Source: Microbacterium protaetiae (lineage in GTDB: Bacteria > Actinomycetota > Actinomycetes > Actinomycetales > Microbacteriaceae). From it: a stretch of 64,000 nt of DNA. Of this stretch, positions 1 through 64,000 are shown one piece after another. The notes under the pieces were generated by a model that searched no databases, was not told the origin of the DNA, and saw only the letters and a program-made list of their open reading frames with translations. A program made the position numbers and the translations under genes. The DNA lies in the NCBI RefSeq assembly GCF_004135285.1, contig NZ_CP035494.1, positions 3,720,001 to 3,784,000 on the forward strand, written 5' to 3'. The stretch's first letter is position 1; the number at the start of each line of letters is the position of its first letter.

Positions 1-4
1 CTTC

Positions 5-23
5 TTAGGTTCGCCTAACCGGT
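5..23. promoter_or_regulatory. putative DtxR/IdeR iron box upstream of ctaE
   Basis: The 19-mer TTAGGTTCGCCTAACCGGT matches the classical actinobacterial DtxR/IdeR consensus (TTAGGTTAGSCTAACCTAA) at 15 of 19 positions. Its core is the dyad TTAGG-TTCG-CCTAA. It lies about 50 bp upstream of the ctaE -10 element, or it could serve a gene to the left of the window. The match is seen directly; the regulator is inferred. Confidence 0.45.
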
Positions 24-75
24 GTCGAGACCCGATTCGGGCACGTCGATGCGAATATCCCCGCCTGAAATCGGC

Positions 76-81
76 CATAAT
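76..81 (+). promoter_or_regulatory. -10 element of a leaderless ctaE promoter
   Basis: CATAAT lies 7 bases before the GTG at 89, the spacing seen at many other genes here. The hexamer overlaps the upstream ATG at 80, which argues against that ATG being the start codon. No convincing -35 is visible. Confidence 0.4.
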
Positions 82-88
82 GGTGTGC

Positions 89-718
89 GTGACGACCCCA
101 GCGACTTTCAATCAGGCTCTGCGCACAGTGAAGCGACCTGACCCGGTCGCCGTCGGCACAATCGTCTGGCTCGGCAGCGAGGTGATGTTCTTCGCGGGTC
201 TGTTCGCGATCTACTTCACGCTGCGCAGCACCTCCCCCGGTCTGTGGGCGGAGATGACGCAGCACTTGAACGTGCCGTACGCCGCCGTGAACACGATCAT
301 CCTGGTGCTCTCGTCGGTGACCTGCCAGATGGGTGTGTTCGCGGCCGAGCGGTTCCAGCCGTATTCCGTGCGCAAGCGCGGTCCCCTCGGATGGGGCATG
401 GTGGAGTGGTTCTTCCTCACCTTCGCCATGGGCGCGATCTTCGTGTCCGGGCAGGTGTGGGAGTACGCCCAGCTCGTCACCGAGGGCATGCCGATCAGCG
501 CCAACGCGTACGCCTCGGCGTTCTACCTGACCACCGGGTTCCACGCACTGCACGTGACCGGCGGCCTCATCGCGTTCCTCCTGGTGATCGGGCGCGCCTA
601 CGCCGTGAAGAACTTCGGGCGCAAGGAGATGACGACCTCCATCGTCGTGTCGTACTACTGGCACTTCGTCGACGTCGTCTGGATCGCCCTGTTCCTCGTC
701 ATCTACTTCCTGAAATAA
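89..718 (+). CDS. ctaE: cytochrome c oxidase subunit III
   Basis: Membrane subunit III of the aa3-type cytochrome c oxidase (209 aa from GTG 89). The N-terminal motif [20 protein letters not shown] and the C-terminal [14 protein letters not shown] are family hallmarks. About five hydrophobic segments are visible, the usual number for the short actinobacterial form. It stabilises the catalytic subunit CtaD, encoded on the opposite strand at 5715-7445. GTG 89 was preferred over ATG 80 because the ATG sits inside the probable -10 box. It is followed at once by qcrCAB, the standard actinobacterial ctaE-qcrCAB operon of the bc1-aa3 supercomplex. Confidence 0.95.
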
Positions 719-738
719 GAGTGAAGGCCGCATCGAAA

Positions 739-1545
739 ATGGCACGTGAGAAGAAGCGTCGCGCCTCTGGGCGTCGCAGTCCGCTGGCAGCAGTCGTCCT
801 CATCGGCATCGGCCTGCTGGCCACCGGCGGCATCTACGCCGGCGCCTCCGCGGCGGTCGCCGCGACCAACGACAGCGCATCGACGTCGAGTACCGCACTG
901 ACCGTCGACGACGGCAAGAAGCTGTTCCAAGCGAACTGCGCGACCTGTCACGGGCTGGATCTGCAGGGCTCTGAGGCAGGGCCGTCGCTGTTCGGCGTCG
1001 GCGAGCTGGCCGTTGAGTTCCAGGTCTCCACCGGGCGCATGCCGCTGGCCATGCAGGGGCCGCAGGCCCCGCAGAAGCCGGTGCAGTTCACCGAAGACCA
1101 GATCAAGGCGATCGCCGTCTACGTCCAGTCGGTCTCGCCCGGTCCCACCTACCCGTCCGAGGAAACGCTCGACGGCGAGGGTGACGTGGCCAACGGCGCC
1201 GAGATCTTCCGCACCAACTGCGCGATGTGCCACAACGTCGCCGGTGCTGGTGGTGCGCTCACCGAAGGCAAGTTCGCCCCCGCACTAGGGGAGACCAGCC
1301 CGCTGCACATGTACGCCGCGATGGTCACCGGCCCGCAGAACATGCCGGTGTTCAGCGACCTGAACCTCAATCTCGAGGAGAAGCGCGACATCATCTCGTA
1401 CCTGCTGTTCATGCAGGACCACGCGTCCGCCGGCGGATTCGCACTCGGGTCGCTGGGCCCGGTCGCTGAAGGTCTCTTCATCTGGATCTTCGGCATCGGC
1501 ACCCTCATCGGGGTGACGGTGTGGATCACCGCGAAGTCCAACTGA
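739..1545 (+). CDS. qcrC: cytochrome bc1 complex diheme cytochrome c subunit
   Basis: Diheme cytochrome c of the actinobacterial bc1-aa3 supercomplex. It replaces a soluble cytochrome c by passing electrons directly to the CuA centre of CtaC. Two CxxCH heme sites are seen: CATCH near residue 67 and CAMCH near residue 161. A basic N-terminus (MAREKKRR) and a hydrophobic segment precede the heme domains, and a second hydrophobic segment lies at the C-terminus, so the heme domains face outside. Length is 268 aa from ATG 739; an in-frame GTG at 721 is an alternative start (274 aa). It lies 20 bases after ctaE, in operon with qcrA. Confidence 0.95.
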   Translation: MAREKKRRASGRRSPLAAVVLIGIGLLATGGIYAGASAAVAATNDSASTSSTALTVDDGKKLFQANCATCHGLDLQGSEAGPSLFGVGELAVEFQVSTGRMPLAMQGPQAPQKPVQFTEDQIKAIAVYVQSVSPGPTYPSEETLDGEGDVANGAEIFRTNCAMCHNVAGAGGALTEGKFAPALGETSPLHMYAAMVTGPQNMPVFSDLNLNLEEKRDIISYLLFMQDHASAGGFALGSLGPVAEGLFIWIFGIGTLIGVTVWITAKSN

Positions 1546-1577
1546 TCGTTCACTGAATTCCACGCACGAGGAGCACC

Positions 1578-2657
1578 ATGGCACACGAGGAAGACCCGCT
1601 CGAGCACGAGAGGGCTTCGTGGAAGCCCTCCCCCGGGCTCGCCGTCGCGGTCCCCGACCCGGTGCAGAACAGCCAGCTGCCGCCGCACCGCGAGCGGGTG
1701 ACCGACCAGGACCCCGCCGCCATGAAGCGCGCGGTCCGCACGGTGTACACGCTGTTCTACCTGTCCGTCGCCGCCAGCATCTGGGCTGTGGCTGCCTACA
1801 TGATCTTCCCGATCGAAGACGGCCAGGTCACCAGCATCCGGCACAACAACCTCTTCATCGGCCTCGGCATCGCCCTCGCGCTGCTGGCGATCGGCATCGG
1901 CGCGATCCACTGGTCGAAGGCGATCATGTCCGACAAGGAGTACATCGAGCCGCGGCACGCGACGCGCGGTCGCGACACGACCCGCGAGGCGGCCGTCAAG
2001 GCGTTCTCCGACGCGAACGAAGACTCCGGCTTCGGTCGTCGCGCCATGATCCGCAACTCGCTGTTCGCAGCGCTGGTCGCCTCGGTGATCCCCGGCATCA
2101 CGCTCTTCCGGGGCCTGGCTCCGCAGAGCTCTGAAGCCAGCCCGCACGCCGGCGACCCGGTGTATCTGCTCAGCCACACCATGTGGAAGAAGGGCATGCG
2201 CCTCGCACACGACCCGAGCGGCGTGCCGATCAAGGCGTCCGATGTCACTCTCGGATCCGCCTTCCACGTGATCCCCGAAGACCTCGCCAAGGTCGCGCAC
2301 GGCGAGGGCTACCTCGAAGAGAAGGCGAAGGCCATCGTGCTGCTGATGCGCCTTCCCGTCGACCAGCTGCACCCCGAGCCGGGGCATGAGGACTGGGGCT
2401 TCGACGGCATCGTCGCCTACTCCAAGGTCTGCACCCACGTCGGATGTCCGGTGGCGCTGTACGAGCAGCAGACACACCACCTGCTGTGCCCCTGCCACCA
2501 GTCGCAGTTCGACGTCTCGCACGGCGCCCGCGTGATCTTCGGTCCCGCTGCCCGAGCGCTGCCGCAGCTGCCCATCGAAGTCGACGACGAGGGCTACATC
2601 GTCGCTCAGAGCGACTTCCACGAACCCGTCGGCCCGAGCTTCTGGGAGCGTCATTGA
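1578..2657 (+). CDS. qcrA: cytochrome bc1 complex Rieske iron-sulfur subunit
   Basis: Rieske 2Fe-2S subunit (359 aa), which takes an electron from menaquinol and hands it to QcrC. The cluster motifs CTHVGCP (near residue 285) and CPCHQS (near 304) are intact. Upstream are about three hydrophobic segments, as in the actinobacterial three-helix Rieske proteins (proteobacterial ones have a single helix). The start ATG follows GAGGAG at good spacing. The stop TGA overlaps the TTG start of qcrB, so the two are translationally coupled. Confidence 0.96.
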   Translation: MAHEEDPLEHERASWKPSPGLAVAVPDPVQNSQLPPHRERVTDQDPAAMKRAVRTVYTLFYLSVAASIWAVAAYMIFPIEDGQVTSIRHNNLFIGLGIALALLAIGIGAIHWSKAIMSDKEYIEPRHATRGRDTTREAAVKAFSDANEDSGFGRRAMIRNSLFAALVASVIPGITLFRGLAPQSSEASPHAGDPVYLLSHTMWKKGMRLAHDPSGVPIKASDVTLGSAFHVIPEDLAKVAHGEGYLEEKAKAIVLLMRLPVDQLHPEPGHEDWGFDGIVAYSKVCTHVGCPVALYEQQTHHLLCPCHQSQFDVSHGARVIFGPAARALPQLPIEVDDEGYIVAQSDFHEPVGPSFWERH

Positions 2658-4477
2658 GCACTGCAACCACCACCTCCCGTTTTCAGGAGGACACGAAGGA
2701 AAAGCCGCTCGGTGGCCGGTTCGTCGGCTGGGCGTCGAACTACATCGATGAGCGCACCAGCCTGTCGGGGTTCGTCAAGGAGCTCGGCCGCAAGATCTTT
2801 CCCGACCACTGGTCGTTCATGCTGGGCGAGATCGCGCTGTGGAGCTTTGTCGTCATCCTGCTCTCGGGCACGTTCCTGACGTTCTTCTTCCAGGCCTCGA
2901 TGGTGCCCACGCACTACGCCGGCGCTTTCATCCCGATGCGCGGCGTCGAGATGTCGGCCGCGCTGGATTCCACGCTGCGCCTGTCGTTCGACATTCGCGG
3001 CGGGCTGCTGGTCCGGCAGATCCACCACTGGGCCGCGCTCGTGTTCGTCGCCGGCATCGGCGTGCACATGCTGCGCATCTTCTTCACCGGCGCCTTCCGC
3101 AAGCCGCGTGAGCTGAACTGGGTGATCGGCTTCATCCTGTTCATCCTCGCGATGGCCGAGGGCTTCACCGGGTACTCGCTGCCCGACGACCTGCTCTCGG
3201 GCAACGGCCTGCGCATCATCGACGGTATGGTCAAGGGCATTCCGCTGGTGGGCACCTGGATCTCGTTCCTGCTGTTCGGCGGGGAGTTCCCGGGTGATCA
3301 GATCGTGGGACGCCTCTACACCCTGCACATCCTGCTGCTGCCGGCGATCCTTGTGGCTCTGCTCGTGCTGCACCTGATGCTCATGGTCATCAACAAGCAC
3401 ACGCAGTTCGCCGGCCCGGGCCGCAAGAACAGCAACGTCGTGGGCTACCCGATGATGCCGGTGTACATGTCGAAGATGGGCGGTTTCTTCTTCATCGTCT
3501 TCGGCGTGATAGTGCTGATCGCGTCGCTGTTCACGATCAACCCGATCTGGAACTACGGCCCATACGATCCCTCCCCCGTTTCGGCCGGTACACAGCCCGA
3601 CTGGTACATCGGCTTCGCCGACGGCGCCCTGCGCCTGGTCCCGCCACACCTCGAGTTCGTATGGCTCGCTCGCACCTGGTCGTTCAACATCATCCTGCCG
3701 CTGCTGGTGATCGGCATCTTCATCGTCCTGGTGCTGATCTACCCGTTCATCGAGGCCTGGGTGACCGGCGACAAGCGCGAGCACCACATCGCGCAGCGTC
3801 CGCGCAACGCCGCCACCCGCACCGCGATCGGCGTCGCCGGCGTCATCTTCTATGCGGTGCTGTGGGCCGCGGCGTCGTCCGACCTCATCGCCACGCACTT
3901 CTCTCTGACGATGGAGGGGGTCATCCACACGCTGCAAGCGCTGCTGATCCTCGGCCCGATCATCGGCTACTTCGTCACGAAGCGCATCGCCCTCGCACTG
4001 CAGAAGAAGGACCGCGAGATCGTGCTGCACGGGTACGAGTCCGGGCGCATTGTGCGCCTGCCCGGCGGCGAGTTCATCGAGGTGCATCGCAGCGTCGAGC
4101 AGTTCGACCGCTTCAAGCTCGTCGACTACGAGACCTACGAGCCGCTGGTGGTGCGTCCGAACGCGAAGGGCAAGATCGGCTTCTGGCAGAACACCCGCTC
4201 GGCTATGTCGCGCTGGTTCTTCGAAGACCGCCTCACTCCGGTGACCCAGTCGGAGCTCGACGCCGCTGTGGCGCACCAGCACCACACCCTCGAGGAGCTC
4301 ACGGCCACTGCGTCGGCCGAGATCCAGGGAGCGCACACCCGTGCCGGTCACCCCGAGTCGCCGTTGCGCCCCCAGGAACCCGACGCCAAGACGGGCGAGA
4401 TCCCGACGGCGCCGACCTCGGTCCTCAGCGACGACGAGGAGAACAAGCACCACCGCGAGAAGGACCGCGACCAGTAG
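2654..4477 (+). CDS. qcrB: cytochrome bc1 complex cytochrome b subunit
   Basis: Menaquinol-oxidising cytochrome b (607 aa), the membrane core of complex III. Heme-ligand histidine regions are visible (QIHHWAALVFVAGIGVHMLR and LYTLHILLLPAILVALLVLH). The Qo-site PEWY motif appears as the variant PDWY (QPDWYIGF). A hydrophilic C-terminal extension of roughly 150 residues is typical of actinobacterial QcrB. The chosen start is TTG at 2654, overlapping the qcrA stop as TTGA. A longer reading frame upstream exists but lies entirely inside qcrA. It is the last gene of ctaE-qcrCAB and is followed by a terminator hairpin. Confidence 0.95.
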   Translation: MSTATTTSRFQEDTKEKPLGGRFVGWASNYIDERTSLSGFVKELGRKIFPDHWSFMLGEIALWSFVVILLSGTFLTFFFQASMVPTHYAGAFIPMRGVEMSAALDSTLRLSFDIRGGLLVRQIHHWAALVFVAGIGVHMLRIFFTGAFRKPRELNWVIGFILFILAMAEGFTGYSLPDDLLSGNGLRIIDGMVKGIPLVGTWISFLLFGGEFPGDQIVGRLYTLHILLLPAILVALLVLHLMLMVINKHTQFAGPGRKNSNVVGYPMMPVYMSKMGGFFFIVFGVIVLIASLFTINPIWNYGPYDPSPVSAGTQPDWYIGFADGALRLVPPHLEFVWLARTWSFNIILPLLVIGIFIVLVLIYPFIEAWVTGDKREHHIAQRPRNAATRTAIGVAGVIFYAVLWAAASSDLIATHFSLTMEGVIHTLQALLILGPIIGYFVTKRIALALQKKDREIVLHGYESGRIVRLPGGEFIEVHRSVEQFDRFKLVDYETYEPLVVRPNAKGKIGFWQNTRSAMSRWFFEDRLTPVTQSELDAAVAHQHHTLEELTATASAEIQGAHTRAGHPESPLRPQEPDAKTGEIPTAPTSVLSDDEENKHHREKDRDQ

Positions 4478-4496
4478 GGTCGGATTCTCTCCGCCT

Positions 4497-4528
4497 GGGC
4501 CCCGCCCGCACTCTGTGCGGCGGGGCCC
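4497..4528 (+). terminator. terminator hairpin after qcrB
   Basis: GGGCCCCGCC (4497-4506) pairs perfectly with GGCGGGGCCC (4519-4528) 20 bases after the qcrB stop. There is only a short TT tract after it, so it is a strong stem without a good U-run. Confidence 0.6.
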
Positions 4529-5103
4529 TTCCCGTACGGCGAGGAGTGCTGCCGGGCCCGGCTTCGGGGCGCGTGTGCGGACTCGGGTAGCGTTTGGGGG
4601 TTCGGGGCGCGCGCAGATTCGGGGCGCGTGTGCGGAATCGGGTGGCGCGACGGGCGGATGTCGCCGTTCGGGGCACTCGCGCTATCGGAATCCGCGTTCG
4701 CGTATGCGAATGACAGGCGCGAACGCGGAATCGGGTAGCGCGAGCACGACGCGCGCCCGCGCGCGCAGATTCGGGGCGCGTGTGCGGACTCGGGTAGCGC
4801 GACGGGCGGATGTCGCCGTTCGGGTCACTCGCGCTATCGGAATCCGCGTTCGCGTATGCAAATGACAGGCGCGAGCGCGGAATCGGATAGCACGAGCACA
4901 ACACGTCAGCCGGCGCGCGCAGATTTGGGGCGCGTGTGCAGACTCGGGTAGCGCGACGGGCGGATGGCGCGGCCCGGGTCGCTCACGCTATCGGAATCCG
5001 CGTCGGCGTATGCGAATGACAGGCGCGAACGCGGAATCGGGGAGCGCGAGCACGACGCGCGCCGGCTCGCGGGGATTCGAAGCCCCGCTGCGCGCCGGGG
5101 CAC

Positions 5104-5154
5104 GCGCAGATTCGGGGTGCGCGCAGATTCGGGGTGCGCGCAGATTCGGGGCGC
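5104..5154. repeat. three tandem 17 bp sub-repeats
   Basis: GCGCAGATTCGGGGTGC is repeated head to tail at 5104, 5121 and 5138 (the last copy has a C at position 15). This is the leading segment of the larger ~152 bp unit, locally amplified. Confidence 0.85.
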
Positions 5155-5230
5155 GAACGCCGAATCGGATAGCGCGAGCACGACGCGGGCGGCCCGCCAG
5201 CACAACGCGAGCGCGCCCGCGAGCACGACA

Positions 5231-5266
5231 AGGGCCCCGGCCCGGGGAAACCCGGCGCCAGGGCCC
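5231..5266 (-). terminator. terminator hairpin after ctaF
   Basis: AGGGCCC (5231-5237) pairs with GGGCCCT (5260-5266), with an inner CGGG-GAAA-CCCG stem. Read on the minus strand it lies 14 bases after the ctaF stop and is followed by TTGT. Confidence 0.5.
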
Positions 5267-5279
5267 TGTGAAAGGTGTG

Positions 5280-5714
5280 TCAGCGGGCGAAGTGTCCGCG
5301 GTAGTACTCGTACACCCAGCCGACGATAGCCACGACGAACACGCCCAGCCCGATCGGGACCATCCAGTGTCCGACAGCTAGGCCGATCATCGCGAGGGCG
5401 GCCGAGAACGCCAGAACAAGCGGCCACCACGACCACGGCGAGAACTCGCCGATCTCGGGGTCACCATCGTCGATCTCAGCGGTGAGGATGTCAGCGGGCA
5501 GCTCCCCGCCCTGAGCGTGATGCACACGCCCGATATAGAACGCGATGAGCGCGGACATGAGCGCGACAAAGAGCAGCGCGACCGAACCCACCCACTCGAT
5601 GGCGTGATACCAGACGATGTCGGGGTGGTCGATGATGTTCCAGCCGGTGTAGACGATGCTCATCAGCAGGAAGAAGCCAACCAATACCCACCAGATGACG
5701 GCGTTGCTGCGCAT
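5280..5714 (-). CDS. ctaF: cytochrome c oxidase subunit IV (actinobacterial type)
   Basis: Small membrane subunit (144 aa) of the aa3 oxidase, found only in actinobacteria. It has two hydrophobic segments near the N-terminus (WWVLVGFFLLMSIVYTGW and the ALLFVALMSALIAFYIG region), a short acidic linker (EIDDGDPEIGEFSPWSWWP), then two more. The SPWSWWPL motif is characteristic of CtaF. The start lies one base from the ctaD stop, so it is in the ctaC-ctaD-ctaF operon. It faces the qcrB end across the repeat array. Confidence 0.93.
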   Translation of the reverse strand: MRSNAVIWWVLVGFFLLMSIVYTGWNIIDHPDIVWYHAIEWVGSVALLFVALMSALIAFYIGRVHHAQGGELPADILTAEIDDGDPEIGEFSPWSWWPLVLAFSAALAMIGLAVGHWMVPIGLGVFVVAIVGWVYEYYRGHFAR

Positions 5715-7445
5715 CTACTTGGCCTCTCCTTCGGCGACAGCTGCTCCCACGAGAATCGGCTCGCCCGCAGCCTCGGGATGGTTGAGGTCGAACGCGGGCC
5801 GCTCGCTGCGGATGCGCGGGATCGACGTGAAGTTGTGCCGCGGCGGCGGGCAACTGGTCGCCCACTCGAGCGAGGCACCGTAACCCCACGGGTCGTTCAC
5901 TGTCACCCTGGGGGCATTGCGGGCGGTGATCCATACATTCAGCAGGAACGGGATCATCGACGAGCCCAGCAGCATGGCACCGATCGTGGACACCTGGTTC
6001 ATCCACGTCCAGCCGTCAGAGGGCGCGTAGTCGGCGTACCGCCGCGGCATCCCGTCGACGCCGGCCCAGTGCTGCACGAGGAACGTCATGTGGAACCCGA
6101 TGAACAGCATCCAGAAGTGCACCATGCCCAGCCGCTCGTTGAGCATCTTTCCGGTCCACTTCGGCCACCAGAAATAGAAGCCCGAGAACATGGCGAACAC
6201 GACCGTGCCGAACACCACATAGTGGAAGTGCGCGACGACGAAGTACGAGTCGGAGAGGAAGAAGTCCAGCGGCGGCGACGCCAGGATCACGCCGGTCAGA
6301 CCGCCGAAGATGAATGACGCCAGGAACCCGATCGCGAAGACCATCGGCGTCTCGAATGTCACCGAGCCGCGCCACATCGTGCCCAGCCAGTTGAAGATCT
6401 TCACACCCGTGGGCACCGCGATCAGCATCGTCATCAGCGAGAAGAACGGCAGCAGCACCGCGCCGGTGACATACATGTGGTGCGCCCACACCGATGCCGA
6501 CAGTGCGGCGATCGAGATGGTGGCGTAGACCAGCGTCTTGTATCCAAAGATCGGCTTGCGGCTGAACACCGGGAACACCTCGGAGACGATGCCGAAGAAC
6601 GGCAGCGCGATGATGTACACCTCGGGGTGGCCGAAGAACCAGAACAGGTGCTGCCACAGCAGCACGCCGCCGTTGGCCGGGTCGTAGATGTGCGCGCCCA
6701 GCACGCGGTCGGCAGCGGCGGCCAGGATCGCGGCGGCCAGCACCGGGAAGACCATGAGGATAAGGATGCTGGTGATCAGTGTGTTCCAGCTGAAGATCGG
6801 CATGCGCCACATCGTCATGCCCGGCGCGCGCATGGTGATCACGGTGGTGATGAAGTTGACCGCACCCAGGATGGTGCCGAAACCGCTCATGCCGAGCCCG
6901 AGCATCCAGAGGTTGCCGCCCGCACCCGGAGAGAAGGTCGCATTGGCGAGTGGCTGATACGCGAACCAGCCGAAGGCGGCCGCGCCCTGCGGGGTCAGGA
7001 ATCCCGACACGGCGATCAACGAGCCGAACAGGAACAGCCAGAATGCGAAGGCGTTCAGACGCGGGAAGGCCACGTCGGGAGCGCCCAGCTGCAGCGGCAG
7101 GATCGCGTTGGCGAACCCGGCGAACAGCGGCGTCGCGAACATCAGCAGCATGATCGTGCCGTGCATCGTGAACAGCTGGTTGAACTGATCTTTTGTGGGG
7201 ATGATCTGCATCCCCGGCTCGAACAGCTCAGCGCGGATGATCAGGGCCATGACGCCACCGAGCATGAAGAACATGACGGAGGCGATCAGGTACATGTAGC
7301 CGATCGTCTTGTGGTCGGTGGAGGTGATCCACTTGACGACGATGTTGCCCTTCTGCTCGACCCGGGTCGAGGACAGCAGTGCGGCCTGGCGCGGCGGCAG
7401 GGTCGTCGTGCGGCTTGATTCCTGCAACGGGAGCGTCGTCGCCAT
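5715..7445 (-). CDS. ctaD: cytochrome c oxidase subunit I
   Basis: Catalytic heme a/a3-CuB subunit (576 aa, about 12 membrane helices), which reduces O2 and pumps protons. Motifs visible: [10 protein letters not shown] (heme ligand), [10 protein letters not shown] (CuB His and cross-linked Tyr, proton channel), WAHHMYVTG (CuB His pair) and [11 protein letters not shown] (heme a/a3 ligands). The start used is ATG 7445 ([10 protein letters not shown]); an in-frame start 42 bases upstream would overlap ctaC. The gap to the ctaC stop is one base, so it is cotranscribed. Confidence 0.97.
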
Positions 7446-7446
7446 C

Positions 7447-8343
7447 TCAGTTCTCTCCCTCGTTCTGGGCGTCGGTCCCGGGCGCATTGCCCAGCCGGTC
7501 GTATTCGTCGGTGATGTCGCCCGTGTTGCCTTCGTCGCGCAGCTCTTGCAGATGCTGCTGGTACTCGTCGGCGCTGACCACCTTCACCTGGAAGAGCATG
7601 GCCGAGTGGTACTCACCGCACAGCTCGGCGCACTTGCCCTGGTACGTGCCCTCGCGGGTCGGGGTGAACGACCACGAGTTGTCCTTGCCGATGTACAGGT
7701 CTTTCTTGTACAGGAAGTCGATGATCCAGAACGAGTGGGCCACATCGCGCGACTGCAGATCGATGCGCACGCTCTCGTCCACCGGAAGGTAGAGGGTCGG
7801 CAGGGCGTCTTGATCCACGTTGCCGCCCGCGTCGGGCTGAGCCTGTGTGCCCATCGACCACACGGCGTCGGAGTTGTCTTCGGCCTCGCCGTTGTACTGG
7901 AAGTCCCATGACCACTGTTTGCCGATAGCGGTGACCGACACGTCGGGGTTCTCATCCTGTGTCTCGAGGATCGCCTGGTCGCGGGCGGTGAAGGCGAACA
8001 TACCGGCCACCAGGATCAGCGGCACGACCGTGTAGAAGATCTCGATCGGCATGTTGTAGCGCAGCTGCACCGGCAGACCGGTCTGCCCCTTACGGCGGCG
8101 GTACGCGACCATCGCCCAGAGCATCAGGCCCCAGGTGAGGAAGCCGACGATCAGAAGCACGATCCAGGAGTTCGTCCACAGGCCGGCAACCATGTCGGTG
8201 TGGTTCGTGGCCGGCGGGGCGTCGGCATCCTCGAACCCGGGCAGAAACCCGTGGAGCTGGGTCGACGTGCAGCCCGCCAACGCGGCGGCCGCACCGGCGC
8301 CGAGCGGGAGGGCGAGCCAGCGGAGGCGACGTTTCGAGGGCAC
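7447..8343 (-). CDS. ctaC: cytochrome c oxidase subunit II
   Basis: CuA-containing subunit (298 aa), the entry point of electrons from QcrC. A lipoprotein-type signal is seen (LAGC, Cys25), followed by two hydrophobic helices and an exported cupredoxin domain with [14 protein letters not shown] (near residue 236), which carries the CuA ligands. The start is GTG 8343 preceded by GGAAAGG at 6 bases. A -10-like TAGACT lies at 8380-8385 (minus strand). First gene of ctaC-ctaD-ctaF. Confidence 0.95.
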
Positions 8344-8379
8344 AGTGCACCTTTCCGGATCAACGAACTGACAGTGGCC

Positions 8380-8385
8380 AGTCTA
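8380..8385 (-). promoter_or_regulatory. probable -10 element for ctaC-ctaD-ctaF
   Basis: TAGACT on the minus strand, 36 bases before the ctaC GTG. It leaves a short leader carrying the GGAAAGG ribosome site. The -35 is not clear. Confidence 0.35.
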
Positions 8386-8453
8386 GGGCAACCTCCCACC
8401 TGATTCTGGCCAATCGTCCAGGTGGAGGCCACGCGCCGCGGCGCGTCTGCGGC

Positions 8454-8819
8454 TCAGTGGAAGCTGTCGCCGCACGCGCAGCTGCCGGCTGCGTTGGGGT
8501 TGTCGATCGTGAAACCCTGCTGTGCGATCGTGTCTTGGAAGTCGATCGTGGCCCCGTCCAGATACGGGATGCTCATCTCGTCGACGATGACCTCGACGCC
8601 CCCGAAGTCGACGGCGTGGTCGCCGTCGAGGAAGCGCTCGTCGAAGTACAGCTGATAGATCAGCCCGGAGCATCCGCCCGGCTGCACGGCAACACGCAGG
8701 CGCAGGTCGTCGCGACCCTCCTGAGCCAACAGGCTCTTCACCTTGTCGGCGGCCGCATCGGTCAGCAGCACCCCGTGCTCGCGGACGGGCTGTTCGGTGG
8801 TCAGCGCTGTGTCGGTCAT
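8454..8819 (-). CDS. erpA: iron-sulfur cluster insertion protein (HesB/IscA/ErpA family)
   Basis: A-type carrier (121 aa) that delivers Fe-S clusters to apoproteins. The three conserved cysteines are present: GGCSG near the middle and CACG near the C-terminus. Family context is clear from LRLRVAVQPGGCSGLIYQL and the FTIDNPNA segment. ATG follows AGGAG. A -10-like TAGACT lies about 40 bases upstream on the minus strand. It sits beside the cytochrome oxidase genes, as often in actinobacteria; the neighbouring Rieske and heme proteins are plausible but unproven clients. Confidence 0.92.
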   Translation of the reverse strand: MTDTALTTEQPVREHGVLLTDAAADKVKSLLAQEGRDDLRLRVAVQPGGCSGLIYQLYFDERFLDGDHAVDFGGVEVIVDEMSIPYLDGATIDFQDTIAQQGFTIDNPNAAGSCACGDSFH

Positions 8820-8900
8820 GGCTCTCCTGACGTGACTGAGGGTCGGATGCCACGAGTCTACGCCCGGGGCGGCCCGCGCGGACCGCGCCCGGCCGTGTCG

Positions 8901-10295
8901 TCAGAGTGTGCGCGTATCGAGGCGTTCCAGTAGCAGCGCCTCGGCGCTCAGAGCGTGGCGGAACGTGTCGAGGTGCAGGGATTCGTTCGGGCTGTGCGCA
9001 CGGGCATGCGGGTCTTCGACCCCGGTGACCAGGATTTGCGCGGCCGGGAACTCGCGCACAAGGTCGGCGATGAACGGGATGGATCCCCCGACGCCCAGGT
9101 CGACCGGGGCAACGCCGTACCCGTCCGCCAGCGCGGCGCGGGCATCCTGCACGGCCCACCCCCCGGTGTCGACGAGGAATCCGTCGCCGCAGTCGACGTC
9201 GGTGAACTCGAGCTCGGCGCCGAACGGTGCGTGGGCGCGCAGGTGCGCGGCCAGCGCCTCATATGCTTCGCGCGCGGTCTGACCGGGCGCTACCCGCGCG
9301 CTGATCACCACGGTCACCTCGGGAGTGAGGGTGTTCGAGGCGTTGACGACACTGGGCGCATCGATGCCGGTGAGGGTGATCGACGGCTTGTTCCAGATGC
9401 GGCTGAGAATGCTGTCTCGACCGATCGGCGTCACGCCGGCGGGCAGTCCCGCCTCGTCGCGCAGCGTCTCTTCGGAGTAGTCGGGGGTTGCGGCATCCCG
9501 GGTCGCCAGTCCCTCCACGGCCACGGCGCCGTCGTCGTCCCACAGCGTGGCCAGCAGCTTCACCGTGGCCATCAGCGCGTCGGGCACTGCTCCCCCGTAC
9601 ATGCCCGAGTGCGACGCGTGATCGAGCGTGCGCACGCGCAGCGTGAAGCGGGCATTGCCGCGCAGCGATACCGTGACCGCCGGTGTGCGGGCGTCCCAGT
9701 TGCCCGAGTCGGCAACGACGATCACGTCGGCGCGCAGGGCGTCGGCGTTGTCGGAGAGGAACTGCGCGAACGAACGCGAGCCGGCTTCTTCTTCACCCTC
9801 GATGAAAAGCGCCACGCCCAGATCGAAGTCGTCGCCGAGCGCTTGGCGCAGGGCCCGCAGCGCGCCGATGTGCACCATGACCCCCGCTTTGTCGTCGGCG
9901 GCGCCGCGACCGTAGAGGCGTCCGTCGCGCACGGTGGGCTCGAACGGGGCCGATTCCCACAGCGCCTCATCGCCCACCGGCTGCACGTCGTGATGCGCGT
10001 ACAGCAGGATGGTCGGCCGCCCGTTGCGCGCCGCGCGCGTGGCCAGCACCGCCGGCATGCCGCGCTCCTCGGTGTCGGGCACGGCCGCGTCGCGGATCTC
10101 GACGCGCTCGAACACGCCGGTCGCCTCGGCGAGAGCCTTCACCGCCTCGGCGCTGCGCTGCACCTGGGCATGGTCGAAGCCCGGAAAGGCGACCGACGGG
10201 ATGCGCACGAGCGCGCCCAGATCGGCGAGGGCTTCGGGAACGGCTTCGTCGGCGGCGGTGCGGACGGCTTCGTGTCGAGACAGCTCGGAGGTCAT
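8901..10295 (-). CDS. M20 family zinc dipeptidase
   Basis: Metallo-dipeptidase of the M20/M28 group (464 aa), predicted to cleave dipeptides or related amides in the cytoplasm. Zinc and catalytic motifs are seen: LYAHHDVQPVG, GRGAADDKAGVM, EGEEEAGS (general base Glu-Glu) and ADSGNWD. A lid domain is inserted at the usual position. The chosen start ATG 10295 is 7 bases after TAAGAT, so it is probably leaderless; a start 24 bases upstream is possible. It is divergent from the DUF3043 gene, with about 46 bases between starts. Confidence 0.9.
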   Translation of the reverse strand: MTSELSRHEAVRTAADEAVPEALADLGALVRIPSVAFPGFDHAQVQRSAEAVKALAEATGVFERVEIRDAAVPDTEERGMPAVLATRAARNGRPTILLYAHHDVQPVGDEALWESAPFEPTVRDGRLYGRGAADDKAGVMVHIGALRALRQALGDDFDLGVALFIEGEEEAGSRSFAQFLSDNADALRADVIVVADSGNWDARTPAVTVSLRGNARFTLRVRTLDHASHSGMYGGAVPDALMATVKLLATLWDDDGAVAVEGLATRDAATPDYSEETLRDEAGLPAGVTPIGRDSILSRIWNKPSITLTGIDAPSVVNASNTLTPEVTVVISARVAPGQTAREAYEALAAHLRAHAPFGAELEFTDVDCGDGFLVDTGGWAVQDARAALADGYGVAPVDLGVGGSIPFIADLVREFPAAQILVTGVEDPHARAHSPNESLHLDTFRHALSAEALLLERLDTRTL

Positions 10296-10341
10296 GCGGG
10301 TAATCTTAAAGGCACCCATTCATCGATCCCGAGGTTTCATC

Positions 10342-10908
10342 GTGTCCAAGAAGACCGCCGCCGACGAGCAGGACGTCGCCGAAGAGACGTCGACGAGCGG
10401 AAAGGGACGCCCCACTCCCACGCGCGCCGAGCAGGAGGCCGCGCGCAAGCGCCCCCTCGTTGCCGACACGAAGGAGGCGAAAGCACGGCAGAAGGCCGAT
10501 GTCGCGGCGCAGCGCGAGCGGGCGCGGATCGGCATGGCTGCCGGTGACGACAAGTACCTGCCCGCGCGCGACAAGGGGCCGCAGCGCCGGTTCGTGCGCG
10601 ACACCATCGACGCGGGCTGGCACGTGGGCGAACTGGTCATGCCGCTGATGATCCTCGTGATCGTCGTGATGATGATCAACGCCCCGCTCATCCAGTTCTA
10701 CGCGATGATCGTGCTCTGGGCCTATGTCGTGCTGGTGATCATCGACATGGTGATCACCTCGATGCGCATCAAGAGCGCGGCGGCCAAGAAATTCGGTGAC
10801 CGACGCGAAAAGGGTCTGGGTTGGTACGGCGCGATGCGCACGATCCAGATGCGATGGATGCGGCTGCCCAAGCCCCAGGTCAAGCGCGGGCAGCACCCCG
10901 CCCGCTGA
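10342..10908 (+). CDS. DUF3043 family membrane protein
   Basis: 188 aa protein of unknown function, conserved across actinobacteria. It has a charged lysine/glutamate-rich N-terminal half (PTPTRAEQEAARKRPL is typical of DUF3043), then two adjacent hydrophobic segments (about residues 95-140: LMILVIVVMMINAPLIQFYA and VLVIIDMVIT), then a basic tail (KGLGWYGAMRTIQMRWMRLP). Start GTG 10342 follows GAGG at 7 bases. Its 3' end overlaps the 3' end of pyrD by 29 bases. Likely an inner-membrane protein with a cytoplasmic basic region. Confidence 0.85.
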   Translation: MSKKTAADEQDVAEETSTSGKGRPTPTRAEQEAARKRPLVADTKEAKARQKADVAAQRERARIGMAAGDDKYLPARDKGPQRRFVRDTIDAGWHVGELVMPLMILVIVVMMINAPLIQFYAMIVLWAYVVLVIIDMVITSMRIKSAAAKKFGDRREKGLGWYGAMRTIQMRWMRLPKPQVKRGQHPAR

Positions 10909-11932
10909 GACTCCGGCTCAGCCCCCGGTTTATCTGGCGCGCCCAGAAGGGTCCGCGGTACAGGAACGCTGTGTAGCCCTGCACCAGGTCGGCGCCGGCA
11001 TCCAGTCGCTCTGTGACGTCGGCCGCGGTCTCGACGCCGCCGGCCGCAATGACGGCGAACTCGCGCGGCACCACGGCGCGCACCTGCCGAAGCACCTCGA
11101 GCGCGCGCTGCTTCAGCGGCGCGCCCGAGAGACCGCCCTCCCCCGCGGCGGCGACCAGGGCCGGGTCGGTGGAAAGGCCGGCACGAGAGATCGTCGTATT
11201 GGTCACGATGATGCCGGCAAGGCCCAGGTCCACGGCCATCGTCGCTATCGCGGCGATCTCGTCGTCGGGCAGGTCGGGGGCGATCTTGACCAGCAGCGGC
11301 GTCGCACCCGCGGCATCCTGCACCGCCTGCAGCAGGGGCCGCAGGGTCTGGACGGCCTGCAGCCCGCGCAGGCCCGGGGTGTTGGGCGACGACACGTTCA
11401 CGGCGAGATAGTCGGCCAGCGGCGCCAAGGCAGTGGCGCTGCGCACGTAGTCGGCGGTCGCATCGGCGACGTCGACCACGCGGCTCTTGCCGATGTTCAC
11501 TCCGATGACCGCGCGGTGCCGCGTGCTGCGGCGCAGGCGACGCAGACGGGATGCCGCGGCCTGGGCGCCGCGGTTGTTGAAGCCCATCCGGTTGATGACG
11601 GCGCGATCGGGGATCAATCGGAACAGGCGCGGTTTCGGATTGCCGTCCTGCGGGATAGCGGTGACGGTGCCCACCTCGACGTGCCCGAAGCCCAGGGCCG
11701 ACAGTCCGCGCACCCCGACGACGTTCTTGTCGAAGCCGGCGGCCACTCCGAACGGCGAATCGAAGTCCAGACCCAGCACGCGGGTGCGCAGGGCGGGATC
11801 GGGCGCGGTCAGCGCACGAGTCGCCCAGGCGAATGGACGCACACCCAGCACGCGGATGACGATCATTCCGCAGTGGTGCGCGAACTCCGCATCCAGACGC
11901 GACAGCACCGTGCGGAAGAGGAAGGGGTACAT
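10880..11932 (-). CDS. pyrD: dihydroorotate dehydrogenase (quinone), class 2
   Basis: Membrane-associated FMN enzyme of UMP synthesis (350 aa), oxidising dihydroorotate with menaquinone. Class 2 features are seen: an N-terminal extension (YPFLFRTVLSRLDAE) for membrane contact, VAAGFDKN, NRMGFNNRG, NVSSPNTPGLRGLQ (Ser base) and VTNTTISR. Start ATG is preceded by GGAGC. It lies 17 bases after nrdR in the same direction. The last 29 bases overlap the convergent DUF3043 gene. Confidence 0.95.
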   Translation of the reverse strand: MYPFLFRTVLSRLDAEFAHHCGMIVIRVLGVRPFAWATRALTAPDPALRTRVLGLDFDSPFGVAAGFDKNVVGVRGLSALGFGHVEVGTVTAIPQDGNPKPRLFRLIPDRAVINRMGFNNRGAQAAASRLRRLRRSTRHRAVIGVNIGKSRVVDVADATADYVRSATALAPLADYLAVNVSSPNTPGLRGLQAVQTLRPLLQAVQDAAGATPLLVKIAPDLPDDEIAAIATMAVDLGLAGIIVTNTTISRAGLSTDPALVAAAGEGGLSGAPLKQRALEVLRQVRAVVPREFAVIAAGGVETAADVTERLDAGADLVQGYTAFLYRGPFWARQINRGLSRSLSGRGAARA

Positions 11933-11949
11933 CGTGCTCCGGTTCTCAG

Positions 11950-12405
11950 TCAGGCGCGGCCGTGGTCGGCGCGCAACTGGGCGATGGAGGCTTCGAAGTC
12001 CTCGAGGGAGTCGAAGGCCTGGTAGACGCTCGCGAACCGCAGGTAGGCGACCTCGTCGAGCTCACGCAGCGGCCCGAGGATCGCCAGCCCGATGTCGTTG
12101 GTCTCCAGCTGCGAGGCGCCGGTGCCGCGCAGCGTCTCTTCCACCTGCTGTGCGAGCATCGCCAGATCGTCTTCGGTCACCGGACGACCCTGACACGCCT
12201 TGCGCACGCCGGCTGCCACCTTCTCACGGCTGAACGGCTCGGCAACGCCGGAACGTTTGACCACGGTCAGACTCGCGGTCTCGACCGTCGAGAAGCGCCG
12301 GCCGCACTCGGGGCATTGGCGGCGCCGGCGGATGCTGAGGCCGTCGTCGCTCGTGCGAGAGTCGATGACGCGGGAATCGGGGTGGCGGCAGAAGGGGCAG
12401 TGCAT
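11950..12405 (-). CDS. nrdR: transcriptional repressor NrdR
   Basis: 151 aa zinc-ribbon/ATP-cone repressor of ribonucleotide reductase genes. Zinc-ribbon cysteines CPFC (residues 3-6) and CPEC (near 31) are seen, then an ATP-cone domain ([20 protein letters not shown]). Length equals the family norm. It starts 11 bases after hisD. A TAGTCT box 8 bases before the ATG, overlapping the hisD stop, could give a separate transcript. No nrdAB genes or NrdR boxes were noticed in this window. Confidence 0.96.
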
Positions 12406-12416
12406 CAGCGGACAGA

Positions 12417-13718
12417 CTACCCCGCGAACCTTGCCGTCACGGCCTCGCCGTGCGCGGGCAGGGCTTCGGCGTTCGCCAGTGCGACGATGTGCTCGGCGAC
12501 GGCCGCCAACGCGGCGCGGTCATAGACGATGACCTGCTGCGGCCGCAGGAACGTGGCTGCCGACAGCCCCGCGGCGTAGCGGGCCTGGCCGCCGGTGGGC
12601 AGCACGTGGTTGCTGCCGGCAAGGTAGTCACCCAGACTCACCGGCGAACTGGCCCCCACGAAGATGGCGCCGGCGTTGACGAAGTCATCGGGCCGGGGAT
12701 CGGCAAGGTGCAGCTCGAGGTGCTCGGGAGCGTAGGCGTTGCTGAACGCGGTGGCCGCGGCCAGGTCGTCGACCAGCACAATCGCCGATTGCTCGCCGTT
12801 CAGCGCCGTCTGGGCGCGCACGCCGTTGCGGGTGGCGCCGACGCGATCGGTGACGGCGGAGCGTACGTTCGCGGCGAGCTGCTCACTGTCGGTCACGAGC
12901 ACGGCCGAGGCCTGCTCGTCGTGCTCGGCCTGGCTGATCAGATCGAACGCGATGAGCACCGGGTCGGCCGCGGCATCCGCGACGATGAGGATCTCGGTGG
13001 CGCCGGCCTCGGCGTCGGTGCCCACGAAGCCGGCCACCGCCCGTTTGGCGGCGGCGACGAAGTTGTTGCCAGGCCCGGTGACGACGTCGACCGGTTCGAG
13101 GCCGATGCTCTCCACACCGTAGGCGAAGGCGCCGACGGCCCCGGCACCGCCCATCGCATAGACCTCGTCGACGCCCAGCAGGCGTGCCGCGGCGAGAATG
13201 TCAGGGTGCACTCGGCCGCCGAACTCGGCCTGCGGCGGCGAAGCGAGCGTGACCCGCTCGACGCCGGCCACCTGGGCGGGCACCACGTTCATGATCACGC
13301 TCGAGGGGTAGACAGCCTTGCCGCCGGGCACGTACACACCGGCGCGCCGCACCGGCTGCCAGCGCTGCTCGACGGTGCCACCCGCAGCCAGCTCGGTGAC
13401 CGTGCGGCCGGGCACTTGTGCGGCGGATGCCGCGCGCACGCGCCCGATCGATTCGTCCAGTGCCGCACGCACCGCGGGGTCGAGACCAGCCAGTGCTTCG
13501 TCGAGGTGCGCGGCGGGAACGCGCAGGGCATGGCCGGAGACCTGGTCGAACTGCGCGGCCTGCTCGCGCAGGGCGCTCTCGCCGCGCGCCGCGACATCGT
13601 GCACTATCCGCGCGGCGGTGTCCACGGCGTCGGCGCGCGAGGCCCGGGCGCGCGGGACGGCGGCGAGGAGAGCGGCCGGCGACAGACGCCGGCCGCGGAG
13701 ATCAATCGTGCGCAGCAT
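12417..13718 (-). CDS. hisD: histidinol dehydrogenase
   Basis: Catalyses the last two oxidation steps of histidine synthesis (433 aa, Zn, NAD). Seen: [14 protein letters not shown], the [17 protein letters not shown] zinc/active-site segment and the [10 protein letters not shown] region near the C-terminus. It is separate from the rest of a his operon here; the next gene is nrdR. The ATG lies inside a long perfect inverted repeat and is preceded by TAGCCT-GGAGGG. Confidence 0.96.
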
Positions 13719-13751
13719 CCCTCCAGGCTATCCGGTGGGATGCTGCGCACG
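13707..13751 (-). promoter_or_regulatory. hisD promoter inside a 15 bp perfect inverted repeat
   Basis: CGTGCGCAGCATCCC (13707-13721) and GGGATGCTGCGCACG (13737-13751) are perfect complements around a 15-base centre. The minus-strand -10 box TAGCCT (13725-13730) lies in the centre and the hisD ATG (13718-13716) lies in one arm, with 6 bases between. This is either an operator over a leaderless promoter or, for longer transcripts, a hairpin hiding the ribosome site and start. Confidence 0.6.
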
Positions 13752-13767
13752 CGTCGTTCTTACGCGG

Positions 13768-14955
13768 TCAGCCCCGGGTGATGCCGGTCACATCGGTGAG
13801 CAGGCCGACCCGGCCGTCTTCATGACGGATGACGAACGAGGAACCGCGGTCTTCGATCACCAGCGCCCAGGCGGTGGGCCCGACGCGGAAGATCGGCGTG
13901 CCGTTCTCGTCGACGACGTCGCGTTCTTCGGGCGCGAGCGCCCAGAATGCCTGCTGCGCCGGTGCCGCCTGCTGCGCAGCGGGCTGCTCGGCGGCAGGCT
14001 GCGCGGCGGCAGCCGGCTCCGACGACTCGGCCGTCGGCTGTGCCGCCTCGGGAGCGCACTCACCGGCGGCGAAGGCCGCGGGCGCGTAGCCCTCGGCGGG
14101 TGCGTAGCCCTCGGCAGGCGCGTAGGCGTCGGTAGGTGCGTAAGCGTCGGTAGATGCGTAAGCGTCGGCAGGTGCGTAGCCGTCGGCGGGCGCGTAGGCG
14201 TCTGCGGCGGCGTACTGTGCGCCGGCGCTCTGCGGCGCGAAGGCGGGCGCCACCCGCGGGCGTGCCACCACGCTGCGTGCGCCGCGTGCGACGCGGTGGG
14301 CCGGAATCTCGGCGCGCTCGAGGAAGTCCCCCGCCAGGCCCGGAATGACCGGTGCGAAGACCGTCAGCACGACGCCGGCGAGCATCATCACGAACTCCAC
14401 CCAGATGACCCACGTGGTCACCCAGGGACCGCCCGCGATCGTCACGCCGATCTGCGACCAGATCTGCCCCAGCCACAGCACCGCGGCGACCGAGAACGCG
14501 ACCGATGCGAACTGATCGATGCCCAGCGACCCGACACGGCGGATGCCCGTCGGCGACAGCCGGCGCAGCACCACCAAGAACACGGCGACCGTGGGCACGC
14601 CGATCGTGAGGATCCAGCTGATGCCGCTGGTCCACACTGAGCTGAAACCGAAGCTCGACGTGGAGAAGAACGAGACCACGAAGGCGACCAGCCACACGCC
14701 GGCAAGGATCACCTCGCGCAGCGAGAAGGGGCCGATGCCGTACAGCGGGGCGACTCCGCCCGGTGCCGGGGCAGCGCCGGGTTGATCGCCGCTGTCGGGT
14801 TCCTGCGGCACCGCAGCCTCGTCGGCCGCGGCGTCGGCGCGCGCCGGCAGGTCGTCCCGCACGATCGTGTCGTCGTCGGCGACATCGTCGGCTGCGGGGA
14901 CCTCCCCGGACGATGCAGCCTCGACGATCGGATCGTTCTGCTGTTCCTCGGTCAC
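13768..14955 (-). CDS. multi-pass membrane protein with YAPADA-type repeats, function unknown
   Basis: 395 aa protein I cannot assign to a function. An acidic N-terminus of about 75 residues is followed by four hydrophobic segments (about residues 80-235, e.g. VILAGVWLVAFVVSFF and WVIWVEFVMMLAGVVLTVF). A cytoplasm-type tail then carries about eight 6-residue repeats YAPADA/YAPAEG, an Ala/Gln/Pro-rich stretch (AEQPAAQQAAPAQQA) and a small C-terminal domain (FRVGPTAWALVIEDRGSSFV). GTG 14955 was chosen because GGGAG lies 5 bases upstream. A -10-like TAGTAT lies 40-50 bases upstream, after dnaE. Confidence 0.75.
   Translation of the reverse strand: MTEEQQNDPIVEAASSGEVPAADDVADDDTIVRDDLPARADAAADEAAVPQEPDSGDQPGAAPAPGGVAPLYGIGPFSLREVILAGVWLVAFVVSFFSTSSFGFSSVWTSGISWILTIGVPTVAVFLVVLRRLSPTGIRRVGSLGIDQFASVAFSVAAVLWLGQIWSQIGVTIAGGPWVTTWVIWVEFVMMLAGVVLTVFAPVIPGLAGDFLERAEIPAHRVARGARSVVARPRVAPAFAPQSAGAQYAAADAYAPADGYAPADAYASTDAYAPTDAYAPAEGYAPAEGYAPAAFAAGECAPEAAQPTAESSEPAAAAQPAAEQPAAQQAAPAQQAFWALAPEERDVVDENGTPIFRVGPTAWALVIEDRGSSFVIRHEDGRVGLLTDVTGITRG
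14081..14216. repeat. 18 bp coding tandem repeat
   Basis: CGTA-containing units recur every 18 bases (CGTA at 14085, 14103, 14121, 14139, 14157, 14175, 14193, 14211). On the minus strand they encode the 6-residue YAP(A/T)(D/E)(A/G) repeat in the membrane protein. Such arrays can vary in copy number between strains. Confidence 0.85.
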
Positions 14956-15012
14956 GTGTGCTCCCTTCCGATCCGCACCCATGGGCGCGCGTCGTCCGAT
15001 ACTACCGGAGGG

Positions 15013-18000
15013 CTACCCCAGGCACTGGGGTCCCAGCAGTCCCTTCAGCTCTCCATAGAGATCGGCGCTGACGCGTACCGGATGCGGCACCTCGAACACC
15101 TTCGCGACGCTGCCCCGGTGCAGCTTGAGCGTCACCTCGGTGTCGCCGTGATGGCGGTCGAGCATTTCGGCGAGCTCGGTGACCAGGCGGTGGGTCGCGC
15201 GGTGCTCGGGCATCAGCAGGGTCAACGGGCCCGAGACATCCACCACTCCCAGATCGGGGGTGAAAGCCGACTGGGCATGCAGGTTGAGCCCGTCGTCGCG
15301 GCGTGACACCCGGCCGCGCACGACGAGGATCGAGTCGGCCTGCAGCATCGTCTGGAACTCGGTATATGTCTTTCCCATGAACATCACGGTGACCTCGCCG
15401 TCGAAGTCTTCGACGGTGATCATGCCGTAGGGATTGCCGCTGGATTTGGCCACCCGGTGCTGCACGCTGGTGACAAGACCCGCGACGGTGACCTGATCGC
15501 CGTCGCGCACGTCTTCGTTCGAGAGCAGATCGTGGATGTTCGTCGATGCGTGCTTGGCCAGTGGGATCTCCAGCCCCGCCAGCGGATGGTCGCTCACGTA
15601 CAGGCCGAGCATCTCGCGCTCGAACGCCAGCTTGTCTTTCTTGGTCCATTCGGGGCGGTCGGGCACCTTGGCCACCTGGGCGGGCTCGTCGTCGCCCCAC
15701 AGCGAGTCGAAGTCGAACCCCACCTCGCCGTTGGCCTCGCGCCGCTTGTCGAGCACGGCCGCCTCGGTGGCATCCTCGTGGATCTCCATCAGCGCGCGTC
15801 GCGTGTCGCCGAGCGTATCGAAGGCGCCCGCCTTGATGAGCGACTCGACGGTGCGCTTGTTCGCGACGTGTGTGGGAACGCGGCGCAGAAAGTCGTGGAA
15901 CGACGCGTACGGGCCCTCGGCTCGCGCCTGCACGATGCCGTCGACCACGTTCGAGCCGACGTTGCGCACGGCTCCCAGGCCGAAGCGGATGTCCTCCCCC
16001 ACGGCGGCGAAGTACTTGATCGACTCGGAGACGTCGGGCGGCAGCACCTGGATGCCCATGCGCCGGCACTCGTTGAGGTAGAGGGCGAGCTTGTCGCGCG
16101 AATCTCCGACGCTGGTCAGCAGCGCCGCCATGTACTCGGCGGGATAATGGGCCTTCAGATACGCGGTCCAGTACGAGACCAGACCGTAAGCGGCCGAGTG
16201 CGCTTTGTTGAACGCGTAGTCGGAGAACGGCAGCAGGATGTCCCACAGCGCCTTGACCGCGCCCTCGCCGTACCCGCGGTCGATCATCCCCTGATGGAAG
16301 CCCGCGTACTGCTTGTCGAGTTCGGACTTCTTCTTCTTTCCCATCGCGCGGCGCAGGATGTCTGCTTGGCCGAGCGAGAACCCGGCCACGCGCTGGGCGA
16401 TCGCCATGACCTGTTCCTGGTAGATGATCAGGCCGTAGCTGGTCTCGAGGATGTCTTTGAGCGGCTCTTCGAGTTCGGGATGGATCGGCGTGATCTCTTG
16501 CTGGCCGTTCTTGCGCAGCGCGTAGTTGATGTGCGAGTTCGCCCCCATCGGACCGGGGCGATACAGCGCGATGACGGCCGAGATGTCCTCGAAGTTGTCG
16601 GGCTTCATCAATCGCAGCAGCGACCGCATCGGCCCACCGTCGAGCTGGAACACGCCCAGCGTGTCGCCGCGCGAGAGCAGCTCATACGAGGGCTTGTCGT
16701 CGAGCGGCAGCTCTTCGAGCACGAGCGGATGGCCCCGGTTCGCCTCGATGTTGTCGAGCGCGTCATTGATGATGGTGAGGTTGCGCAACCCCAGAAAGTC
16801 CATCTTTATCAGGCCCAGCGTCTCGCACGACGGATAGTCGAACTGGGTGACGATCTGGCCGTCTTGCTCCCGCTTCATGATCGGGATGATGTCGGTCAGC
16901 GGGTGGCTCGACATGATGACACCGGCCGCGTGCACGCCCCACTGCCGCTTCAGGTTCTCCAGGCCCACCGCGGTGTCGAAGACGGTCTTCGCCTCGGGAT
17001 CGGTCTCGATGACGGTGCGGAACTCGGATGCCTCTTTGTAGCGCGGATGCTGCGGGTCGAACATGCCGCCCAGCGGCATGTCTTTGCCCATGACCGCCGG
17101 CGGCATGGCCTTGGTGAGCTTCTCGCCCATGCTGAACGGGAACCCGAGCACGCGGCCGGCGTCTTTGAGCGCCTGCTTGGCCTTGATGGTGCCGTAGGTG
17201 ACGATCTGCGCGACCCGGTCGTCACCGTACTTCTCGGTGACGTACTGGATCACCTCGCCACGGCGGCGGTCGTCGAAGTCAACGTCGAAGTCGGGCATCG
17301 AGACGCGGTCGGGGTTGAGGAAGCGCTCGAAGATCAGCCCGTGGTCGAGGGGGTCGAGGTCGGTGATCCGCATCGCGTACGCGGCCATCGATCCCGCACC
17401 CGAACCGCGGCCGGGGCCCACCCGGATGCCGTGGTCCTTGGCCCAGTTGATGAAGTCGGCGACGACGAGGAAGTAGCCGGGGAACCCCATCTGCGCTATC
17501 ACGCCGCATTCGTAGTCGGCCTGCGCGCGCACCTTGTCGGGGATGCCGTCGGGGTAACGGAAGTGCAGCCCCTTCTCGACCTCTTTGAGGAACCAGGTCT
17601 CTTCGGTCTCGCCGTCGGGCACCGGGTAGCGGGGCATGTAGTTCGCCCCGGTGTTGAAGGTGACGTCGCAGCGCTCGGCGATCAGCAGCGTGTTGTCGCA
17701 CGCCTCGGGGTGATCGCGGAACATCTGCCGCATCTCGGCGGGAGATTTGATGTAGTAGCCGTCGCCGTCGAACTTGAACCGTTTGGGGTCGTCCAGCGTC
17801 GATCCGGACTGCACGCACAGCAGTGCCGCGTGACTGGTGGCGTCGTGCTGATGCGTGTAGTGCGAGTCGTTGGTGGCCAGGAGCGGAATCTTCAGGTCTT
17901 TCGCGATCTTGAGCAGATCGTCGATGATGCGCCGCTCGATCGACAGACCGTGGTCCATGATCTCGCAGAAGTAGTTGTCGCGACCGAAGATGTCTTGGAA

Positions 18001-18531
18001 TTCGGCCGCCGCCGCTCGCGCCGCTTCGTACTGCCCCAGCCGCAGTCGGGTCTGGATCTCGCCCGACGGACAGCCCGTGGTCGCGATCAGCCCCTGGTGA
18101 TAGGTCTGCAGGATCTCGCGATCCATCCGCGACTTGAAGTAGTAGCCCTCCAGGCTCGCCAGGCTCGAGAGCCGGAACAGGTTGTGCATGCCCTCGGTGG
18201 TCTCGCTGAGCAGCGTCATGTGCGTGTAGGCACCGGAACCCGACACATCGTCGTCGTTCTGCTCGGGTGTTCCCCACCGCACCCGGGATTTGTCGGAGCG
18301 GTGCGTGCCCGGCGTCACATACGCCTCGATGCCGATGATCGGCTTGATGCCGGCGGCGCCCGCTGCCTTGGCGAACTCGAATGCCGCGAAGGTGTTGCCA
18401 TGGTCGGTGACGGCTATCGCCGGCATCTGAAGCCGCGACGCCTCGGCGACCATGTCGCCGATGCGCGCTGCACCGTCGAGCATCGAGTACTCGCTGTGCA
18501 CGTGCAGGTGAACGAAGGAGTCGGATGCCAC
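15013..18531 (-). CDS. dnaE: DNA polymerase III subunit alpha
   Basis: Replicative polymerase (1172 aa). Domains in order: N-terminal PHP domain (HLHVHSEYSMLDG; the usual metal-binding positions look largely kept), the polymerase core with GPGRGSGAGS and the catalytic PDFDVDFDDRRRGEV, then fingers, a helix-hairpin-helix region and an OB domain (EVTVMFMGKTYTEFQ) near residues 990-1060. Length fits actinobacterial DnaE1. Start GTG is 6 bases after TAGACT, suggesting a leaderless message. Confidence 0.97.
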   Translation of the reverse strand: MASDSFVHLHVHSEYSMLDGAARIGDMVAEASRLQMPAIAVTDHGNTFAAFEFAKAAGAAGIKPIIGIEAYVTPGTHRSDKSRVRWGTPEQNDDDVSGSGAYTHMTLLSETTEGMHNLFRLSSLASLEGYYFKSRMDREILQTYHQGLIATTGCPSGEIQTRLRLGQYEAARAAAAEFQDIFGRDNYFCEIMDHGLSIERRIIDDLLKIAKDLKIPLLATNDSHYTHQHDATSHAALLCVQSGSTLDDPKRFKFDGDGYYIKSPAEMRQMFRDHPEACDNTLLIAERCDVTFNTGANYMPRYPVPDGETEETWFLKEVEKGLHFRYPDGIPDKVRAQADYECGVIAQMGFPGYFLVVADFINWAKDHGIRVGPGRGSGAGSMAAYAMRITDLDPLDHGLIFERFLNPDRVSMPDFDVDFDDRRRGEVIQYVTEKYGDDRVAQIVTYGTIKAKQALKDAGRVLGFPFSMGEKLTKAMPPAVMGKDMPLGGMFDPQHPRYKEASEFRTVIETDPEAKTVFDTAVGLENLKRQWGVHAAGVIMSSHPLTDIIPIMKREQDGQIVTQFDYPSCETLGLIKMDFLGLRNLTIINDALDNIEANRGHPLVLEELPLDDKPSYELLSRGDTLGVFQLDGGPMRSLLRLMKPDNFEDISAVIALYRPGPMGANSHINYALRKNGQQEITPIHPELEEPLKDILETSYGLIIYQEQVMAIAQRVAGFSLGQADILRRAMGKKKKSELDKQYAGFHQGMIDRGYGEGAVKALWDILLPFSDYAFNKAHSAAYGLVSYWTAYLKAHYPAEYMAALLTSVGDSRDKLALYLNECRRMGIQVLPPDVSESIKYFAAVGEDIRFGLGAVRNVGSNVVDGIVQARAEGPYASFHDFLRRVPTHVANKRTVESLIKAGAFDTLGDTRRALMEIHEDATEAAVLDKRREANGEVGFDFDSLWGDDEPAQVAKVPDRPEWTKKDKLAFEREMLGLYVSDHPLAGLEIPLAKHASTNIHDLLSNEDVRDGDQVTVAGLVTSVQHRVAKSSGNPYGMITVEDFDGEVTVMFMGKTYTEFQTMLQADSILVVRGRVSRRDDGLNLHAQSAFTPDLGVVDVSGPLTLLMPEHRATHRLVTELAEMLDRHHGDTEVTLKLHRGSVAKVFEVPHPVRVSADLYGELKGLLGPQCLG

Positions 18532-18537
18532 GTCTCG

Positions 18538-18543
18538 AGTCTA
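18538..18543 (-). promoter_or_regulatory. -10 element of leaderless dnaE promoter
   Basis: TAGACT on the minus strand, exactly 6 bases before the dnaE GTG. Confidence 0.5.
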
Positions 18544-18560
18544 CGTTCGGGGTCGGACTC

Positions 18561-20260
18561 TCACGTCGTGCGCCGACGGGCCAGTTCTTCGCGTACCTCG
18601 CGACGGATGACCTTGCCCACCAGCGACCGGGGCAATGCGTCGAGCTGTACGAACGACCGCGGCACCTTGTAGCCGGCCAGGTGCACGCGGCTGTGTGCGC
18701 GCAGGCTCTCCGGATCGAACACCGCTCCTTCGCGCAGGACGACCGCGGCATTCACCGCCTCTCCCCCGTCGGGGCGGGCAAGGCCCACGACCGCCGCTTC
18801 GACCACGTCGGGATGCAGCAGGAGTGCGTTCTCGACTTCGCTCGGGCTGATGTTGAATCCGCCGGTGATGATGAGCTCTTTGATCCGGTCGACGACCGTG
18901 ACGAAGCCGTCGGCGTCGGCGGTCACGATGTCGCCCGTGCGCAGCCAGCCGCCCTCCAGCAGCGTGCGCGCGGTCTCGTCGGGCAGGTTCCAGTACCCCT
19001 GGAACACCTGCGGGCCGCGCACGAGCAGCTCGCCGGGTTCGCCCAGCGGGCGGTCGGTGCTCGGATCTTCGGGATCGACCACCCGGATCTCGGTGCTCGG
19101 GAAGGGCACGCCCACCGTGCCGGTGCGGCGCCGCGGACCCATCGGGTTGCCCAGCGCGATCGGCGAGCACTCGGTCATGCCGTATCCCTCCACCAACACG
19201 CCGCCGGTCGCCTTCTCCCAGCGCCGCACTGTCGCCTCGGGCAGCGCCATCGCGCCCGAGATGGCGTTGCGCAGGCTCGTCAGCGCGATCCCCGCGCGGC
19301 TGGTCGCGCGCGCCAGGGCGTCGTAGATCGGCGGGACGGCGGGCAGGAAGGTGGGCGGGGTGCGCCGAATGGCATCGAGCGTCATCGTCACCTCGAAGGT
19401 CGGAAACAGCACGATGCGCGCGCCGATCGAGATCGCCGTGGTCAGGCACAGCGTCAGGCCGTAGGCGTGGAACAGCGGCAGCACGGCATAGAACACCTCG
19501 CCGCCGGGCACCAGATCGGGCACCCAGGCGACGGACTGGGCCGCATTGGAGCGCAGGTTGCGGTGGGTCAGGACGGCGGCCTTGGGCAGCCCCGTCGTAC
19601 CGCTGGTGAACTGCAGCACGGCGATGTCATCGAGCTCGGGTCGCGCGAGGCGCGACCGGATGCGCCGCGACTGTGCGACGCGCGGCCACGTGATGACGCT
19701 CTTCGCCGTCGGGCGAACCGTCAGCGACGCGCGGGTCGCGCGCGCCTTGGGAACCGGCAGACGCAGCATCGTGCGCAGGCGCCACGGCATCGCCTCGGGC
19801 ATTGTCACGGCGACGATGTGGGCGGGGCGGATGTCGGACGGAAAATCCGCGACGGTGTCGGCAACGGCATCCCACACGATGGCGACCTTCGCGTGATGCA
19901 CCTCGAACAGGTGACGCAGCTCCGGGCCGTGTACCGCGGATTGTGCTCGACGACGATGGCGCCCAGCCGCTGCGCCGCATAGAACGCGACGATGTGCTGC
20001 GGGCAGTTCGGAAGGATCAGTGCGACGCGGTCGCCTGAGGCCACGCCGAGCCGGCGCAGACCTTCCGCCGCACGCTGGACCTGCTCGCCGAGGTGGGCGT
20101 ATGTCGTGGTGGCACCGAAGAACTCGAGTGCAACGCGCTGGGGAAACCGCGCCACCGCGTCGTCGAGCATGTCGATCAGCGTCTGGTTCACCGGTTCGAT
20201 CTCGGCGGGCACACCCTCGGCGTACGAGGTCAGCCAGGGGCGCGAGGCGAGGGCGTTCAT
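18561..20260 (-). pseudogene. long-chain fatty acid--CoA ligase, frameshifted
   Basis: AMP-forming acyl-CoA ligase split by one missing base. The N-terminal part (start ATG 20260, MNALASRPWL) runs to ...VVEHNPRYTAR near 19925. The frame then breaks and resumes as HHAKVAIVWDAV at 19901. Restoring one C in the + strand run CTCCGGG (about 19921-19926) would give ...YTARELRHLFEVHHAK and a normal ~566 aa protein. All later motifs are intact: FTSGTTGLPKAAVLTHRNL (P-loop), GYGMTECSP, GWLRTGDI and KVIRREVREEL with the C-terminal Lys. This is either a recent inactivation or a sequencing error. A -10-like TACGCT lies 6 bases before the ATG. Confidence 0.85.
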
Positions 20261-20266
20261 CTCTTC

Positions 20267-20272
20267 AGCGTA
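20267..20272 (-). promoter_or_regulatory. -10 element of leaderless acyl-CoA ligase promoter
   Basis: TACGCT on the minus strand, 6 bases before ATG 20260. Confidence 0.4.
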
Positions 20273-20320
20273 GGTCGCGCGGTGTACCGCTGGGCGCATG
20301 TCTTGCGCCCGCGGGGTGCC

Positions 20321-21241
20321 TCACTCGGCGCGGAGGATCTCCAGCGCGTGTGCGAAGTCGGCGGGGTACGGTGACGCGAACGACACCCGCTCCCCCGTAC
20401 CGGGATGTTCGAACGCGAGGCGGTGCGCATGCAGCCACTGTCGAGTCAGCCCGAGCCGCGCCGACAGCGTGGGGTCGGCGCCGTAGAGCGGATCGCCGAC
20501 GCAGGGATGCCGGTGCGCGGCCATATGCACGCGGATCTGGTGAGTGCGCCCGGTCTCAAGATGGATCTCGAGCAGGGATGCCCCGCGGAAGGCCTCGATC
20601 GTCTCGTAATGCGTGATCGAGTCCTTGCCGTCGGGCGTGACGGCGAACTTCCACGGGTGCGTGCGGTGTCGCCCGATCGGAGCGTCGATGGTTCCCGCCA
20701 ACGGGTCGGGATGGCCCTGCACCACCGCGTGGTAGATCTTCTCGACCGTGCGCTCTTTGAAGGCACGTTTGAGTGCCACATAGGCCCGTTCACTGGATGC
20801 CACCACCATCAGTCCGCTGGTTCCGGCATCCAATCGGTGCACGATCCCCTGCCGCTCAGCCGGGCCGCTCGTCGCGATCCGGAAGCCCGCCGCCGCGAGG
20901 GCTCCCAGCACTGTCGGCCCCTCCCAGCCCAGCGAAGGGTGGGCGGCGACCCCGGCGGGCTTGTCGACCACGACGATGTCATCGTCGCTGTAGACGACGC
21001 CGAGGTCGGGAACAGCCAGCGGCACCACCTGCGGTTCGCTCTTGGGCGTCCATGAGACCTCGAGCCACGCGCCCGCGTGCAGGCGGTCGGACTTGGCCAA
21101 CACCCGACCGTCGGCGCTCACGCCGCCGGCATCGGCCACGTCGGCGGCGAAGGTGCGCGAGAATCCGAGCATCTTGGCCAGCGCGGCATCCACACGGGTG
21201 CCGTCCAGGCCGTCGGGGACCGGCAGGGTGCGCGACTCCAC
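20321..21241 (-). CDS. RluA family pseudouridine synthase (RluD-like)
   Basis: 306 aa RNA pseudouridine synthase. It has an N-terminal S4-like RNA-binding domain (about residues 10-75, [20 protein letters not shown]) and a catalytic domain with [14 protein letters not shown] carrying the catalytic Asp. By position after lspA it corresponds to the RluD-like gene found there in many bacteria; the exact rRNA target cannot be read from sequence. GTG 21241 was chosen because it begins two bases after the lspA stop (TGA-CG-GTG), consistent with translational coupling. Confidence 0.9.
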
Positions 21242-21242
21242 G

Positions 21243-21788
21243 TCAGTCCTCGATCGTGGCGTCACCCGTCGCACGCTTCTCGCGTGTGCCGTCCAGGCGC
21301 AGGCCGATCAAGACGAGGATGGCGACGCCGACCATCATGGTCGTGATGAACATGTCGGCGACGTTGTAGGTCGCCGGCATCATCCACGGGGTGTTGATGA
21401 AGTCGACCACGTGCCCGACTGCGAAACCCGGCTCACGGATGAGCCGGTCGGTGAGGTTGCCGAGCACTCCGCCCAGCAGCAGGCCCAGGATGATCGCCCA
21501 GGCCCGCGAGCGCACCCGCGTGCCGACGAGCCAGATGATCACGAGGGCGACGACCGCGAGGGCGATGGTGAAAAGCCAGGTGACGTGCTCGCCGAGCGAG
21601 AATGCCGCCCCGGCATTGGTGATGCGGAAGAAGATGAGGACATTGCCGATGACATGCACCGGCTGTTCCAGCGGAAGATGCTGCAGGGCGAGGTACTTGG
21701 TGAACTGGTCGACGGCCAGCACCAGCGTTGCGAGGATCACAACGAGGGTGCCGGCCGTCGCCGTACGCAGGGGGGCGCGACCGCTCAA
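21243..21788 (-). CDS. lspA: lipoprotein signal peptidase (signal peptidase II)
   Basis: 181 aa inner-membrane aspartic peptidase that cleaves diacylglyceryl prolipoproteins. Four hydrophobic segments and the two catalytic-Asp motifs are present (GNLTDRL and YNVADMFI), plus [11 protein letters not shown]. The start codon is TTG (21788). It lies after divIVA and before the pseudouridine synthase in one operon. CtaC in this window, with its LAGC lipobox, is a likely substrate. Confidence 0.95.
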
Positions 21789-21804
21789 GAGCGTGGGCCG
21801 GGGC

Positions 21805-21820
21805 CCGGACTACAGTCCGG
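21805..21820 (-). terminator. small hairpin at the divIVA stop
   Basis: CCGGACT (21805-21811) and AGTCCGG (21814-21820) are separated by two bases and span the divIVA stop codon. A short hairpin without a U-tract, so attenuation at most. Confidence 0.25.
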
Positions 21821-22403
21821 CCGAGACCGGCGTCGCACCTGAGCTGGTGCCGGTGGTCTCGAGATCGCGGAGCTTGCCCTCGATGTAGCTGCGCAGCTGC
21901 GAGCGGTAGTCGCTCTCGAACTTCTCCAGCTCGGCGATGCGACCCTCGAGGGTGGTGCGCTCCTTGTCGAGGCGGGCGATCTCGTCGCGGCCGCGAGCCT
22001 CGGCCTCAGAGATGATCGAGGCGGCCTGGGCACGGGCATCGGCGATCAGCTGGTCGTGCTGCGCCTTGCCCTCGGCGACGTGCTCGTCGTGCAGGCGCTG
22101 GGCCAGCTCGATGATGCCCGCGCTCTGCGCGGCGCCGTCGGTGGCGGCCGGTGCGGCGGCCACGGGAGCCGCGGCCACGGGCGCGGGCTGCGGCTCGGCA
22201 GCCGGCTGCGGCGCCGGCGACGCGGCCTCGCCCGACTCATACGCGGCGAGCTTGGCCTTCAGTTCCTCGTTCTCGGCCAGGGCCTTGCGCCACTCGACCA
22301 CGATCTCATCGAGGAAGTCATCGACCTCATCGGGATCGAAGCCCTCCTTGAACCGGACGTGCTGGAACTGCTTGGTGACGACGTCATCCGGAGTCAGTGG
22401 CAT
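21810..22403 (-). CDS. divIVA: DivIVA domain polar growth protein (Wag31-like)
   Basis: 197 aa coiled-coil cytoskeletal protein that marks cell poles and directs polar wall synthesis. The N-terminal membrane-binding domain is LTPDDVVTKQFQHVRFKEGF followed by DPDEVDDFLDEIVVEW. An Ala/Pro-rich linker (about residues 60-95) and a second coiled coil (about 105-185) follow. Shorter than mycobacterial Wag31 because of the short linker. ATG follows AGAGGAAG. Its place downstream of ftsZ-sepF-yggT is the conserved actinobacterial arrangement. Confidence 0.93.
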   Translation of the reverse strand: MPLTPDDVVTKQFQHVRFKEGFDPDEVDDFLDEIVVEWRKALAENEELKAKLAAYESGEAASPAPQPAAEPQPAPVAAAPVAAAPAATDGAAQSAGIIELAQRLHDEHVAEGKAQHDQLIADARAQAASIISEAEARGRDEIARLDKERTTLEGRIAELEKFESDYRSQLRSYIEGKLRDLETTGTSSGATPVSAGL

Positions 22404-22462
22404 TTCTTCCTCTTTCGGGCTCGTTCTTCTGCAAAGTATCTTGCGTGGCCGATGCCAGGGCG

Positions 22463-22478
22463 CCGACCTCGCGGTCGG
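22463..22478 (-). terminator. hairpin between yggT and divIVA
   Basis: CCGACC (22463-22468) and GGTCGG (22473-22478) with loop TCGC, about 50 bases after yggT. There is no U-run. It may be a partial terminator or part of the divIVA leader. Confidence 0.3.
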
Positions 22479-22527
22479 TCACTTCAGGCAAGCATAGTCG
22501 CCGGGCCACCCCGACGCGAAGGCTCGG

Positions 22528-22830
22528 TCATAGGACGGAAAGGGCTCCCGTGATCGACATCAGCACGAAGCACACAAGGATCACGATGGTGAAGGAGAGG
22601 TCGATCGACACCGCTCCGATGCGCACCGGGCGCACGAACCGACGGAGGAGTCGCAGCGGCGGATCGGTCAGGGTGTAGACGATCTCGGCGAACACGAGTC
22701 CGGCGCCTTTCGGACGCCATCCCCGGTTCACGATCGGGATGATGTCGAGGATCATCCGTGCGAACAGCACGAGGACATACAGCAGCAGCAGGGTGTTGAC
22801 GATCGCTGCGATCAGTCCGACTATTCCCAC
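22528..22830 (-). CDS. YggT family membrane protein
   Basis: 100 aa integral membrane protein with two hydrophobic segments (residues 1-30 and about 70-100) around the conserved LLLYVLVLFARMILDIIP and DPPLRLLRRFVRP signatures. The precise role is unknown; the gene is found with sepF and divIVA throughout actinobacteria and firmicutes. GTG start, 5 bases after sepF. Confidence 0.9.
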   Translation of the reverse strand: MGIVGLIAAIVNTLLLLYVLVLFARMILDIIPIVNRGWRPKGAGLVFAEIVYTLTDPPLRLLRRFVRPVRIGAVSIDLSFTIVILVCFVLMSITGALSVL

Positions 22831-22835
22831 GTCTG

Positions 22836-23312
22836 TTACGACTGCGCGAAGGGCGTGACCTCGGGGTCTGCCTGCGCGACGGTGCCGTCACCCGAGAGCG
22901 CGACGTTCTCGGGCGAGAGCAGGAACACCTTGCTGGTGACCCGCTCGATGCGACCGTACAGCCCCAGCGACAGACCGCTCGCGAAGTCGACGAGACGGCG
23001 TGCATCGGCGTCGCTCATCTGCGAGAGGTTGATGATCACCGGGATGCCCTCGCGGAAGTTCTCGGCGATCAGCTGCGCATCGCGGTACTGCTTCGGGTGC
23101 ACCGTGAGAATCTCGGTGACCGTGCTCGGCGCGGGCTGGCGCACCACGGCGGGCCGGTGGATGGGGGTCACCGGAGCGGCCTTCTCGACGCTCTTCACGG
23201 TGCTCTTCGCGGTGCCGCGAGCGGCAGGCTGCGGCGCTTGCTCCTCTTCGTACACCTCTTCCTCATCGGCAAGACCCAGGTACACCATGGTCTTCTTGAG
23301 CGGGTTCGACAT
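22836..23312 (-). CDS. sepF: cell division protein SepF
   Basis: 158 aa membrane anchor of the Z-ring in actinobacteria, which lack FtsA. An N-terminal amphipathic helix ([17 protein letters not shown]), an acidic/proline linker and the C-terminal SepF fold ([38 protein letters not shown]) are seen. ATG 23312 was chosen because MSNPLKK is the conserved start. Located between yggS and yggT. Confidence 0.95.
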
Positions 23313-23343
23313 CGCATCCTCCGTTTGCTCGTCTGTATCGAGG

Positions 23344-24024
23344 CTAAATGTGTGGGGGCCGCTCGCCCGTGATTGCCGACCCGATCCGCAGGTGTGTCGC
23401 ACCTGCGGCGACCGCCTCGACGAAGTCGGCGGTCATGCCCGCTGAGATCCAGTCGGCGTCGGGCACCACGGTGCGCAGCCGCTGCGCGTAGCCGGCGAGT
23501 CTTTCGAACGCGGGTGCGGCGGGCTCGTCGAGCGGCGCGACCGCCATGACTCCGCGTATCCGCAGGGTGCGGCATCCGGTCACGACGTGCTCGGCAAGAG
23601 CTTCGATATCGCGCGGCGCGACACCTCCGCGGGCGGGATCGTCGGTCAGGTTCACCTGCAGCAGCACGTCGAGCTCACCCTCGCCGGCGTGATCGAGAGC
23701 GTCGGCAAGGCGGGCGCGGTCGACGGAGTGAACGGCGGATGCCGCAGCCCGGATCGCCCGCGCCTTCTTTGTCTGCGCCTGGCCGATGAAGTGCCAGCGC
23801 AACCCGGCGAGATCGCCGAGCTCGGCGGCCTTCGCCGTCAACTCCTGCTGCCGGTTCTCTCCCACGTCGCGAACTCCGAGACGGTAGAGCTCGGCGACGA
23901 GGGAGGCCGGATGGAATTTCGTGACGACGATTCGGGTGATCTGGGCCGGATCGCGCCCCGCCGCGCGCGCGGCATCGGCGATGCGCGCGTCGACGGTGGC
24001 GAGGCGGGCGGCGAGATCGTCCAC
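23344..24024 (-). CDS. YggS family pyridoxal phosphate homeostasis protein
   Basis: 226 aa PLP-binding TIM-barrel protein (YggS/PLPBP). The lysine motif [25 protein letters not shown] and [12 protein letters not shown] with GSAITGER at the C-terminus are conserved. Start GTG abuts the ftsZ stop directly. It lies in the ftsZ-yggS-sepF order common to Gram-positives. Confidence 0.93.
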
Positions 24025-25179
24025 TTACTTCAGGAAGTCGGGGATGTCGAGATCGTCATCGCCGAACGCCGAGTCGTAGCCCGAATCGGCCACGACCGAC
24101 ACCGGCTCGGGGGCCTTCGTCGGAGCGGGCTCGGACTCTTCGCCGGCACGGGCCGCCTCATCGGCGGGCGTGTCGGGAAGCGCGGGAGCCACCGGTCGCT
24201 GGGCGAGAATCGGCTCGATGCGCGTCTGCGGTTCGCCCCCGTCGAACCCGGCGGCGATGACGGTGACGCGCACTTCGTCGCCCAGGGTGTCGTCGATGAC
24301 CGTGCCGAAAATGATGTTCGCCTCGGGGTGTGCGGCTTCTTTCACCAGTTGCGCAGCATCGTTGATCTCGAAGATGCCGAGGTTCGACCCGCCCTGGATC
24401 GACAGCAGCACCCCATGGGCGCCCTCGATCGAGGCCTCCAGCAGAGGCGATTCGACGGCCAGCTCGGCAGCCTTGATGGCCCGGTCGGCGCCGCGGGCCG
24501 AGCCGATGCCCATGAGCGCCGAACCCGCGCCCTGCATGACCGACTTCACATCGGCGAAGTCGAGGTTGATCAGCCCAGGCGTGGTGATCAGATCGGTGAT
24601 GCCCTGCACACCGGCCAGGAGCACCTGGTCGGCAGTGGCGAAGGCCTCGATCATCGAGATGCCGCGGTCGCTGATCTCCAGCAGCCGGTCGTTGGGCACG
24701 ACGATGAGGGTGTCGACCTCTTCTTTCAGGCGCCCCACCCCGACCTCGGCCTGACTCTGCCGACGCCGGCCTTCGAACGAGAACGGCTTGGTGACCACAC
24801 CGATGGTCAACGCGCCGATCGACTTCGCGATCTTGGCGACCACCGGGGCACCGCCGGTGCCCGTTCCGCCGCCCTCGCCCGCGGTCACAAAGACCATGTC
24901 GGCGCCCGCGAGCGCCTCTTCGATCTCTTCCGCGTGGTCCTCAGCCGCACGACGGCCCACTTCGGGATCGGCGCCCGCGCCGAGCCCGCGGGTGAGCTCG
25001 CGTCCGACATCGAGTTTGACGTCGGCGTCGCTCATCAACAGCGCCTGCGCATCGGTGTTGATGGCGATGAACTCCACACCGCGCAGACCGAGTTCGATCA
25101 TGCGATTGACAGCGTTCACGCCGCCGCCACCGACCCCGACCACCTTGATCACTGCGAGGTAGTTCTGGTTCTGGCTCAT
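24025..25179 (-). CDS. ftsZ: cell division protein FtsZ
   Basis: Tubulin-like GTPase (384 aa) that forms the Z-ring. GTP-binding [13 protein letters not shown], the T3/T7 loops ([12 protein letters not shown]) and a C-terminal conserved peptide ending [10 protein letters not shown], which contacts SepF, are present. ATG 25179 ([20 protein letters not shown]) follows GAGG; a start nine codons upstream is less likely. Its upstream region is AT-rich with three dyads and probably holds dedicated promoters. Confidence 0.97.
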
Positions 25180-25367
25180 GCCGGCCTCCGTCTCGTCCCG
25201 AACCAAGCTTGTAAACCTTCAACCTCATCTAGAGGTTTAAAGAATTGCCCGGTATGCAATTCCTTTGTCTGAAGGTAAGCGGCGCCGCCCCGGAATCGCG
25301 GCGCATACGGGCGTGTCGGTCAAATTAGCCGACTAATTGGTCGACATCGGCCAGGACAGTCCGGTCG
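25180..25367 (-). promoter_or_regulatory. AT-rich ftsQ-ftsZ intergenic region with three dyads
   Basis: Unusually AT-rich for this genome. Inverted repeats: AACCTC-N5-GAGGTT (25221-25237), GAATTGC-N7-GCAATTC (25242-25262) and AATTAG-CCGA-CTAATT (25323-25338). In actinobacteria ftsZ is transcribed from its own promoters in this interval, so these dyads are candidate operators or promoter parts. No unambiguous -35/-10 pair could be fixed by eye. Confidence 0.5.
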
Positions 25368-26345
25368 TCAGCGCACCAGCACGGCGTCGGGGCTGGACAC
25401 GTCGTAGGAATGCACCTTCGACGGTGGCTTGCTCTTCATCATCGTCTGCAGCACCAGACCCTTGCGCGCCGAGTCGTCGGCACTGCCCCAGATGATCTTC
25501 GTATCGGTGTCGCCGAGGGTCAGCGTGACGTCGTCGGCCGTCGAGGCCGACACCGCGGTCACCTTCGTGCGGATCGTCGATGGCAGCGAGCGCATCACCT
25601 GGCCGGCCGCGCGGAAGGCCTCAGAACGCGTGCCGCCGTCGATCGTGAGCACCGGCTGGTTCTTCGGCTTCGCCGACGTGGTTGACAAAGCCACCCCCGC
25701 CGCGTCGACGAGCGTGTATCCGGCGGCAGAACTGACAACGCCCACCGGCGTGCGCTCGACGATGCGCACGACGAGTTCGTGCGGCGGGCGCGCCTGGAGT
25801 GTATATGTCTGAACAAGCGGGAACTTCACGAGTGCGGCCTTCACGGCGGCCTCGTCGACGAGGGGCAGTGGTGTGCCCAGCTGCCCGGCCAGCGCTTTCG
25901 CGACCGCCGCCTCGTCGAGGGTCTTGGTGCCCACGACGTGGATGTCATGCACGGCGAACAGCGGACTGTACGCCGCGCCGAACGAGCCGGCGATCAACAG
26001 GACGAACGCGCCCAGGGTGCTCAGCCACACGACTCGGCGCCGGCGTTGGTGAACGGTGAAGCGTCGCACTTCGGCACGCAATGCGCGCCGGCGGGCGTGG
26101 GATGCCTTCCACACGTCCCAGAGCCGAACGCGCGACGCATCGCCCGACACCGGCGCGGGCCCGTCAGCGGCGTCGGGTGCGGGCTCAGACAGCGGGCGCG
26201 CCGGCGGGGATGCGGCATCCCCCCGGTCGCCGAACGGAATGATCGGGGCCGTCGGCTCGGGCTCTGCCTCGTGCGATTCGGGGGCGTGCGCCCGCTCGGG
26301 ACGCTGGGCTCGTGGCGGAGCGGGCAGAGGCGTGGGCCGACGCAC
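25368..26345 (-). CDS. ftsQ: cell division protein FtsQ (POTRA domain)
   Basis: 325 aa bitopic divisome protein. A long Pro/Glu-rich cytoplasmic N-terminus (about 130 residues) precedes one membrane helix (VWLSTLGAFVLLIAGSFGAA). The extracytoplasmic POTRA domain (FAVHDIHVVGTKTLDEAAV) and FtsQ domain (PHELVVRIVERTPVGVV) follow. GTG start 3 bases after murC. It is thought to link FtsZ-side and wall-side division proteins. Confidence 0.92.
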   Translation of the reverse strand: MRRPTPLPAPPRAQRPERAHAPESHEAEPEPTAPIIPFGDRGDAASPPARPLSEPAPDAADGPAPVSGDASRVRLWDVWKASHARRRALRAEVRRFTVHQRRRRVVWLSTLGAFVLLIAGSFGAAYSPLFAVHDIHVVGTKTLDEAAVAKALAGQLGTPLPLVDEAAVKAALVKFPLVQTYTLQARPPHELVVRIVERTPVGVVSSAAGYTLVDAAGVALSTTSAKPKNQPVLTIDGGTRSEAFRAAGQVMRSLPSTIRTKVTAVSASTADDVTLTLGDTDTKIIWGSADDSARKGLVLQTMMKSKPPSKVHSYDVSSPDAVLVR

Positions 26346-26348
26346 GGG

Positions 26349-27743
26349 TCATTCTCCGGCCGCGAGCGCCTGCAGCACCTGCGGGATGATCAGGTACACG
26401 TTTCCGCAGCCGAGCGTGATGACGTAGTCACCGGCCCGGGCGATCGATGCGGTGTAGTCGGCGGCCTCCTGCCAGTCTTCGACGTAGCGCACCCGGGCGG
26501 CATCGGCGAAGTCGTCGCTGACGAGCCGGCCGGTCACCCCCGGGATCGGGTCTTCTCGCGCGCCGTACACGTCGAGAACGACCGTGTGGTCGGCACGCGA
26601 TTCGAGCACCTCGGCGAACTCGCGGTGCATCTGCTGGGTGCGCGAGAAGGTGTGCGGCTGATGCACCGCGATGATGCGGCCGTCACCGATGACGGTGCGC
26701 GCGGCATCCAAGGCCGCAGCCACTTCGGTGGGGTGGTGCGCATAGTCGTCGTACACGCTCACTCCGCGTTCGATGCCGTGAAGCTCGAAGCGGCGCACCG
26801 TGCCGGTGAAGCCCTCGATGGCACGCACCGCCGACTCGAGGTCGTGGCCGAGAGTGACAAGCACGGCGGCGGCCCCTGCCGCGTTGACGGCATTGTGGGC
26901 ACCGGGCACGGCCAGTTGCGCCCGCACCGACACGGCTCCGTGGGTCAGGGTGAACGATACCGGCCCATCGGTGACCACATCCGACACGCGCACGTCCGCG
27001 CCCTGTGCCTGCCCGAACGTGATCACGTTCGCATGCGTGATGCTGCCGGTCACCCGCCGTGCGCCGGGATCGTCGGCCGAGATGACGACGGCCTCGCGCG
27101 CCTGGTTCGCGAACTGCGCGAATGCCGCATAGAAGGCATCACCGGTGCCGTAGTGGTCGAGGTGGTCGGGGTCGACGTTGGTGACAAGCGCGACCGAGGT
27201 GTCGTAGAGCAGAAAGGTGCCGTCGGACTCGTCGGCCTCGATCACGAAAAGCTCGTCAGAGCCGGTGCCGCTGGAGGCCCCCAGCTGCGCTATCACTCCC
27301 CCGTTGACGAAGGTGGGGTCGGCATCCAGCGCCTGCAGCGCGGTGACGATCATGCCCGTCGAGGTGGTCTTGCCATGGGCACCGGCCACCGAGACGAGGC
27401 GTCGCCCGCCGATGAGCCAATGCAGTGCCTGCGAACGGTGGATGACAGCCAGGCCGCGCTCTTTCGCAGCGAGGTACTCGGGGTTCTCGGGCCAGATCGC
27501 CCCCGTGTGGATCACGGTGTCGGCGTCGCCGAGGTGTGCGGCGTCGTGCCCGATGTGCACGTCGGCGCCCAGCTCGGCGAGGGCACGGAGGTTCGCGCTG
27601 TCGGCGCGGTCGGACCCGGACACCCGGATGCCGCGGGCCAGGAACATCCGCGCCAGCCCTGACATGCCCGAACCACCGATGCCGATGAAGTGCGCGGCAC
27701 GGATCTCGTCGGGGATGGGAAGGCTCAAATCGGGTCTGATCAT
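26349..27743 (-). CDS. murC: UDP-N-acetylmuramate--L-alanine ligase
   Basis: 464 aa ATP-dependent ligase adding the first residue of the peptidoglycan stem. The Rossmann motif [17 protein letters not shown]-loop [11 protein letters not shown], central EADESDGTF and [12 protein letters not shown] are intact. It is separated from murG by two + strand genes, so it probably needs its own promoter; TAGGAT lies 9 bases before the ATG on the minus strand. Confidence 0.96.
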
Positions 27744-27814
27744 GTCGGATCCATCCTAAGTTCGACGGTCGATCGGCCCGGCCGTGGCGCGCTGGGAGGA
27801 TGCTGGAGGGCTGA

Positions 27815-27850
27815 TTTGTATTGACACATATGAACAATGGGTGGTACAAA
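27815..27850 (+). promoter_or_regulatory. promoter and dyad of the membrane protein-gntR pair
   Basis: -35 TTGACA (27821-27826), an 18-base spacer and -10 TACAAA (27845-27850). The ATG at 27857 falls at the expected transcription start, so the message is probably leaderless. The hexamers TTTGTA (27815-27820) and TACAAA (27845-27850) form an inverted repeat embracing the promoter, a candidate GntR operator. Confidence 0.6.
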
Positions 27851-27856
27851 CGATCC

Positions 27857-28723
27857 ATGGATGAGCGTCTCGTCACCGTCGTCTGGTTCGCCGTCATCGC
27901 GGCGATGCCGATTGTCTGCCTCTTCGTGATGTCGCGCCCGCACTGGTCACAGCGCCGCGCACAGCAGACCGCACTGCGTGCCGGCCCGCCGTTGGGCTCG
28001 GACGCCCTGCGTACCAGGGTGGCCAACGCCGTCCGCGCACGCGCGACGGTCAACATGTGGGCCGCACTGCTGGCCATCGTCGCGTACGGCGCGGTCGCTG
28101 TCGTCGCGCCGGCGGCCGCGAATGCGAGCACCGCGTGGCTGCTGCTGCTGGTGTTGGTCTGCGGTGTCTTCGCCGTCACCGGCGTCGTATACCAGACGCG
28201 GCATCCGCTGTTCACACCGCCGACACACGCGGTGCGGGTGGCTCACGTCCGCCGCGTGCGCACGGCGCACTATCTGGGTCGGACGCTCACGGCACTGCCG
28301 CGGGTGCTGCTCGCGCTGGCCGCGGTCGGCACCGCCGTCGTGGTGCCGCTCGCCCACCCCACAAACCGGCCGCTCATCATTCTCGTCGTGTGCTTCACCG
28401 CCGCCCTCATCGTGTCATCGTGGACGCTGTGGATGGAGCACCATGTGCTGGCGGCTCCGCAGGCCGCCGGTGACGCACTCGAGCTGGCATGGGACGACCT
28501 GTTCCGCGCGAACACGGTGAACACCCTGCGCATGGCCGCCGCCATGGCCAGCTCGCTACCCGTGGGTGCACTCCTGATGACCGCGATCAGCAGCGGGGCG
28601 AGTGCGCCGACCACGACGGCGTTCACCTTTGTCGGCATCCCGTTCGTGCAGCTGGTTTATCTCGCCGGCGCCGACCGCGTGCGGCCGCCGTTGCGTCCCA
28701 CACTGACCGGGGGCCTCGCATGA
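27857..28723 (+). CDS. multi-pass membrane protein of unknown function, paired with a GntR regulator
   Basis: 288 aa. About seven hydrophobic segments are seen (e.g. VVWFAVIAAMPIVCLFVM at the N-terminus, WLLLLVLVCGVFAVTGVVY, VLLALAAVGTAVVVPLA, IILVVCFTAALIVSSWTLW). No ABC or transporter signature was recognised. ATG 27857 was chosen because the -10 box places the transcription start there. The stop overlaps the gntR start as ATGA. By analogy with YtrA-type operons, where a small GntR protein controls a membrane system, it may be an envelope-stress or export function; this is inference only. The pair interrupts the dcw cluster. Confidence 0.7.
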   Translation: MDERLVTVVWFAVIAAMPIVCLFVMSRPHWSQRRAQQTALRAGPPLGSDALRTRVANAVRARATVNMWAALLAIVAYGAVAVVAPAAANASTAWLLLLVLVCGVFAVTGVVYQTRHPLFTPPTHAVRVAHVRRVRTAHYLGRTLTALPRVLLALAAVGTAVVVPLAHPTNRPLIILVVCFTAALIVSSWTLWMEHHVLAAPQAAGDALELAWDDLFRANTVNTLRMAAAMASSLPVGALLMTAISSGASAPTTTAFTFVGIPFVQLVYLAGADRVRPPLRPTLTGGLA

Positions 28724-29079
28724 TCACCATCGACCCGTCCAGCGCCCTCCCACCGTTCGAGCAGCTGCGCGCGCAGTTCGTCGAGGCCGTGGCATCCGGA
28801 GAGCTCGCCGCGGGCGAGCGCCTGCCCACCGTGCGGCGCCTGGCCGACGACCTCGGGGTCGCGCCGGGTACCGTCGCCCGCGCGTATCGCGAGCTTGAGG
28901 CATCCGGCATCATCGAGACCCGGGGACGCGCCGGCAGCTTCGTGAGCCTGGACCATGACCCGGTGCGCCAGCAGGCTCAGCGGGCGGCGGCGGCGTTCGT
29001 CGAAAAGGTCCGCGCCCTCGGGCTCGATGCCGACGAGGCGCTTCAGATCGCTGCGGCCGCGCTGCGCGCCGGCGCGTGA
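28720..29079 (+). CDS. GntR family transcriptional regulator, YtrA type
   Basis: 119 aa regulator. It has an N-terminal winged helix (PPFEQLRAQFVEAV, GERLPTVRRLADDLGVAPGT and VARAYRELEASGIIETRGRA) with only a short C-terminal helical tail, so there is no ligand-binding FadR/HutC domain. This size and layout match the YtrA subfamily, which usually autoregulates a membrane-protein operon. ATGA overlap with the upstream membrane gene. It converges on murG with 5 bases between stops. Confidence 0.88.
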   Translation: MITIDPSSALPPFEQLRAQFVEAVASGELAAGERLPTVRRLADDLGVAPGTVARAYRELEASGIIETRGRAGSFVSLDHDPVRQQAQRAAAAFVEKVRALGLDADEALQIAAAALRAGA

Positions 29080-29084
29080 CGGCT

Positions 29085-30158
29085 CTAGCGCCCGAGCGCC
29101 CGATCAATCAGCGCGATGACATTCTCGGTGCCGGCGCGTGTGCCGGCGGATGCCGCGGCGGTGCGCATGGCCTCCAGTGCCGCGCCATCGCTCAACAGCG
29201 GCACGATCTCACCGCGCACACGGTCGGCGGTGAACTCGCCATCGGCGATGAGTCGCGCGGCACCCGCGCGCACCGCCGCGGCGGCGTTCAGGCTCTGCTC
29301 GCCGTTGCCGACGGCATAGGGCACGTACACCGCCGGGATGCCCAAGGCGCTGACCTCGCTGACGGTGGCAGCCCCCGAGCGCGACACGATGACATCGGCG
29401 AGGGCGAAGGCGTAGTCCATGCGGTCGATGTACCGGCGCACGGCGTAGCCCGCCACGCCGGGGTCGGCCAGCTCGCTGCGCTCCCCCGTCACATGCACGA
29501 GCTGCCAGCCGACCGAGAGCACGTCGCGCCACGCCCCGCCGAAGGCATCGTTGAGTCGTCGCGCCCCCAGCGAGCCGCCGAAAACGAGCAGCACGGGCTG
29601 CGCGGCATCGAGGCCGAAGAAGGCGGCCGCCTCGTCGCGGGCCGCCGCACGGTCGAGGTCGACGATCTCGCGGCGCAGCGGCATCCCGACCAGTTCAGCG
29701 CGGCGCAGCGGCGTGCCCGCGAACGCCACGCCCACGGCGGCGGCGCGACGGGCGCCGAGCACATTGGCCAGGCCCGGCTTCGCGTTGGCCTCGTGCACGA
29801 CGAACGGCACGCCCTCGCGGCGCGCCGCGACATAGGCCGGCGCCGCGGCGTAGCCGCCGAAGCCGACCACGACGTCGACGTCACGTTCGCGCAGGAGAGT
29901 GCGCACCTGCACGATCGCCCGGCGGAAGCGAGACGGAAAGGCTGCGGCATCCCGATTCGGGCGCCGCGGGAAGGGCACCTTGTCGACGAAGAGCAGTTCG
30001 TAGCCGCGCTCGGGCACCAGACGGGCCTCGAGCCCCTCGCGCGTGCCGAGAACGAGCACGTCGGCGTCGGGCTCGCGCCGGCGCAGCCCGTCGGCGACCG
30101 CCAGCAGCGGGTTCACATGCCCAGCGGTGCCCCCGCCAGCCAAAAGGTACGTCGTCAC
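29085..30158 (-). CDS. murG: UDP-N-acetylglucosamine--undecaprenyl-PP-MurNAc-pentapeptide transferase
   Basis: 357 aa GT-B glycosyltransferase making lipid II at the inner face of the membrane. GGGTAGHVNPLLAVAD and the donor-binding FGGSLGARRLN are seen, with the acceptor region GFGGYAAAPAYVAAR. GTG start. A -10-like TAGCCT overlaps the ftsW stop and lies 6 bases before the GTG, so an internal leaderless promoter is possible. Confidence 0.96.
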   Translation of the reverse strand: MTTYLLAGGGTAGHVNPLLAVADGLRRREPDADVLVLGTREGLEARLVPERGYELLFVDKVPFPRRPNRDAAAFPSRFRRAIVQVRTLLRERDVDVVVGFGGYAAAPAYVAARREGVPFVVHEANAKPGLANVLGARRAAAVGVAFAGTPLRRAELVGMPLRREIVDLDRAAARDEAAAFFGLDAAQPVLLVFGGSLGARRLNDAFGGAWRDVLSVGWQLVHVTGERSELADPGVAGYAVRRYIDRMDYAFALADVIVSRSGAATVSEVSALGIPAVYVPYAVGNGEQSLNAAAAVRAGAARLIADGEFTADRVRGEIVPLLSDGAALEAMRTAAASAGTRAGTENVIALIDRALGR

Positions 30159-30164
30159 CAGACG

Positions 30165-30170
30165 AGGCTA
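30165..30170 (-). promoter_or_regulatory. -10 element of an internal murG promoter
   Basis: TAGCCT on the minus strand, 6 bases before the murG GTG and overlapping the ftsW stop codon. Confidence 0.4.
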
Positions 30171-31379
30171 ACCGGTCACGGCCGGTTTCTTCGCCGGCAG
30201 CGACCGGGCGAATGAGAGCAGCACCCCGCATGCCAGCAGCGTCGACAGCAGCGAGGTGCCGCCCTGCGACATGAACGGCAGCGGAACGCCGAGCACCGGG
30301 AACACCCGCAGCACGACGCCGATGTTCAGCAGCGCCTCGCCGACGATCCACAGTGTGACAGCACCCGAGACGATGCGCACGAACGGGTCGTTCGTCTTGC
30401 GCACGATGTGGAAGGCGCCGACGGCGAAAAGGGCGAACAGCAGCAGCACGACGATGCACCCGATCAGGCCGAGCTCTTCTCCGACGATCGCGAAGATGTA
30501 GTCGTTGGCGGCGGCGGGCAGCCAGTCGTACTTCTGCTTCGAGTTGCCCAGACCGAGCCCGAAGATCCCCCCGCTGGCCAAGCCCCAGATGCCGTGCAGG
30601 GGCTGATAGCAGGCATTGTCGTAGTCGGCGCAGACGGGATCGAACAGGGTGAGGATGCGGTTCAGCCGGTTCGAGCTGGTCACCGCCAGCACCCCGACGC
30701 CTGCGACGCCGACCACCAGCGGCAGGATGAAAAGGCGCAGCTTCACCCCCGAGAAGAACAGCGCCGCCAGCACGATGAGCACCAGGATCATGGCGGTGCC
30801 CAGGTCGTGACCGGCCATCACCGTGGCGATCACCGCTATCGAGACCGGCACCACGGGAATGAACACGTGCCGCCACAGCCCCAGCAGCGTACGCTTGCGG
30901 AACAGCACGTAACCCAGCCACAACGCGAGCGTGAGTTTGAGGAACTCGGAGGGCTGGGCCTGCAGACCGGCGATGCGGATCCAGTTCGTGTTGCCGGCGT
31001 TGTTGATTCCCAGCGGGGTGAACACGAGCATCTGGAACGCGGTTGCCGCGATCAGGGCCGGCCACGCGATCTTCTTCCAGAACGCGATCGAGAAACGGCT
31101 GGCGATGAGCATCATCGGAATGCCGAGGGCCGCGAACACCGCCTGCTTGATCAGCGCCTCATAGGGCTTGTCGCCGTTGGCTGACCCGACGGCGGATGTC
31201 GCAGAAAGCACCATCACCAGACCGAAGCCGGTCAAGAGCAGCGCGGTCGACAGGATCAGCAGGAACTCACTGGGCACCGGCGCGAACACCCGGCCCAGCA
31301 CGACCCGCGCCGACAGTCCGGGGCGCCGGTCGGGATTCTCAGCGGCCCCGTGCGGAGGACGGATCGTCGTGCTGGTCAT
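30168..31379 (-). CDS. ftsW: peptidoglycan glycosyltransferase FtsW (SEDS)
   Basis: 403 aa SEDS polymerase of the divisome with about ten membrane helices. Conserved segments are ALWLGYVLFRKRTLLGLW, AGHDLGTAMILVLIVLAALF, DYIFAIVGEELGLIG (long extracytoplasmic loop) and PFMSQGGTSLLSTLLACGVL. It works with the transpeptidase FtsI. The ATG at 31379 lies 41 bases inside the 3' end of murD, an overlap that suggests coupled translation. Confidence 0.95.
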   Translation of the reverse strand: MTSTTIRPPHGAAENPDRRPGLSARVVLGRVFAPVPSEFLLILSTALLLTGFGLVMVLSATSAVGSANGDKPYEALIKQAVFAALGIPMMLIASRFSIAFWKKIAWPALIAATAFQMLVFTPLGINNAGNTNWIRIAGLQAQPSEFLKLTLALWLGYVLFRKRTLLGLWRHVFIPVVPVSIAVIATVMAGHDLGTAMILVLIVLAALFFSGVKLRLFILPLVVGVAGVGVLAVTSSNRLNRILTLFDPVCADYDNACYQPLHGIWGLASGGIFGLGLGNSKQKYDWLPAAANDYIFAIVGEELGLIGCIVVLLLFALFAVGAFHIVRKTNDPFVRIVSGAVTLWIVGEALLNIGVVLRVFPVLGVPLPFMSQGGTSLLSTLLACGVLLSFARSLPAKKPAVTG

Positions 31380-32880
31380 CGTCCCCCCTTGCGATCAGCT
31401 CCTGCACGGCGGCGGCGAAACGACGCCCCCGGTCGGCGTAGGACGAGAACTGATCAAAGGATGCCGCTGCGGGGGCGAGGAGCACCACATCCCCGTCACC
31501 GGCGATCCCCGCCGCGATCTCGACGACTCGCGCCATGACATCCTCAGTTTCACCGGCATCGACCTCGATCACCGGCACTGCCGGCGCGTGTCGTGCGAAC
31601 GCCGCCACGATCGGGGTGCGATCCACGCCGATGACGATCGCCGCCTTCGAGCCCGAACCGCGCGCCGCCACGAGCTCGGCGATGTCCACGCCCTTGAGAA
31701 GTCCTCCGACGATCCAGACCGCGCCCGGGTGTGCAGCCAGCGAGGATGCCGCAGCGTGCGGGTTCGTGGCCTTCGAATCGTCCACCCAGGTGATGCCGTC
31801 CGCCCTCGCGACCACCTCGATGCGATGCGCGTCGAGATGGAACCCGCGCAGCGCCTCGCGGATCGCCGCCGGAGCGACATCCAGAGACCGCGCGAGGGCG
31901 GCAGCCGCCAGGGCGTTGGCGACGATGTGCGGTGCGGAAAGCCCCGCCGCGGCGAGGTCGTCCAGCGTGCACAGTTCCAGCGCCGTCGTGCGCCGGTCGT
32001 CAAGGAACGCCCGGTCGACAAGGATGCCGTCGACGACGCCCAGGTCGCTGGGCCCGGGCACATCCAGGCCGAATCCGATGGCGCGGGCGCCCTCGACGAC
32101 GTCGGCGTCTTCGACCATGCGCCGGGTCGCGGCATCTGCCCGGTTGTACACGCACGCGACGCGGGTGTTCGCATACACGAAAGCCTTCGCCTCGCGGTAG
32201 GCCTCGAACGACCCATGCCATTGCAGGTGGTCGGGGGCCAGGTTCAGACACACGCTCGCGTGCGGTGACACCGGTGCGGGCCCGGTGACCTGGTGGGAGA
32301 GATACCAGAGCTGGTGACTGGAGACCTCGACCACGAGCACGTCGAATCCGGCCGGGTCACGCACCGCGTCGAGCACGGGCACGCCGATGTTGCCGCAGGG
32401 CGCGGCGCGCAGACCGCCGGCGGCCAGCATCGCGGCGGTCATCTGCGTCGTGGTCGTCTTGCCGTTCGTGCCGGTGATCAGCACCCAGTCAGCGGGACGC
32501 CCGTCGCCTCGCACCACCTTGTCGCGCACCCGCCAGGCCAGTTCGAGATCGCCCCACAGCGCGACGCCGGCATCCAGCGCCCAGCGCACGACCGGGTGGT
32601 GCGGCGCGAAGCCGGGCGAGGCCACGACGACGTCGGGGGTGAACTCGATGAGCGTGGCGGGCACCTCGTCAAGCCCACCCTCATACAGGCGTGCACCGAT
32701 CACCGGAAGCAGACGCGCGTACTGCTCGTCGGCCTGCTCGGTGACCACGAGCACCTCACAGCCCAGTTCGGCGAGGGTGTCGGCGACCGAGAATCCGGTC
32801 ACCGACAGGCCGAGCACCGCCACGCGCAATCCGGTCCAGTCGGCATGCCAGCTGGTCAGTGACGACAGGGGCCCGCTCAC
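31339..32880 (-). CDS. murD: UDP-N-acetylmuramoylalanine--D-glutamate ligase
   Basis: 513 aa ligase adding D-Glu. Rossmann-type start (RVAVLGLSVTGFSVADTLAE), P-loop TGTNGKTTTTQM, and VWIVGGLLKGVD with LLAPAAASFDQF near the C-terminus. GTG 32880 was chosen because it overlaps the mraY stop as GTGA, the same pattern as murF/mraY; an ATG at 32895 is an alternative. Its 3' end overlaps ftsW by 41 bases. Confidence 0.94.
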   Translation of the reverse strand: MSGPLSSLTSWHADWTGLRVAVLGLSVTGFSVADTLAELGCEVLVVTEQADEQYARLLPVIGARLYEGGLDEVPATLIEFTPDVVVASPGFAPHHPVVRWALDAGVALWGDLELAWRVRDKVVRGDGRPADWVLITGTNGKTTTTQMTAAMLAAGGLRAAPCGNIGVPVLDAVRDPAGFDVLVVEVSSHQLWYLSHQVTGPAPVSPHASVCLNLAPDHLQWHGSFEAYREAKAFVYANTRVACVYNRADAATRRMVEDADVVEGARAIGFGLDVPGPSDLGVVDGILVDRAFLDDRRTTALELCTLDDLAAAGLSAPHIVANALAAAALARSLDVAPAAIREALRGFHLDAHRIEVVARADGITWVDDSKATNPHAAASSLAAHPGAVWIVGGLLKGVDIAELVAARGSGSKAAIVIGVDRTPIVAAFARHAPAVPVIEVDAGETEDVMARVVEIAAGIAGDGDVVLLAPAAASFDQFSSYADRGRRFAAAVQELIARGDDDQHDDPSSARGR

Positions 32881-33986
32881 GTCAGCGACAGCCATTCCAC
32901 GTAGAAGAGCCCGATGCCGGTGACGGCGAGGATGCCGGCGATGATCCACATGCGCACGACGATCGTGATCTCGGCCCAGCCGCGCATCTCGAGGTGGTGG
33001 TGGAACGGGCTCATCAGGAAGAGGCGCTTGCCCCGGGTCGCCTTGAAGTAGATGCGCTGCAGAATCACCGATCCGGGACCGATGATGAAGGCGCCGGCCA
33101 CGAACACGGCGAGGATCTCGGTGTGCGAGAGGATCGACATCGCAGCGATCACCCCACCGATCGACATCGAGCCGACGTCACCCATGAAGACCTTCGCCTT
33201 CGGGGCGTTCCACCACAGAAAGCCGACGAGAGCGCTCACGAACGACGCCGCGATGATCGTGAGGTCGAGCGGGTCGCGCGTGGCATAGCAGGCAGGCTGG
33301 TAGGCGGCCAACAGTGCCTCGGCCGAGCAGGCCTGCTGGAACTGCCAGAACGTGGCCAGGCTCATCGCCGCGATGGTGAACACGCCGATGCCGGTGGCCA
33401 GGCCGTCCAGGCCGTCGGTGACGTTCGTGCTGTTCGACCACGCGACGCCGATGAAGCTGATCCACAGCAGGTAGAGGATCCACCCGATGGCGGTGCCGAG
33501 CGCGAAGAGATTGAGCACCGGGATGTCGCGGAAGAACGACACGAATCCCGAGGCGGGTGTCTGGTTGTACGCGTTCGGGAACTGCAGCGCGAAGATGCCG
33601 AACGGCACCGTGACGATGATCTGTCCGAGAACCTTCGGCCAGCCGCTCAGGCCCAGACTGCGCTGCTTGCGCACCTTCATGAAGTCGTCGACGAAGCCGA
33701 CGACGCCGAACCCGACCATCATCCAGATGACCAGCCACCCCGACACCGTGGGCGGGTTGTTGCCGGTGTAGCAGCCCACGAGATAGCCGACGATGCTGCC
33801 GACGATGAAGATCGTGCCGCCCATGGTCACCGTGCCGCGCTTGGCGGCGTGGCTGGGGTTGTGTGGGTCTTCGGGGGTGCGGATCACCTGCCCCCAGCCC
33901 CAGCGCCGGAACAGCCGCAGGAAGACCGGAGTGAGGAAGAGGGTGAACGCGAGCGAGACCGCAGCCGCTGTCAGGAGGGATCTCAC
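32877..33986 (-). CDS. mraY: phospho-N-acetylmuramoyl-pentapeptide transferase
   Basis: 369 aa, about ten membrane helices; transfers phospho-MurNAc-pentapeptide to undecaprenyl phosphate (lipid I). Active-site motifs: GFVDDFMKVRKQRSLGL (DDxxK), STNVTDGLDGLATG, FMGDVGSMSIGG and the C-terminal PFHHHLEMRGW (HHH). GTG start overlapping the murF stop (GTGA). Confidence 0.96.
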   Translation of the reverse strand: MRSLLTAAAVSLAFTLFLTPVFLRLFRRWGWGQVIRTPEDPHNPSHAAKRGTVTMGGTIFIVGSIVGYLVGCYTGNNPPTVSGWLVIWMMVGFGVVGFVDDFMKVRKQRSLGLSGWPKVLGQIIVTVPFGIFALQFPNAYNQTPASGFVSFFRDIPVLNLFALGTAIGWILYLLWISFIGVAWSNSTNVTDGLDGLATGIGVFTIAAMSLATFWQFQQACSAEALLAAYQPACYATRDPLDLTIIAASFVSALVGFLWWNAPKAKVFMGDVGSMSIGGVIAAMSILSHTEILAVFVAGAFIIGPGSVILQRIYFKATRGKRLFLMSPFHHHLEMRGWAEITIVVRMWIIAGILAVTGIGLFYVEWLSLT

Positions 33987-35395
33987 GAGAACGATTCTCC
34001 CAGACGATCGCCGAGGAAACGCAGCCCCGCCGAGTTGGACGATTTGACCAGCACGCGATCACCGTCGCGCAGTTCGGTGAGCAGATAGTCGAAGGCCTCG
34101 TCGGCGGTCTCGAAGAACACGGCCTCGTCATCCCACGAGCCTTCGCCGACGGCCGCCAGGAACATGCGGCGCGCCTCGGAGCCGATCACCACGATGCGCT
34201 GGATGCGCAGCCGCACCGCCAGCTCGCCGATGCGGTCGTGCTCCTCGCCCGCATATTCGCCCAGCTCGCTCATCGCCCCCAGCACCGCGACGGTGCGCTG
34301 GCCCGGTCCCGTGATCTGCGCCAGTGTGCGCAGCGCAGCCGCCATCGAGTCAGGGCTCGCGTTGTACGCGTCGTTGATGATGCGCACGCGATCGTTACCC
34401 AACGGCTGCATGCGCCAGCGTTCGGCGAGTTCGACGGTCTCCAGTCGCGTCAGTGCCCGCTCGGGGTCGACGCCCAGGGCCGCGGCCGCCGTCAGGGCCG
34501 CCATCGCGTTCCAGACGTGGTGGGCGCCCAGCACACGCAGGCGCAGCGGCAGGCGTGCCCCGTCGATGATGAGGGTGCAGCGCGTGCCGTCGGCATCGGT
34601 CTCGATGTCTTCGGCGCGCACATCGGCCGAGGCCACCGTGCCGAAGCGGCGCACCGACAGTCCACGTTCGTGGGCTATCGATGCCATGGCAGCCACGCGT
34701 GCGTCATCGGCGTTGAGCACGGCGATGCCCCCGGGCCGCAGCGCCTGCACGAGTTCGGCCTTGGCTTTCGCGGTACCCTCGATGCCGCCGAATCCTCCGG
34801 CGTGGGCCAAGCCGACCATGAGCACGACGCCCACATCAGGCTCGACGAGCCCCGCAAGGTGCGCGATGGCGCCGGGGCCTGCAGCTCCGAACTCGCAGAC
34901 AAGGTACTGCGTGGCATCCGTCACTCGCAGCATGGTCAGTGGCGCCCCCACCTCGTTGTTGAACGAGGCACGCGGGGCGATCGTCTCCCCCTCGTCCTGC
35001 AGAATGCGGGCGAGCAGGTTCTTGGTCGTGGTTTTGCCGTTCGACCCGGTGATGCCGACGATCTTCAGGCGGCCCGCCGCACGCACCCGCGCGACGACCT
35101 CACGGGCCAGGTCGGCCAAGGCCCGCACGACATCAGTGACGACGATCTGCGAGACCGGAACATCGACGACGTGCTCGACGATGGCCAGAGCCGCGCCGTT
35201 TTCGACCGCCGCACCCACGAACAGGTGGCCGTCGGTGGTCTCGCCAGGCTTGGCGATGAAGATCCCACCGGGTTCGATGAGCCGCGAGTCGGTGTCGACG
35301 ACCCCCGACACGACGCTCTGGTCGGTGTCGGGTTCGGTGGTATGCAACTGGCCGCCCACGGCGTGGGCGATCTGGGCAAGAGTGAGAGCGATCAT
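33983..35395 (-). CDS. murF: UDP-N-acetylmuramoyl-tripeptide--D-alanyl-D-alanine ligase
   Basis: 470 aa ligase completing the pentapeptide. P-loop GITGSNGKTTTKNLLARIL, the substrate lid FNNEVGAPLTMLRV, and NDAYNASPDSMAAALRTL are conserved. ATG start 17 bases after ftsI. The next gene mraY overlaps by 4 bases. Confidence 0.96.
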   Translation of the reverse strand: MIALTLAQIAHAVGGQLHTTEPDTDQSVVSGVVDTDSRLIEPGGIFIAKPGETTDGHLFVGAAVENGAALAIVEHVVDVPVSQIVVTDVVRALADLAREVVARVRAAGRLKIVGITGSNGKTTTKNLLARILQDEGETIAPRASFNNEVGAPLTMLRVTDATQYLVCEFGAAGPGAIAHLAGLVEPDVGVVLMVGLAHAGGFGGIEGTAKAKAELVQALRPGGIAVLNADDARVAAMASIAHERGLSVRRFGTVASADVRAEDIETDADGTRCTLIIDGARLPLRLRVLGAHHVWNAMAALTAAAALGVDPERALTRLETVELAERWRMQPLGNDRVRIINDAYNASPDSMAAALRTLAQITGPGQRTVAVLGAMSELGEYAGEEHDRIGELAVRLRIQRIVVIGSEARRMFLAAVGEGSWDDEAVFFETADEAFDYLLTELRDGDRVLVKSSNSAGLRFLGDRLGESFS

Positions 35396-35412
35396 GTCTG
35401 CGGTGCGGCGCG

Positions 35413-37194
35413 TCAGCCGAACTTCGGCAGCATCGTCGGCTTGGTGGTGGAGGGCATCACCCGATAGGTCTTCAGAACCTGGGTCATGGCCTTTACGAAG
35501 GTGGGCGCGTTGGCCGTAGACGACCTTACCTTAGTGGGCTCATCCAGCGTGACAGCGACCAGGTACTGGGGGTCGTCGGCGGGAGCGAAGCCGATCATGG
35601 TCGTGTAGTAGACGCCTGCCTTGTAATGCCCGTTCTCGGCGATCTGACCGGTACCGGTCTTGACCCCGATCCGGTAGCCGGGGATCTTGACCATGTCGGC
35701 GTACGAGTTCGACTGCAGGGCGACGTTTTCGAAGACCTCGCGCATCTGGGCCGAGGTCTTCTCGCTGATCACTCGGGTCGCCTTCGGCAGCGTCGGGGTG
35801 ACCACCGACCCGTCGGCGGCGGTGCACGAGTCGATGAGCTGGATCGGGTACTTCACTCCCCCGTCGATGAGCGCCTCATACGCGGTCAGCAGCTCGGGGA
35901 CCGTCGTGGTCAGACCCTGACCGTACGCGGTGTCGTACCGCATCTGGTTGTCCCAGTCCTGGTACGGGTGCACGATGCCTTGCGTCTCGCCGGGAAAGCC
36001 GATGGCGCTGCCGTCGCCGATCCCGAACTTCTTCAGATAGTCGTATCGGGTCTCCAGTGTGGTGCGCTCGCTGAACACCGAGGCGCCGACGTTCGACGAG
36101 TCCATCAGCACGCCGGCGAGCGTATAGGTCGAGGTGCCGTGCGTGAAAGCGTCGTTGACGACCGCGCCGTTGGAGAAGTGCTTGATGTCGGGCACCTGAG
36201 CGGTCGAGGTCGGCGTCGCCGCCCCGGAATCTATCAGTGTCGCCGCCGTGATGCCTTTGAACGTCGAGCCCGGCTCGAACTGCGAGTTGAAGATGCGGCT
36301 GAACTGGTACGAACCGGTGGCGTTGAAATCGTTGGGGTCGACAGTGGGGTACTCGGCGGCGGCCTTGAGCTTGTGCGTGGTGACATCGAGCACGCTGATG
36401 GTGGCGTACTTCGCCCCGGTCTCTTTCGTCGCCTGCTCGGCGAGTTGCTGCATGTACCACTGCAGATCCGAGTCGATGGTCAGCTTCAGGGTGCCGCCGT
36501 TCTGCGCGGGCTTCTCGGTCTCGGTGCCGGGGATGATCACACCGTCGCGGCCATTCTGGAAGGTCAGCGAGCCGTCGACGGGCGTCAGGCACGTGTTCTG
36601 CTGCTTCTCCAGGCCCGCCAGCGCAGTGCCGTCGCTGCCGACGAATCCGATGAGGTTGCCCGCGACAGCGCCGTTCGGGTAGGTCCGGGCCGCCTCGGGT
36701 GAGCACGACACATAGTCGGCACCCAACTCGGCGATCTGCCGATACTGTTCGGTCGACAGGCCGCTCTTCAGCGGCGCATACTGCGCGTCGGGGTTGGCCA
36801 CCAGCGCGTCGGAGACGATGGCGCGCACCTCGTCGACGCTCTGCCCGGTGATCTCCGCGATCTTCGCCGAGATCTCGTTCCACGTGACCTCGACCTCTTG
36901 GCCTCCGTCGGTGTGGCGGGTCAGCGTGCGCACGATGTTCGGGCTGAACTGGCAGGTGTAGCTGAGTGTTCCCACGGCCAACGGCGTGCCGTTCGCGTCG
37001 ACGATCGAGCCACGGGTGCCGGCGAGCACCTGCGTGGTGCTCAGACCGTGCTCCATGGCGCGGTCGATGTTCTCCTTGGCGTTGACGACCTGGATGTCGA
37101 CGAGCCTGATGACGAACGCGCACAGGATGATCAAGACGACGGAGAGGGCGACCACCGTGCGGCGGCGCGGACTGCGAGTGCTGCGTGTGGTCAT
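35413..37194 (-). CDS. ftsI: septal penicillin-binding protein FtsI (class B transpeptidase)
   Basis: 593 aa. One N-terminal membrane helix (VVALSVVLIILCAFVIRLV), a PBP dimerisation domain, and a transpeptidase domain with the catalytic STFK (in EPGSTFKGITA), SSN (MDSSNVGASVF) and KTGT (GVKTGTGQIAENG) motifs. It crosslinks septal wall together with FtsW. No C-terminal PASTA domains. It follows the ftsL-like gene by 4 bases. Confidence 0.95.
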   Translation of the reverse strand: MTTRSTRSPRRRTVVALSVVLIILCAFVIRLVDIQVVNAKENIDRAMEHGLSTTQVLAGTRGSIVDANGTPLAVGTLSYTCQFSPNIVRTLTRHTDGGQEVEVTWNEISAKIAEITGQSVDEVRAIVSDALVANPDAQYAPLKSGLSTEQYRQIAELGADYVSCSPEAARTYPNGAVAGNLIGFVGSDGTALAGLEKQQNTCLTPVDGSLTFQNGRDGVIIPGTETEKPAQNGGTLKLTIDSDLQWYMQQLAEQATKETGAKYATISVLDVTTHKLKAAAEYPTVDPNDFNATGSYQFSRIFNSQFEPGSTFKGITAATLIDSGAATPTSTAQVPDIKHFSNGAVVNDAFTHGTSTYTLAGVLMDSSNVGASVFSERTTLETRYDYLKKFGIGDGSAIGFPGETQGIVHPYQDWDNQMRYDTAYGQGLTTTVPELLTAYEALIDGGVKYPIQLIDSCTAADGSVVTPTLPKATRVISEKTSAQMREVFENVALQSNSYADMVKIPGYRIGVKTGTGQIAENGHYKAGVYYTTMIGFAPADDPQYLVAVTLDEPTKVRSSTANAPTFVKAMTQVLKTYRVMPSTTKPTMLPKFG

Positions 37195-37198
37195 GATC

Positions 37199-37786
37199 TC
37201 AGTGTGTGCGCACAGTGGGCAGGCCGTCGGTCACGGGCACGGGTGTCACGTTTTCCGTCGTGCTGGGCGTCGTGGCTGTGCTGCCGTCGATGGTGGCATC
37301 GGGGTCGGTGACCAACGGCGTGTCGGCGATGAGCTTGTTGGCGACGGTGCCCTTGCCGAGGCTGATCGCCGACTTCGACGACGCTGCCTTCTGCGCGCCC
37401 AGGATCTTGCCGTCGCTGAGTCGCAGATAGCTTGGCGACGTGTCGACCACCATGCCGAGTGCGGCGGCGTTGGAGGCGAGATACTGCGGCGAGTTCAGCC
37501 CGGTCAGCTCGTCGCCCAGCACCTGCTTCTGCAGAGTCAACTCACGCTGCTGCGCGTTCAGGCGGGCCATCTCATACGAGCTCTGGGTGGTCATCACCGA
37601 CAGCACCATCTGCGCTCCGACGATGGCCAGCGCCCCCGCGACGGCGACCAGTCCGTAGAGCAGGCGCGGCTTGGGGCGCCGATCGGGCCGCTCGAGCGCG
37701 CGCAGCCGACGCTCGGTGGACGACGACGGTGCCGACGGTGCCGGAGGCGCCGCCAGGGGGCGGACGGTGGCGGTCGCGGTGCTCAT
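37199..37786 (-). CDS. FtsL-like bitopic division protein
   Basis: 195 aa. Pro/Ala-rich cytoplasmic N-terminus, one membrane helix ([20 protein letters not shown]) and a periplasmic coiled coil ([20 protein letters not shown]) followed by a small conserved AALGMVV segment and a Thr/Thr-rich tail. Sequence is poorly conserved as usual for FtsL; the call rests on topology and on the position between rsmH and ftsI. ATGA overlap with rsmH. Confidence 0.8.
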
Positions 37787-38748
37787 ACGATGTCCTTCGC
37801 TTCATCGGGGCGCACGCGCTCTGCGGCGCGCAGCCGCACGGGCGCGGCACGTCGGTTGCGTGCGCGCTCGTGGTCGGATGCTTGCTCGGCGCCCTTGACC
37901 AGCAGGCGAAAGCGGGGGGCGTGCTCGGCCAGTTCAACGGGCAGGCCCGCCGGGGCCGTGGAGGTGGATGCCGCAGCAAGAGCGCGCTTGACGATGCGGT
38001 CTTCGAGCGACTGATACGACAGCACGACGATGCGCCCGCCCACCCGCAGGGTGCGCAGGGCCGCCGGGATGGCGTGCTCGACGGCGACCAGTTCGGCGTT
38101 GACTTCGATGCGCAGCGCCTGGAACACCCGCTTGGCGGGGTGCCCCGCGCGCTGGGCCGCGGCTGGCGTGGCGTCGCTGAGAATGCGCACCAGCTGACCC
38201 GACCGCTCGATCGACTCCCGGCCGCGCGCGGCGATGATGGCCCGCGCGTAGCGGCCGGCGAGCTTCTCTTCGCCGTAGCGTTCGAAGATGCGTCGAAGAT
38301 CGCCTTCGCCGTACGTGGCCAGCACGTCGGCGGCGGTGATTCCGGCCGACTGATCCATCCGCATGTCCAGCGGGGCGTCTTGCGCATAGGCGAAGCCACG
38401 GTCTGCTTCGTCGAGCTGCAGCGACGAGACGCCCAGGTCGAAGAGCACCGCATCGACGCTGCCGCCCGAAGCTGCCACCGCGTCGGCGATCCCGTCGTAG
38501 ACCGTGTGCACGAAGGTGACGCGATCCGCGAAGCGCGCCAGACGTTCTTCGGCGATGCGCAGCGCCTCGGTGTCGCGGTCCAGGCCGATCCCGTGCAGCC
38601 GCGGAAAGCGGTCGAGAAACGCCTCGGTGTGCCCGCCCATGCCCAGCGTCGCGTCGACGAGCACGGCGTCGTCGCGTTCGAGGGCGGGGCCGAGAAGTTC
38701 GAGACAGCGCTCGAGCAGAACCGGGGTGTGGATGTCGCGGATGTCCAT
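37783..38748 (-). CDS. rsmH: 16S rRNA (cytosine1402-N4)-methyltransferase RsmH
   Basis: 321 aa SAM-dependent methyltransferase (MraW). Seen: [14 protein letters not shown], the SAM-binding [32 protein letters not shown] (family signature) and [13 protein letters not shown] near the C-terminus. Second gene of the dcw cluster; 104 bases separate it from mraZ, with nothing obvious in that gap. Confidence 0.96.
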
Positions 38749-38852
38749 CGTCGTCGTGCGGGGTCTGTTCCCGGATCCTGATCCCCATCCGCTCTGACCT
38801 GGCGCCGGGGAAGTGCGTCAGGGCGTGAGCGGCTGGGCATCACGAACCAGGA

Positions 38853-39284
38853 TCAGAACAGTCCCGGGATCACCTCCTGCTCCATCTCGGCGTATGCGGT
38901 CTCGTTGCTCTCGGCGTAGGCGTTCCACGCGTCGGCGTCCCAGATCTCGGCATGGGCTCCCACACCGGTGACCACGAGCTCCTTCTGCAGACCGGCATAG
39001 GTGCGCAGCGGAACGGGAAGGGTGATGCGGTTCTGGCTGTCGGGCTTCTCGGCGCTGGCTCCGGAAAGGAACATGCGCAGAAAGTCACGGGCCTGCTTGT
39101 TTGTCAGGGGGGCCTCACGGATGCGCTCGTGGATGCGCTCGAACTCGTCGGTGGCGAAGACATAGAGGCAGCGCTCCTGACCGCGGGTGACCACCACGCC
39201 GGCTCCGAGGTCGTCGCGGAACTTGGCGGGCAGGATGACGCGGCCCTTGTCGTCGAGCTTCGGAGTGTGCGTTCCGAGCAACAT
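38853..39284 (-). CDS. mraZ: transcriptional regulator MraZ
   Basis: 143 aa DNA-binding protein with two AbrB-like repeats ([20 protein letters not shown] and [16 protein letters not shown]). MraZ forms an octameric ring and represses or tunes its own dcw operon by binding direct repeats upstream; matching repeats are present at 39326-39352. ATG is preceded by a G-rich ribosome site (GGGGGGTGATC). Confidence 0.96.
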
Positions 39285-39325
39285 CGCCGATCACCCCCCT
39301 TCGTCCGGCCCCCCGTGAGGTTTCA

Positions 39326-39352
39326 CGCCACTTTACTCCACTCTCCTCCACT
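39326..39352 (-). promoter_or_regulatory. MraZ box array (10 bp-spaced GTGG direct repeats)
   Basis: On the minus strand AGTGGAGGAG, AGTGGAGTAA and AGTGGCGTGA follow one another, so GTGG recurs every 10 bases at 39348-39351, 39338-39341 and 39328-39331. Further GTGG copies lie just upstream. A -10-like TAAAGT (39330-39335) sits among the boxes. Spacing matches the one-helical-turn repeats bound by MraZ rings in other bacteria. Confidence 0.7.
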
Positions 39353-39420
39353 TCACCACCACCACACCGTCGTTTCCCCCACCGACGCTCCCCCACGCCC
39401 TTCCGGCGCAGAAAACGGCA

Positions 39421-39453
39421 CAAAAAAAGACACCGACCCGAGGGTCGGTGTCT
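39421..39453 (-). terminator. intrinsic terminator after the DUF3040 gene
   Basis: AGACACCGAC (39428-39437) pairs with GTCGGTGTCT (39444-39453), extended by CC/GG toward the loop. On the minus strand it is followed by seven U (39428-39422). A textbook rho-independent terminator isolating the dcw promoter region from the upstream gene. Confidence 0.9.
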
Positions 39454-39482
39454 GGTGTGCGCCCGGTGTACGTCCGGGCGGG

Positions 39483-39848
39483 TCAGCGTTCTTCTTGTCG
39501 GCGATCCCACCGGTCGTTCATGCGGTCCATGAATGACGGAGCGGGCTTGCCTGCTGCGGGCGCATCCGAGCGCTCTCGCTGCCCCCGGCTGCCTCGGGCC
39601 GGTGTGACCGCGAGCACGACTCCGCCGAGCATCAGCACGAAGCCGATCACCCCGACGAAGACGAGCGGAACGGCGACGCCGGCGATCAGGCCGCCGAGGC
39701 CGATCAGCACCAATACGCTGCCGTACACGATGTTGCGGTAGCTGAGGGCGCGGCCATCGCGCGACGCGTGCACGACATCGGCGTCGTTTTGCATGAGATG
39801 GCGTTCCATCTCGTCGAGCAGACGCTGCTCTTGTTCGGAGAGTGGCAT
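39483..39848 (-). CDS. DUF3040 family membrane protein
   Basis: 121 aa actinobacterial protein of unknown function. N-terminal signature MPLSEQEQRLLDEMERHLMQ, two hydrophobic segments (about residues 38-80: VYGSVLVLIGLGGLIAGVAV and VGVIGFVLMLGGVVLAV), basic tail. Start ATG 39848 fits the conserved MPLSEQEQRLL. It ends at a strong terminator; in actinobacteria a DUF3040 gene commonly precedes mraZ. Confidence 0.88.
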   Translation of the reverse strand: MPLSEQEQRLLDEMERHLMQNDADVVHASRDGRALSYRNIVYGSVLVLIGLGGLIAGVAVPLVFVGVIGFVLMLGGVVLAVTPARGSRGQRERSDAPAAGKPAPSFMDRMNDRWDRRQEER

Positions 39849-39902
39849 GCATCCCCCTCGGGTGAACTGGCTTCCCACAAGTCTACTCGTGGCTCTGCTC
39901 AC

Positions 39903-39908
39903 TAGGCT
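39903..39908 (+). promoter_or_regulatory. -10 element of leaderless polyprenyl synthase promoter
   Basis: TAGGCT, 6 bases before the GTG at 39915. Confidence 0.45.
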
Positions 39909-39914
39909 AGGCCC

Positions 39915-41012
39915 GTGGCATCCCTCGTCGACCCCGTTGCGGCCGTTTCCCAGCAAGTGGAAGACTTCTTCACGGCACAGCGCGAGCAGACGGCAGGTTA
40001 CGGGCCCGAGGCGGCGCGGATGTTGGATGCCGCCGCCGCCGCCGTCGCCGGAGGCAAGCGCCTGCGCGCCCGTTTCTGCCTCACCGGCTACCAGGCCGTC
40101 TCCGAGGTGTCAACCCCGCCGGTGAGCACGCCGGAGAGCGCCGTGATCGGCGCCGCCGCGGCCCTGGAGGTCTTCCATGCGGCAGCCCTCGTGCACGACG
40201 ACATCATCGACAACTCCGACACGCGCCGTGGCCGCCCGTCGGCGCACCGGCGCATCGAGAACGCCCACCTCGACGCCGGATGGCGCGGAGATGCCGCCGC
40301 ATTCGGACGGGCCGCCGGCATTCTGCTGGGCGACTTGCTCGTCGCCCTCAGCGACGATCTGCTCGAGACGGCCCTGAGCACCGCGCCCGACACGAGAGCG
40401 GCGGCAGCCCGCCGTCAATACGCCATGATGCGCCGCGACGTGACGATCGGTCAGTTCCTCGACATCGCCGAGGAGTCGGCACACGTCACCGCCCCCGACA
40501 CCGAGCATGCCGAGCGCGCGCTGCGGGTCGCGTCGTTGAAGTCGGCTCGGTACAGCGTCGAGCAGCCCCTGCTGATCGGCGCGCGCCTGGCCGGGGCCGA
40601 CCAGTCGCAGCTTCGCGCCCTGGCGGAGTTCGGGCACCCGGTCGGGATGGCCTTCCAGCTGCGCGATGACGTGCTGGGGGTGTTCGGCGACGAACACGAG
40701 ACCGGCAAGCCGGCCGGCGACGATCTTCGCGAGGGCAAGCGCACCGTGCTCATCGCGTACGCGCGCGAGGCACTCTCACCGGGCACGCGCCGCCTGATCG
40801 ACGAACTCATCGGCGACGTCGACCTCGACGCCGGGCAGGTGGCCTCGTTGCAGCGCACCATTCAGGACACCGGCGCCCTCGACCGCGTCGAAGACCTCAT
40901 CGCCGGTTATGTGCGCACCGCCGACCGGGCCTTGGCCGGCGCCCGCCTGGGCAATGCAGCGGTCGGGCACCTGCGCGACCTCGCGCGGGCCGCAGCCCAG
41001 CGCACCTCGTGA
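39915..41012 (+). CDS. polyprenyl (geranylgeranyl-type) diphosphate synthase
   Basis: 365 aa trans-isoprenyl diphosphate synthase. First aspartate-rich motif VHDDIIDNSDTRRGRP and second motif QLRDDVLGVFGDEHETGKP are intact, plus GGKRLRARFCL for IPP binding. Product chain length cannot be set from sequence; position corresponds to idsA2 (Rv2173) of M. tuberculosis. GTG start, probably leaderless. It converges with the Rv2175c-like gene with 4 bases between. Confidence 0.92.
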   Translation: MASLVDPVAAVSQQVEDFFTAQREQTAGYGPEAARMLDAAAAAVAGGKRLRARFCLTGYQAVSEVSTPPVSTPESAVIGAAAALEVFHAAALVHDDIIDNSDTRRGRPSAHRRIENAHLDAGWRGDAAAFGRAAGILLGDLLVALSDDLLETALSTAPDTRAAAARRQYAMMRRDVTIGQFLDIAEESAHVTAPDTEHAERALRVASLKSARYSVEQPLLIGARLAGADQSQLRALAEFGHPVGMAFQLRDDVLGVFGDEHETGKPAGDDLREGKRTVLIAYAREALSPGTRRLIDELIGDVDLDAGQVASLQRTIQDTGALDRVEDLIAGYVRTADRALAGARLGNAAVGHLRDLARAAAQRTS

Positions 41013-41016
41013 GAGA

Positions 41017-41367
41017 TCAGGCCAGGGCGCGGGCCACCCTGCGCACCTCGCTCTTGCGCCCCTGACGCAGAGCCTCGATCGGCGGCATCCCGATGGAATC
41101 CTCGGGTGCGAAAAGCCAATCGATCGACTCGTCGTCGGTGAAGCCCACGTCGTGCAAGACGAAAAGGGTGCCGCGCAGCGACGAGAGGATCTCACCGTCG
41201 ACGAAGAACACCGAGGGAACCGTGAGCGGCCCCTGCCGGCGCGTCGCGACGAGTTGACGATCGTCGAGCATGCTGCGCACGCGCCCGACAGACTCGCCGA
41301 GAAGTTCGGCGACCTCGGGCAGCGACAGCCATTCGGTCGAAGCGGATGCTGCATTCTCACCGGTCAC
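41017..41367 (-). CDS. Rv2175c family DNA-binding protein
   Basis: 116 aa small winged-helix DNA-binding protein (WLSLPEVAELLGESVGRVRS helix-turn-helix; C-terminal part FVLHDVGFTDDESIDWLF). The M. tuberculosis counterpart Rv2175c is a substrate of the kinase PknL and its DNA binding falls on phosphorylation; a PASTA kinase lies two genes away here. GTG start; GATAGT lies 6 bases upstream on the minus strand, so it is probably leaderless. Threonines near the N-terminus (MTGENAASASTEW) could be phosphosites; that is inference. Confidence 0.88.
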   Translation of the reverse strand: MTGENAASASTEWLSLPEVAELLGESVGRVRSMLDDRQLVATRRQGPLTVPSVFFVDGEILSSLRGTLFVLHDVGFTDDESIDWLFAPEDSIGMPPIEALRQGRKSEVRRVARALA

Positions 41368-41526
41368 CAGGCAACTATCTCATGCTCACGAGCGCGTTGC
41401 GATCACGTCCTCGTCCTGCCGCCGAGGCACAGGAGTCACATCAGTAACAGAATCCACATGTTTATCACACGTTGACAGAAATGCTCATCCGTGACACGGT
41501 TTGATGGTCACCGAGGGGGGAAACTC

Positions 41527-42837
41527 GTGCCAGATTCGCACAGCGCCATTCGTCGTACCACCACCGCAGCGCTGCCGGCGGCCATCGCCGGCTCGCTCGC
41601 TCTGTCGCTGGCCGGCGCACCCGCTGCGCACGCCGCCGACACCGGCGCTGAGCGGTCGCGGCAGCCGCAGGCGCCGGCGACGCCGCACCTGGTGCCGCAG
41701 GCTGTCGGCGTGACGATCGTCTCGGGCTTCGACGCCGCGCTTGCCGCCACCCTGGCTCCCGCGGCCGACATCGTCGCCGCGGCCAAGAAGAACCCGACCA
41801 CGCACAAGATCGTGCGCGGCGATACCATCAGCGCCATCGCTGCGCGGTACGGCCTGCGCACCGCCGACCTGCTCGCGTGGAACGGTCTGGGCTGGTCGAC
41901 GGTCATCTACCCCGGCCAGACGATCCGACTCACCGCCCCCTCGGGGGCGGCCAAGACGACGACGGCCTCCGAGAAGGCCCCCACACCCGCGACCACCACA
42001 AAGGTGACATCCTCGGCGAGCTATACGGTGCGCTCCGGCGACACCGTGGGGGCCATCGCACGCGCCCATGGGCTGTCCACGCAGGCTGTGCTCAATGCCA
42101 ACAAACTGCGCTGGTCGTCGATCATCTACCCCGGGCAGAAGCTCGTCATCCCCGGCAAAGCTGCGCCGGCTGCGGCATCCGCCAAGAGCAGCACGGCCCC
42201 CAGCACGAAGAAGTCGGCGACCACGCCGGCGACCAAGACGCAGTCCACGTCATCGGGCGGCACGGTGCTGCCCGGTCAGACCTACACCGTGACCGCGGGC
42301 GACACGATGTCGGCGATCGCTGCCAAGCACGGCGTGAGCGTGGCCGCACTGCTCAAGGCGAACGGAATGGACTTCAGCTCGATCATCTACCCGGGCCAGA
42401 AGGTCACGATCCCCACCAGCGGCATTCCGGGGCTGACCACCGAGCAGGCGGCCAACGCGCGCCTGATCGTGCGCATCGGTCGTGCTCTGGGTGTCTCCAA
42501 CCGCGGCATCGCCATAGCGCTGGGCACGGCGATGCAGGAATCGGGGCTGCGCAATCTCGATTACGGCGACCGCGACTCGCTCGGGCTGTTCCAACAGCGC
42601 CCGAGCACCGGCTGGGGCACCGAGGCACAGGTGCGCGACGCCGAGCGGGCCACCCGGGCGTTCTTCGGTGGCCCGTCCGACCCCAATGGCACCGTCACCC
42701 GCGGGCTGCTGGATATTCCGGGCTGGGAGAAGATGAGCTTCGCCGATGCGGCGCAGGCCGTGCAGATCTCGGCGTACCCCACTCGCTACGCACAGTGGGA
42801 GAAGCCCGCGTACGCGTGGCTCGCCGCGATCAAGTGA
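41527..42837 (+). CDS. exported LysM cell-wall protein with C-terminal lytic-type domain
   Basis: 436 aa. Signal peptide (AALPAAIAGSLALSLAGAPA then AHAAD), then three LysM modules (about residues 90-140, 155-205, 250-300; each with GDT..AIA and W/FSSIIYPGQ) joined by Ser/Thr/Ala linkers. A C-terminal ~130-residue domain (AIALGTAMQESGLRNLDYGD then LGLFQQRPSTGWGT) resembles lysozyme-like/transglycosylase folds, with the Glu of QES as likely acid. Probably binds and remodels peptidoglycan. GTG 41527 follows GAGGGGGG. TTGACA at 41472-41477 may be a -35, but no good -10 was found. Confidence 0.88.
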   Translation: MPDSHSAIRRTTTAALPAAIAGSLALSLAGAPAAHAADTGAERSRQPQAPATPHLVPQAVGVTIVSGFDAALAATLAPAADIVAAAKKNPTTHKIVRGDTISAIAARYGLRTADLLAWNGLGWSTVIYPGQTIRLTAPSGAAKTTTASEKAPTPATTTKVTSSASYTVRSGDTVGAIARAHGLSTQAVLNANKLRWSSIIYPGQKLVIPGKAAPAAASAKSSTAPSTKKSATTPATKTQSTSSGGTVLPGQTYTVTAGDTMSAIAAKHGVSVAALLKANGMDFSSIIYPGQKVTIPTSGIPGLTTEQAANARLIVRIGRALGVSNRGIAIALGTAMQESGLRNLDYGDRDSLGLFQQRPSTGWGTEAQVRDAERATRAFFGGPSDPNGTVTRGLLDIPGWEKMSFADAAQAVQISAYPTRYAQWEKPAYAWLAAIK

Positions 42838-42868
42838 GCCGCTGCCCGGGGTCGCGCCGGCTTCTCCG

Positions 42869-42874
42869 TAGACT
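42869..42874 (+). promoter_or_regulatory. -10 element of leaderless kinase promoter
   Basis: TAGACT, 6 bases before the GTG at 42881. Confidence 0.45.
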
Positions 42875-42880
42875 TCCAGG

Positions 42881-44821
42881 GTGACCACCAGTGCGCAGGC
42901 CGACCCCCTGATCGGACGTCTCGTCGACGGCCGATACCGGGTGCGCGCACGGATCGCCCGCGGCGGCATGGCCACCGTGTATGTCGCCACCGACCTGCGG
43001 CTGGAGCGCCGGGTGGCGTTGAAGGTCATGCACAGCCACCTCAGCGACGACGCCGTGTTCCAGAGCCGGTTCATCCAGGAGGCCCGCGCCGCCGCCCGGT
43101 TGGCCGACCCGCACGTGGTCAACGTGTTCGATCAGGGCCAAGAGGGCGAGATGGCCTATCTGGTTATGGAGTACCTGCCCGGCATCACGCTGCGCGAACT
43201 GCTGCGCGAGCAGAAACGCCTGACCGTCGCCCAGACGGTGACGATCATGGATGCCGTGCTCTCCGGACTCTCTGCCGCGCACCGCGCCGGCATCGTGCAC
43301 CGCGATGTCAAGCCCGAGAACGTGCTGCTGGCCGAAGACGGCCGTATAAAGATCGGCGACTTCGGTCTGGCGCGTGCCACGACCGCCAACACGGGCAGCG
43401 GCCAGATGCTGCTGGGCACCATCGCCTACCTCGCTCCCGAGCTGGTCACCCGCGGCACCGCCGACGCCCGCAGCGACATCTATGCGCTGGGCATCATGCT
43501 CTACGAGATGCTCACCGGCGAGCAGCCGTACAAGGGCGAGCAGCCCATGCAGATAGCCTTCCAGCACGCCACCGAATCGGTGCCGCGTCCGAGTGTGCGC
43601 AACCCGGGGGTGCCCGAGCCGCTCGATGAGCTCGTGCTGTGGGCCACCGAGAAGTCCCCCGACGAGCGCCCCGTCGACGCGGACGAGATGCTGCGGCGGT
43701 TGCGCGAGATCGAGCAGCAGCTGGGCATTGCGCCGCAGGTGCAGCGCACTCTCGCGGTGTCGGGGGTCGTCGCATCCGATCGCCTCGACTCGGAGGGGAT
43801 GACGAAGGTCCTTGCGCCGACTGTCGAGGTCGACACGCCCGTCGAAGGCGACGACAACACCACACGGCTGCGGCGGGCGACCACCCGGCGGCGCACCAAG
43901 GGCGTGTGGCTGTTCGTCGTGGTGATCCTTCTGGCCGCCGCCGCAGCCGGTGCGGGGTGGTGGTTCGGCTCAGGACCCGGTTCGCAGGTGACGGTGCCGC
44001 AGGTGACGGGCAAGAGCTTCGCCCAGGCCCAGACCGCGCTTGTCGAGGCGAACCTCGTACCCGAGAAGAAGACCGAGAACAGCCTCGACGTAGCCGAGGG
44101 GCAGGTGATCTCCACTGATCCGGGTGCCGGTGCACGACTGGACAAGGCGTCCGCAGTCACCGTCACCGTGTCGCTCGGGCCGGCCGAGGCGAAGATCGCG
44201 GCATTGAACGGCAAGGCCGAAGACGACGCCCGCTCGGCTCTGGCTGCCGAGCACATCGACGTGGCCGCGAAGAACACCGGCTACTACACCGACGACGAGG
44301 CGGGCACCGTGCTGGGCGTGGCCGTGCATCCCGCCGACGGCGGAAAAGACGTCGACTGCGGCAAGGGCTGCACGGTGCACCAGGGCGATTCGGCGACGTT
44401 GTCGGTGTCGCTGGGCGCGCTGCCCAGCGTGATCGGCAAGAGTCTCGACGATGCCGTGGGGGTGCTGGAGGACCACGACATCTCAGTGTCGTCGCACTCT
44501 GAGCAGTACAGCGACAGCGTCGCCAAGGGAGCGGTCATCAGCATGGCCGACCGCGACGGCGGTGGGTGGTGGCGGCCCGGTGACAAGACGACGCTCGTGG
44601 TCTCGAAGGGGCCCCAGCTGTTCGAGATTCCGGATGTTGCTGACAAGACCCGCGACGAGGCCGCCCAGATTCTGCAGGATCACGGCTTCACCGTCGACTA
44701 CTCGCCGATCTGGAAGATCTTCCCCAACGCGCTCACGACCGTGAAGGGCACCGACCCGGCCGCGGGCGAACTGCGCGTGAAGGGCACCTCGGTCTACCTG
44801 CAGATCAGCGGCACGCAGTAG
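42881..44821 (+). CDS. PASTA-domain Ser/Thr protein kinase (PknL/PknB type)
   Basis: 646 aa transmembrane kinase. Kinase domain about residues 10-280 with ARGGMATVYVATD, catalytic VHRDVKPENVLL, DFGLARA and APE (LAPELV). Juxtamembrane linker, one membrane helix near residues 341-363 (WLFVVVILLAAAAAGAGWW), then four PASTA domains reaching the C-terminus. PASTA domains sense muropeptides or lipid II. By synteny (polyprenyl synthase, Rv2175c-like, DAHP synthase) it corresponds to PknL, although M. tuberculosis PknL lacks PASTA domains. A CGKGC pair in the second PASTA domain may form a disulfide. Confidence 0.93.
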   Translation: MTTSAQADPLIGRLVDGRYRVRARIARGGMATVYVATDLRLERRVALKVMHSHLSDDAVFQSRFIQEARAAARLADPHVVNVFDQGQEGEMAYLVMEYLPGITLRELLREQKRLTVAQTVTIMDAVLSGLSAAHRAGIVHRDVKPENVLLAEDGRIKIGDFGLARATTANTGSGQMLLGTIAYLAPELVTRGTADARSDIYALGIMLYEMLTGEQPYKGEQPMQIAFQHATESVPRPSVRNPGVPEPLDELVLWATEKSPDERPVDADEMLRRLREIEQQLGIAPQVQRTLAVSGVVASDRLDSEGMTKVLAPTVEVDTPVEGDDNTTRLRRATTRRRTKGVWLFVVVILLAAAAAGAGWWFGSGPGSQVTVPQVTGKSFAQAQTALVEANLVPEKKTENSLDVAEGQVISTDPGAGARLDKASAVTVTVSLGPAEAKIAALNGKAEDDARSALAAEHIDVAAKNTGYYTDDEAGTVLGVAVHPADGGKDVDCGKGCTVHQGDSATLSVSLGALPSVIGKSLDDAVGVLEDHDISVSSHSEQYSDSVAKGAVISMADRDGGGWWRPGDKTTLVVSKGPQLFEIPDVADKTRDEAAQILQDHGFTVDYSPIWKIFPNALTTVKGTDPAAGELRVKGTSVYLQISGTQ

Positions 44822-44837
44822 GGCGCGAGGGCGCCGC

Positions 44838-46175
44838 TCAGCGCTTCTCGAGTTCCTCGGCCACCAGGAACGCGAGCTCGAGGCTCTGCATGTGGTTCAG
44901 GCGCGGGTCGCACAGCGACTCGTAGCGGGTCGCGAGGGTGTCTTCGTCGATGTGCTCGGAACCTCCCAGGCACTCTGTCACGTCGTCGCCGGTGAGCTCG
45001 ACATGGATGCCGCCGGGGAACGTGCCCGCCTCACGGTGCGCGTCGAAGAAGCCGCGCACCTCGTCGACCACGTCATCGAAGCGGCGCGTCTTGTAACCGG
45101 TGGGCGTCGTGATCCCGTTGCCGTGCATGGGATCGGTCACCCACAGGGGTGTGGCTCCGGCATCCTTCACCGCCCGCAGCAGCGGCGGCAGAGCATCACG
45201 GATCTTGCCCGCGCCCATCCGGGTGATGAACGTCAGCCGACCGGGCTCGCGCTCAGGATCGAGCTTGTCGATCAGCGCGAGCGCCGTCTCGGGTGTCGTG
45301 GTGGGGCCGAGCTTCACGCCGATCGGATTGCGAATGCGTGAGAAGTACTCGATGTGCGCGCCGTCGAGTTCGCGGGTGCGCTCACCCACCCATACGAAGT
45401 GCGCCGAGGTGTTGTAGGGCGTGTCGGTGCGCGAATCGATGCGTGTCATCGGGCGCTCGTAGTCCATGAGCAGACCCTCGTGCCCGGTGTAGAACTCGAC
45501 GCGCTTGAGCTCGTCGAAGTCGGCGCCGGCGGCGGCCATGAACTTGATGGCGCGATCGATCTCGGCGGCCAGGCGCTCGTACCGCTGGTTGGCCGGGTTC
45601 TGCGCGAAGCCCTGGTTCCAGCTGTGCACCTGGCGCAGGTCGGCGAACCCACCCTGCGTGAAGGCGCGGATGATGTTGAGGGTCGACGCGGCCGTGTGGT
45701 ATCCGCGCAGCAGACGCTGCGGGTCGGCGCGACGCGAGCCCTCGGTGAAGTCATAGCCGTTGACGATGTCACCACGGTAGGCGGGCAGGGTCACGTCGCC
45801 GCGGGTCTCGGTGTCGCTGGAGCGCGGCTTGGCGAACTGCCCGGCCATGCGCCCCATCTTGATGACCGGCATCGACGCCCCGTAGGTGAGCACGACGGCC
45901 ATCTGCAGCACGGTCTTGACACGGTCGCGGATCTTGTCGACCGTGGCGCCCGCGAACGTCTCGGCGCAGTCGCCACCCTGCAGCAGGAACGCCTGCCCGG
46001 CGGCGGCGCGCGCGAGCTTGCCGCGCAGCTCGTCGACCTCGCCGGCGAACACCAGCGGAGGCATCGAGGCGATCTCTGCGGATGCCGCGGCCACCGCATC
46101 GGGGTCGTCCCACTGCGGCTGCTGCTTGATGGGCAGATTCCGCCAGTTATCGAGCGAGTCCAGGTGCTGCGGCAT
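44838..46175 (-). CDS. aroG: 3-deoxy-7-phosphoheptulonate synthase, class II
   Basis: 445 aa plant-type DAHP synthase, first step of the shikimate pathway. Conserved: FLLQGGDCAETFAGA (metal Cys), AGQFAKPRSSDTE, HFVWVGERTRELDGAH, NPIGVKLGPT and WVTDPMHGNGI. Same family and position as Rv2178c. TAGACT lies 6 bases before the ATG on the minus strand. The kinase gene converges on it with 16 bases between. Confidence 0.96.
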   Translation of the reverse strand: MPQHLDSLDNWRNLPIKQQPQWDDPDAVAAASAEIASMPPLVFAGEVDELRGKLARAAAGQAFLLQGGDCAETFAGATVDKIRDRVKTVLQMAVVLTYGASMPVIKMGRMAGQFAKPRSSDTETRGDVTLPAYRGDIVNGYDFTEGSRRADPQRLLRGYHTAASTLNIIRAFTQGGFADLRQVHSWNQGFAQNPANQRYERLAAEIDRAIKFMAAAGADFDELKRVEFYTGHEGLLMDYERPMTRIDSRTDTPYNTSAHFVWVGERTRELDGAHIEYFSRIRNPIGVKLGPTTTPETALALIDKLDPEREPGRLTFITRMGAGKIRDALPPLLRAVKDAGATPLWVTDPMHGNGITTPTGYKTRRFDDVVDEVRGFFDAHREAGTFPGGIHVELTGDDVTECLGGSEHIDEDTLATRYESLCDPRLNHMQSLELAFLVAEELEKR

Positions 46176-46181
46176 CCGCTC

Positions 46182-46187
46182 AGTCTA
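46182..46187 (-). promoter_or_regulatory. -10 element of leaderless aroG promoter
   Basis: TAGACT on the minus strand, 6 bases before the ATG at 46175. Confidence 0.45.
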
Positions 46188-46201
46188 TCGGCCGCAACCA
46201 C

Positions 46202-46894
46202 TCACCCCTTCGCCGATGACGGCAGACGGTTCTTGACCGTCGAGGCGTAGACATCGTCGTACTGCTGCTGACCCAGTCGCTGCAGGGCCACCATGATCTC
46301 ATCGACCACCGACCGCAGGATGTAGCGGTCGTTCTCCATGCCCGCATAGCGCGAGAAGTCGAGGGGCTCGCCGATGACCACGCCCACGCGCACGATCCGC
46401 GGCATCCGCCGGCCGATCGGCATCATCGAGTCGGTGTCGACCATGATCACCGGGATCACCGGGACCTTCGCCTCCAGAGCCATGCGCGCGATGCCGGTGC
46501 GACCGCGATACAGCCGGCCGTCGGGACTGCGGGTGCCCTCTGGGTAGATCCCCAGCAGCTCACCGCCGCCCAGCACCTGCAGACCCGTGTTCAGCGATGC
46601 CTCAGAGGCCTTTCCCCCGGAGCGATCGATCGGCAGCTGTCCGGTCGCCTTCATGAACATACGGGTGGCCCAGCCCGAGATGCCCCGGCCGGTGAAATAG
46701 TCGCTCTTTGCCAGGAACGCGACCGGCCGGTCGATCATCAGCGGCAGGAACACCGAGTCGGCGAAGGAGAGATGGTTGCTGGCCAGGATCGCCGCGCCGG
46801 TGGTCGGTACGTTGCGGCGACCGACGATCCACGGGCGGAAGATCGCCTTGACGATCGGACCGATCACCACGTACTTCATCAGCCAGTAGAACAT
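46202..46894 (-). CDS. 1-acyl-sn-glycerol-3-phosphate acyltransferase (PlsC-like)
   Basis: 230 aa membrane-associated acyltransferase of phospholipid synthesis. The catalytic NHLSFAD (HX4D) near residue 40 and the substrate motif YPEGTRSPDGRLYRG are present, with an N-terminal hydrophobic helix (YWLMKYVVIGPIVKAIF). ATG 46894 follows GGAGGG. Ser/lyso-lipid specificity is not determinable here. Corresponds in position to Rv2182c. A -10-like TAGACT lies about 25 bases upstream. Confidence 0.88.
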   Translation of the reverse strand: MFYWLMKYVVIGPIVKAIFRPWIVGRRNVPTTGAAILASNHLSFADSVFLPLMIDRPVAFLAKSDYFTGRGISGWATRMFMKATGQLPIDRSGGKASEASLNTGLQVLGGGELLGIYPEGTRSPDGRLYRGRTGIARMALEAKVPVIPVIMVDTDSMMPIGRRMPRIVRVGVVIGEPLDFSRYAGMENDRYILRSVVDEIMVALQRLGQQQYDDVYASTVKNRLPSSAKG

Positions 46895-46924
46895 CACCCT
46901 CCTTCTGCTGCAGAAGTCTATCGA

Positions 46925-46955
46925 GCGGGATGCCGCTGAATGTGCGGCATCCCGC
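46925..46955. repeat. 12 bp perfect inverted repeat built from two GGATGCCGC copies
   Basis: GCGGGATGCCGC (46925-46936) and GCGGCATCCCGC (46944-46955) around TGAATGT. It lies between the divergent acyltransferase and FadD15-like genes, so it cannot be a simple 3' terminator. Function unknown. Confidence 0.75.
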
Positions 46956-47081
46956 CCACGGATCACCATCGTGGGATCGCGTTTCACACTTCATGAAACT
47001 CAATCTCACGCTGCCAGCGCCGGAGGACCGGCTAGACTCGAGGCACAGCACGAGCCGAACGGTACCGAAGGAGATGCCGGC

Positions 47082-48917
47082 ATGACCCCCGCCGCCGAGT
47101 TCAACGCCCCCGTGATCGTCCCCGCCGATCCGACCGAGAACATCACCGATCTACTCGAGGAGCGGGTGGCCGCCACCCCCGATCTGGCACTGTTCGCCAT
47201 TCCTGACGGCGACGGCTGGAAGGATGTCTCGGCCGCCGAGTTCCGTCGCCAGGTGATAGCGCTGGCCAAGGGGTTCGTAGCTGCCGGGCTCGAACCCGGC
47301 GACAAGGTCGGCTTCGTGGCTCGCACCACCTACGAGTGGACGCTCGTTGACTTCGCGCTGTTCTACGCCGGCGCCGTCATGGTGCCGATCTATGAGACGA
47401 GCTCGGCCGCGCAGATCCACTGGGATCTCTCCGACTCGGGCGCCATCGCGTGCCTGACCGAGCTGCCCGAGCACAGCGAGCGGTTCGCCGAGGCGCGCAA
47501 GGACCTTCCGCTCATCCGCATCGCCTGGGCCATGCACGAGGGTGCTCTCGACTCCCTGCGCGCGCAAGGCGAGTCGGTGCCCGACGAAGAGATCGATCGT
47601 CGCCGCCAGATCGCGAACGCCGACGACATCGCCACGCTCATCTACACGGCCGGCACGACCGGGCGCCCCAAGGGCTGCGTGCTCACACACGCGAATTTCG
47701 TCGAGCTGGCCCGCAATTCGGCGCGTTCACTGCACGAGGTCGTCGAGACGCCCGGCGCATCCACTCTGCTGTTCATCACCACCGCGCACGTGTTCGCGCG
47801 GTTCATCTCGATCCTCGACGTGCACGCCGGCGTGAAGACCGGCCATCAGCCCGACACCAAGCAGCTGCTGCCCGCGCTCGGCTCGTTCAAGCCGACCTTC
47901 CTGCTGGCGGTGCCGCGCGTGTTCGAGAAGGTGTACAACTCGGCCGAGCAGAAGGCCGAGGCCGGCCGCAAGGGCAAGATCTTCCGTGCCGCGGCGCGCA
48001 CGGCCATCGAGCACTCGCGGCACGTGCAGGCCGGTACGAAGGTGCCGTTCTGGCTCGGCGTGAAGTTCACCGTCTTCGACAAACTCGTCTACAGCACGCT
48101 GCGCGAGGCCATGGGCGGGCGCGTCGTCTACGCGATCTCGGGGTCGGCGCCGCTCGGCGAGCGGCTCGGCCACTTCTTCGCGAGCCTGGGCGTGCTGGTG
48201 CTCGAGGGATACGGTCTGACCGAGACGACCGCGCCGGCGACGGTGAACCTGCCCAGCAAGACCAAGATCGGCACGGTGGGGCCGGCGCTTCCCGGCGTCT
48301 CAGTGCGCCTGGCCGACGACGGCGAGGTCGAGGTCAAGGGCATCAACGTGTTCCGCGAGTACTGGAAGAACCCCGAGGCGACGGCCGCCGCCTTCGACGA
48401 CGGCTGGTTCCGCACCGGCGATCTGGGTTCGTTCGACGCCGATGGCTTCCTCACCATCACGGGTCGCAAGAAGGAGATCATCGTCACGGCGGGCGGAAAG
48501 AACGTCGCGCCGGCCATCCTCGAAGACCCGATCCGCGCCAACCCGGTGGTCGGCCAGGTGGTCGTCGTGGGCGATCAGCGTCCGTTCATCGCGGCTCTGG
48601 TCACCCTCGACACCGAGATGCTGCCGACGTGGCTGGCCAATAACGGGATGCCCGCCGACATGTCGCTGGAAGACGCCGCGAACAACCCGCACGTGCGCGC
48701 CGAGGTGCAGCGCGCCGTCGACGAGGCGAACAAATTCGTCTCGCGCGCCGAGTCGATCCGCAAGTTCACGATCCTGCCCACGGAGTGGACCGAGGACAGC
48801 GGCCACCTCACACCGAAGTTCAGCATCAAGCGGCACGCGATCCTGAAGGACTTCGCCGGCGCGATCGATGCCATCTACAACGTGCCCGTAGAGACCACGA
48901 ACGTCTCCCTGAAGTAG
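47082..48917 (+). CDS. AMP-dependent long-chain fatty acid--CoA ligase (FadD15-like)
   Basis: 611 aa. ATP/AMP motifs: LIYTAGTTGRPKGCVLTHAN (P-loop), EGYGLTETTAPAT, GWFRTGDLGSFD and GRKKEIIVTAGGKNVAP; C-terminal Lys in TPKFSIKR. The linker and length match the FadD15/ACSBG-type group. ATG 47082 lies 8 bases after AAGGAG; TAGACT at about 47034-47039 is a possible -10. Position matches Rv2187 (fadD15). Intact, unlike the acyl-CoA ligase at 18561-20260. Confidence 0.93.
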   Translation: MTPAAEFNAPVIVPADPTENITDLLEERVAATPDLALFAIPDGDGWKDVSAAEFRRQVIALAKGFVAAGLEPGDKVGFVARTTYEWTLVDFALFYAGAVMVPIYETSSAAQIHWDLSDSGAIACLTELPEHSERFAEARKDLPLIRIAWAMHEGALDSLRAQGESVPDEEIDRRRQIANADDIATLIYTAGTTGRPKGCVLTHANFVELARNSARSLHEVVETPGASTLLFITTAHVFARFISILDVHAGVKTGHQPDTKQLLPALGSFKPTFLLAVPRVFEKVYNSAEQKAEAGRKGKIFRAAARTAIEHSRHVQAGTKVPFWLGVKFTVFDKLVYSTLREAMGGRVVYAISGSAPLGERLGHFFASLGVLVLEGYGLTETTAPATVNLPSKTKIGTVGPALPGVSVRLADDGEVEVKGINVFREYWKNPEATAAAFDDGWFRTGDLGSFDADGFLTITGRKKEIIVTAGGKNVAPAILEDPIRANPVVGQVVVVGDQRPFIAALVTLDTEMLPTWLANNGMPADMSLEDAANNPHVRAEVQRAVDEANKFVSRAESIRKFTILPTEWTEDSGHLTPKFSIKRHAILKDFAGAIDAIYNVPVETTNVSLK

Positions 48918-48923
48918 CCTCTC

Positions 48924-49001
48924 GTGGGAAATTCCATATGGAATTTCCCACGCCACATCAGTTTTCCGGCAATTTCATGTGGTGGAGGAAATCTGATGTG
49001 G
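48924..49001 (+). repeat. left inverted repeat of the cassette
   Basis: Begins with a perfect 28 bp palindrome (half-site GTGGGAAATTCCAT, 48924-48951) and ends with an inner dyad CCACATCA (48953-48960)/TGATGTGG (48994-49001). Bases 48926-49001 match the reverse complement of 50258-50333 at 65 of 76 positions without gaps. The palindrome is 6 bases after the FadD15-like stop and may terminate that transcript. Confidence 0.85.
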
Positions 49002-49042
49002 TCTTCTGGCACGCGGTGTGACGCGTGCGGCCATGCCGCGAA

Positions 49043-49118
49043 GCGGGATGCCGCGAAGTGGGATGCCGCCCGGCGGCGGGATACCCCGAAGTGGGATGCC
49101 GCCCGGCGGGATGCCGCC
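49043..49118. repeat. tandem GGATGCCGC array
   Basis: Four copies of GGATGCCGC (49046, 49061, 49094, 49109) plus a degenerate copy (GGATACCCC at 49079) joined by GAAGT or CCGGC spacers, with 15-base steps in places. It lies between the left inverted repeat and the 3' end of the nuclease-like gene. Confidence 0.8.
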
Positions 49119-49123
49119 CGGCC

Positions 49124-50158
49124 CTACGCGGCAGGAGGACCCGGGTCTGGTACCGGACGCCGCCGGGGCGGCCGGATGCCATACTCGGCCAGTCGCGCGA
49201 TGCAGTCAGCGACCGTGCCGATGTGCTCGTCGGCAAGACGGACGGTCATGCGATCGGTGCGCGCACGGATCCAGTCTTCGCGTTTCTTCTCGGCGACCAC
49301 CACGGCATCAGCGGAGGCCTCGCCGCGCAGCTCATCGTCAACGTACTTGGCCATTCCGTCGAACTCGACCCACCAATGCTCTGCATCGATGTCGGCGACA
49401 TAGAAGGAGCCATCGGGACCCTCGATCCGCACCTGGATGTCGCGAACGGAGATTCCGATCTGCACGATGCGGAGCCTGCTCACGCTCTCCCCCGACGACT
49501 GAGCGCGTCCATCCGCGAAATCGATGACCCATCGGGCCCTGCGTGCTCCGTGCACACCCGGGAGCCGGTCGAGGATCATGTGCATTTCGTGACGCAACCG
49601 CTCCGCAGCATCCACATCGTAAGCCCACGGGTCGTCGGCACTGACCGCCACCTGCCGCAGCGCGGCATCCGCACAGGCAACCGCCGTCTCGAAACTGCAC
49701 GTGCGCGCGACGTCGACGACAGTGCGCGCAAGCGAGGTGCAACGGATGCCGTCGATGTCGACGATGTCGGTGTATTCGAGCGGGACCACATGCCGCAGCA
49801 CGTCGCGCGTGCTCGAAGCCATGGCACCCGGAAGACAGATCACGTGCACCCGCGCAGGAAGGTGATGGAACAGCGGCAGTCGATGCACGACCGCCGCCGA
49901 CTCCATAGCCGCCACGGGACCCGGCTCGAGAGCATCGTCGACGACGGCCATCACATGCGCCAAATGCTGTTGCTCCCAGAACAGTTCCTCCCACAACGAA
50001 TGCGAAATGTACCAGCCGTGGTGAAGGCGGCGTATGTCTCTGCGGCGAACCGCCGTGTGGATCTTCTTGTCCGTCCATCCGTAGGCGATGAGGGTCGCGC
50101 GCGAGGTGATCGACGTACGGATGGCGGCTGGGTCAAACTCTCTGCGCATGACCGACAT
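49124..50158 (-). CDS. AbiEi-like wHTH protein with nuclease-like C-terminal domain, function unknown
   Basis: 344 aa. The N-terminal part (about residues 10-60: RATLIAYGWTDKKIHTAVRR and RDIRRLHHGWYI) resembles the winged helix of type IV antitoxin AbiEi-like proteins; a middle domain follows (TSLARTVVDVARTCSFETAV). The C-terminal part has YVADIDAEHWWVEFDG, then AEKKREDWIRA, a pattern like the D...E-x-K core of DUF559/very-short-patch-repair-type nucleases. Catalytic competence is uncertain. The start may be ATG 50158 or 50149. No partner toxin gene is adjacent. It lies alone inside the inverted repeats, which suggests accessory or defence-type DNA. Confidence 0.65.
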   Translation of the reverse strand: MSVMRREFDPAAIRTSITSRATLIAYGWTDKKIHTAVRRRDIRRLHHGWYISHSLWEELFWEQQHLAHVMAVVDDALEPGPVAAMESAAVVHRLPLFHHLPARVHVICLPGAMASSTRDVLRHVVPLEYTDIVDIDGIRCTSLARTVVDVARTCSFETAVACADAALRQVAVSADDPWAYDVDAAERLRHEMHMILDRLPGVHGARRARWVIDFADGRAQSSGESVSRLRIVQIGISVRDIQVRIEGPDGSFYVADIDAEHWWVEFDGMAKYVDDELRGEASADAVVVAEKKREDWIRARTDRMTVRLADEHIGTVADCIARLAEYGIRPPRRRPVPDPGPPAA

Positions 50159-50257
50159 CATGGCGCCAACGGCCAGCCTCGTGGGGCGCGCGCGTGCAAC
50201 CGGTGGACAACCGATCGCGTGGCGCGGGGTGTGGAGGAGAAGACGCTGGCCGCTTCT

Positions 50258-50334
50258 CCACATCACATTTCCCAGACGACATGAGATTGCCGGAAATATC
50301 ATGTGGTCTGGGAAATTCCATATGGAATTTCCCC
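50258..50334 (-). repeat. right inverted repeat of the cassette
   Basis: Inverted counterpart of 48924-49001. It contains the perfect 24 bp palindrome with half-site GGGAAATTCCAT (50310-50333) and the conserved core TTTCCGGCAAT. The palindrome is 11 bases after the def stop (read on the minus strand) and could terminate def transcription. Confidence 0.85.
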
Positions 50335-50344
50335 CCAGGGCGGG

Positions 50345-50836
50345 TCAGAACCAGTCGGACTCGCGGATCTCCCGCATTGCGACGCGGCGCTCGGCGGGGT
50401 CGAGCCGGTCGATGTAGAGCTTGCCGTCGAGATGATCGGTCTCGTGCTGCAGCGCCTGGGCGAGCACGCCGTCACCCTCCACCTCGATCGGGTTGCCGTC
50501 GACGTCGACGCCTCGCACCTTCGCGTGCGGGTAGCGCAGCACCTCATGCCAGAGGCCCGGCACCGAGAGGCATCCCTCGCCGATCTTCTCGGGTTCGCCG
50601 GATGTCTCCACGAGAACGGGATTGAGCACATATCCGATGTCGCCATCGATGTTGTAGCTGAACGCGCGCAGACCGACCCCGATCTGCGGAGCGGCCACGC
50701 CGGCACGGCCGGGCAGCTGCACGGTCTCGACGAGGTCGTCGACGAGCGCGCGCACTCCCTCATCGAACTCGTCGATCGTCGTGCACTGGCCCCGCAGCAC
50801 GGGGTCGCCGAAGAGGCGTATCTGCCGCACTGTCAT
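50345..50836 (-). CDS. def: peptide deformylase
   Basis: 163 aa Fe2+ hydrolase removing the N-formyl group from new proteins. All three motifs are present: GVAAPQIGV (motif 1), EGCLSVPG (motif 2, metal Cys) and QHETDHLDG (motif 3, metal His pair and catalytic Glu). It starts 3 bases after the MinD-like gene, so is probably cotranscribed. Confidence 0.95.
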
Positions 50837-50839
50837 GCG

Positions 50840-52633
50840 TCAGGCCGCCGCGGCCAACTGGCGCAGTCCCTCGACCACCGCAGCCGCCAGGGCGCGCGCC
50901 GCCTGGCGCGTCTCGGGCTGCAGGTCGTGGAACACGATGGCACTGCCGGTGGCGATGGCAGCGTCGTACGGCACGCGCACGACCTGCCGCACGCGCGTGC
51001 GGAAGTGGGTCTCCAGCTCGTCTTCGCGCACCAGCGGCGCGCCCGGACGAGCGTTGTTGAGCACGACGACCGCGTTGCGCGCCTTGGCTGCGTAGCCGTT
51101 CGTCTCGAGCCAGGTGAGCGTTTCGGAGGCCAGCCGCGCCTCGTCGACGCTGAGCCCTGCCACGATGACCAGCTGGTCGGCCAGCCCCAGGGTCGCCCCC
51201 ATCACCGAGTGGACGATGCCGGTCCCGGTGTCGGTGAGCACTATCGAGTAGTAGTGCGCGGCGAGCGTGGCCACATTCTCGTAATCGGTGTCACTGAAGG
51301 CCACCGACACCTGCGGATCGGCGTCGGAGGCAAGCACATCGAGCCGCGTCTCGTCGCGAGCCACGATCGTCGACACGTCGTTGTAGCCCGTGATGCTGTC
51401 TTTCATGCGCACCAGGTCGCGCACGGTCTTGCCGTTGTGCCGCGAGATGCGCTCGGCCAGGGTGCCGCGGTCAGGGTTCGCGTCGATCGCGATGACCCGG
51501 TCGTCGCGGGCGTCGGCCAGCGCCATGCCCAGCAGCGTCGTGACGGTCGTCTTGCCGACGCCGCCCTTGCGCGAGAGCACCGGCACGAAACGCGCACCGC
51601 CCGGCAGCGGAGCAGCGATGCGGCCCGAGAGCTCCTTGCGCGCCCGCGCCCGCTTGCCGTCGCCGAGGTTGATGCGGCCGCCGGAGACCGAGTAGACGAA
51701 GTGCTGCCAGGCGCCCTCGGGCTCGGGTCGCGCAAGACGACCGTGCTCGAGCAGGCGGTCGGGGGTGAGCAGATCGGAGCTCTCCTTGTCGACCTCGAAC
51801 TGATCGAGTCGCTTCGAGGCGAGGTTGACCTCGGGCCTGCGCGTGCGCACACGCTCGACGGCATGTGCGCGCTCGGCACGCGTCTCGTCCACGGCTGCCT
51901 CCTCCTCGGCCGCTGCGACCGCCCCCACGGGGGCACCTGCCGCATCGACTGCCACGGTATCAACAGGGGCGGGCTCGCGACCAGAGTCAGTCGGGTCGGC
52001 GTGCCGCAGAGAAGCGGACGCTGCAGAAGCGGATGCCGCAAGGGTGGATGCCGCGAGGGTGGATGCCGCCGGAGCGGCGTCTTCCGTCTCTGCATCGTCT
52101 ACGAGGGTGTCTGGCGCCTCGCCTTCCGGATCCTCGCCGTCTGACGCCTCGCCTTCTGGGCCCTCGCCTTCCGGCGCCTCACTTTCCGGCGCCTCACTTT
52201 CTGGCGCCTCACTTTGCGGCGCCTCGCCCTCCGACGGTTCGAGCTCGGCGTCGACGATCTCGACCTCAGCGGCCGGCTCGACCGCGGCATCCGCCCCGAA
52301 AGTCCGCTCAGCAGGCTCGGGCTCGACCGCTGCGAGCGCCCCCTCTTCGTCGTCATCTTCGAGCTCGGCGTCGACGATCTCGACCTGCGTGTCAGGCTCC
52401 TCATCATCGGCATCGAACTCGCCGCCCACCGGCTCGACCTCGTCGCCGATGACGTCGTCGTCGGCGAGGTCGTCTTCATCCGTCGCGGGCAGCGCGACGT
52501 TCACCTGGGCGGTGGCGGCTCCCAAGAAGCCGAGGGCAGACGTGTCGGTGCGAGTCGAGTCGGACAGCACCCCCCGTTCGTCGTCGGCAGGGGTCGAATC
52601 AGGGTGATCGGGCGTCAAAGCGAGAGTCTCCAA
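50840..52633 (-). CDS. MinD/ParA-like ATPase with long acidic disordered N-terminus
   Basis: 597 aa. Residues 1 to about 345 are low-complexity acidic sequence, including 5-residue SEAPE/EGEAP repeats, a duplicated VEIVDAELE and STLAA repeats. The C-terminal ~245 residues form a deviant-Walker ATPase (RKGGVGKTTVTTLLGMA near residue 350; AIDANPDRGTL). It ends with DLQPETRQAARALAAAVVEG and lacks a clear MinD membrane helix. Probable role in polar or membrane positioning, secretion or partitioning; no partner is evident. TTG start 30 bases after TAACCT. Followed by def. Confidence 0.8.
   Translation of the reverse strand: METLALTPDHPDSTPADDERGVLSDSTRTDTSALGFLGAATAQVNVALPATDEDDLADDDVIGDEVEPVGGEFDADDEEPDTQVEIVDAELEDDDEEGALAAVEPEPAERTFGADAAVEPAAEVEIVDAELEPSEGEAPQSEAPESEAPESEAPEGEGPEGEASDGEDPEGEAPDTLVDDAETEDAAPAASTLAASTLAASASAASASLRHADPTDSGREPAPVDTVAVDAAGAPVGAVAAAEEEAAVDETRAERAHAVERVRTRRPEVNLASKRLDQFEVDKESSDLLTPDRLLEHGRLARPEPEGAWQHFVYSVSGGRINLGDGKRARARKELSGRIAAPLPGGARFVPVLSRKGGVGKTTVTTLLGMALADARDDRVIAIDANPDRGTLAERISRHNGKTVRDLVRMKDSITGYNDVSTIVARDETRLDVLASDADPQVSVAFSDTDYENVATLAAHYYSIVLTDTGTGIVHSVMGATLGLADQLVIVAGLSVDEARLASETLTWLETNGYAAKARNAVVVLNNARPGAPLVREDELETHFRTRVRQVVRVPYDAAIATGSAIVFHDLQPETRQAARALAAAVVEGLRQLAAAA
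52029..52235. repeat. 15 bp coding tandem repeats in the MinD-like gene
   Basis: Two arrays: GGATGCCGC-containing 15-mers at 52031, 52046 and 52061 (encoding STLAA), and GGCGCCTCACTTTCC-like 15-mers from about 52111 to 52233 (encoding SEAPE/GEAPE). The segment GAGCTCGGCGTCGACGATCT also occurs twice nearby (about 52241 and 52365), encoding IVDAELE. Confidence 0.85.
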
Positions 52634-52665
52634 AGAAGCGGGGCTCGGGTGAACCCGCTCCCAGG

Positions 52666-55600
52666 TTACTGCCCGGGCCGGATGACGACCAAAAGGTCAC
52701 CGGCCTCGACCTGTGCGGTTCCGTTGAGCACGACCCGCTCGACCACGCCTGAGATGGGTGCGGTGATGGCCGCTTCCATCTTCATCGCTTCGATCGAGGC
52801 GACCGGCTGACCGGCCTCGACGGTGTCGCCCTCGGCCGCCTTCACCGTCACCACTCCGGAGAACGGAGCGGCCACCTGACCCGGCTTGGAGGTGTCGGCC
52901 TTCTCGGCTTGACGCGCCTCGACGGTGATGCTCAGGTCGCGCACGAAAACCGGCCGCAGCTGACCGTTGAGCGTGGTCATGACCGAGCGCATGCCCTTGT
53001 CGTCTGCCTCGCCGATGGCCTCCAGGCCCACGTACAGCTGCACACCCCGCTCGAGGTCGACCACGTGCTCGGTGCCGGCCACCAATCCGTAGAGGTAATC
53101 GGCGGTGTCGAGCACACTCAGATCGCCGTACTGCTCGCGCTGCTGCAGGAACACCTTGGTCGGAGCCGGGAACAGCAGCTGGTTGAGCATTCCGCGCCGC
53201 GTGGCCGAGTCGGCCGCCAGAGCCTGCTCCTGCTCGGCGGTGATCGGGGTCAGCGAGACCTTCGGGTTGCGCCCGGCCAGCACCTTGGTGCGGAACGGCT
53301 CGGGCCATCCGCCGGGCAGGTCGCCGAGCTCACCGGCCATGAACGAGACGACCGAGTCGGGCACGTCGTACTTCTCGGGGTGTTCCTCGAAGTCGGCCGG
53401 GTCGGCCTTGACTGCGGCCAGGTGCAGCGCCAGGTCGCCGACGACCTTCGACGACGGCGTCACCTTGGGCACACGGCCCAGGATGTCGTTCGCGGCGGCG
53501 TACATGTCTTCGATGAGCTCGAAGTCTTCTGCCAGTCCGAGCGCGATGGCCTGCTGACGCAGGTTCGAGAGCTGTCCCCCCGGGATCTCGTGGTGGTAGA
53601 CCCGGCCTGTGGGCCCGGGCAGCCCCGACTCGAACGGGCCGTAGAGGTGACGCACGGCCTCCCAGTACGGCTCCAGATCGCTGACCGCTGTCAGGTCGAG
53701 GCCGGTGTCGCGTTCGGTATGCGCCAGGGCTGCCACCAGTGCCGACAGCGACGGCTGGCTCGTGGTGCCCGCCATCGGCGCGGCCGCGGCATCCACCGCA
53801 TCGGCACCCGCGGCGCTGGCGGCCACGAGCGTCGCCAGCTGCCCCCCGGCGGTGTCGTGCGTGTGCACGTGCACCGGCAGATCGAACCGCTCTCGCAGCG
53901 CGCGCACGAGTGTGGCTGCCGCCCCGGGGCGCAGCAGGCCCGCCATGTCTTTGATCGCGAGCACGTGTGCGCCCGCCTCGACGATCTGCTCGGCCAGGCG
54001 CAGGTAGTAGTCCAGCGTGTAGAGATCTTCGGCCGGGTTCAGCAGGTCGCCGGTGTAGCAGACGGCGACCTCGGCCACCGAGGTTCCCGTGCCCAGCACG
54101 GCGTCGATGGCCGGGCGCATCTGCGTGACGTCGTTGAGCGCGTCGAAGATACGGAAGATGTCGATGCCGGATGCCGCGGCCTCACGCACGAACGCATCGG
54201 TGACCTCGGTCGGGTACGGCGTGTAGCCCACCGTGTTGCGCCCGCGCAGCAACATCTGGATGGCGATGTTCGGCATCGCCTGGCGCAGCTTGTCGAGGCG
54301 CTCCCACGGGTCTTCGCCGAGGAAACGCAGCGCCACATCGTAGGTGGCCCCGCCCCACGCTTCGACGCTGAGCAGCTGCGGGGTCATCCGGGCGACATAC
54401 GGCGCCACGGCGACGAGGTCTTTCGTGCGCACACGGGTGGCCAGCAGCGACTGATGCGCGTCGCGGAAGGTGGTGTCGGTGACGGCGAGCGCGGTGCGGC
54501 TGCGCAGGTCGGCGGCAAAACCGGCCGGGCCCAGCTGGAGCAGGCGCTGACGCGATCCGTCGGGTGCGGCACCGGTCAGGTCGAGGGCCGGCAGCTTGGC
54601 TGCGGGGTCGATGTTTATCGGGTTGACACCGTGTGGCTTGTTGACAGTGGTCTCGACGAGCCAGCTCAGGATCTTGGTGCCGCGGTCTTTCGAGGGGCGA
54701 CCGCGCAGCAACTCGGGGCGCTCCTCGATGAACAGCGTCGACACGTCACCGGCGAGGAACTCGGGGTCGTCGAAGACCGCCTGCAGGAACGGGATGTTGG
54801 TGGCCACTCCGCGGATGCGGAACTCGGCCAGAGCGCGACGGGCACGCAGGACGGCGGCCTGAAAATCGCGGCCGCGGCAGATGAGCTTGGCCAGCATCGA
54901 GTCGAAGTGGGGGCTGATCTGCGAGCCGGCAGCCGTGGTGCCGCCGTCGAGGCGGATGCCCGCGCCGCCCGGAGAGCGATACGTGGTGATCTTGCCGGTG
55001 TCGGGACGGAAGCCCTGGGTGGGGTCTTCGGTGGTGATGCGGCACTGCAGTGCCGAGCCGCGCAGCCGGATGTCGTCCTGCCGCAGTCCGAGATCGTCGA
55101 GCGTCTCGCCGGCGGCGATGCGCATCTGCGACTGCACGAGATCGACGTCGGTGACCTCTTCAGTGACGGTGTGCTCGACCTGGATGCGCGGGTTCATCTC
55201 GATGAAGACCACTTCACCGGCGCGCTCCCCCGCCGTCTCGAGCAGGAACTCGACGGTTCCGGCGTTCTGGTAACCGATCGAGCGTGCGAAGGCGATGGCG
55301 TGCCGGTGCAGGCTGCGCCTGATCTCGTCGTCGAGGTTCGGCGCCGGCGCTATCTCGACGACCTTCTGGTGCCGGCGCTGCACCGAGCAGTCGCGCTCGT
55401 ACAGGTGCACGGTCTGGCCGGTGGCGTCGGCCAGCACCTGCACCTCGATGTGCCGGGGGCGGATGACGGCCTGCTCGAGGAACATCCGCGCGTCGCCGAA
55501 CGCGCTGCCGGCCTCGCGCATCGCCTCAGCGAGGGCCGGCGCGAGCTCTGCCTTGGTCTCCACCCGCCGCATCCCACGACCGCCACCACCGGCGACGGCC

Positions 55601-56073
55601 TTCGCGAACAAGGGGAATCCGATCTCGTCGGCCTGCGCGACGAGATCTTCGATGTCGTCGGATGCCTCGGTGGAGCGCAGCACGGGAACGCCCGCTGAGA
55701 TCGCGTGGTGCTTGGCCTCGACTTTGTTACCGGCCATTTCGAGAACGGATGCCGGGGGCCCGATGAAGGTGATGCCGGCGGCTGCCGCCTTCTCGGCCAA
55801 TTCGGGGTTCTCGGAGAGGAATCCGTAGCCCGGGTAGATGGCGTCGGCGCCCGACTCCCGGGCGACCCGGATGATCTCGTCGACATCGAGGTAGGAGCGA
55901 ACAGGATGCCCTTCTTCGCCGATGCGGTATGCCTCGTCAGCCTTCAGGCGGTGCAGGGAGTGCCGGTCTTCGTAGGGGAAGACCGCCACCGTGCGCGAGC
56001 CCAGCTCGTACGCGGCCCGGAAGGCGCGAATGGCGATCTCGCCTCGGTTGGCGACCAGGATCTTCGAGAACAT
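52666..56073 (-). CDS. pyc: pyruvate carboxylase
   Basis: 1135 aa biotin enzyme making oxaloacetate from pyruvate. Biotin carboxylase domain (residues 1-450; ILVANRGEIAIRAFRAA, VAGGGGRGMRRV, FIEMNPRIQVEHTVTEEVTD), carboxyltransferase TIM barrel (about 530-800; DTTFRDAHQSLLATRVRTKD, metal HVHTHDTAGG), then the C-terminal biotinyl domain with EAMKMEA near residue 1097. ATG follows GGAGG; TAGTCT about 65 bases upstream may be the -10. Divergent from parA. Confidence 0.97.
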   Translation of the reverse strand: MFSKILVANRGEIAIRAFRAAYELGSRTVAVFPYEDRHSLHRLKADEAYRIGEEGHPVRSYLDVDEIIRVARESGADAIYPGYGFLSENPELAEKAAAAGITFIGPPASVLEMAGNKVEAKHHAISAGVPVLRSTEASDDIEDLVAQADEIGFPLFAKAVAGGGGRGMRRVETKAELAPALAEAMREAGSAFGDARMFLEQAVIRPRHIEVQVLADATGQTVHLYERDCSVQRRHQKVVEIAPAPNLDDEIRRSLHRHAIAFARSIGYQNAGTVEFLLETAGERAGEVVFIEMNPRIQVEHTVTEEVTDVDLVQSQMRIAAGETLDDLGLRQDDIRLRGSALQCRITTEDPTQGFRPDTGKITTYRSPGGAGIRLDGGTTAAGSQISPHFDSMLAKLICRGRDFQAAVLRARRALAEFRIRGVATNIPFLQAVFDDPEFLAGDVSTLFIEERPELLRGRPSKDRGTKILSWLVETTVNKPHGVNPINIDPAAKLPALDLTGAAPDGSRQRLLQLGPAGFAADLRSRTALAVTDTTFRDAHQSLLATRVRTKDLVAVAPYVARMTPQLLSVEAWGGATYDVALRFLGEDPWERLDKLRQAMPNIAIQMLLRGRNTVGYTPYPTEVTDAFVREAAASGIDIFRIFDALNDVTQMRPAIDAVLGTGTSVAEVAVCYTGDLLNPAEDLYTLDYYLRLAEQIVEAGAHVLAIKDMAGLLRPGAAATLVRALRERFDLPVHVHTHDTAGGQLATLVAASAAGADAVDAAAAPMAGTTSQPSLSALVAALAHTERDTGLDLTAVSDLEPYWEAVRHLYGPFESGLPGPTGRVYHHEIPGGQLSNLRQQAIALGLAEDFELIEDMYAAANDILGRVPKVTPSSKVVGDLALHLAAVKADPADFEEHPEKYDVPDSVVSFMAGELGDLPGGWPEPFRTKVLAGRNPKVSLTPITAEQEQALAADSATRRGMLNQLLFPAPTKVFLQQREQYGDLSVLDTADYLYGLVAGTEHVVDLERGVQLYVGLEAIGEADDKGMRSVMTTLNGQLRPVFVRDLSITVEARQAEKADTSKPGQVAAPFSGVVTVKAAEGDTVEAGQPVASIEAMKMEAAITAPISGVVERVVLNGTAQVEAGDLLVVIRPGQ

Positions 56074-56167
56074 GCGACCTCCGAAACGGGCGGCATCCGC
56101 AGGCCTGCACGGACGCCGGAAGTGGCTGAGTGTCTTCTCAGACTACGGGACGGTAACGTAGGGCCTT

Positions 56168-56980
56168 GTGCACGTGCTCTCCGTCAGCTCTCTCAAGGGT
56201 GGCGTCGGCAAGACGACTGTGACCCTCGGACTCGCCTCAGCGGCGTTCGCCCGGGGTGTCAAGACGCTCGTCGTCGACCTCGACCCTCAGTCCGACGTGT
56301 CCACGGGCATGGACATCCAAGTCGCCGGGCGCCTCAACGTCGCCGACGTGCTGGCCAATCCGAAGGAGAAGGTGGTCCGTCAGGCGATCACCTCCAGCGG
56401 GTGGGCGAAGGTGCATCCCGGCACCATCGACGTCATGATCGGCAGCCCCTCGGCGATCAACTTCGACGGGCCGCACCCGAGCGTTCGCGATGTGTGGAAG
56501 CTCGAGGAGGCCCTGGCCGCCGTCGAAGCCGACTACGACCTCGTGCTGGTCGACTGCGCGCCGTCGCTGAACGCCCTCACGCGCACCGCGTGGGCAGCCA
56601 GCGACCGGGTGATCGTGGTGACCGAGCCGGGCTTGTTCTCGGTCGCGGCCGCCGACCGAGCACTGCGCGCCATCGAAGAGATCCGCCGTGGCCTGTCCCC
56701 GCGGCTGCAGCCCTTGGGCATTGTGGTCAACCGCGTGCGCCCGCAGTCGATCGAGCACCAGTTCCGCATCAAGGAGCTGCGCGACATGTTCGGCCCGCTG
56801 GTGCTCTCACCGCAACTGCCCGAGCGCACCTCGCTGCAGCAGGCGCAGGGTGCGGCCAAGCCGCTGCACATCTGGCCCGGCGACTCGGCTCAAGAGCTCG
56901 CCGCCGACTTCGACGCGCTACTGGATCGCGTCATGCGCACCGGGCGGATTCCGTCGCCCGACGGCAGCGTCCTGGCCTGA
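56168..56980 (+). CDS. ParA family ATPase (orphan)
   Basis: 270 aa deviant-Walker ATPase: SLKGGVGKTTVTLGLASAA at residues 8-26, DLDPQSDVSTGMD, DCAPSLNALTR. No parB or parS is adjacent, so this is probably not the chromosomal ParA of the origin region but a paralogue for cargo positioning. GTG start; TAACGT lies 8 bases upstream. Divergent from pyc and convergent with a merR gene. Confidence 0.88.
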   Translation: MHVLSVSSLKGGVGKTTVTLGLASAAFARGVKTLVVDLDPQSDVSTGMDIQVAGRLNVADVLANPKEKVVRQAITSSGWAKVHPGTIDVMIGSPSAINFDGPHPSVRDVWKLEEALAAVEADYDLVLVDCAPSLNALTRTAWAASDRVIVVTEPGLFSVAAADRALRAIEEIRRGLSPRLQPLGIVVNRVRPQSIEHQFRIKELRDMFGPLVLSPQLPERTSLQQAQGAAKPLHIWPGDSAQELAADFDALLDRVMRTGRIPSPDGSVLA

Positions 56981-56994
56981 GCGAGTCGAAACGA

Positions 56995-57540
56995 CTACGC
57001 CGTGCGCTTTGCGCGACGGGCAGCCAGCTCATCGACCGGGTCGGGCTTGGTCGCATCGAAGTCGAGCAGTGTCGACTCGACCTCGGTGAGCACCTTGCCC
57101 ACCGCGATGCCGAACACGCCCTGACCCCGGCTGACCAGGTCGATCACCTCGTCGTTCGAGGTGCACAGATACACCGAGGCGCCATCGCTCATCAGCGTGG
57201 TGCCGGCGAGATCGCGGATGCCGGCGGCGCGCAGCTGCTCGACCGCGGTGCGGATCTGCTGCAGCGAGATGCCGGTGTCGAGCAGTCGCTTCACGAGCTT
57301 GAGCACGAGGATGTCGCGGAAGCCGTACAGGCGCTGACTTCCCGAACCGGTCGCACCGCGCACGGTGGGTTCGACGAGCTCGGTGCGGGCCCAGTAATCG
57401 AGCTGGCGGTAGGTGATTCCGGCGGCACGCGCGGCGACCGCGCCCCGATAGCCGACTTCGTCGTCCATCGCAGGAAGTCCGTCGGTGAACAGGAGATCCA
57501 CCCCGAACCGCTGCTCGCCCGTGGCATCATCAGCGGTCAT
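56995..57540 (-). CDS. MerR family transcriptional regulator (Rv1830-like)
   Basis: 181 aa. MerR-type winged helix (VAARAAGITYRQLDYWARTE and LVEPTVRGATGSGSQRLYGF), coiled coil (ILVLKLVKRLLDTGISLQQI) and a C-terminal domain found in the Rv1830 group (VYLCTSNDEVIDLVSRGQGV). ATG follows GAGGGGG. Its promoter contains a perfect 17 bp palindrome just after the -10, likely the autoregulatory operator. It follows ftsR and garA on the same strand, as in M. tuberculosis, but without the intervening nuclease gene. Confidence 0.88.
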   Translation of the reverse strand: MTADDATGEQRFGVDLLFTDGLPAMDDEVGYRGAVAARAAGITYRQLDYWARTELVEPTVRGATGSGSQRLYGFRDILVLKLVKRLLDTGISLQQIRTAVEQLRAAGIRDLAGTTLMSDGASVYLCTSNDEVIDLVSRGQGVFGIAVGKVLTEVESTLLDFDATKPDPVDELAARRAKRTA

Positions 57541-57563
57541 CGCGATCCCCCTCTTCCGTTTTG

Positions 57564-57606
57564 CGTGGAATCATTCCACGGTAGATGAGCTTTGTCCCTC
57601 GGGCAA
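57564..57606 (-). promoter_or_regulatory. merR promoter with palindromic operator
   Basis: On the minus strand: -35 TTGCCC (57606-57601), 17-base spacer, -10 TACCGT (57583-57578), then the palindrome CGTGGAAT-G-ATTCCACG (57580-57564) overlapping the -10 and the presumed start site. Good placement for repression. Confidence 0.65.
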
Positions 57607-57643
57607 CGACATCGGTGTTCCCGACGCGGCGTGTCGCCGGTCG

Positions 57644-58333
57644 TCATCGCACGAGCCGCTCCAGCGCGGCGCGCACGAAGTGCGACCGCACGTCGGCAAG
57701 CCGCGCCGCCAGCTCGGGGGCCAATTCTCCGGCACGCCCGCGGGAGGCGGCATCCGTCCGCCGCAGCAGCGGCGCCAACGCCGACTCGATCAGGGCGACC
57801 TCACGGTCGACCGACTGGCGCAGAGTGCGAATGTGTCGCGGTTCGATGCCGTGTCGCTCGAGCGCGACCAGAGACCTGAGCACCGCCAGCGTCTGATCGG
57901 TGTAGCTGTCTGAGGCCGCTATCACACCGGTGCTGATGGCGTCGTTGAGCAGCTGCGGGCTGGCCGCAGCCGAGCGCAGCAGCTCATCACGGCGATAGCG
58001 ACGGGGCGCCGGAGTGATCGACGGAGGCACCGAGACCGGTGCCGACGGCGCACGACCCGCGTCGACGTCTGCCATGTACTCGCGGATGCGCGCCAGCGGC
58101 AGGTAGTGGTCGCGCTGCAGTGTGAGGGCCAACCGCAGCCGCTCCACATCATCGAGCGTGAACTTGCGGTAGCCCGACTCGGTGCGCAACGGCGTCACGA
58201 TGCCCTGCACCTCGAGAAAGCGCAGCTTGCTCGCCGTCAGTCCCGGGAACTCCGCACTCAGCCGCGCCAGCACCTGACCGATGCTCAGTGCTCCCCCGTT
58301 CGCAGCGCGGCGGGGGGCGGAGGCGGACGCCAT
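57644..58333 (-). CDS. ftsR: MerR-type regulator FtsR (Rv1828/Cg1631-like)
   Basis: 229 aa. N-terminal MerR-like DNA-binding domain (LSIGQVLARLSAEFPGLTAS and KLRFLEVQGIVTPLRTESGY), then a helical effector region. The corynebacterial orthologue FtsR activates ftsZ expression; the gene position directly after the OdhI/GarA gene is the same. The start overlaps the garA stop (ATG 58333, or GTG 58336 one codon earlier). Confidence 0.88.
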   Translation of the reverse strand: MASASAPRRAANGGALSIGQVLARLSAEFPGLTASKLRFLEVQGIVTPLRTESGYRKFTLDDVERLRLALTLQRDHYLPLARIREYMADVDAGRAPSAPVSVPPSITPAPRRYRRDELLRSAAASPQLLNDAISTGVIAASDSYTDQTLAVLRSLVALERHGIEPRHIRTLRQSVDREVALIESALAPLLRRTDAASRGRAGELAPELAARLADVRSHFVRAALERLVR

Positions 58334-58827
58334 CACTTCTCCGCGTCAGCGGTGAGGTCTGCGGGTGAGACGAAGAAGTTCAGCCGGAATTTTCCGATGC
58401 GCACTTCGGCGCCGTTGACCAGGCTCGCCCGATCGACACGCTCGCCGTTCACGTAGGTACCGTTGAGCGATCGCTGGTCGACGATCTCGAAGCGGTTGCG
58501 GTCGCGGGTGATCTCGGCATGACGACGCGACACTGTCACGTCATCGAAGAAGATGTCGGCTTCGGGATGCCGCCCCACCGTCATCACGTCGTTGTCGAGC
58601 AGGTAACGCGCCCCGGCGGTCGGACCCGAGCGCACCAGCAGCAGTGCGGCGCCCGAGGGCAGTGCATCGATGGCGTTCAGCTCGGCGTCACTGAGCTCAC
58701 TGCCGAACGGCACGAAGGACAGATCGGAGTCATGACCGAACGTCTGCGTCGTATCGTTCGACGCGTGCGCGGGCACGCCCGGGCCGCGGCGGATGTCACC
58801 GGCGTCACGGCGGCGGTTCTCGTCCAC
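58333..58827 (-). CDS. garA: FHA-domain metabolic regulator GarA/OdhI
   Basis: 164 aa phosphothreonine-binding protein that inhibits 2-oxoglutarate dehydrogenase and affects glutamate enzymes when unphosphorylated. N-terminal phosphorylation segment NDTTQTFGHD resembles the ETTS/ETTQTF kinase site. FHA core about residues 65-150 with VGRHPEADIFFDD, VSRRHAEI and SLNGTYVNG. GTG start after AAAGGGAGG; TAGTCT upstream is a probable -10. The PASTA kinase at 42881-44821 is a candidate upstream kinase. Confidence 0.92.
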   Translation of the reverse strand: MDENRRRDAGDIRRGPGVPAHASNDTTQTFGHDSDLSFVPFGSELSDAELNAIDALPSGAALLLVRSGPTAGARYLLDNDVMTVGRHPEADIFFDDVTVSRRHAEITRDRNRFEIVDQRSLNGTYVNGERVDRASLVNGAEVRIGKFRLNFFVSPADLTADAEK

Positions 58828-58922
58828 GGTCGTCCTCCCTTTCCCCCAAGACTAACCGATTCGACCCTATTGAAGAGGGCCGGGCCCTGTCCACTTCTGA
58901 GCCGGTACCACGACACGGCGGG

Positions 58923-58928
58923 TAGGCT
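58923..58928 (+). promoter_or_regulatory. -10 element of leaderless copC promoter
   Basis: TAGGCT, 7 bases before the GTG at 58936. Confidence 0.4.
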
Positions 58929-58935
58929 CGCGGCC

Positions 58936-59487
58936 GTGAGAGTCTTCGCCGCCATCGCCGCCGCTGCGCTGGCCGCCATCGCCGTTCTCGGCGTGGCCGC
59001 CCCCGCCTCGGCGCACGACCAGCTGTTGTCCACAGACCCCCAGGACGGCGCCACGGTGGCGACCCTGCCCGATGTGGTGACCCTCACCTTCAGCGACATC
59101 GTGCAAGACGCCGGGGCCGAGGCGAACCAGATCAAGGTGATGGATGCCGCGTGCAACGTCATCGACGACGGCGCGCTGACGATCGCCGACAACGTGGTCA
59201 CCCAGCCGGTCAGCGGATCGGCCACCGGGCCGATCACCGTGCTCTGGCGGGTCGTGTCGCGCGACGGCCACCCCGTCTCGGGTGAGTTCTCGTTCACTGT
59301 CGGCGACACCCAGGCCGCGGCATCCCCCACCAGCACCTGCGCGGGTGACGACGCTGCCACGGTCGCGCCGATCGCCAGCACGCCCTCTCCGTTGCCGTGG
59401 ATCATCGGCGGCGTCATCCTGCTGGCGGTCGTGGTCGGGGTGATAGCGCTGCTGGTGACCCGCTCGCGACGTCCCGACGACCAGTAG
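58936..59487 (+). CDS. CopC domain exported membrane-anchored protein
   Basis: 183 aa. Signal peptide ending ASAHD, so the mature N-terminus begins with His, the copper ligand position of CopC/YobA proteins. A CopC beta-sandwich follows (LLSTDPQDGATVATLPDVVT, LWRVVSRDGHPVSGEFSFTV), a Ser/Thr-rich linker and a C-terminal helix (WIIGGVILLAVVVGVIALLV). Two cysteines may form a disulfide. No copD is adjacent. Presumed copper binding outside the membrane. Confidence 0.85.
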   Translation: MRVFAAIAAAALAAIAVLGVAAPASAHDQLLSTDPQDGATVATLPDVVTLTFSDIVQDAGAEANQIKVMDAACNVIDDGALTIADNVVTQPVSGSATGPITVLWRVVSRDGHPVSGEFSFTVGDTQAAASPTSTCAGDDAATVAPIASTPSPLPWIIGGVILLAVVVGVIALLVTRSRRPDDQ

Positions 59488-59490
59488 GCT
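59485..59490 (+). promoter_or_regulatory. -10 element of leaderless lpdA promoter
   Basis: TAGGCT, 6 bases before the ATG at 59497; it overlaps the copC stop codon. Confidence 0.5.
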
Positions 59491-59496
59491 GGGAAC

Positions 59497-60894
59497 ATGC
59501 CACATTATGACGTCGTCATCCTCGGCGCCGGTCCCGGCGGATACGTCGCGGCCGTGCGTAGCGCCCAGCTCGGGCTGAACACCGCCATCATCGAAGAGAA
59601 GTACTGGGGCGGTGTCTGCCTGAACGTCGGCTGCATCCCCTCCAAGGCGCTGCTGAAGAACGCCGACCTCGCCCACCAGGTACTGCACAAGGCAGACCTG
59701 TTCGGGATCTCGGGGGACGTGCACTTCGACTTCGGCGTCGCATGGGACCGCAGCCGCAAGGTGTCTGAGACGCACGTCAAGGGCATCCATTTCCTCATGA
59801 AGAAGAACAAGGTCACCGAGTACACCGGCCGCGGATCGTTCACCGGCCCGAACGCCATCACGGTGACCAAGGACGACGGGTCGACCGAAGAGGTGACCTT
59901 CGACAACGCGATCATCTCGACCGGGTCGACGGTGCGCACCCTGCCGGGCGTGGCCATCGGCGGAAACATCGTCACGTACGAAGAGCAGATCATGAGCCGT
60001 GAGCTGCCGGGTTCGATCGTGATCGTCGGTGCCGGCGCTATCGGCATGGAGTTCGGCTTCATCCTGCGCAACTTCGGTGTGGACGTCACGATCATCGAAT
60101 TCCTCGACCGTGCGCTGCCCAACGAAGACGCCGACGTCTCGAAAGAGATCACCAAGCAGTACAAGGGCTACGGGATCGACATCCTCACCTCCACAAAGGT
60201 CGAGAAGGTCGATGACCAGGGCTCCAAGGTCGTCGTCAGCTATACGGGCAAAGACGGCAACCCGGGCTCGATCGAGGCCGACAAGGTGCTCATGTCGGTC
60301 GGGTTCGCGCCGAACGTCGAGAACTTCGGGCTGGAGAACACCGGCGTCTCGCTCACCGAGCGCGGCGCCATCGACATCGACGACTACATGCGCACGAACG
60401 TGCCGCACATCTACGCGATCGGCGACGTGACCGCCAAGCTGCAGCTGGCCCACGTGGCCGAGGCGCAGGCGGTCGTGGCCGCCGAGACCATCGCCGGCGC
60501 TGAGACCATGACCCTCGGCGACTATCGGATGATGCCGCGCGCGACCTTCTGCACCCCGCAGGTCGCCTCGTTCGGCCTCACCGAGCAGCAGGCCCGCGAT
60601 GCCGGTTACGACGTCAAGGTCGCGAAGTTCCCGTTCTCGGCCAACGGCAAGGCCAACGGCCTGGGCGAGCCGATCGGGTTCGTCAAGCTCATCGCCGACG
60701 GCGAGCACCTCGAGCTGCTCGGCGGCCACCTGATCGGCCCCGACGTCTCGGAGCTGCTGCCCGAGCTGACCCTCGCGCAGAAGTGGGACCTCACCGCTCT
60801 CGAGGCCGCCCGCAACGTGCACACGCACCCGACGCTGTCCGAGGCCCTGCAGGAGGGCTTCCACGGCCTGGCGGGGCACATGATCAACCTCTAG
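59497..60894 (+). CDS. lpdA: dihydrolipoyl dehydrogenase
   Basis: 465 aa flavoprotein disulfide reductase, E3 of the 2-oxoacid dehydrogenase complexes. FAD site [20 protein letters not shown], redox disulfide [16 protein letters not shown] site [15 protein letters not shown], and the C-terminal [10 protein letters not shown] with the catalytic His-Glu pair. Its position near garA is consistent with control of 2-oxoglutarate dehydrogenase. It ends at a strong terminator. Confidence 0.96.
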
Positions 60895-60910
60895 ACTGTC
60901 CGCCGTACCG

Positions 60911-60952
60911 ACGACGCCGCCCTGCTCGAAGCCGAGGGCGGCGTCGTTGTTT
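60911..60952 (+). terminator. intrinsic terminator after lpdA
   Basis: ACGACGCCGCCCT (60911-60923) and AGGGCGGCGTCGT (60935-60947) form a perfect 13 bp stem with an 11-base loop, followed by TGTTT. Confidence 0.85.
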
Positions 60953-60966
60953 GCGGTCGAAGACAG

Positions 60967-60972
60967 TAATGT
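60967..60972 (+). promoter_or_regulatory. -10 element of the small gene-CYTH pair
   Basis: TAATGT, 6 bases before the ATG at 60979, right after the lpdA terminator. Confidence 0.45.
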
Positions 60973-60978
60973 GTGTGC

Positions 60979-61206
60979 ATGGCCATCGCACGTCTTGCCG
61001 GAGGCCCGCTCGACGGGCAGATCATCCCCCTCGAACCGGGGGTGTCAGACTCGCTGATCATCCCCTACGGGGAGGGGCAGCTCATCTACAAGCGCGCCAG
61101 CGCCGAAGAGCACACCGGGGAACACGACGGCCCCACCGAGTCGCGCTTCGTGTACGCCGAGGCGACCGAAGACATCAATCCCGATCCCGACGGCCGGGAC
61201 GAGTGA
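60979..61206 (+). CDS. small conserved actinobacterial protein, function unknown
   Basis: 75 aa, soluble and acidic at the C-terminus (DINPDPDGRDE). The pattern ARLAGGPLDGQIIPLEPGVS then FVYAEATE recurs in small proteins of actinobacteria and phages, with no known function. ATG 60979 is placed by a -10 box 6 bases upstream; an in-frame start two codons earlier is less likely. Coding is supported by the 4-base GTGA overlap with the CYTH gene. Confidence 0.75.
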   Translation: MAIARLAGGPLDGQIIPLEPGVSDSLIIPYGEGQLIYKRASAEEHTGEHDGPTESRFVYAEATEDINPDPDGRDE

Positions 61207-61832
61207 GTCCGCAGCCCGCCCACTCGCTGGAGGTCGAGCGCAAGTACGACGTCGATGAGGGGGCGCAGCTGCCGGACTGGACTGCGCTGTCGATCGTCGC
61301 ACGAGTGGATGCCGCAGAGCACCGTGCTCTCGACGCGCAATACCGTGACACCGCCGACCTTGCACTCGGCCGCGCGGGCGTGGCCGTGCGGCGCCGTGTC
61401 GGAGGGCCGGATGCCGGCTGGCACATCAAGGCGTCGGCCGCCGAGGGGAAACACGAGTGGCAGTGGCCGCTGGGTGAAGACGTTGATGAAGACGTGCCCG
61501 CCGAGCTGCTGAAAGCGCTGACCCGATGGACGACCGCCCCGCTCGTGCCCCTGGCGCGCATCCGCAACGATCGGGTCGCATACGCCTTGCGCGATGCGTC
61601 GGGGGCTGTGGTGGCCGAAGTGGTCGACGATCACGTCGAGGCGCGTGACCAGCGCACGGGCGCGGAATCGTCGTGGCGCGAATGGGAGGTCGAGCTCGGT
61701 CCTGCCGCGCCCGACGACCATGCCGCGTTCTTCGCCGAGGTCGACGCTCTGGTCATCGCCGCCGGCGGCCGGGTCGCGGCATCCGACTCGAAGCTGGCGC
61801 GGGCGATCAGTGGGTCGGGAAGCCCAGGCTGA
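61203..61832 (+). CDS. CYTH domain protein
   Basis: 209 aa. CYTH (triphosphate tunnel metalloenzyme) signature LEVERKYDV (ExExK) at residues 9-17, then alternating acidic/basic strands (VRRRVGGPDAGWHIKAS, EWEVELGP). Such proteins hydrolyse inorganic triphosphate or bind phosphate polymers; no CHAD domain is attached. GTG 61203 overlaps the stop of the preceding small gene. Its 3' end overlaps convergent mmsA by 26 bases. Confidence 0.88.
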   Translation: MSPQPAHSLEVERKYDVDEGAQLPDWTALSIVARVDAAEHRALDAQYRDTADLALGRAGVAVRRRVGGPDAGWHIKASAAEGKHEWQWPLGEDVDEDVPAELLKALTRWTTAPLVPLARIRNDRVAYALRDASGAVVAEVVDDHVEARDQRTGAESSWREWEVELGPAAPDDHAAFFAEVDALVIAAGGRVAASDSKLARAISGSGSPG

Positions 61833-63312
61833 TCTGGCTCTCGCTCGGCTCGGGCCAGCGACTGGTGACCACCTTGCGGCGCGTATAGAAGTTGAAGGCC
61901 TCAGACCCGTACATGTGCGTGTCGCCGAACAGTGAGTTCTTCCACCCGCCGAACGAGAACGACCCGACGGGCACGGGGATCGGCACGTTGATGCCCACCA
62001 TGCCGACCTGGATGTCGTACTCGAACTGGCGCGCAGTCTTGCCGTCACGAGTGAAGATCGCCGTGCCGTTGCCGTACGGATTGTCGTTGATCAGCTGCAC
62101 GGCTTCGTCGTAGCTGTCCACGCGCAGCACCGACAGCACCGGCCCGAACACCTCTTCGTCGTACACGCGCATTCCCGGGGCGACCTCGTCGACGAGGGAT
62201 GCCCCGAGGAAGAATCCGTCGGAGTCGAACTGCTGCTCGCGCCCGTCGACGACGAGCTTCGCCCCCTCGGGTTCGGCGCCCGCGACGAAACCGCGCACCC
62301 GCTCGCGTGCGGCCGCGGTGATGAGCGGTCCGATCTCGTTGTCGGGATCGAAGCCGTCGCCGATGCGCAGGTTCTTCATGCGCGCGGCGATCTTGGCGAC
62401 CAGTTCGTCGCCCACACCACCCACCGCGACCACGGCCGAAATAGCCATGCACCGCTCGCCGGCGGAGCCGAACCCTGCCGATACCGCGGCGTCGGCTGCG
62501 GCATCCAGATCGGCATCGGGCATGACGATCATGTGGTTCTTCGCGCCGCCGAGCGCCTGCACGCGCTTTGAGTGCGCGGCTGCCTCGGTGTAGATGTACC
62601 TGGCGATCGGCGTGGACCCGACGAACGAGACACCACGGATGATCGGGTCGGCCAAGATGGCGTCGACGGCTGCCTTGTCGCCGTGCACGACGTTGAGCAC
62701 GCCGTCGGGCAGCCCTGCCTCACGGAAGGCGTCGGCGATCCACACCGAGGCGGAGGGGTCGCGCTCACTGGGCTTGAGGATCACGGCGTTGCCGGCGGCG
62801 ATCGCGGTGGGCACCATCCACAGGGGCAGCATCGCCGGGAAATTGAACGGCGTGATGCAGGCGACCACACCCAACGGCTGGCGCACCTGATGCACGTCGA
62901 GTCCGGTGGCGATCTGCTCGGAATACTCGCCCTTGAGGTGGTGCATCAGCCCGGTGCAGAACTCGACGTTCTCGAGCCCGCGGGCGACCTCGCCGCGGGC
63001 ATCGGGCACCGTCTTGCCGTGCTCGGCCGTGATGATGCGGGCGAGTTCGTCAGCCCGGGAGGTGATGATCTCGCGCACCTGGAACATCAGCTGTGCGCGC
63101 TTGACGAGGCCGACGTCACGCCACGCCTTCTGCGCTTCGGCGGCGGTGCGCGCCGCCTCGGCGACCAGATCCGCGTCGGCCAGACCTATCTCGCCGGTGG
63201 CCACGCCGTGCGCGGGGTTGTAGACGGTGCCGCGGCGCTCGCCCGGGTCGATGCGCCGCCCGCCGATGATGTGCGGGATCTGGGTGAGAGTGGTCTCAGT
63301 GACGGTGGTCAT
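61807..63312 (-). CDS. mmsA: CoA-acylating methylmalonate-semialdehyde dehydrogenase
   Basis: 501 aa aldehyde dehydrogenase of valine (and inositol) breakdown, giving propionyl-CoA from methylmalonate semialdehyde. Seen: ITPFNFPAMLPLWMVPTAIA, FVGSTPIARYIY, catalytic Cys in GERCMAISAV and the SFSFGGWKNSLFGD segment. It starts 15 bases after mmsB in the same direction. Its 3' end overlaps the CYTH gene. Confidence 0.94.
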   Translation of the reverse strand: MTTVTETTLTQIPHIIGGRRIDPGERRGTVYNPAHGVATGEIGLADADLVAEAARTAAEAQKAWRDVGLVKRAQLMFQVREIITSRADELARIITAEHGKTVPDARGEVARGLENVEFCTGLMHHLKGEYSEQIATGLDVHQVRQPLGVVACITPFNFPAMLPLWMVPTAIAAGNAVILKPSERDPSASVWIADAFREAGLPDGVLNVVHGDKAAVDAILADPIIRGVSFVGSTPIARYIYTEAAAHSKRVQALGGAKNHMIVMPDADLDAAADAAVSAGFGSAGERCMAISAVVAVGGVGDELVAKIAARMKNLRIGDGFDPDNEIGPLITAAARERVRGFVAGAEPEGAKLVVDGREQQFDSDGFFLGASLVDEVAPGMRVYDEEVFGPVLSVLRVDSYDEAVQLINDNPYGNGTAIFTRDGKTARQFEYDIQVGMVGINVPIPVPVGSFSFGGWKNSLFGDTHMYGSEAFNFYTRRKVVTSRWPEPSESQISLGFPTH

Positions 63313-63327
63313 GGCGTGTCCTTCGAT

Positions 63328-64000
63328 TCAAGCGTCGAGCGACGGGTCATAGCCGCGCAGGCTGCCGTCGGGCGTGACGAGTTTGGTGATGAGCATGGTG
63401 TCTTTCGCGCCGAGGCCTTCGCCGACCAATTGCTCGAACTGCGCGAGAGCGAGCTCGGCGGCGGGCAGATTCAGACCGGCAGACTCTCCCGCTTGCACAG
63501 CGAGCGAGCAGTCTTTGCGGGCCAGGTCGAGCGAGAACGTGGCGTCGAAGTTCTTGTCGGCGGCACCGGTGCTGACCACACCCGGCACCGGATACCAGGT
63601 GCGCTGCGGCCACGACGCCCCCGACGACACGTTGGCGACGTTCCAGAACACAGTGGGGTCCAGGCCGAGTCGCTCGGCCAGCTGCGATCCTTCGGCCACG
63701 CCGAGTGCCGAGACGAAAAGCATCATGTTGTTCACGAGCTTCGAGGCGATGCCGGCGGTGGCCTCGCCGCACAGGATGACCGAGCCGGCCATCGGCTCGA
63801 CGAAGGCCTTGGCCCGCTCGAGATCGGTGGCCGCCCCGCCGAGCATGAAGGTCAAGGAGTGCGCCTCGGCGCCGGCGGTTCCGCCCGAGACGGGGCTGTC
63901 GACGAAGGTGAACCCTCGAGCGCTGGACTCGTCGTGGCACCACCGCGAGGTATCGACGTCGACGGTGGAGGTGTCCAGCAGCAGGGTGTCGGATGCCGCA
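63328..64000 (-). CDS. mmsB: 3-hydroxyisobutyrate dehydrogenase, 5' part cut by window end
   Basis: Partial: the C-terminal ~223 residues are present and the frame is open to the window edge. VDSPVSGGTAGAE (substrate motif), IASKLVNNMMLFVSALGVAE (catalytic Lys in KLVNN) and DLARKDCSLAV identify the family. The missing part holds the NAD Rossmann fold. It acts one step before mmsA in valine degradation and is probably upstream in one operon. Confidence 0.92.
   Translation of the reverse strand, partial: AASDTLLLDTSTVDVDTSRWCHDESSARGFTFVDSPVSGGTAGAEAHSLTFMLGGAATDLERAKAFVEPMAGSVILCGEATAGIASKLVNNMMLFVSALGVAEGSQLAERLGLDPTVFWNVANVSSGASWPQRTWYPVPGVVSTGAADKNFDATFSLDLARKDCSLAVQAGESAGLNLPAAELALAQFEQLVGEGLGAKDTMLITKLVTPDGSLRGYDPSLDA

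Follow-up and report, generated by a model that had tools for sequence, protein, structure and literature searches.

A nuclease-like protein family with scattered palindromic repeats in Microbacterium: a REP/RAYT-like arrangement around an AbiEi-like gene

REPs are among the best-known repeats of bacteria. As the cited papers describe them, they are GTAG-tagged hairpins of 20-40 bp whose partner proteins, the RAYTs (TnpA-REP), are HUH/Y1 tyrosine transposases, and the term 'REPtrons' is used in this connection (PMC2817692, PMC8266576, PMC3733652, PMC8049555). RAYT genes are reported to lie between inverted REPs, to have dispersed repeats with which they co-evolve, and to evolve fast (PMC2817692), and they are described as vertically inherited (PMC8049555). 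Throughout this cited literature the partner enzymes are all of one kind. Here we describe a gene, X, whose arrangement follows the logic of REP and RAYT with an unrelated enzyme; X is not a RAYT.

The window, meaning the whole stretch of DNA that was analysed, comprises 64,000 nucleotides of Microbacterium protaetiae (NZ_CP035494.1, positions 3,720,001 to 3,784,000). An initial annotation had proposed a single-gene cassette in it, bounded by inverted repeats that each begin with a palindrome. The repeats are real: 48926-49001 is 86% identical to the reverse complement of 50258-50333 along 76 positions, exactly as first reported, and in the repeat finder the arms reach 48921-49001 and 50258-50338 (84% over 81). 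The core and the CCACAT/ATGTGG dyad are likewise present in the window sequence, as are both exact palindromes (30 and 24 nt), the one in copy 1 being slightly wider than originally described (48923-48952). The features of the locus are as follows, where P stands for a palindrome, H for the core and b for a further half-core in place of a P.

46971..48917, plus strand: FadD15-like acyl-CoA ligase, convergent with X; conserved neighbour
48923..48952, no strand: exact 30-nt palindrome of copy 1 (repeat finder)
48926..49001, plus strand: repeat copy 1 (P-H-b), P facing FadD15 and b facing X; P 48926-48949, core 48954-48981, second inward half-site to 49001
49033..49122, no strand: tandem GGGATGCCGC repeats at a spacing of 15-18 nt, in the gap that separates the 3' end of X from copy 1
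49124..50161, minus strand: gene X, AbiEi-like N-terminal half and PD-(D/E)XK-like C-terminal domain (by motif); 345 codons plus stop
50258..50333, minus strand: repeat copy 2 (b-H-P on the plus strand), inverted to copy 1; core 50278-50305, P facing def
50310..50333, no strand: exact 24-nt palindrome of copy 2 (repeat finder)
50345..50836, minus strand: def, peptide deformylase; conserved neighbour

The preferred start of X is at 50161, and its stop codon occupies 49124-49126. Both repeat copies are b-types with b towards X, and the gene is flanked in its own genome by two inverted cognate repeats, as RAYT genes are. The inward b ends were considered as proof of a cassette and rejected, the five close pairs reducing to two independent loci after orthology. 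In a related genome (G094), the side corresponding to the GGGATGCCGC array of the window carries a different tandem array, of 17 nt.

PADLOC AbiEi models match the N-terminal half of X (residues 24-176, best E 8.3e-11), bearing out the AbiEi-like N-terminus suggested initially, and Pfam AbiEi_4 was matched in 9 of 31 X-family members. Profile searches of X itself gave no match in Pfam or NCBIfam, X matches no transposase model, in agreement with the initial annotation, and nothing informative came from comparing X or its family with PDB sequences. The conserved residues of the C-terminal domain fit a PD-(D/E)XK nuclease by motif. Residues E225, E266, D268, K272 and R294 are invariant in 31 homologues and D257 is kept in at least 90% of them; E225, D257, E266, D268 and K272 form the conserved putative active site. 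The early reading of this half as nuclease-like agrees with the conserved E, D and K residues, with no significant profile match beside them: the C-terminal domains of ten members had no significant match in Pfam, a single DUF559 match standing at E 0.15. The motif order, D..ExDG..K..EKxRED, is one that we take to resemble DUF559 or Vsr-like nucleases and Vsr-like homing endonucleases, although the X family differs from DUF559 in having no significant profile match. Literature searches in an open-licence collection, read by titles and openings of abstracts, listed no account that links AbiEi- or DUF559-type proteins to dispersed repeats. The N-terminal half resembles the AbiEi antitoxin of AbiE type IV toxin-antitoxin systems, but X has an added nuclease-like domain, and the second gene of an AbiE pair, encoding the AbiEii nucleotidyltransferase toxin, was not found between def and FadD15. 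The locus also differs from an insertion sequence or MITE, with no known transposase between the two repeats.

X appears to belong to a family of DNA-binding, nuclease-like proteins that is widespread in actinobacteria. Homologues at 1e-10 occur in 201 of 247 genus genomes, X-family matches at 1e-15 in 112 of 119, and order-wide the same threshold is reached in 65 of 297 genomes and 31 of 94 genera. Among the matches listed the closest are those of G094 (about 67-68%) and G098 (56%), the other listed matches being at or below 47%. X evolves faster than its neighbours, with identities in G094 and G098 of 67 and 56%, against 88 and 80% for def and 92 and 86% for FadD15 (partial).

The arms turned out to belong to a family dispersed through this Microbacterium genome (G000, 3.79 Mb). 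A BLAST search with the 76-bp arm found 27 sites, both window copies included, in 71 overlapping pieces; one more copy, found by pattern at 494311, brings the total to 28. The sequence TTCCATATGGAA occurs 34 times in the 3.79 Mb, always inside repeat copies (control 0), which is far more than chance would give. A full element has 84 bp and reads P, 3 nt, H, 3 nt, P, where P is a 24-nt palindrome (GGGAAATTCCATATGGAATTTCCC) and H a 30-nt core, CCACATSA-N14-TSATGTGG; overall the elements have about 78-84 bp, with four half-sites at 19 nt. By script, 19 copies are P-H-P, five b-H-P and four P-H-b, some copies having one P replaced by b. Ten lie between convergent genes, ten between codirectional ones, two between divergent ones and six inside called ORFs, counts that come from a crude ORF caller: several of the six are taken as start-codon artefacts, and window copy 2 was miscalled convergent. 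Most copies adjoin no X-type gene. By eye the element ends carry no GTAG tag, and the 84-bp element is not a stem-loop of 20-40 bp. A RAYT-mobilised REP was rejected as an explanation, Y1_Tnp (PF01797) having no match in the own genome in a search that was positive in 5 of 14 control genomes.

Among 149 genomes, BLAST with the element found only the own genome and, weakly, G094, whereas the pattern CATATG-N13-CACATSA-N14-TSATGTG, with two mismatches allowed, matched in 6 of 366 genus genomes (reversed-pattern control 0). Two of the six are sparse (G065, 1+1; G130, 1+0), and four hold families, with pattern hits of 25+27 in G000, 32+28 in G091, 17+14 in G094 and 10+13 in G098. Each has its own P: CATATG in G000, CGTACG in G091, CATATG with other flanks in G094 and CATGTG/CATATG in G098. 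In each of the four an X orthologue occupies the def/FadD15 junction and is flanked by repeats left and right, and the recurrence of this junction with its two repeats argues that X has been inherited in place. In G091 the X gene (L149:3478-4346) is broken into two frames, possibly by a sequencing error, the assembly being listed at 68% completeness.

We surveyed 80 titled Microbacterium-type def loci, some from metagenome assemblies, of which 79 reach FadD15. By tblastn X was not found at the junction in any of the 80, so the gene is not universally conserved between these neighbours, and their 801,475 bases held no CACATCA core. Since the loci that lack X also lack the core, X at def/FadD15 and the CACATCA-type family go together, and to this extent the initial pairing of gene and repeats holds. 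In three of the survey loci (L040, L090, L104) 0.9-1.1 kb between def and FadD15 is filled by something other than X.

To compare copies between the four genomes (28 from G000, 48 from G091, 13 from G094 and 11 from G098, one G091 pattern match at 1652553 being left out as a chance hit), orthologous sites were set by translated matches on both sides of a copy. This gave 34 pairs covering 32 of the 100 copies. Paired copies are 57% identical, against 55% for all between-genome pairs, whereas the same copies are 77% identical to those of their own genome, where all 32 find their best match. The copies show concerted evolution: their letters are those of the host genome and not those of the orthologous site. 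Form and orientation agree in 25 of the 34 pairs, which are not independent (null 0.49, 0.003); among the 22 pairs that include an asymmetric copy, 13 agree. The sites, like the form and orientation of their copies, seem to be old. Either the copies have undergone conversion at their sites, or selection has made each of them follow a changing X; the exact sharing of P favours copying.

The resemblance to REPs and RAYTs as the cited papers portray them has several parts. A single gene lies between two inverted copies, cognate copies are scattered through the genome with species-specific letters, and the gene evolves faster than its neighbours and is inherited in place. It departs from them in the enzyme, X being PD-(D/E)XK-like by motif where RAYTs are HUH/Y1, and in the element, which has about 78-84 bp and four half-sites at 19 nt where REPs are GTAG-tagged and have 20-40 bp.

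Many homologues of X elsewhere in the genus and order share a grammar in their flanks, with half-sites 19 nt apart that are then mirrored, and letters that differ: CGAGTGCACGG in several, and CGAGCCCACAC, CGAGAAACC, CGAGGTCGTACC and more in others. By eye, half-sites on this 19-nt pitch are often CGAG-tagged. Exact 9-mer direct repeats at 19 nt were found in 57 of 164 X flanks and 3 of 526 control flanks, the latter probably mostly coding and so unmatched in intergenic length. The same X flanks gave 11, 14 and 12 at spacings of 17, 18 and 21 nt, and 12 at 38 nt (control 0). With low-complexity words removed, the 19-nt signal remained in 54 of 164, against 3 of 526 and 4 of 370 control flanks; a 20-nt spacing separated more weakly (13 of 164 against 1 of 526 and 7 of 370). 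A left-right inverted-repeat score of at least 18, which uses 400-bp flanks and misses the more distant left repeat of the G098 X, was reached at 42 of 82 unique X loci and at none of 263 and 185 control genes. Either this score or a 19/20-nt direct repeat was present at 61 of the 82, against 4 of 263 and 11 of 185, and 21 X genes had neither signature. X loci without 400 bp on a side were left out of all the flank counts given here, and duplicates out of those for the 164 flanks and the 82 loci. Among 20 lower-scoring paralogues chosen before their flanks were seen, 11 scored at least 18. A simple palindrome measure separated less well, with both flanks at 22 or more in 15 of 26 against 4 of 150, and in 5 of 20 of the low-scoring set.

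One set of letters could be followed across the genus with the pattern CGAGYGCACG-N9-CGAGYGCACG (one mismatch). Of 119 genus genomes 32 carried it, 12 as a single hit and others with up to 24+20, while the reversed control produced three hits over the whole set. Within one element the forward and reverse hits start 49 nt apart, less often 50. Among the hits listed, G029, G033, G047, G059 and G075 have them on both sides of an X gene, and in these five the X-flanking letters are dispersed through the same genome. G631, from another family of the order, has 8+5 hits on eight contigs (control 0, none in four congeners), some of them flanking X to left and right and others lying on seven further contigs. 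The 15 genomes with the strongest X matches (E <= 1e-120) comprise eight of the 15 that have at least three forward hits and seven of the other 104, a tally that leans towards association, since some of these genomes contributed members to the search profile. Repeats also turn up in genomes with little X or none. With 18 candidates per genome scored, G077 (19+17 hits) and G116 (1+1) had no X-family match at 1e-15, the best in G060 (13+13) reached only 1.4e-26, and G003, G004, G042, G060 and G077, all among the 15, had none better than 1e-75. Overall, genes of the family often lie between short four-part palindromes scattered in the genome and seem to co-evolve with them.

We propose that X is a resident partner enzyme of scattered palindromic repeats. 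Its AbiEi-like N-terminal half would read half-sites set 19 nt apart and mirrored about the central core, and its PD-(D/E)XK-like C-terminal domain would cut or nick there. To our knowledge a PD-(D/E)XK nuclease alone does not join strands as a transposase does, and we therefore suggest that the break may be repaired from, or into, other copies, which would spread the repeats and keep those within a genome alike. X and the half-site letters would change in step as species diverge, the gene being inherited in place with one copy on each side. The association of X with the repeats is observed; binding, cutting and X-driven copying are inferred from sequence, and that X recognises the half-sites, cuts at them and drives spread and homogenisation is in our judgement rather probable. 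We are evenly divided on the wider proposition, by which Actinomycetota hold a second, unrelated solution to the REP/RAYT arrangement: a large AbiEi-like and PD-(D/E)XK-like family, each member recognising half-sites in letters of its own, under a grammar common to all, and maintaining and homogenising short chromosomal palindromes by cut-and-repair copying, somewhat like homing without an intron. If true, such a second partnership would make the reasons for keeping repeats and enzyme testable by comparison. Its many protein and half-site pairs with different letters would allow recognition to be decoded, and the homogenisation of scattered copies in a bacterium would be open to direct study.

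X might instead be a DNA-binding regulator whose own operators are the half-sites beside it, while the dispersed copies form a regulon or help to organise the chromosome; the repeats would then have spread in some other way. The AbiEi models carry the names of antitoxins and transcriptional regulators. By the crude ORF calls most copies are close to gene ends and few stand between divergent genes, and part of the sites has been kept over speciation. We nevertheless consider this unlikely, given the invariance of nuclease-like residues among the 31 homologues, the concerted evolution of unlinked copies, which suggests copying, and a 12-nt palindrome centre that recurs unchanged 34 times. Less probable again is a stand-alone defence or selfish nuclease whose repeats serve as control sites or self-markers. 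The PADLOC matches and the abundance of homologues in the genus speak for it, but X had no match in 50,697 phage records and five distant ones in 72,556 plasmid records (one annotated DUF559), no partner gene stands beside it, and repeats lie on both sides of it in four genomes. Beyond the AbiEi-like half, nothing supports the defence role first assigned to the gene.

A transposon-like single-gene cassette with terminal inverted repeats, self-mobilising or non-autonomous, had been the original reading, and the inverted arms and the 80 loci without X agree with it. It is largely refuted by the shared locus and by the dispersed family, a finding that the initial annotation had itself named as counting against it, and we reject it as very improbable: the arms are ordinary members of a family of about 28 copies, most of which flank no X, and X and its repeats have been inherited in place in four genomes. 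Equally improbable is that the repeats act as bidirectional terminators or other RNA hairpins to which X is incidental. Their position near gene ends would suit this, but the inner arms of H do not covary (0.51 in G000; below the shuffled value in G091), there is no Rfam match at gathering score, and the association with X extends across genera; this candidate was rejected on the first two counts. The inner arms of H in G091 are less complementary (0.617) than shuffled pairs (0.675), as though there were an avoidance of perfect hairpins.

Long arrays of 20-nt CGAGTTGTCC-type repeats flank a second X-family gene in G000 (L291, 646800-650700). Its half-sites show no visible dispersal, with two single ones elsewhere in 234 kb searched. 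The right flanks of the X homologues at L217, L219, L227, L232 and L233 lie near a shared sequence with a GCTCCGTGCGCTTGCGCCGGAGC hairpin and a T-rich stretch, which may be a ribosomal protein leader. Finally, three species share the position of a repeat copy within a tsaB-like reading frame, and in each of them the copy has the letters of its own genome (L011:3586, G000 614585; L151:2475, G091 940474; L153:3002, G094 2704501). These in-frame copies are comparable to the palindromes found inside genes of Rickettsia.
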